This document shows positions 1-24,722 of a stretch of DNA of 24,722 bases, in pieces. The DNA comes from a virus. Location of the stretch: IMG/VR virus record IMGVR_UViG_3300019863_000005, positions 1-24,722 of that record, one strand, 5' to 3'. Position numbers and translations under genes: made by a program. The first letter of the stretch is position 1. Each line of letters starts with the position of its first letter. Under the pieces are notes generated by a model that was given only the letters and a program-made list of their open reading frames with translations, was not told the DNA's origin and did not search any database.

Positions 1-3000
1 AAACAGTAAGTTCTGTACAGTAGAGTAGTAAATTATTTTACTTATATTTGTTTTTCTATCGCCTCTACCATTTTTAAGATCACGTACTGATTTGTCTATT
101 ATTCTAGCATACTGAGATGGTGTATTTTGAAAAGCTAATATCAGTCTACCGAGAGGACCAGCTTGCTGCATTGATATACGGTCTGGTCTAGCAGACTGTT
201 GAGATTCTTCAGCTGTTTCTCTAAAATCTTCAAATGCTTGAGTCTCTGCTTCAGCTTGAGACATTCCTTGTTTCATTAAAGATTTTATCCTGTTTCTATA
301 GAACGTAGCACCACCAGACGCGATAGCAAAACTATCAGCTACCTGTGTAGGTGTAAAACCAAACTGTAATAGTTTACTTATAACAGCTCTTGGTCCACCT
401 TTTTTAGCCATGTCAGCAATGTCCGCTTCGTTTACATTCATACGTAAACCAGATCTTCTAGCTTTTAAGAAGTCAGAATTTATAAGTTTAGAAAAGTCTG
501 ACCAGTATTGTTTTTGATTTGCAAAAGCTTTAGCTGCTGCAAGCGGGTTGTTGTCTGTAAAGTTTAAAAAGTTTATAGATGATAAATTCTGTAATAACGC
601 TGATCTAGAGTTGAAGAACATAATAGCACCAATACTACCTTGTAACCAGTCTGTAAATCTACCTGTTAAACTATCATCAGAGAATCTTCTATTACGACCA
701 GTCTTCATACGGTCTAACATGTTCTCTAAAGCTATGCGATACTTCTTACCATACGCAGCTTCAAGCTTGTTCATGTTCTTTTCAGAGAATATAACATCAA
801 CATTGTTTTGCCACTGTGTTAAATACTTAGCCCTAACACCTTTGTTTATACTTTCTTGTATATCAGTTGTTATAGTACCAGCTGGCCAACCTTCTTTTGG
901 TTTAGCATAATCGCCTTTTTGTATAGCAATAACTTGATCAGCAAACACTTGCAAGTCTGCATTATCAGCAACATGCTCGCTTAAATCTTTTAGATCTTGT
1001 TTGCTAATACCAGGTACATCATAACCCAACTTGTTCCAAATGTAAACACGTACAGCTTGCTCGCGACTATACGGTTCGCCAGGTATTTTCTTACGTAGGT
1101 TTTTAGGTACAAAGCCTAATTGTTTTTTAAGAGCTCTGTAGTCTTGCATAACGCTAAGTCTAGCATTATCAATATCATTAACAGCTCTAGCATATGGTTT
1201 AATCAAGTGTTCTTTATACCAGGCCATCTGGGCATCGCCAAGTTTACCTTTGCTTAATGTTTCATACAACAAACCTACAAAGTCTTGAGCTGAGTATGGT
1301 ATACCTCTAAACACTCTACCAAGCGATGCTCCAGCTACTTCTGCTTTTACTTTCTTATATTCTTTTTCCGATGCAATGCCAGTAGTTTCTTCCAGTATAT
1401 CGTTAAATCCTTTGTCTAAAGCTTCTGAGTTACTATACTTAACATAAGCTTGTCTTACTTTTGACTTAACGTCTAGTACATTTAAAGCGTCACGAACAGC
1501 TTTAACGTTTTTGTATGCATCATCTGCAAAATAAAAATCATTATAACCTTCAGCTGCTTTACTTACAACCCAAGTCGCTTTTGCTTCTGGTGTACTGTTA
1601 CCTAAACCTACAATATTTTTAAGCGGTATATCTAAACCTATCGCTTTTAAAAACTGATGTATAGGTTCTGCTGCTGCCTGCGTTCTAGCCGTAAGTATAT
1701 ACACATTGTTATTACCAAACTTTCTATTACGAGCTACAGCTTTTTCAAACATAGGACCCTTACCACCTTCGGTAACTTTTTCAAACTCACTGAAGTCAAA
1801 CTCAGCGCCCTGCTGTAACAACTCTTCACCTTGCTTAGCAAACTCTTCAGCGTTTAAAACACCTTCTGTGCCATCAGGCATAGTGTATAATACGTTAGAT
1901 TTAGTTGTAGCTAATGTGTCATCAAAGTCCCAAACACTTATACCTTTACTTTCAGCATCAGCATTACGAGCGTTATCAATAGCTGTGTCTGACATTTTCA
2001 TTATAGCTATTGTTTTTTCAACTGGTGTACCAGGAACATTTTCTGCTACCTTAAGTTGTTGCTCTGGATCAAGTGCTTCGTAAGCTGTAATTCTACCTGA
2101 CTTAACAACATCTGAGTTAGCTTGCTCTGGAAACATTTGCCTAGCAACAATGTCAACCATACCAAATGAATCAAACGTACTTGGATCTTCTAGTCTTATA
2201 CCAGCAGGAAGTTTCTTGGTGTTTGAATAAGAGACTTTTACTTTTTGATCTAGCTTAGTATACTCATCTAAATACTTCTGCGCGTTTTGTGGTGTTCTTT
2301 TACCATCTATAACATCAGCTACTAATTGGTTTTGTTTGGCAACAGTGTCAGCGTTTATTTTAGACTTATCTAATTTAACACCTAACTCTTCAGCTAGTGA
2401 CTTACCTGTATCGTAGTTTATAATACTATTTAAATCAATACCAGCTTTTACAAAACGTATGGCAGGATTCTGTAGTATAGTATAACCTTGTGGTAGTGTT
2501 GCGTCTAGCTTAGCTAGATCTAATTTAAAGTCATCAGCTTTAGATAATCTAGTTTGATAGTAATTATCTTTAATAGCTTGTGTTATGATATCTGTAGTGC
2601 CATTTGATAAAGCAAATATAATCGATGCACCTATAACAGATGCTGGTGGGTTATGTTCTTCTCTAAATTTAGCACCAGTTCTTTGTTCTGATTTAGCACC
2701 TTTAGGTGCGTACTTTTCAGTCAAAGATCTATATTTAAATGGCGCAGCTATCTTTATTAATCCACTAGTTGCTTGGTAACCTTGAACTATAATCATAGCG
2801 GCTAAAGATTTTGGCATACCAGCTTTAACAGCTTTATCAAGTCGTTTAATAACGTTTTCTAAAACCTCCATGTTAACTTCGGCTTGAGCTATACCAGCTT
2901 CAGTATCAGCTTTTTCAACGCTAACTCTTATAGCTTTAGGTTGTTTTTTACCTTTTAAATTTACCTCTGCCGCTTCTAAAGCTTCAATGTATTTAGGATC

Positions 3001-6000
3001 ACTTTTACCGTAATACAATCTACCTCTTTGTGGTAAAAGATTAGTTACACCAACTGGCGACACAAAACTCTTACCCTTTTTACCTTTGTTTCTTCCAGTT
3101 TTTAGTATTGCTCTTTCACCTTTAACCCAATTACCATCAGTTAACTCATACCAGTAATCACCTTTTTTACCTTGTATGTTTTGAGATTTTAAATACTCAT
3201 CAAGTTTTTTAGCTAAAGGTACTAATTTTCCATTTTTACTTCTGCCAACTTGAACTCTAGTAGATCCACTAGAAGTAAACGCTCCAGCTAAAATGTCGTT
3301 AGGTGTTAATCCGTATTTCTTTATAGCTTCAAGAAGAGCTTCTTGTATTTCAGCTCTGTTTTCGTCGTTTACACTAGCGCTATCTAAACCTAAAAGATCC
3401 AACACTGTGTTAATGTTTCTAGCTACAGATACATCTTCTAACACACTAGTTTGTTTAGGTGTAAGACTAAACTTAGCACCAGCTCTAGCTCTTTTAGGTT
3501 TACTAGGTATAAGATCTTCAACCATACGATTTCTAATACTAGTATTAAATAAGCCCCGTATAGTCTGACCGACTCTGTCTCTGTAAATAGGTTTAACAGG
3601 TTTCTCTCTAACAAGATCTAAGTAATCTTTTAGTGTACCTGTTAGTTCACCGTCTGTGTACAAAGCGTTCATTACGTTGTTAGGTATAAACGTAGCTTTA
3701 CCAAAGTCATCTTTAGTTTTTGGTAGTCTAGCAAAGTCACTAGTAGCGTTGTCTATTAAGTATTGCTTTATACGTGTTAAACCTTCAGCATCTTTTTTAG
3801 AGTAGTTACGTTTTTTATCGTATATAGTTTCTGGGTTTACACCAAACATTTTACCGTATATCTCAGCAACCCCAGCTGGTACATTTTTAGTTTGACCAAA
3901 CCTTGTAACCTCCTGACCTTGAAACGCTTTATTAGTAGCATCAGATATTTGTTTTTCAGCTTCAGCTTTATTTACACCTAAATTAGCTAGTACTGTATCG
4001 CTAAATATGGTTGTTTCAGTAGGTTTTCTTGGACCTTTAGCTTCTTCTGTAATTTCTACTGCAGCTTCTTCAGCTACAACACCTCTAGCCTCTGTAACAT
4101 CCGCAGTAAACTCTTCACCTAAAACTCTATTAGAAGCTTCGATAGCTCTGGCTGGTAAAAACTTATTTATATACGCAGCTAATGGTACACCTGACTCAGG
4201 ATTATACTCATTAATTAGATCTAATATACCACGTTTACCTGTTTCTATTTCATCTGTAAGTAATTGTCTATCAAAGCCTGGAGCTTCAGCTCTACGTTGA
4301 ACTAGTCTAGATGTTATAGGTTTAAATTGCTCAATGATATCAAAAGCACCAGCTGCGCCTTGTTGATCATATATACTTTGAACAAGTTGCGAAGCTTGTT
4401 CTTGATTTGTTTCTGAAGCCGCCGCTCTAAGTTCTACGTCTTCAACTACTTCTGGTTTAGTTTCTTTTACTGGTCTACCTTCTTGTATTTGTTGTACGTC
4501 TGTAACGCTTAAAGTACCTTCTTTTAGTTTAGTACCTAATGTTGTAAGAAAATCTACAACACCTGTTTCACCCGTTAGATTAAAACTGGTTTGATTATTT
4601 GTAGCGTCTTTAATAGAATTGTTTATACCAAAACTTAAAAAGCTTAATAAACCTTTATTCTGTTCGGCCTCTAAATCTAATCTACCTGAAGAAACTTCTT
4701 CTAAGAAATTAGTTAAAACCTCGTCTGCATCTTGACCTTTAGTTCTACGCTTTATTCTTCTGTAAGAAGATGGGTTTGACTTTTCAAGGTGATTCATCAC
4801 TGTTTTTGCTAGGCCTTCAAAAGCTTCAGGATTAGAACTTAATCCTTCTGTAAATAACGTGTGACCAATCTCATGTATGTTAGTAGCTGTTTTACCATTT
4901 GCTATAGCATTTTCTTTTACTATAACTATATCATATGTAGTTTTACCTGTTTCGGTATTACGCAATGATAAGTTAATACCATTAGCAGAACCAGAGTTTA
5001 CGTTTTTAGTAAACTGCGCTAACTGCTTTTTAGCATCTTCTTCTGTAAGTCCACTATTTGGATCTGCAAGTCTAGCGTCTAGCATGTCACTAAAAGCATC
5101 TATAGCTTCAGCTTTAGTTTCAGCTACAAAAGAATTCTGATCAACACCAGCTTCACTCAAAGCTTCATTTGCTTTTAAACTTTGCTCTATATTCGCGTCA
5201 AACGTATCTATCTGCCATAGCTTTTCAGCTCGCTGCTTTAATTGTAAGTTTGTAAACTCTCCACCTTCTTGCTCTAATTCAACTTTGGCTCTATCAATAT
5301 ATTTATTACGCTCTGCTTTAGGTAGTAGATCTATGTTAATCTTATAATCTTTTCTAAAATTATCTCTAGCTAATTGCAATAGCTCGAATTTAGCGTATAA
5401 TGGCTGTAATGTTGTTTTTTTCTCTTTATTACTTAATTTATTACTTTCAAGTATTTGTTTAGCTTCAAGTCTTAACTGCTCTTGTTCTGAAGTTGCTCTT
5501 GCGTATAAATCAAAGCCTTCAGTAGTTAAATTAGATACAACTTTTTCTTCTACTTGTTTTATTATTTCATTATTAGCCTCGTTTAAATCTGCTACTTGCT
5601 GTTGTATTACTTTGTATTCCTTAGTTCTTTTGTCTAAAGTTAAACCTGTTTCGTTTAACTCAGCCATTTGTTCTAAGTTTTTTCTGTAACTTTCAAAACT
5701 ATTGTAATCAGATAGGTTTGATAAAACCATACCTTTAATAACAGGTACAGAGTTTAAACCACTACCTATAAACATACCGTCAAAAGCCCCTTGAGCTGCG
5801 TTGTCGAATATGCTTACGCCTTCTTTGCCTCTAAGTATATCAATACCATTCTGTACAACAATAGTACCACTTTCGGAAAGAGGCTCAACAACAGCTCCGT
5901 CAACACCAGCTCTTGTAAATTGTTTTCTAAAGTGATTTTTAAAACCTTCGTTTACTAATTTTCTTTTACCTATTAAATCAGCAGCGTTAAATCCTCTTTT

Positions 6001-7767
6001 TAAAGCAAAAAATGTAGGTGCAAAACCTAATCCAACTTCAGCCACAGTAAAACCAGTAGCTACTGCTGCTTTGTAATGTGTAGACAGTTCTGTACCTAGT
6101 AGTTCTTCTTCTTTGTCCAGCAATCTTCTTTGATCATCATATGAGCTAGCACCAATACCTATCATACCTGGATATAAGCCAGATGCCAGCATTGCAAACG
6201 TTGCACTTTGACCTACAGTTTGTTGCAAAGCGTATTCACCAAAGTTTTCTAAGCTATTAAAAGCGTCGTCAAAAGCAACATCATCTTTGTACTTTTTTCT
6301 GTACATGTCCTCTGCTTTTTCGACAATATCAGTAGTAAAGTCTGTAATAGCGTATGGGTTTACAGTAAAAGGACTACTAGCTCTTAAAACGTTTTCAACA
6401 ACATCCTCCTCTATACCAAACAATTTATTTAAAGCTATTTCATAAGCATCAGTAGCTACTCTAGTAACGCCACCTGCAAACTTGTAAGGTATAGAACCAA
6501 GTAAGTTTCTAGCGTTAGTACCCATTTTTTGTAGCGTACTGTAATTCTTTTTTAAGAACTCCAACTCAACTTCAGCTTCACTTAATTCTACAGGTATTTC
6601 GTCTATCTCTTTTTCTAAACCAGCTAATACACTACTTACCTCTTGATTTTCTTTAACTAAATCTTTATATAAATTAAAAGTTGCTTTTGGAACCTCTTTA
6701 CCTGTAGATAACACAACAGTTTCAGCATTTTCAACAGTGTCTTTATATTTATTTACAAGATTATTATATAAATCAACACTAGCTTGTGTAAACAGTTTTT
6801 TAGGATCGCCTAGTTCATTTATTCTTTGTAGATATACATCAGCATCTTTAGCGCTACGAAGTCCACTTAAATCAAACTTATAATCAGGATCATCAAATCT
6901 AGCTGATATGTTTATTAAGTTTGTACTATTAGGACTATCTTTGTATTTGTTAAATATAGTTTGATATTGATCAGTTGCGCTTGTAAGTTTCTTATCTAAC
7001 TTTATGTACTCATCAACTTTGTAGGGTACAAGCTTTTCTCTTTCTTCGTTTGATATTGAATCTAAATACTCTGTAGACTTTCTTTTTTTGGTGTCGTATC
7101 TGTATTTATTTTTTATATTTCTTTCAGCAAGCTTACGTATTTGCTCATTGTTAGGCTCTTCAACACCGTTTTCTATCAGCATGTTTTTAGCATCAAACAA
7201 CTCCTGCTCATACGGCTGAACTATTTCCATTAAGTTACCAGCTTCATCGTAATCAGGTCTGTATACTAAATCAAACTCTTCTACATACTCACCAGTAGTA
7301 GGGTTTTTCCAACGAGGATCAAACACAGTGTTTATTAAATTTTCATTTGTCTGTGGATCATAAGGTTGTAGTTCTCTACCTATACCTTTAGGCGTAAAAT
7401 CTATAGGGTTATTTAAAAAATCATTATCAACATCATTAAAAGCCATTGCATCTTCGTAAGTTTGCTGAGACTCCAAGTCTGTTGGTTGCTGACGTTTGTC
7501 TAGTTCGTTTTGCCTAGTTTGAGCTCTACCTTTACGCTTTGGTTGTGAGTCCGAAGAAATATCCACCGATTCTAATTCCGTACTCTCGGATGCTTGCTCC
7601 GGTTGCGGTGTTACAGTTGCATCCGTTTCCGCAACACCGTTTGTCTTTCCCTCTACAAAAGTAGCTTTACGTTCGTCTACTTTAGTCTGTATGTCAGCTG
7701 TAGATAAACCTTGAGATTCTAATTCATCAACTAAAGCTTTCAATTCTGCTATTTGCTCTTCGTTCAT
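1..7767 (-). CDS. Giant polyvalent virion (ejection) protein with zinc-peptidase and HAD phosphatase domains, C-terminus outside window
   Basis: The frame opens at an ATG at 7767, 11 bases after the preceding TAA, and I read 2589 codons to base 1 without a stop, so the C-terminus is missing. Visible order: a Ser/Glu/Gln-rich, probably disordered start (1-110); helical, charged sequence to about 450; glycine-rich hydrophobic segments near 517-545 and 567-588; long charged helices; a zinc-peptidase motif HEIGH at 965-969 with a possible third ligand E1016; a segment resembling sigma-70 region 2 (about 1165-1220); Ala/Glu linkers; an unassigned region around H1705; a HAD phosphatase domain at about 1940-2095 (DFDDT 1947-1951, T2026, K2063, ADD 2081-2083); and a helical C-terminal part. 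Size, domain mixture and position after two probable internal virion proteins suggest a protein packaged in the capsid and ejected with the DNA. The motifs are seen; the ejection role is inferred. Confidence 0.85.
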   Translation of the reverse strand, partial: MNEEQIAELKALVDELESQGLSTADIQTKVDERKATFVEGKTNGVAETDATVTPQPEQASESTELESVDISSDSQPKRKGRAQTRQNELDKRQQPTDLESQQTYEDAMAFNDVDNDFLNNPIDFTPKGIGRELQPYDPQTNENLINTVFDPRWKNPTTGEYVEEFDLVYRPDYDEAGNLMEIVQPYEQELFDAKNMLIENGVEEPNNEQIRKLAERNIKNKYRYDTKKRKSTEYLDSISNEEREKLVPYKVDEYIKLDKKLTSATDQYQTIFNKYKDSPNSTNLINISARFDDPDYKFDLSGLRSAKDADVYLQRINELGDPKKLFTQASVDLYNNLVNKYKDTVENAETVVLSTGKEVPKATFNLYKDLVKENQEVSSVLAGLEKEIDEIPVELSEAEVELEFLKKNYSTLQKMGTNARNLLGSIPYKFAGGVTRVATDAYEIALNKLFGIEEDVVENVLRASSPFTVNPYAITDFTTDIVEKAEDMYRKKYKDDVAFDDAFNSLENFGEYALQQTVGQSATFAMLASGLYPGMIGIGASSYDDQRRLLDKEEELLGTELSTHYKAAVATGFTVAEVGLGFAPTFFALKRGFNAADLIGKRKLVNEGFKNHFRKQFTRAGVDGAVVEPLSESGTIVVQNGIDILRGKEGVSIFDNAAQGAFDGMFIGSGLNSVPVIKGMVLSNLSDYNSFESYRKNLEQMAELNETGLTLDKRTKEYKVIQQQVADLNEANNEIIKQVEEKVVSNLTTEGFDLYARATSEQEQLRLEAKQILESNKLSNKEKKTTLQPLYAKFELLQLARDNFRKDYKINIDLLPKAERNKYIDRAKVELEQEGGEFTNLQLKQRAEKLWQIDTFDANIEQSLKANEALSEAGVDQNSFVAETKAEAIDAFSDMLDARLADPNSGLTEEDAKKQLAQFTKNVNSGSANGINLSLRNTETGKTTYDIVIVKENAIANGKTATNIHEIGHTLFTEGLSSNPEAFEGLAKTVMNHLEKSNPSSYRRIKRRTKGQDADEVLTNFLEEVSSGRLDLEAEQNKGLLSFLSFGINNSIKDATNNQTSFNLTGETGVVDFLTTLGTKLKEGTLSVTDVQQIQEGRPVKETKPEVVEDVELRAAASETNQEQASQLVQSIYDQQGAAGAFDIIEQFKPITSRLVQRRAEAPGFDRQLLTDEIETGKRGILDLINEYNPESGVPLAAYINKFLPARAIEASNRVLGEEFTADVTEARGVVAEEAAVEITEEAKGPRKPTETTIFSDTVLANLGVNKAEAEKQISDATNKAFQGQEVTRFGQTKNVPAGVAEIYGKMFGVNPETIYDKKRNYSKKDAEGLTRIKQYLIDNATSDFARLPKTKDDFGKATFIPNNVMNALYTDGELTGTLKDYLDLVREKPVKPIYRDRVGQTIRGLFNTSIRNRMVEDLIPSKPKRARAGAKFSLTPKQTSVLEDVSVARNINTVLDLLGLDSASVNDENRAEIQEALLEAIKKYGLTPNDILAGAFTSSGSTRVQVGRSKNGKLVPLAKKLDEYLKSQNIQGKKGDYWYELTDGNWVKGERAILKTGRNKGKKGKSFVSPVGVTNLLPQRGRLYYGKSDPKYIEALEAAEVNLKGKKQPKAIRVSVEKADTEAGIAQAEVNMEVLENVIKRLDKAVKAGMPKSLAAMIIVQGYQATSGLIKIAAPFKYRSLTEKYAPKGAKSEQRTGAKFREEHNPPASVIGASIIFALSNGTTDIITQAIKDNYYQTRLSKADDFKLDLAKLDATLPQGYTILQNPAIRFVKAGIDLNSIINYDTGKSLAEELGVKLDKSKINADTVAKQNQLVADVIDGKRTPQNAQKYLDEYTKLDQKVKVSYSNTKKLPAGIRLEDPSTFDSFGMVDIVARQMFPEQANSDVVKSGRITAYEALDPEQQLKVAENVPGTPVEKTIAIMKMSDTAIDNARNADAESKGISVWDFDDTLATTKSNVLYTMPDGTEGVLNAEEFAKQGEELLQQGAEFDFSEFEKVTEGGKGPMFEKAVARNRKFGNNNVYILTARTQAAAEPIHQFLKAIGLDIPLKNIVGLGNSTPEAKATWVVSKAAEGYNDFYFADDAYKNVKAVRDALNVLDVKSKVRQAYVKYSNSEALDKGFNDILEETTGIASEKEYKKVKAEVAGASLGRVFRGIPYSAQDFVGLLYETLSKGKLGDAQMAWYKEHLIKPYARAVNDIDNARLSVMQDYRALKKQLGFVPKNLRKKIPGEPYSREQAVRVYIWNKLGYDVPGISKQDLKDLSEHVADNADLQVFADQVIAIQKGDYAKPKEGWPAGTITTDIQESINKGVRAKYLTQWQNNVDVIFSEKNMNKLEAAYGKKYRIALENMLDRMKTGRNRRFSDDSLTGRFTDWLQGSIGAIMFFNSRSALLQNLSSINFLNFTDNNPLAAAKAFANQKQYWSDFSKLINSDFLKARRSGLRMNVNEADIADMAKKGGPRAVISKLLQFGFTPTQVADSFAIASGGATFYRNRIKSLMKQGMSQAEAETQAFEDFRETAEESQQSARPDRISMQQAGPLGRLILAFQNTPSQYARIIDKSVRDLKNGRGDRKTNISKIIYYSTVQNLLF

Positions 7768-7778
7768 ATTATTTTATT

Positions 7779-9371
7779 TTATTGACCTGGTACAGTTAGT
7801 AAATCAATTCCTTTGTAATCTTGCGGCTCTGCCTGTATGTCCTGTAGATAAGTATTATCACCTGTATCTAAAAACTTCAACAGGTCTCTAAGTTTATCTT
7901 CAGTTAAATTTTCAAATACATTTACAGATCTATCACCACCAGGTGTAGATTTTGTCAAAGTTCGACCTTGTCTACCACCAACTATAACTTCAGGTCCAGA
8001 AACTCTAAACCCGTAAGGTGATAACTGAACTTCGACCTCACTTAAGTTAAATAAAGGTTTTCCTTCTTCTACAGGTCCTGTGCCTTTAGCGTCTATTTTA
8101 ATTTTATCTATGTAAGAAACGTCTACAGGTTTATCTTTATCACTATCTGTTTTAGCTAATGTATAATTGCTATCATTACCATCACGTAAATCTGAATATG
8201 TAAAATCAGCTATAGCAGCTTCTAACAAAGCTACAGACTCAGGATTAAATGCTGTACCAGTGTCACCCATTGACATATCTAATTTATAACCACCAGTTTC
8301 ATCTTGTCTGTACTTAACGCCAAATTGTTTTTCTAAATTTTTAACAATAGCTGGATCTATATTAGCACCTTGACCAAGTGTAGTGTTCCACAAACTCATT
8401 GCTTGATGAGGATATTTAGCGTAACTTCTTGTTTGTGCGTTTATAAACACAGATGTCGTGCCTTCTATTTTACCTTGATTACGTGGTCTAAATTGATAAT
8501 TATACTTACCATCTTTAGTCGTGCCTTGTTCTACCCCAAGAACATATTCATCTGTATATTTTTTTGTTTTTTCATCTACAATACCAGACTCAATTAAAAA
8601 TTTATTTCTAGCGCTAACTAAATCATCTATTCTACCGCCATCAAAAGCAAACAAAACTTTAGGATCTGCCACTATGTAGTTGTTATCTATTTCACCTTTT
8701 TCAAAAGCATTTGTTATTTGATCACTGGTATACATAGTTTTAAGTTTCCAGTTATCATTTTCATCAAAAAACCATTGCTCTCTAGGGTTTCTAGTAGTAC
8801 CTGTTCTTGCTGGCATAGCTAATTGATATTGTTTAGATAAACCTTCGTTCATGTTAACTGTAGACACGCCATTAGGCATATTAACATTAGCGTAACCATC
8901 TATGTAATCAGTTGTAAAACCAGCGTCAGCTTGCTTGCCTGACTCTACAACTATACCAAGTTCATTTATTTTACCGTCCCAAAAAGCATATTCTTTAGCA
9001 AATGCAGCCTGCTCTTGTTTACTTCTAGCAGACTTCATGCCCATGTAAGCGTTTGCTTTTTTATCAATAGCAAACAAGCCTACTTGATTTAAACTAGGGT
9101 TATTTATACCAACCTTTTCCATGTTGTCACTAAATTCATCGTAGCTATCTAAAACAAATTTAGCATTTTCATCTAAGTATTTTTGAGTTTGCTGTACGGC
9201 TAGTGAATTGTTTTTAGACCGCTTAGCAATTTGCTGAGCAGTTATACGACCCATTGTTTCAATAGCTTTAGCCCATGGATTGTTAGAAGGAGTGTCTACC
9301 ACAGTAGTAGGTCTTTCATAAGCACCTCCTCTGCTGCCGTAATTTCTTGAAAATTGTGGTAACTTTGCCAT
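7779..9371 (-). CDS. Probable internal virion / cargo protein (530 residues)
   Basis: I recognise no enzyme domain. The N-terminus is basic and low in complexity (RNYGSRGGAYERP near residues 9-21). A helical, Gln/Lys-rich stretch follows to about residue 160, including a pattern of the type AKEYAFWDGKINELG. The rest is mixed alpha/beta with many Gly, Asp and Asn, and ends in QDYKGIDLLTVPGQ. No signal peptide or strong membrane segment is visible. It starts 8 bases after the stop of the Ala/Gln-rich 242-residue gene and ends 11 bases before the giant protein, so the three are almost certainly co-expressed. In T7-like and P22-like phages this position holds ejection proteins (T7 gp15 type), which is the basis of the call. 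A structural tail protein is possible. The leader is A-rich with no Shine-Dalgarno. Confidence 0.6.
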   Translation of the reverse strand: MAKLPQFSRNYGSRGGAYERPTTVVDTPSNNPWAKAIETMGRITAQQIAKRSKNNSLAVQQTQKYLDENAKFVLDSYDEFSDNMEKVGINNPSLNQVGLFAIDKKANAYMGMKSARSKQEQAAFAKEYAFWDGKINELGIVVESGKQADAGFTTDYIDGYANVNMPNGVSTVNMNEGLSKQYQLAMPARTGTTRNPREQWFFDENDNWKLKTMYTSDQITNAFEKGEIDNNYIVADPKVLFAFDGGRIDDLVSARNKFLIESGIVDEKTKKYTDEYVLGVEQGTTKDGKYNYQFRPRNQGKIEGTTSVFINAQTRSYAKYPHQAMSLWNTTLGQGANIDPAIVKNLEKQFGVKYRQDETGGYKLDMSMGDTGTAFNPESVALLEAAIADFTYSDLRDGNDSNYTLAKTDSDKDKPVDVSYIDKIKIDAKGTGPVEEGKPLFNLSEVEVQLSPYGFRVSGPEVIVGGRQGRTLTKSTPGGDRSVNVFENLTEDKLRDLLKFLDTGDNTYLQDIQAEPQDYKGIDLLTVPGQ

Positions 9372-9379
9372 ACTTTTTT

Positions 9380-10108
9380 TTAGTTATTCATTGCGCCTAT
9401 ACCAGCACTAGCTATATTTCCAACAGCCCCAATACCAGCTCCTATAACTTGAGCTTTTGATTGTCTTGCCGCCGTTTCTTGTTGAGCCGCACCTGTTATT
9501 TGAGCTTGCTTTCTGTTTAATTGTTCTGTTTCTCTGCGTTCTGTTTCACCATATACAAACTCTTTACCAAGCACATCAGCTTGTTGCATACGTTGTGCCT
9601 CTGTCATTTGAGCGTTTTGAACTCTCTCCGCTTCAGACATTTGCTTATCTTGCAAACGCTCTTCACCTCTTGCTATAAGTTCTTGATTTTTAGCTTCTTG
9701 AGATTCTAAACTAGCAGCAATACCTCTTTTACTTTGCAATGCAGCTTGAGCAAGTGCAGTAGCACCACCAGCACTGGCTCCAGTAGAAGCTAATAAGTCC
9801 AATGTATTAGCTAAAGCAATATCTGCTTCTTCAGCTTGAAACTCAGCTGCCTGCGTAGCAACACCTACATTTTCAAATGGATTTGAAAGCATACCTGAGT
9901 TATCGACTATCATACCTTCCAAAGAAACAACATCCTCGTAAGGATTTATAATTTCTTGTCTTGAGTTTTCAAGTTCTTCAAGCTCGTCCATTAAACGGTT
10001 TTTATCACTTCTAGCTCTACGCTCTGCTTTTGCTTGTTGACCCGCAGCTACTGCAGTACCAATACCAGTAACAGCTGCACCAACAACCATCGCTGTTGCT
10101 ATTCCCAT
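9380..10108 (-). CDS. Probable small internal virion / ejection protein, Ala/Gln/Glu-rich
   Basis: This 242-residue protein has a glycine/alanine-rich hydrophobic segment at each end: residues 1-22 (GIATAMVVGAAVTGIG) and about 222-240 (VIGAGIGAVGNIASAGIGAM). The middle is a highly charged, Ala/Gln/Glu-rich helix that probably forms a coiled coil (about 25-60 and 100-220). A short near-repeat, AERVQNAQMTEAQRMQQ, lies around 160-178. This build, with amphipathic or membrane-seeking ends and a helical middle, is typical of small podovirus ejection proteins such as T7 gp14 and P22 gp7, and the gene stands first in a series of three of rising size. The sequence features are seen directly; the ejection role is inferred from composition and order. 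It starts 2 bases after the acetyltransferase-like gene ends. A coiled-coil tail component is the main alternative. Confidence 0.6.
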   Translation of the reverse strand: MGIATAMVVGAAVTGIGTAVAAGQQAKAERRARSDKNRLMDELEELENSRQEIINPYEDVVSLEGMIVDNSGMLSNPFENVGVATQAAEFQAEEADIALANTLDLLASTGASAGGATALAQAALQSKRGIAASLESQEAKNQELIARGEERLQDKQMSEAERVQNAQMTEAQRMQQADVLGKEFVYGETERRETEQLNRKQAQITGAAQQETAARQSKAQVIGAGIGAVGNIASAGIGAMNN

Positions 10109-10110
10109 AA

Positions 10111-10515
10111 TTAATTTATTTTTTTCATTAACTCGTGTGAAGGCTTTGGATCTTCTAACCAGCCTTTATTTCTCATAGATTTACGTATACCATTGCTTTT
10201 ACCTATAAACAACATATACTTAAATCCCATATCTATTGCTATTTTTTCTGCGTCATCAATTAGTTTGTCTATAATATGAGACCTATCATTTTTATAATTA
10301 GGATCTGATATAATAAACTCTAACCAACAACCTTTTGAATTTGTTTTAAATATAAACCCAGCTATAACTGGTATATTATTCTCTTCAATAATTATACCAC
10401 CTGTACCATTATCTGGTAAAGCGTCATTATTTGGTATAGGCCATTTATGACCTTCCCACCAAGAGCAAAGCATGCCCCAGTCTTTTTCTGTAATGTTACG
10501 AGTTTTTAATTCCAT
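10111..10515 (-). CDS. GNAT-family N-acetyltransferase-like protein
   Basis: A 134-residue protein with the length and pattern of a minimal GNAT fold. It has a beta1-alpha1 start (residues 1-20, ELKTRNITEKDWGMLCSWW), central strands (IPVIAGFIF, about 48-56; CWLEFIISDP, 63-72), and then a helix with DKLIDDAEKIAIDMGFKYMLFIG (83-105). The usual acetyl-CoA pyrophosphate loop (Q/RxxGxG/A) is not well formed: its place holds YKNDRSHII at about 74-82, so activity is uncertain. The substrate is unknown. The gene sits between a tail-type gene (5 bases upstream) and the cargo genes (2 bases downstream), so it is co-expressed late. It could modify a virion or host protein, or be a structural relative that has lost activity. 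Confidence 0.65.
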   Translation of the reverse strand: MELKTRNITEKDWGMLCSWWEGHKWPIPNNDALPDNGTGGIIIEENNIPVIAGFIFKTNSKGCWLEFIISDPNYKNDRSHIIDKLIDDAEKIAIDMGFKYMLFIGKSNGIRKSMRNKGWLEDPKPSHELMKKIN

Positions 10516-10520
10516 TTAAT

Positions 10521-11957
10521 TTAATATGATGATTCTACATATTCTGACGACACTGCAAATAATTCTCTTGGTACACCACCTATTCCTGAAGCTGTGTTGT
10601 CTTTTGTGCTAGCATCTGTTTGTATAGTTACAGTAGAATAATAACCTTTTACACCTGATATACTGTTACCAAACACTACCTCACCCTGTGTTGGCTGACT
10701 GTCATTTACTATATTAGCAAAATACTTACCTTCCTTTTTATAAAATCCAGAATAATATACTATACCTCCTTCTAAATAACCACCCTCATCGTAACTACGT
10801 ATAAACGCCGCTGTGTCGTTTTGTTCGAAAGATCTTGATGCATTAAAAGCTGTAACTTCCCAACCAGTTGAGCCTTCATAGTTCACTGTTTTAAAAACTT
10901 TAGAAGTGCTAGCGCTTGGATTAAATATAAACGTTATATTTGATGGTGAATATTGATTATAAAAATTACCTCTATTATCGTTGGATTCATTTTGAAAATT
11001 ATGTTGGTATATCATACCACCGTTTATAGTGTAAAATTTATTATCAAGACTAAAAGCTTGATCTGGATCGTAAGTAAATCTACTAGGCCAACCTAAAACT
11101 TGTTCATCAAATGATAACGTTTGGTAGTCGTTATTTGGTTTTTGCAAGCTAACTACATACTGTTTAGCGTATATATCCCAACCACCTACAATAACTCCTT
11201 TTTGTGTAGGTGTATCTAAATTACCAAACTGATCTCTAAAATAATCAACCATACCGTAATTAGATATTTCAGTTATACCGTCTTGTGATAATCTAAGAAC
11301 AGCATTTCGATCTCTATCTGTAAAGTATTTTCTATAACCATATACAGCAAAGCTTCTAGGATCTTTACTTATACCATAGTTGCCAGCGTAAGGTACTATT
11401 TGACCTATTACTAAATTAAGTTGACTAACTGGTGTACCTCCACCTTCAGCTGTATATATTGCGTCTTTATCTATTAACGCTCTATTAACTTTATTTTCTT
11501 GAAATATAATTAAGTTTGTATCTTCAGCGTATAATTTTTGTACTGAACCTTGTGCTGGATCTAAAGATTTAGTTATATCTTCACCTACGCTAAATACGTT
11601 AGTGTCATTAACACCTGTTCTAGAATTAAATATACCAGAGTATATTAGTGATGATGTTCTAAAACTCGCGTTTGGCTCATCATCTACTAAATAAGCTTTT
11701 ACACCATAACCCATTTCAGTGTTATTAAAACCACCTTCTATTCGTGATTCTTCTATAACCCAGCTTTTACTGACATTAACTTCTTCATTGTCTGGATTAG
11801 CAACCTTTGTATATATAGGAAAAGCTCCAGGTATATCTGTAGGCACGCCCATAGATCCGTTCCACAAAGCTTCTGGTTTTAGTGGTGTAGCTCTATTTAT
11901 TACTGTTTTTCTAAGTAAAAACGAATTGTAAAATTTAACTTCTATTATTGCTGCCAT
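10521..11957 (-). CDS. Tail nozzle/muzzle-type structural protein (478 residues)
   Basis: A beta-rich, aromatic and Asn/Gly-rich protein with no visible membrane segment or signal peptide. The middle part (about residues 140-260) reads as repeated strand-turn-strand units, e.g. EDTNLIIFQENKVNRALI, GNYGISKDPRSFAVYGYRKYF and NAVLRLSQDGITEIS. Such units suggest beta-propeller blades, as in short-tail nozzle proteins (T7 gp12 / P22 gp10 type), and I associate this pattern with crAss-like and marine Bacteroidota podoviruses. It starts 9 bases after the 1547-residue protein ends. The two may be partners, or the separated halves of one nozzle. The C-terminal 60 residues contain further Gly-rich strands. 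Family placement is by pattern recognition and is moderately secure; the exact position in the tail is inferred. Confidence 0.6.
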   Translation of the reverse strand: MAAIIEVKFYNSFLLRKTVINRATPLKPEALWNGSMGVPTDIPGAFPIYTKVANPDNEEVNVSKSWVIEESRIEGGFNNTEMGYGVKAYLVDDEPNASFRTSSLIYSGIFNSRTGVNDTNVFSVGEDITKSLDPAQGSVQKLYAEDTNLIIFQENKVNRALIDKDAIYTAEGGGTPVSQLNLVIGQIVPYAGNYGISKDPRSFAVYGYRKYFTDRDRNAVLRLSQDGITEISNYGMVDYFRDQFGNLDTPTQKGVIVGGWDIYAKQYVVSLQKPNNDYQTLSFDEQVLGWPSRFTYDPDQAFSLDNKFYTINGGMIYQHNFQNESNDNRGNFYNQYSPSNITFIFNPSASTSKVFKTVNYEGSTGWEVTAFNASRSFEQNDTAAFIRSYDEGGYLEGGIVYYSGFYKKEGKYFANIVNDSQPTQGEVVFGNSISGVKGYYSTVTIQTDASTKDNTASGIGGVPRELFAVSSEYVESSY

Positions 11958-11966
11958 GTTATATTT

Positions 11967-14900
11967 TTATTGTGCAACTCGATCAGGTGGGCCATCTAAA
12001 TCTGGTAAATCACCTGAATCATCACCACCTGGACCTGTTCCAGTTCCACCGCCATCGTCACCACTACTGCTACTACTAGATGTTTTGGTGTCAAGACATG
12101 GGCCGAGTATTCTACCTTCTGAAGCTTTAAGTGGACTTGGATATTCTAACAAGTAAGTTCCGTCTCTTGTTTGTTCTAGGTTATTTCCATCAGCTCTACG
12201 TATTCTAGTGTAAAAAGGATTTGCTATTGTACCTGTTTTAGGAACGTTGGGTGATGATGAAAATTTACCTGTTAAGTTTGAGTTATCCCAAAGATCAAAA
12301 ATAGCATCATTAACAGTTCCTAAACCTGATGTTGTATTCGGTGTAAATAAATATCTAGCAGATGGTGATGCTGAATAAAACACAACTCCAGTAGGTTGAA
12401 AAGCCCCAGTTCCACATGTGGCTGCTCCCTGAGCCCAAGCAGTTATTTCATAAGCATATATATTTGATTGCTGCCCAGTTGTAATAAAACCTCTTAATTT
12501 GTTATCTCCCAACGGAACATTAGCAAAATCACCAATTCTATATTGTACATTTGTTGATAACTCTGGCGTGTCGCTACATATAGCACTACCTGTTCTGTTT
12601 GGTGGTGTGCCTATAGCATTAAAAGCTTTATAAGAATTATAAACATTTCCACTAGCTATCCTATATTCTCCAGTGTTATTTAAAACAAATATTCTAGAAC
12701 AAGGTTCTGTTAAAAATCCACCAATTATAGGACCACTTGGTCCCATTTGCGCAGCAAGATCAACAATGCTTTTGTATATTTGATTTTCATAAACCCCACC
12801 ATCATTTTCTGCGTACATACCAGACAATGTAGTGTTACCTGTGGCATCTCTTAAAAACCTATATTCATTGTCAAAAATACATGGGTTTCCAAATACATCT
12901 GTAGCTATGCTCCAAGTAGAAGAACCTATGCTTCTATATTCAATAGCAGCATAAGTACCGCCAGATTCATTTTCTTCAGTCATTTGAATTGTAAAGTGTA
13001 CATAAAAAGTACTAGATGGTGCTGTAATTGGTTTTTCTTGGTTTGCTCTAGCGTAGTATCTAGCGTCATTAGCATCACCAGCTGTACAAACTAAACCAGA
13101 TACTTCATTGTTATACGTTAATCCACTTGTAGTATAACCTTGTTGGAAACTTGATGGTATAACAGCTGTACTATTTAAATTAGTTAAACTGTCTACAAAA
13201 AAGTCTACACCGCCATTCGCCATTTCTAAAACCCTTCCTACGTTTTGAAAATGATCAGCAATATTTGGTATACCTATTGTTGTGGTAATTGTTTCGGTTG
13301 AAGACATTCCACCTTCATCAGTAACAGTTACATCATAAGTAATATAACCAAAATTAGGTTCAGAAATAACAGCACCTTTTATAGGTTGAACAACCTTTAC
13401 TTCTCCGTTATTTGGTGTTTGAGAGAATGTTTGTATACTAAGACCGTAGTTAGTTGTGTTAGGTACAGGTGGTTGTTGACCAGCTGGCACTACTACATTA
13501 GATATAGTAAATGTTAAATTTTTACTTTCTTGAGCAGGATCAGCAGAACCATTGAAATTCTGAAATAAATTTATTATGTCAGCAGATGTGTAACTAATAG
13601 GGAGTTGTGGTGGTACAATTATAGAAGGCGCTACGTTTTGTAGTTCAGTAACAACACCTACGTCTGGAAAAAGTGTATTCGTAACACCTCCAACAGTAAC
13701 TTCAAATTCAAAATTATATCTATTTCTAGCAGCTAAAGCAGGTCCTTCGTAATAAAGATACTCATTATTTTCTAATCTTAATTTAAAACCACCAGCACCA
13801 TCATCTATTAATTTAAATTTATCTGAACCAGGATTTAAAGGATCATTTAAAAAATTACCAGCATCATCAGTAACAATCATTTCAACGTTACTAGGCGCTA
13901 CTTGAGAACCAGAAGCATCTACAAAATAAAACGTATTGCTTCCATTATTTATAAGTTCTGTAGGATTAGCACTACCGTCAGGCATAGCGTCTTCAAAAGC
14001 TTCAAAGTCAAAATCTACAATACCTACAGCACCTGTTGTGCCTTCGTTTATAGCTGTATTTAAATCACTAATTAATCCAGCGCTACTAGTTTCCCAGAAT
14101 ATCTCAAGTCTAGATACTGTAGGAGCTGTTTCTAGTACAGCTAAAGTATTTATTGGAGAATATTCACTGGTTTGACTGTTTATTGTATTAAAAACACCAA
14201 ATTGAAAATCTGGATCTTGAGACGTCACGAACTCTGCTATAAAAGGATTTGAATCAGATTTGTAAAAAGAACTAAATGGATTTTTTATATCTGTTATAGG
14301 TAACACAGTATTGTTGGTGTCTTCAAACTGCAACACATCAAATAAATCAAATAAATCTTCAATAGCATTTGTTGTAAACACTGTTCTACCAGGACTACCA
14401 AAGTTTGCTTGTGAAAACTGTTCGTTAGCGGTAGCAAATTCACTGGATGTAGTAACATTATTCATTACTCTACCAAAAAGTTTTACTGAACTTCTAAAAG
14501 TTTTATCTTGTGGCCCAACCTGAGTTAAATCTCTAGGTACTTTATTTATGTTGTCGTTTATTAAACTTATAAAAGAAGTATCTGGTTCTTTTGTATTTGA
14601 AGCATCTGGCGGGCTGGTGGTAGTATAATCAAAAGGAACATCTTTCATTGCTCCGGCGGAGTATACATTATAATAATCTTGTTCAACTTGCTTTACAACT
14701 ATCTTATAACTATACCAACCAAGAGGATTGTAGTTAGAACTAGTTGGATCACCATTGTATAACCCAGGTTTTCCTGTTTGACTATTTGGGTCATTAGGTA
14801 TAGCGTCATTAAATTGTACTTTTAAAGAAGAACCTAACCAATCCCAAGCTTCCGATCCAGTATTATCATCTCTGTATGGTAAAAAAGCTGTATCAGCACC

Positions 14901-16610
14901 AAACCCAGTTGCTGAAGCAGTAGACGATGTGTTGTTAGATAATATCACTGTTGACTGTCTGCCAAACTTATCAGACAAAACAATACCAACTTGATAGTTT
15001 CTGTTTTCTTTTACATTACTAGTTGGATATTCTACAGCACCTAAATTTGAATTTCCTGCCGTTATTTCTGTTTTTTCATTAGCTAAAACTTGGTAGTTTA
15101 TACCTTCTGGTGGTGTGTGTTTATCTTGAAAGTTACCATATATAATTCTATTACTAGCCACTTCTTGCGAAAAAGCTTTAACAGGTACTTTATCATAAAC
15201 TCTAGTTAACTCAGATTCAGGTAAAGTTTTGTAAGGTTTTGTAGATAAATAGCTAAAAGTAAAGTATTTAGAATTTTGAGATACAGTTGGATCTGCTATC
15301 CTTGAAACTGGTATTGTTTCTACAACTTGAACAGCTAAAGCGTCTGATTCTTTATATAGTATATCTAACTCAGTTATTTTAAAATCATCTTGTAAAGTAC
15401 CACCAACACTAGGTAATGGTATGTGTAAATCTATTTTATTAACTTTATTTTCAGCAAAATCTACTACAGTACTAGAATAAGTTTGTTTTTCATCGTTTTT
15501 CTTTTGCCCTAAGTCAATAATAAAATAACCATCTTGCTTTGGTATAAAACAAGCTTGAGTAAATGGCGCTAGTATAGAATACTCGCCATCATCAAATTTA
15601 AATCTATAACTAAATCTTACAAATTTATCTTCTAAAAATTGTGGATCTCCAGCAAAGTTTGATTCTCTATATGGATTATCTGTAACATCATCGGGTAGTT
15701 TTTCAGATACAACATCGTACATTGATGTTTCTATTTTAAAAAAAACAAGAACATCACCAGCGCTTACTGTGACTGGTTTATTAAATTGAAGAGTAGCTGG
15801 ATCTGTAACTGGATCACCAGGTATTACTTTAGTAAGGACAGCCCTATCTAAAATTTCAAAATTAGTTGGATTTAGTGTTTGTATAGCAACAGCCCCATTT
15901 AAGTTAATATCTAAATCAGCAGGCGCTGGTCCATTTAGTAAAACTTTATTTTCATTAATAACACTATTTGCTACAGTAACTTCGTATGGAGTTCCAGTGT
16001 TTGGATTGATAACTAAAGCACGGGTGTCAGGTTCACCGTTTAATTCTGGTATAGAATATACTTCTATAGGCTCGTAAGGGTTGTATTTGGCTACAGATAT
16101 TTGATCTTCTGTCTCGTAATATGAACTATTATTTATAGCTTTTTCTATATTTATTTTTCTAGGTTGGTTTCTGTTGTCAGTAAAAAACAAAAGATCTTCT
16201 AAAACATTAACACCAATTATAGGAAAGTCTTCATGGAAATTCAAAAAAGGACCACTTACTAAATCAAATTTTTGATTAGTACTACTATCCCACATAGCGA
16301 CTATGTTTGAACCATTTTGATTATAACCTGTACTAGTTCCAGAAAAGTTATTAGTGAAAAAAGAATAAACTCTACCAGAGTTTTGATCTGCAAAATAACC
16401 AATAGATACTAAATTTTGACCACCTACAAAAGCATCAAAGTCTGCAACTAAAACATTACCTTGCACGTTTTCTAACGCACCAACGTCTTCGCTTTCTGAC
16501 TTTATAACTTGAACGTTAACAGCGTCGCGATATTCTCCACTTGGTACAAGTCTAGAGTCTAAGTCTTTATTCATCTTAGACTTTAGAAAAGCATTTTTAA
16601 CTTCTGCCAT
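11967..16610 (-). CDS. Large tail stabilisation/nozzle-type protein with Ig-like insert and C-terminal cysteine-containing region
   Basis: A 1547-residue protein. The start (FLKSKMNKDLDSRLVPSGEYRDAVN, residues 9-33) is a pattern I associate with P22 gp10-like stabilisation/nozzle proteins of podoviruses. It is followed by propeller-like units such as GRVYSFFTNN and DLLFFTDNRNQPRKINIEKA. About 200-960 is beta-rich with many Asn, Thr and Ser. About 990-1117 looks like a cadherin/Ig-like domain, containing YITYDVTVTDEGGMSST. About 1160-1520 is a different, beta-rich region with six cysteines. The last 40 residues are low complexity (a Ser run, then Gly/Asp/Pro). The protein is much longer than P22 gp10 (472 residues), so the extra C-terminal domains may be surface-exposed or receptor-contacting (inference). 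It starts 6 bases after the connector gene. It could instead be an adhesin fused to a nozzle. Confidence 0.65.
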   Translation of the reverse strand: MAEVKNAFLKSKMNKDLDSRLVPSGEYRDAVNVQVIKSESEDVGALENVQGNVLVADFDAFVGGQNLVSIGYFADQNSGRVYSFFTNNFSGTSTGYNQNGSNIVAMWDSSTNQKFDLVSGPFLNFHEDFPIIGVNVLEDLLFFTDNRNQPRKINIEKAINNSSYYETEDQISVAKYNPYEPIEVYSIPELNGEPDTRALVINPNTGTPYEVTVANSVINENKVLLNGPAPADLDINLNGAVAIQTLNPTNFEILDRAVLTKVIPGDPVTDPATLQFNKPVTVSAGDVLVFFKIETSMYDVVSEKLPDDVTDNPYRESNFAGDPQFLEDKFVRFSYRFKFDDGEYSILAPFTQACFIPKQDGYFIIDLGQKKNDEKQTYSSTVVDFAENKVNKIDLHIPLPSVGGTLQDDFKITELDILYKESDALAVQVVETIPVSRIADPTVSQNSKYFTFSYLSTKPYKTLPESELTRVYDKVPVKAFSQEVASNRIIYGNFQDKHTPPEGINYQVLANEKTEITAGNSNLGAVEYPTSNVKENRNYQVGIVLSDKFGRQSTVILSNNTSSTASATGFGADTAFLPYRDDNTGSEAWDWLGSSLKVQFNDAIPNDPNSQTGKPGLYNGDPTSSNYNPLGWYSYKIVVKQVEQDYYNVYSAGAMKDVPFDYTTTSPPDASNTKEPDTSFISLINDNINKVPRDLTQVGPQDKTFRSSVKLFGRVMNNVTTSSEFATANEQFSQANFGSPGRTVFTTNAIEDLFDLFDVLQFEDTNNTVLPITDIKNPFSSFYKSDSNPFIAEFVTSQDPDFQFGVFNTINSQTSEYSPINTLAVLETAPTVSRLEIFWETSSAGLISDLNTAINEGTTGAVGIVDFDFEAFEDAMPDGSANPTELINNGSNTFYFVDASGSQVAPSNVEMIVTDDAGNFLNDPLNPGSDKFKLIDDGAGGFKLRLENNEYLYYEGPALAARNRYNFEFEVTVGGVTNTLFPDVGVVTELQNVAPSIIVPPQLPISYTSADIINLFQNFNGSADPAQESKNLTFTISNVVVPAGQQPPVPNTTNYGLSIQTFSQTPNNGEVKVVQPIKGAVISEPNFGYITYDVTVTDEGGMSSTETITTTIGIPNIADHFQNVGRVLEMANGGVDFFVDSLTNLNSTAVIPSSFQQGYTTSGLTYNNEVSGLVCTAGDANDARYYARANQEKPITAPSSTFYVHFTIQMTEENESGGTYAAIEYRSIGSSTWSIATDVFGNPCIFDNEYRFLRDATGNTTLSGMYAENDGGVYENQIYKSIVDLAAQMGPSGPIIGGFLTEPCSRIFVLNNTGEYRIASGNVYNSYKAFNAIGTPPNRTGSAICSDTPELSTNVQYRIGDFANVPLGDNKLRGFITTGQQSNIYAYEITAWAQGAATCGTGAFQPTGVVFYSASPSARYLFTPNTTSGLGTVNDAIFDLWDNSNLTGKFSSSPNVPKTGTIANPFYTRIRRADGNNLEQTRDGTYLLEYPSPLKASEGRILGPCLDTKTSSSSSSGDDGGGTGTGPGGDDSGDLPDLDGPPDRVAQ

Positions 16611-16616
16611 TTAATT

Positions 16617-18140
16617 TTAGTGTTTTATCTGTTTAGATTTTCCACGCATAACTTGCACTATTTGATCTAATTTAATATTAGATAAACGTATCTTTGCGTT
16701 TCTTAATTGAGCACTAGCTTCTCTTTTAAGTCTTTGTATTATATACTCTGGTTGATTGATTCTACTAGCTAATATAGCATGCTTTAGATAAGCATAGAGA
16801 GCTTCTTCTGCTAGCTTAGGTATTCTTGTATCTAAGTCAGTAGAAAGCCCGTCAGAGATGTATTCTATAACTACAATTTTATCTACTAAATTTGCTGAAA
16901 ATGAAAATTTATTTTCTCTTTCATTGATAGTATAATACCCACTTGAGTTTGCAAACTGTGGATCTAATCCATAAAGTTGACCATAACCAAACTCAGGCCA
17001 ACCATAGTAATATTCCCAACCTAGTATTGTGTCATCTATAAAGTCAGGGTTATTTCTTTCTTTTAATATATTATTTTTCCAACGATCTTCTGTTACTGAA
17101 GTTGTATCGATGTTGTCATTAAACTGATCTTGTACTGGTACACCTTTTGTATCTTGTAAAAATAAATCAGTTGGATTTGTAGTTAACATGTTACCAGGCA
17201 TAATAACTCTTTTAACACCTGAATTATCTATCCAATATAAATTAACATAATTAACATAATCTTGAGGTATAGGTATACTAAGATTATGAGGTACGCTAAC
17301 TTCTAATTTATTTACACTTTTTAATGTATCATAACTAAACTCTTGCATAGCTCGTTTAGCGTGAAATATTACATCAGTTCGTTTTACGCTAGGTATAAGT
17401 TTTCCAGCACCAACATACGCAACTAAAAAGTTATTTATAACGTCATCTAGTTTAGTGTAAGCATATGACCCGTAGTTTTTTTCTACTTCATCACCGTATG
17501 CTTTTTCTGGAGGTGTTGCCCCATACTCGCCGCCGTCTAGTTTTTTAAGTTGAACAACAAAGTATGTTGTTGGCCGCGATTGTTCTTTAATGTAGTTAAT
17601 TATAGTAACTGCCGTGCCTGGTCCCCATGCAGCATTACCATAACCCTGACCACTCCATTCTATTCTAGTTACATTACTACCTTGATTAGTAACACTATCC
17701 ACGAACGCCCACCCGTTGTTACCACTCATACCGCCTTGCCATTGAGCATCAGGTATAAGTATTAATGCTCCGGCTTCTATATTAGAAGTTAAAGAATCAG
17801 TTGCAACATCTACATAATTACTCCCTGGTGGAGAGCTAGAGAATCCAACAGCAGACGTTACGAGCCCAAGTGTAATTGTGTTACCAGAAACTGTATATGC
17901 ATCAGTGTATTCTGTCCAACTACCAGGTGTTGCTGTTAAACTAGAATACAACTTAAAGTTGTTTAAAGGATATTTTTCGTTAACGTCTAACTTATAACCA
18001 TAAAATTTTAAATCAGTATTAAATGTTGTTGATAAAGTCCACGGTGTAGACGTAAGAAATTCGTCTTGATCTGACGTATTAAACCTAAAGCCTTGAGCGC
18101 CTTCGTAATATTGCCTATTGTTTTCTTTTATTAATGACAT
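16617..18140 (-). CDS. Head-tail connector/adaptor protein (P22 gp4-like type)
   Basis: A 507-residue protein whose C-terminal two thirds match the style of the P22 gp4-like adaptor of crAss-like phages. It contains DVIFHAKRAMQEFSYDTLK (about residues 259-277), then PHNLSIPIPQDYVNYVNLYWI, a Tyr-rich turn region, and VVIEYISDGLSTDLDTRIPK followed by a helix-rich end (AEEALYAYLKHAILASRI). The C-terminus is strongly basic (KIRLSNIKLDQIVQVMRGKSKQIKH), fitting a buried, DNA-near ring. The first about 230 residues are beta-rich and Gly/Ser/Asn-rich, probably an extra domain beyond the adaptor core. The gene lies 3 bases after the previous gene, between a ring-type protein and the nozzle, the expected order for a connector stack. 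The role is inferred from pattern and order. Confidence 0.6.
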   Translation of the reverse strand: MSLIKENNRQYYEGAQGFRFNTSDQDEFLTSTPWTLSTTFNTDLKFYGYKLDVNEKYPLNNFKLYSSLTATPGSWTEYTDAYTVSGNTITLGLVTSAVGFSSSPPGSNYVDVATDSLTSNIEAGALILIPDAQWQGGMSGNNGWAFVDSVTNQGSNVTRIEWSGQGYGNAAWGPGTAVTIINYIKEQSRPTTYFVVQLKKLDGGEYGATPPEKAYGDEVEKNYGSYAYTKLDDVINNFLVAYVGAGKLIPSVKRTDVIFHAKRAMQEFSYDTLKSVNKLEVSVPHNLSIPIPQDYVNYVNLYWIDNSGVKRVIMPGNMLTTNPTDLFLQDTKGVPVQDQFNDNIDTTSVTEDRWKNNILKERNNPDFIDDTILGWEYYYGWPEFGYGQLYGLDPQFANSSGYYTINERENKFSFSANLVDKIVVIEYISDGLSTDLDTRIPKLAEEALYAYLKHAILASRINQPEYIIQRLKREASAQLRNAKIRLSNIKLDQIVQVMRGKSKQIKH

Positions 18141-18143
18141 CTA

Positions 18144-18929
18144 TTAACTTTTTGAGTTTGCTTCGTTTTGTGCTACTTCAGCGGACGCAGCTTGTATGAT
18201 TTGTGGGTCACGTATAACTATACCAGAGTATTGTAATATTCTAAGTATTACATTGACTTGTTCTGATTGTTCTAATTCAAAACTTCTTGAATCTGTTGGG
18301 CTCCAAACGTATTGACCAGAGCCACCTGTAATAAAACCCCATACAACATCAAGTGGTTTTCTAATTATAGACGCCTCTACTGTGCCTTCTCCAGTTTGTA
18401 TATCTGTAGGTTTAATATAAAGTCTATTGCCTTCATAAAGATAACAAGGGAAACTTTTAGTAGGTCTCGTAAGTGGTGATTGATCTATATTGTAAAAATC
18501 GTTGCGTTGAAGTCTTTGCAACTCTACTGGATAACCAGTTAAAGGTGTATATGTTATAGTACCTAATCTATAAAAATAAGCGTCACCAGAGGCTAGCGTA
18601 GGTTGTATAGAATATCTTATATTAAATGTAGAGCTACCTATAGCTGAACTTGGTAGTTGCCAAAAACCCCCTGAAGTGTTATAAGTACAGTTACCTATAG
18701 CTTTGAAAAACGATATTTTTTCGTCTATATTCATTTGCCGATCTGTATAATCATAGTCGGCTTGTGGCACACGTAGCTGTTGATTAAGATCATCAAAGTA
18801 TTGTTCAAATATATCTAATTGAACCTGCGTAGCTGTTTTATTAAACTCATCAGGAGTTATATAACCCCTTTGTTCTTTATTGAGTATAAGCAAAACGGTT
18901 TTATATACTGTATCTACGTTTATTGCCAT
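18144..18929 (-). CDS. Ring/connector-type structural protein (261 residues)
   Basis: The N-terminus has a helical pattern, VDTVYKTVLLILNKEQRGYITPDEFN at residues 5-30, then ATQVQLDIFEQYFDDLNQQLR. I associate this with a structural gene conserved next to the connector in Bacteroidota podoviruses. The middle is beta-rich (ATLASGDAYFYRLG-type strands; YLYEGNRLYIKPTD near 165-178). The end is helical (FELEQSEQVNVILRILQYSGIVIRDPQIIQ). Length and position, after the head genes and 3 bases before the adaptor, suggest a ring protein between portal and tail. No catalytic motif is visible. The gene follows a stable hairpin and has the leader AAAAAAAATATAA before its ATG, with no Shine-Dalgarno. The exact role is not shown by the sequence. 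Confidence 0.55.
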   Translation of the reverse strand: MAINVDTVYKTVLLILNKEQRGYITPDEFNKTATQVQLDIFEQYFDDLNQQLRVPQADYDYTDRQMNIDEKISFFKAIGNCTYNTSGGFWQLPSSAIGSSTFNIRYSIQPTLASGDAYFYRLGTITYTPLTGYPVELQRLQRNDFYNIDQSPLTRPTKSFPCYLYEGNRLYIKPTDIQTGEGTVEASIIRKPLDVVWGFITGGSGQYVWSPTDSRSFELEQSEQVNVILRILQYSGIVIRDPQIIQAASAEVAQNEANSKS

Positions 18930-18943
18930 TTATATTTTTTTTA

Positions 18944-18975
18944 AGTATAAGGCCCGAGTGAACGAGCCCTATACT
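18944..18975 (-). terminator. Stable hairpin after the 256-residue gene
   Basis: On the minus strand, two 13-base arms (AGTATAGGGCTCG and CGGGCCTTATACT) pair with two G-U wobbles around the loop TTCACT. The hairpin begins 11 bases after the TAA of the upstream gene and ends 14 bases before the next ATG. It is followed by TTAAAAAAAA, not a U-tract, so it is not a textbook intrinsic terminator. It may instead stabilise or delimit the 3' end of a processed capsid-region mRNA. Confidence 0.45.
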
Positions 18976-18986
18976 ATTGTTACATG

Positions 18987-19757
18987 TTATTTTAGCTTTT
19001 TCTCGATAGACTTGAAGACTTCTACACCTTCATCTGTCTTAAAGAAAGCTGCCATAGCAGAGTAAGGATTTTCTTCGAACGGCACGCTCATTAATTTTTT
19101 ACCGTTTGACGCCCATGTAAATGATCTTTGATCGTCTGCTATTTTTATAATTTTAGCTTCTGTCGCTAGTATAGCAAAGTTTCTAAGTTGTACATTTTCA
19201 TCTTTAGCAAGATCAATAAACAAAGCTGGATTTTGTCTAGCAAACATAAGCGCATCTCGTTTTAATTCTTTAGATGACATTTGATTTACTTTACTTCCAA
19301 CTTCAACACGCATAATAGCTTCTAAGTGATCTACATCCATACTTCTTGCAGCGTTGAGTGCATCAATTTGCAACTCCATAATATCTAATTCGTCGTGAGC
19401 TTCAACGACTGAATCATATTCTTTATAACGTTTTCCTCTATAAGGGTGATATAGTGATAACAATTTTTGTAAAGCTTGAAACTGTTTGGGTACAACTAAC
19501 GCACCGTCTTTAAACAATATAGTTCCAATAGTAGCTTCACCATCTTGTTCGTCTCTAAATGGACTATCCATATTAGTTGCATATCGCAATTCCCTTTGAG
19601 TATTGGTTTCTTCGTCATACCACAACATAGGTACTTTTGTACTATGCTTAGATGGTATTCTTAATGTTAACGGTTTGTACCTTCCGGTTACAAAATACGT
19701 TCTATCTTTAATTTCCCAACCTTTTTCTACGGCTGGTTTTTCTTTTGTTTTTGCCAT
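18987..19757 (-). CDS. Conserved phage protein of unknown function following the capsid gene
   Basis: A 256-residue protein with no enzyme motif I recognise. Residues 13-60 are beta-rich with basic patches (GWEIKDRTYFVTGRYKPLTLRIPSKH), followed by MLWYDEETNTQRELRYATN. From about 95 to 215 it is mostly charged helix, e.g. LDIMELQIDALNAARSMDVDHLEAIMRVEVGS and FARQNPALFIDLAKDENVQLRN. A short strand region, RSFTWASNGKKLMSVPF, comes near the end. I have the impression that this gene is conserved directly after the capsid gene in Bacteroidota podoviruses. That position suggests a minor head, decoration or head-completion role, which is inference only. Both flanking gaps hold stable hairpins, so it may be expressed at a different level from its neighbours. 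There is no Shine-Dalgarno; the leader is an ATT/ATA-rich tract. Confidence 0.6.
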   Translation of the reverse strand: MAKTKEKPAVEKGWEIKDRTYFVTGRYKPLTLRIPSKHSTKVPMLWYDEETNTQRELRYATNMDSPFRDEQDGEATIGTILFKDGALVVPKQFQALQKLLSLYHPYRGKRYKEYDSVVEAHDELDIMELQIDALNAARSMDVDHLEAIMRVEVGSKVNQMSSKELKRDALMFARQNPALFIDLAKDENVQLRNFAILATEAKIIKIADDQRSFTWASNGKKLMSVPFEENPYSAMAAFFKTDEGVEVFKSIEKKLK

Positions 19758-19783
19758 GATATAATATAATATAATTGTTAAAT
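19758..19783 (-). promoter_or_regulatory. AT-rich translation leader lacking Shine-Dalgarno
   Basis: The leader of the gene at 19757 is almost pure A/T with an ATTAT-type repeat directly before the ATG. A very similar tract precedes the scaffold gene (22496-22520). Bacteroidota initiate without Shine-Dalgarno and favour unstructured A-rich leaders, so this is best read as a translation-start region. A promoter cannot be excluded, but I see no Bacteroidota-style TTTG / TAnnTTTG pair. Confidence 0.35.
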
Positions 19784-19817
19784 AAAGGTTCTGGGCGCCG
19801 AAGCGCCCGTTACCTTT
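19784..19817 (-). terminator. UUCG-tetraloop hairpin after the capsid gene (partial or attenuating terminator)
   Basis: On the minus strand, beginning 9 bases after the capsid TAA, a 6-bp GC stem (GGGCGC/GCGCCC) is closed by the very stable loop TTCG. A 3x3 internal loop (AAC/AGA) separates it from an outer 6-bp stem (AAAGGT/ACCTTT). The 3' arm runs into TTTATTT, a weak U-tract. UUCG loops and GC stems are classic for terminators and 3'-end stabilisers. The weak U-tract and the closely following gene suggest partial termination, lowering expression of later genes relative to the capsid (inference). Confidence 0.6.
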
Positions 19818-19826
19818 AAAATAATC

Positions 19827-21290
19827 TTACTTAGTAAATAATACAAAGTTGTTAGCACCTTGTACACAAAGACATCTTTCAGATAGGAAGTTTACTTCCA
19901 TCGCATCAAGATCACTTGTGAAAGCACCACCAACAGATCCAGTCAACCAAGACTTCATACGACGATCGTCAGTTTGTGACGCTCTGTATCGTACATGCAA
20001 GAATGGACGACGGATGTTAGTACCAAGAATTTGATCGTATACAGTTGATGTACCTGCAGGAATTAATACTCCATCAATAGCGCTAACGCCATAGCTTGGA
20101 GGAATTAATCCGTCTTCAATAGCACCTCTTGTAGAAGCATCGTTTAGATATTTCCAGTCAGTTTTGTAGAAGTCATAAGAACCTCTGCGGAAACCGCTGA
20201 ATCCTAAATTCAATGCCATATCTTCTGAATTTTCGAAGATACCATAAGAAGTACCACCAGAGTAAGCAGCATTCACCGCAGCTAGCATATCATCAAAACC
20301 TAGTGAAGTTTCGCGATTCAAGAAAAGCATGTTTTCTTCAATAGCTCCCTGTGTATCTAAGTTTCTTAGAATATTATCAAACTCAGTTAGTTGCGCAGCA
20401 GCAGCGTTAAAGCCAGACTCTACGTTACCACGAGATTGAATAGCAGCAAATAAACCTTCTGTACCTTTGAAACCAGCCGCAAACGCAGAACCAGCACCTA
20501 GACTAGTGTCAGCTTTTTCGCCTTCTACTACCGCCATTTCTAGATAATCTTCGAAACGTAGGCGAGTTTCAGACTCAGCTTTTAGATACCATAGATATCC
20601 AGATGTTCCGTCTTCTGTAGCAACTTCAACCCAACCGATCTGAGCAGTGTCAGAACCAGAAACTACATATTTGTTTCTGATGATAATTGGTGAGTTAGAA
20701 AACTGAGTAAACGCAGGGTCTACACTTACATAACCATCAGCAACAGTTGCTGAAGTATTGTTTGGTGTAGATGAACCTTTTGCATATTCAGATCCATAAA
20801 CGAAAATCTTAACACCTGTAGTAGCAAGAGCTGCAGTAGTTGTAGCATCGTAAGGAGCTACAGTTAAAGCACCAGTTGTTAGGTTTGAAGCAGTTACAAC
20901 ACCTGTAAGCTCGTTACCAGCTCCATCCAAAGCAACGATAGTTGAGTTTGGAGAAACTACGTTTTTAACGTCAGCTGCAACAGGAATAGTAATTGTGTTA
21001 ACTTGGTCGTTTGCACAGTCTTCATAAGCGATGTGTAAACGATTTTGCTCAGACCAAATGACTTGATCAGAAGTCATAGGCATTTCAGCACCTACCATAC
21101 GCAAGAATCCAGAAAGCGTACGGTTGCCGTATCGCTCTACTTCTTGCTCATAAATCTCAGGTAGATACTGCTGTGCAAATGTATCAGAATCGCCAGGGTT
21201 AGAACCTCCATTAAAAGACAGGAAGTTCGTGTCTAGCAATTGTTGTTGTTGACTTGGAACAATAGTTCCAAATAAAGGACTTATAGCCAT
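19827..21290 (-). CDS. Major capsid protein (HK97-fold type expected)
   Basis: A 487-residue protein in the portal-scaffold-capsid order. The N-terminus (PLFGTIVPSQQQQLLDTNF) leads into a helical arm region (FAQQYLPEIYEQEVERYGNRTLSGFLRM, about 38-65). About 100-175 is a beta-rich Thr/Ala/Gly segment (TIVALDGAGNELTGVVTASN) that could be an insertion domain or extended loop. A helix-rich middle follows (RLRFEDYLEMAVVEGEKA; AQLTEFDNILRNLDTQGAI). The end, DLDAMEVNFLSERCLCVQGANNFVLF, is a strand-helix pattern typical of capsid C-termini in this phage type. Codon use differs from the neighbours (CGT, ATC/ATT, TTC and AAC preferred over AGA, ATA, TTT and AAT), as expected for the most highly made virion protein. 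A stable UUCG hairpin follows. The HK97 fold is expected for tailed phages, not shown here. Confidence 0.8.
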   Translation of the reverse strand: MAISPLFGTIVPSQQQQLLDTNFLSFNGGSNPGDSDTFAQQYLPEIYEQEVERYGNRTLSGFLRMVGAEMPMTSDQVIWSEQNRLHIAYEDCANDQVNTITIPVAADVKNVVSPNSTIVALDGAGNELTGVVTASNLTTGALTVAPYDATTTAALATTGVKIFVYGSEYAKGSSTPNNTSATVADGYVSVDPAFTQFSNSPIIIRNKYVVSGSDTAQIGWVEVATEDGTSGYLWYLKAESETRLRFEDYLEMAVVEGEKADTSLGAGSAFAAGFKGTEGLFAAIQSRGNVESGFNAAAAQLTEFDNILRNLDTQGAIEENMLFLNRETSLGFDDMLAAVNAAYSGGTSYGIFENSEDMALNLGFSGFRRGSYDFYKTDWKYLNDASTRGAIEDGLIPPSYGVSAIDGVLIPAGTSTVYDQILGTNIRRPFLHVRYRASQTDDRRMKSWLTGSVGGAFTSDLDAMEVNFLSERCLCVQGANNFVLFTK

Positions 21291-21301
21291 GATTAATTAA
21301 T

Positions 21302-22495
21302 TTAGTTTTTTAATGTTACTTTTTTAACTTTAAGTTTTGAAGAATCAACACCACTAATAGCTTTAACCTTTAATCCGTTTACAAATACTTCACCTTGCGC
21401 TGTCTGTCTTGGTTCTGTCGAAATGTTTTTCGACTTAGCCATGACATCTTTAACAGCATCAGCTTTTCCTTGCTCATAGAAATGTTGAGCTAAAGTATCA
21501 GCATTACGAGCTGCATACAAAGCTTTGTGGTAGCCTTTAGCGTCAGATATTTCTCCTTTATCGTTTAAGAACGTCTTAACGAAGTTAGCAATATCTGTTT
21601 GAGCTTTAGCTACATTTTCAGGATTTTTAACACCGTATCTAAACTTTTTATCTCCAACTGAGAAATCAAAACCTTTGAAATCATTAGAAAAAAGTTCTTT
21701 AGTTTTATTGCTAAAATGTTCCTGCCTTTGTTTTACAACTTGTTGCTCTTCACTATATCGATTGAAAAAATCAACTGCTTTTTGTTGCTCTTGGGTTACG
21801 CCCGGTCTCAACTTGATCTCGTCGTAGTATTTACCTTTTAAGTCTTCCAAAAAGTTTTTGGCTTTTCCAACTTCTTCTTTAAACGCAATTTTTCTTTTGC
21901 GTATTTCTTTTTCCTCATCTAACTCTTCATCATAACTAAAGTCTTCTAATAAAAGACTTATGTCATCATAATCAAGATGTGGTCGTGTTTGTTTATAATA
22001 TTCTCTTATCAATGTAGTATTATCTACATTAGAGTAATCTGCGTTAAGCCGCACATAATCAGCGACTGTACCACCAGTTTCTTGCATAAATGAAACTAGC
22101 TTTTCAATATTTTCAGGTAACTGTTTCGTTGGTTCTGCTTGTTGTACAGGTTCTTTAGAAACTTCAACCGGATCTTTAACTTCGGCTTCTTCAACTAATG
22201 TTAAAGGAGATTCTATCTCCTCTTCGGTTTCCCGTACTTCTTCAACCACTTCTTGGCTGTCGCTACTGTCTTCGGATCCTTCGACAGTAACATCGCTATC
22301 ATTTGTCTCTTGTGTTTGAACGGCATCTTCTTCTTTTATTTCAACTTTAGTTACTTCAGGCACTATTTCACCTTGAGCCTCTACAGCTGTACTAGGTATT
22401 TCAATTTTAGTTACCTCATTTGTTTTACCTAAATTTTTAGGTTTAGAAGGTTTTTTAGCTTTAAATTCACCTTCTTGTTTTACTTCTTCTGACAT
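21302..22495 (-). CDS. Scaffold-type head assembly protein
   Basis: A 397-residue, very charged protein without enzyme motifs. Residues 1-130 are Glu/Val/Thr/Ser-rich and acidic, probably disordered. About 130-185 holds ENIEKLVSFMQETGGTVADYVRLN and SNVDNTTLIREYYKQTRPHLD, a pattern I associate with the gene between portal and capsid in Bacteroidota podoviruses. About 190-300 is long charged helix (EEKEIRKRKIAFKEEVGKAKNF). The C-terminus is basic (LKVKAISGVDSSKLKVKKVTLKN), as in scaffolds whose basic tail binds the coat. It starts 33 bases after the portal stop and ends 11 bases before the capsid ATG. No prohead-protease Ser/His signature is visible, so an uncleaved or recycled scaffold is the simplest reading. 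A structural head protein is an alternative. Confidence 0.65.
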   Translation of the reverse strand: MSEEVKQEGEFKAKKPSKPKNLGKTNEVTKIEIPSTAVEAQGEIVPEVTKVEIKEEDAVQTQETNDSDVTVEGSEDSSDSQEVVEEVRETEEEIESPLTLVEEAEVKDPVEVSKEPVQQAEPTKQLPENIEKLVSFMQETGGTVADYVRLNADYSNVDNTTLIREYYKQTRPHLDYDDISLLLEDFSYDEELDEEKEIRKRKIAFKEEVGKAKNFLEDLKGKYYDEIKLRPGVTQEQQKAVDFFNRYSEEQQVVKQRQEHFSNKTKELFSNDFKGFDFSVGDKKFRYGVKNPENVAKAQTDIANFVKTFLNDKGEISDAKGYHKALYAARNADTLAQHFYEQGKADAVKDVMAKSKNISTEPRQTAQGEVFVNGLKVKAISGVDSSKLKVKKVTLKN

Positions 22496-22520
22496 AATAT
22501 AATATAATTAAATAATTAAA
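22496..22520 (-). promoter_or_regulatory. AT-rich translation leader before the scaffold gene
   Basis: The leader between portal and scaffold has no G/C for 25 bases directly before the ATG and shares the ATTATATTATATTAT pattern with the leader at 19758-19783. There is no purine-rich Shine-Dalgarno. The likely role is a Bacteroidota-type translation start. Two leaders built the same way may be selected, or may simply reflect AT-rich simple sequence. Confidence 0.3.
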
Positions 22521-22528
22521 AGTTTTTT

Positions 22529-24722
22529 TTAACGAGGTTCGAACTGCTCAAGTCCAAATCCTCCAAGCGTGTCGTTACCAGATGATTCAAAATCTTTTGG
22601 TAGCTCGTCGTTTTGACGTTGTGAAATCATTTCTGATTGTTGCGTACCAATAATTCTAGCACGCTTGTCTTTACGATCTTCTATTTCTTTTTCGCGAGTA
22701 GCTTCAGCGTTAACTTTAGCTTGTGCTAATTGTAAGTTATAACCAAACTCTTGCTCCATTAACATTTGTTTTATTTGAGCTTCTCTTTCTAACTTTTGTA
22801 TTTCAAACTGTGACTTACCTTGTTCTAATTGTAATTTACTTTCGGTAAGAGCTTGTTGCTTTTGTACTTCAGCTAAAGCTGCTTGCTCTGATGCTTGAGC
22901 GTTAGCTTGAGCTTGAGCTTGTATATTTTGCTGTTGCGCCATTGCTGCTGCTTCAGCTCTTTCTTTTTGTTTTTGTTTTAGATATTGATTAGCTAATTTA
23001 ATATTTTTAATTTGTCTAATATCAATAGCATCTTCTAATCCTATTTGACCACCTTGTAAAGCAACTTGTATATTTTGTTCTAGTCTTTGTTGCTCTTCTT
23101 CGTCTGGTTCTAGTTCTAAAAATATACCAAACTCATGCATGTTTAGTTTTTCTATGTCTTGCAAAGAACCAACGTTGTATTGATTTATACAACTTATCAA
23201 CGCGTTTTTAGTAAGCGGAAACTCTAACATATCTGCAGCTCGTAAACTTATATTTTCAGCAGTTCTAATAGTTAAATACATAAGAGACTGTAGTATATGC
23301 TTAGTTGCTGTGTTTGACGCAGCAGCAGCTAGTTTCTGTAATCCTACTAAAGCGTTTTTATCTGGTTGACTACCATCTCTAGCTTCATTTAATCCCGTCA
23401 CATCACGTATCATTTGTAAATAATACTGATACGTTTGTACTAGTGCACCTATTTTAGCTTGACCATTAGATGTTTGTAGCTCTTGAATAGGTACTTTACC
23501 TGGGTTTAAATCACCTTCTGTTGTTTTAGATCTACCAACAATACTACCAGTTTGGAAGTACATGTTTAAAGCTTCTTGCGGGTTGTAATTTGTACCATTG
23601 CCTAAATCAACCTCTGCTAAACCATCAACATCTACAAATACACCATCTGGTACCATGCGAGCTAATACTTGTTGTATTTTTAAATGAGTAAGTTGAATCA
23701 TATCAGCAAAACCAACACACTTACTTACAACACTTTCTATTCTACCTTTGTATATACGTGGGGCAGATATAGAGTAGTTCATTTGAACCTTTGTTTGATC
23801 ACTATATGGTCTTGTCATATTTTCAGCAAGTTGCCATTTAAGCATTTTTTCTTGCCCTAGTATTTTAGCCCCACTATATAAAACCTCTATAGCTCTATGT
23901 ACTCTTTCAAAGTTTTCATTTTCAGGTGGATTAAAATCACCTGGTTTTTCTAATGCTTTTTCTAAACCTTGATCTGTTTGTTTAATTTTAAATACTTGAT
24001 TGTTGTATGTTTTATATTCAAAATATAAAACTTGTACATTATTATAGTTATCATCTTGACCCCAATAGTTTCTAGTGTAGTTAGAATCACCAGGGTATTT
24101 TTGTATTTCTTCAAGCTCAGCATCAGTTAAATATGGAAACTGCTTTTTAACCTCTTCTAAACTTACACTTTTTACTTCACCTACGTAATATACATCTTCA
24201 AAGTTAGGATCTTCTGTATATGAATATACTAAATTAGCAGGATCTACATAATCAACAGTAATACCATTTGCTAAATTAAAATCTGTTTTAACACAACTTA
24301 TACCTAACACAACTAAATCGTAAGCTAATCTTTTTTTTATTTCGTCGTATTTGTTATAATTAAATACATTTTCAATTAACTCTTCTTCTGCTATTTCTAT
24401 AGATTGTTTATAGCTTAATTGCATATAAAGCTCTAACTCTTCTTCGTTTTGAGGTAAAGCATCTGGATTTACACTAGAATAAAAGTTTTGACCTGTTGCT
24501 TGATTTAAAGACTCAATCTGCTCACGGCTTTGCATATCTTTTATAGCGTCAAAAACATATTGAGTTCTTTGTTTAATCGCAAAAGGATCACTAGCAAACG
24601 ATTTTATTTCATAACCTTTGTCAGTCATACCGTTAACTACAATATCTACAAACTTAGATAATACTGCTACTGGTTTCCAGTCTAAATTTAAATAAGACAA
24701 GTCACCATTAATTGATAACTCA
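22529..24722 (-). CDS. Portal protein (podovirus / crAss-like type), N-terminus outside window
   Basis: About 731 codons are visible. The frame stays open to the right edge (ELSINGDLSYLNLDWKPVAV), with no in-frame ATG before it, so the true start is outside. The sequence has the portal pattern: an N-terminal alpha/beta part (VDIVVNGMTDKGYEIKSFAS), a wing region with VLGISCVKTDFNLANGITVDYVDPANLVYS (about 24235-24325), a helical core with MIRDVTGLNEARDGSQPDKNALVG (about 23345-23420), and EDAIDIRQIKNIKLANQYLKQ just before the C-terminal part. The last about 150 residues are Gln/Ala/Glu-rich coiled coil, as expected for the internal barrel of a long podovirus portal such as P22 gp1 (725 residues). 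It is the DNA entry ring at one capsid vertex and lies directly upstream of scaffold and capsid. Terminase is expected just beyond the right edge. Confidence 0.85.
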   Translation of the reverse strand, partial: ELSINGDLSYLNLDWKPVAVLSKFVDIVVNGMTDKGYEIKSFASDPFAIKQRTQYVFDAIKDMQSREQIESLNQATGQNFYSSVNPDALPQNEEELELYMQLSYKQSIEIAEEELIENVFNYNKYDEIKKRLAYDLVVLGISCVKTDFNLANGITVDYVDPANLVYSYTEDPNFEDVYYVGEVKSVSLEEVKKQFPYLTDAELEEIQKYPGDSNYTRNYWGQDDNYNNVQVLYFEYKTYNNQVFKIKQTDQGLEKALEKPGDFNPPENENFERVHRAIEVLYSGAKILGQEKMLKWQLAENMTRPYSDQTKVQMNYSISAPRIYKGRIESVVSKCVGFADMIQLTHLKIQQVLARMVPDGVFVDVDGLAEVDLGNGTNYNPQEALNMYFQTGSIVGRSKTTEGDLNPGKVPIQELQTSNGQAKIGALVQTYQYYLQMIRDVTGLNEARDGSQPDKNALVGLQKLAAAASNTATKHILQSLMYLTIRTAENISLRAADMLEFPLTKNALISCINQYNVGSLQDIEKLNMHEFGIFLELEPDEEEQQRLEQNIQVALQGGQIGLEDAIDIRQIKNIKLANQYLKQKQKERAEAAAMAQQQNIQAQAQANAQASEQAALAEVQKQQALTESKLQLEQGKSQFEIQKLEREAQIKQMLMEQEFGYNLQLAQAKVNAEATREKEIEDRKDKRARIIGTQQSEMISQRQNDELPKDFESSGNDTLGGFGLEQFEPR

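Follow-up and report, generated by a model that had tools for sequence, protein, structure and literature searches.

A giant candidate ejection protein carrying a putative sigma-70 region-2-like module in uncultivated podoviruses

The window analysed here is the whole of the 24,722-base IMG/VR fragment IMGVR_UViG_3300019863_000005. Its left end is occupied by one very long minus-strand frame (Table 1) that contains no stop between its ATG and base 1, a run of 2,589 codons whose probability in random sequence is about 4e-84 (window GC content 34.9%). The frame is thus open to the window edge, as the initial annotation had described it. Because the record is a fragment, the giant protein is cut at the contig end. 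The extent of the part lying left of base 1 could be estimated from the nearest complete relative, L002, whose closed protein of 2,783 aa is 90% identical to the window giant; by this comparison about 195 C-terminal residues fall outside the window, and the full-length protein is predicted to have roughly 2,790 aa. A stop or frameshift, which would have spoken against a single giant protein, occurs in only one of the fully covered relatives used: the giant of L005 is broken into three frames, possibly through a metagenome assembly error, and the frame is intact in all the others.

By sequence, the source of the window appears to be an uncultivated podovirus related to flavobacterial phages. 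Genes to the right of the giant match PHROG head-and-packaging families, and the cluster is syntenic with the structural cluster of flavobacterial podoviruses, namely Cellulophaga phi38:1 (Pervagoviridae), Flavobacterium elemo phages, Maribacter phage Panino and the environmental phage ctfjg026. The giant is the last gene of this portal-capsid-structural series and lies among late virion genes. The terminal gene of the cluster is very long in phi38:1 (1,691 aa), Panino (1,829 aa) and ctfjg026 (3,859 aa) as well, and the phi38:1 counterpart carries the annotation 'structural protein' only. An order that runs from the portal through the major capsid protein to a small, a medium and a giant protein is common to the window and phage N4, with parallel series from the portal to gp51 and the virion RNA polymerase (vRNAP) in N4 and from gp91 to gp101 in phi38:1. 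Searches with phmmer found no N4 homologues of the window neighbours, so the N4 parallel rests on gene order and not on shared sequence. Contigs of the family occur in metagenome-assembled genomes labelled Flavobacteriaceae, Cryomorphaceae, Saprospiraceae and Sphingobacteriales, among other bins, and these labels make a Bacteroidota host likely.

Three further observations concern these clusters. PHROG 14478 corresponds to a single protein in related phages, but within window positions 10521-16610 its match is divided between the start of the 1,547-aa ORF and, for its later part, a separate 478-aa ORF, so that this gene looks split or rearranged in the window. Positions 10111-10515 encode a 134-aa protein of PHROG 17252. 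The ctfjg026 gene in the corresponding position carries the label of an acetyltransferase subunit, so the ejection cluster may include an enzyme of the GNAT type. In Panino (L044, positions 37261-40024), the 1,829-aa terminal gene is immediately followed by a stretch of ~15 tRNA genes plus a tmRNA.

Table 1. Features of the window, with residue numbers of the giant protein and the basis of each assignment.
Feature	Window position	Strand	Basis or remark
Giant ORF	1..7767	-	ATG 7767 to base 1, 2,589 codons; 3' end at contig edge
N-terminal block, residues 23-109	7441..7701	-	present in 25 of 112 complete giants
Zincin-type metallopeptidase module, residues 937-1102	4462..4959	-	hhalign to ctfjg026 and N4 vRNAP zincins
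HExxH motif, residues 965-969	4861..4875	-	H965-E966-H969
Putative third zinc ligand E1016	4720..4722	-	invariant in alignments A1 (19 sequences) and A6 (70 sequences)
Sigma-70 region-2-like module, residues 1138-1225	4093..4356	-	profile-profile alignment and predicted fold
Module midA, residues 1257-1440	3448..3999	-	confidently folded model; no detectable sigma region 4
Module midB, residues 1640-1800	2368..2850	-	between midA and HAD in the module order
HAD-superfamily phosphatase module, residues 1935-2085	1513..1965	-	PHROG 415 and motifs
HAD motif I DFDDT, residues 1947-1951	1915..1929	-	D1947/D1949/T1951
HAD motif II T2026	1690..1692	-	alignment of relatives
HAD motif III K2063	1579..1581	-	alignment of relatives
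HAD motif IV D2082-D2083	1519..1524	-	alignment of relatives
Conserved all-helical C-terminal domain, residues 2095-2589 (runs past window)	1..1485	-	family alignment and model
530-aa cysteine-free protein	7779..9371	-	position of phi38:1 gp100 and N4 gp51; probable ejection partner
242-aa cysteine-free protein, glycine-rich hydrophobic ends	9380..10108	-	position of phi38:1 gp99; probable membrane-active ejection partner
1,547-aa virion structural protein, gp97-like	11967..16610	-	PHROG 14478
Virion structural protein, probable major capsid	19827..21290	-	PHROG 13704; position of phi38:1 gp93
Probable portal protein, 5' end at contig edge	22529..24721	-	position by synteny

Among sequenced phages, tblastn with the giant returned no direct homologue and only a weak HAD-region match in LR756500, and Pfam searches, taken up to E values of 10, gave nothing above cut-off for the window protein. 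In scans of IMG/VR, the whole protein retrieved 42 loci, while the sigma-like segment matched 193 stretches and the C-terminal domain at least 537. The 112 complete giants range from 1,431 to 3,181 aa, and nearly all of them share a fixed module order of zincin, sigma2, midA, midB, HAD and C-terminus. Their first ~900 residues are highly variable and the helical C-terminus is the most widely shared part; the zincin is present in 102, the HAD module, which is optional within the family, in 78, and a canonical sigma2 module in 65. A single polypeptide therefore combines at least two unrelated functional domains, counting the zincin, the sigma2-like segment, the HAD module and the conserved C-terminus. 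Searched domain by domain with profiles, the zincin, the HAD module and the sigma-like segment proposed in the initial annotation were each supported. Its description of a multi-enzyme protein stands as far as a multi-domain giant with zincin and HAD motifs is concerned; the sigma-like part has no place among the enzymes, and some giants do without the HAD module.

The zinc-peptidase motif and the full HAD motif set that had been read from the window alone are conserved features of the family. H965, E966, H969 and the distal E1016 are invariant in all 19 giants of alignment A1, and HExxH is kept in 100 of the 102 zincin-positive complete giants. By hhalign the module matches the zincin of the ctfjg026 giant (P 9e-5) and, more weakly, that of N4 vRNAP (P 0.0023). 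All four HAD motifs (DxDxT, T, K and DD) are invariant in 13 aligned relatives, and the module matches PHROG 415, polynucleotide kinase, with an E value of 3e-6, which suggests a phosphatase acting on nucleic-acid ends. The zincin and HAD enzyme domains may be inactive.

Between the zincin and midA lies a segment that profile and predicted fold assign to a sigma-70 region-2-like module. The profile of alignment A3 had a sigma factor as its best, weak match among PDB sequences (E 0.15). When a region-2 profile built from E. coli RpoD, RpoS, RpoH and FliA together with phage sigmas was compared by hhalign with sliding windows of the 70-sequence alignment A6, it was matched only by windows over residues 1130-1210 (P 5.6e-6 for the mixed profile; ~1.5e-4 for the E. 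coli sigmas alone), and windows not reaching these residues gave P values no better than 0.037. Structure prediction, proposed at the outset as a check, also returned a region-2-like fold for residues 1138-1225: the AlphaFold model of residues 890-1490 has a pLDDT of ~90-96 across most of the module, and all 50 of the 50 VIA-align matches listed are sigma factors, the best being E. coli sigma70 with a Z score of 9.0 and an rmsd of 2.8 over 90 residues, although Z below ~13 can represent a common arrangement for helical bundles. Foldseek matches of the model were likewise mostly sigma factors, singly non-significant (best E ~1).

The likeness to sigma-70 region 2 extends over about 70-90 residues and includes the RpoD positions D403, G408, G411 and Y430, which are kept in the module of the giants. 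The module departs from sigma-70 in lying inside a virion-type giant and in replacing RpoD Q406, E407 and W433 by E, T and K. In RpoD, Q406 and E407 serve core binding and W433 serves promoter melting; with these positions changed, promoter melting may be lost. The giants have no match to Pfam Sigma70_r2 (PF04542), and sliding-window hhalign over residues 890-1489 detected no region 4, the helix-turn-helix that recognizes the -35 element; the same approach rejected midA as a candidate for it. Lacking region 4, the giant does not appear to be a full sigma factor. That the module was copied from the sigma gene of these phages is weakly supported: it matches their sigmas alone with P 0.0064 and the E. 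coli sigmas better.

Of 43 giants without a canonical sigma2, 28 have a distant version of it at the corresponding place (P<0.01), a level that none of 150 control segments reached. Purifying selection on the module is strong, tighter than on most of the remaining protein and the tightest among the modules measured: against distant relatives its dN is 0.06-0.21 at dS 0.5-2.0, versus a dN of 0.8-1.3 for the adjoining zincin, and in most such comparisons it is more constrained than the C-terminus. Recent spread by recombination is not favoured as the cause of this conservation, the synonymous divergence there being itself ~0.5-2.0. Constraint of this strength is most naturally explained by a conserved partner, for which host RNA polymerase is the obvious candidate.

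A search of the BFVD with the model of the C-terminal domain gave 44 matches at E<=1e-3, many of them annotated PolyVal, MuF or LPD; the matches to PolyVal/LPD-annotated proteins (E ~1e-6 to 1e-3) are at the level of fold, with no Pfam PolyVal or LPD model matched. Against the PDB only weak rows were obtained, two of which are ejectosome proteins (8vb2, Z 3.8; 7k5c, Z 3.1). No homology of the C-terminus was detected to phi38:1 gp101 or the Panino protein (both by hhalign), the ctfjg026 giant or N4 vRNAP. The glycine-rich hydrophobic segments reported in the initial annotation are present, for example at residues 522-540, 569-587, 664-682 and 1711-1729, but they are not of membrane-helix strength, because the 19-residue Kyte-Doolittle average peaks at 1.34, under the normal transmembrane threshold.

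Cysteine is almost absent from the giants. In 111 giants we counted 18 cysteines among 287,045 residues, and 102 of the proteins have none, versus cysteine contents of 0.57% in other ORFs of the same loci of at least 300 aa and 0.40% in those of at least 1,000 aa; at the rate of the other long ORFs, ~1,137 would be expected. Both neighbours (530 aa and 242 aa) are also cysteine-free, as are phi38:1 gp101 and the 1,829-aa Panino protein. Cysteine is likewise missing from N4 vRNAP (3,500 aa), gp51 and gp52 and from T7 gp15 (747 aa) and gp16 (1,318 aa); N4 gp53 and the T7 capsid, portal, tail and fibre proteins contain some. The N4 capsid protein gp56 and gp57 are also without cysteine, so its absence is not a specific sign for short proteins. 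Missing cysteines in N4-like vRNAPs have been tied to passage through the tail and periplasm (PMC3715699, PMC3915230). These counts support the use of cysteine scarcity as an easily read sequence marker for phage proteins that are ejected. From cysteine depletion and gene order, the giant is probably an ejection protein delivered with the DNA. Its proposed place as the last of an ejection-type gene series is strengthened by the gene order of N4 and phi38:1, by the scarcity of cysteine and by the polyvalent-like C-terminal fold.

Known virion proteins resemble the giant in different respects. Like N4 gp50, the virion RNA polymerase, it is very large, cysteine-free, equipped with a zincin and placed last in a portal-to-giant cluster beside a cysteine-free partner (gp51 in N4). 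In contrast to gp50, it has no polymerase domain and carries the sigma2-like module instead, and the zincin is the only detectable sequence homology between the two. Cellulophaga phi38:1 gp101 and the Panino protein likewise close a syntenic structural cluster and lack cysteine, but are shorter and show no sequence homology to it by hhalign. T7 gp14, gp15 and gp16 likewise form a row of small, medium and large ejected proteins, the latter two cysteine-free. The window giant has sigma2 and HAD modules, whereas gp16 carries an endolysin/transglycosylase domain.

The start of early transcription in phages without their own polymerase is usually credited to host sigma factors. All 11 larger relatives of the window (52-71 kb; L208-L218, equivalent to G001-G011) encode a separate sigma-70 of ~250 aa, one of them cut short. 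These separate sigmas begin MKKYN or MKSYN, and nine pass the Pfam cut-off. No T7/N4-type RNA polymerase was found in the 11 records, which may be incomplete, and the RNA_pol model had no match in 36 giants; as a control, the model finds T7 RNAP and N4 RNAP1 and scores N4 vRNAP weakly. With a separate sigma and no such polymerase, these phages probably depend on the polymerase of the host, which their own sigma would redirect as soon as it has been produced. A virion-borne sigma2-like piece would cover the period before that.

As an overall explanation, we consider it reasonably probable that the giant, which sits where N4 has its vRNAP, is a polyvalent ejection protein that on entry brings in a protease, a phosphatase and a sigma2-like module binding RNA polymerase. 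The protein would be packaged in the capsid, retained by its conserved helical C-terminal domain, and would exit via the tail along with the DNA and its two neighbours of 530 and 242 aa. Once inside, the zincin would target either the giant or a host factor, and the HAD domain, to judge from its motifs, would strip phosphates from nucleic-acid ends or host-defence nucleotides. The sigma2-like module would bind the clamp of the host RNA polymerase core and bring or turn the polymerase to the incoming DNA ahead of all phage gene expression, a role as host-polymerase binder suggested by homology, extreme constraint and gene position. The overall effect would be like that of the N4 virion RNA polymerase, but with the host enzyme borrowed instead of an own one brought. 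Capture of host RNA polymerase on the incoming genome would make the module a virion-borne promoter-recognition piece in widespread marine phages, the mirror image of the N4 strategy; this part of the proposal is tentative, possible but doubtful. If true, it would mean that the phage seizes the host transcription machinery on arrival. A virion-delivered sigma2-like module in hundreds of marine viral contigs would then offer a testable alternative to early transcription by host sigma alone.

The presence of region 2 without region 4, and the change of melting-aligned positions such as W433 where the fold and Y430 are kept, would also suit a decoy or inhibitor that fills the sigma site and stops host transcription at entry with no initiation at phage promoters, particularly as the phages' own full sigma could take over later. 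This evidence, however, fits blocking and recruiting alike, and with few copies per virion it would be hard to titrate all host polymerase; we regard the decoy as somewhat unlikely. Resemblance to region 2 could also reflect a chance helical arrangement in a segment that binds a conserved phage partner, given that the Foldseek E values are singly non-significant, that Pfam Sigma70_r2 has no match and that helical bundles reach middling Z scores by chance. Independent sequence-profile evidence is nonetheless confined to the same residues and every VIA-align match listed belongs to one family; we regard such a coincidence as improbable.

Other alternatives concern the protein as a whole. Were the giant an internal structural or ejectosome part only, its zincin, sigma2-like and HAD segments would be assembly, scaffolding or DNA-binding modules with no cytoplasmic role. 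The broad sharing of the helical C-terminus, the weak ejectosome rows for its model and the plain structural annotation in phi38:1 are in keeping with such a part; it is unlikely, though, in view of the complete catalytic motif sets retained in the HAD and zincin modules, the swappable, cargo-like middle modules and a constraint on sigma2 that mostly exceeds that on the C-terminus. Autoprocessing by the zincin, before or after packaging, would set the sigma2, HAD and remaining modules free to work independently of one another. The zincin, found in most complete giants, lies directly upstream of the sigma2 slot, and autoprocessing has been proposed for polyvalent proteins, P1 DdrB being cleaved before packaging; yet the zincin-bearing N4 vRNAP is packaged unprocessed (PMC5512222). 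We consider such cleavage a realistic possibility, short of an even chance, and it is compatible with delivery of the modules by a polyvalent ejection protein.

The giant has those features of phage polyvalent proteins (Iyer et al. 2017, PMC5512222) that could be tested: several unrelated domains, very large size, a zincin and a location among virion genes. Its C-terminal model resembles PolyVal-, MuF- or LPD-annotated proteins at the level of fold. The giant differs from the proteins of that catalogue in its sigma2-like and HAD modules and in having no Pfam PolyVal/LPD match. The words sigma, phosphatase and haloacid are absent from the text of the founding catalogue (PMC5512222), and a literature search, with subscription journals outside its coverage, found no paper describing a polyvalent protein combined with a sigma factor. 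If confirmed, the sigma and HAD modules would be an addition to the polyvalent repertoire. Smaller variations in module content were also seen. Endonuclease-like Pfam hints in the middle segment stay below significance. L134 has, besides the usual HAD module, an extra HAD-model match without DxDxT in its N-terminal half. One of the 19 giants in alignment A1 contains a LysM domain (E 1e-8), which may be cargo that binds the cell wall.
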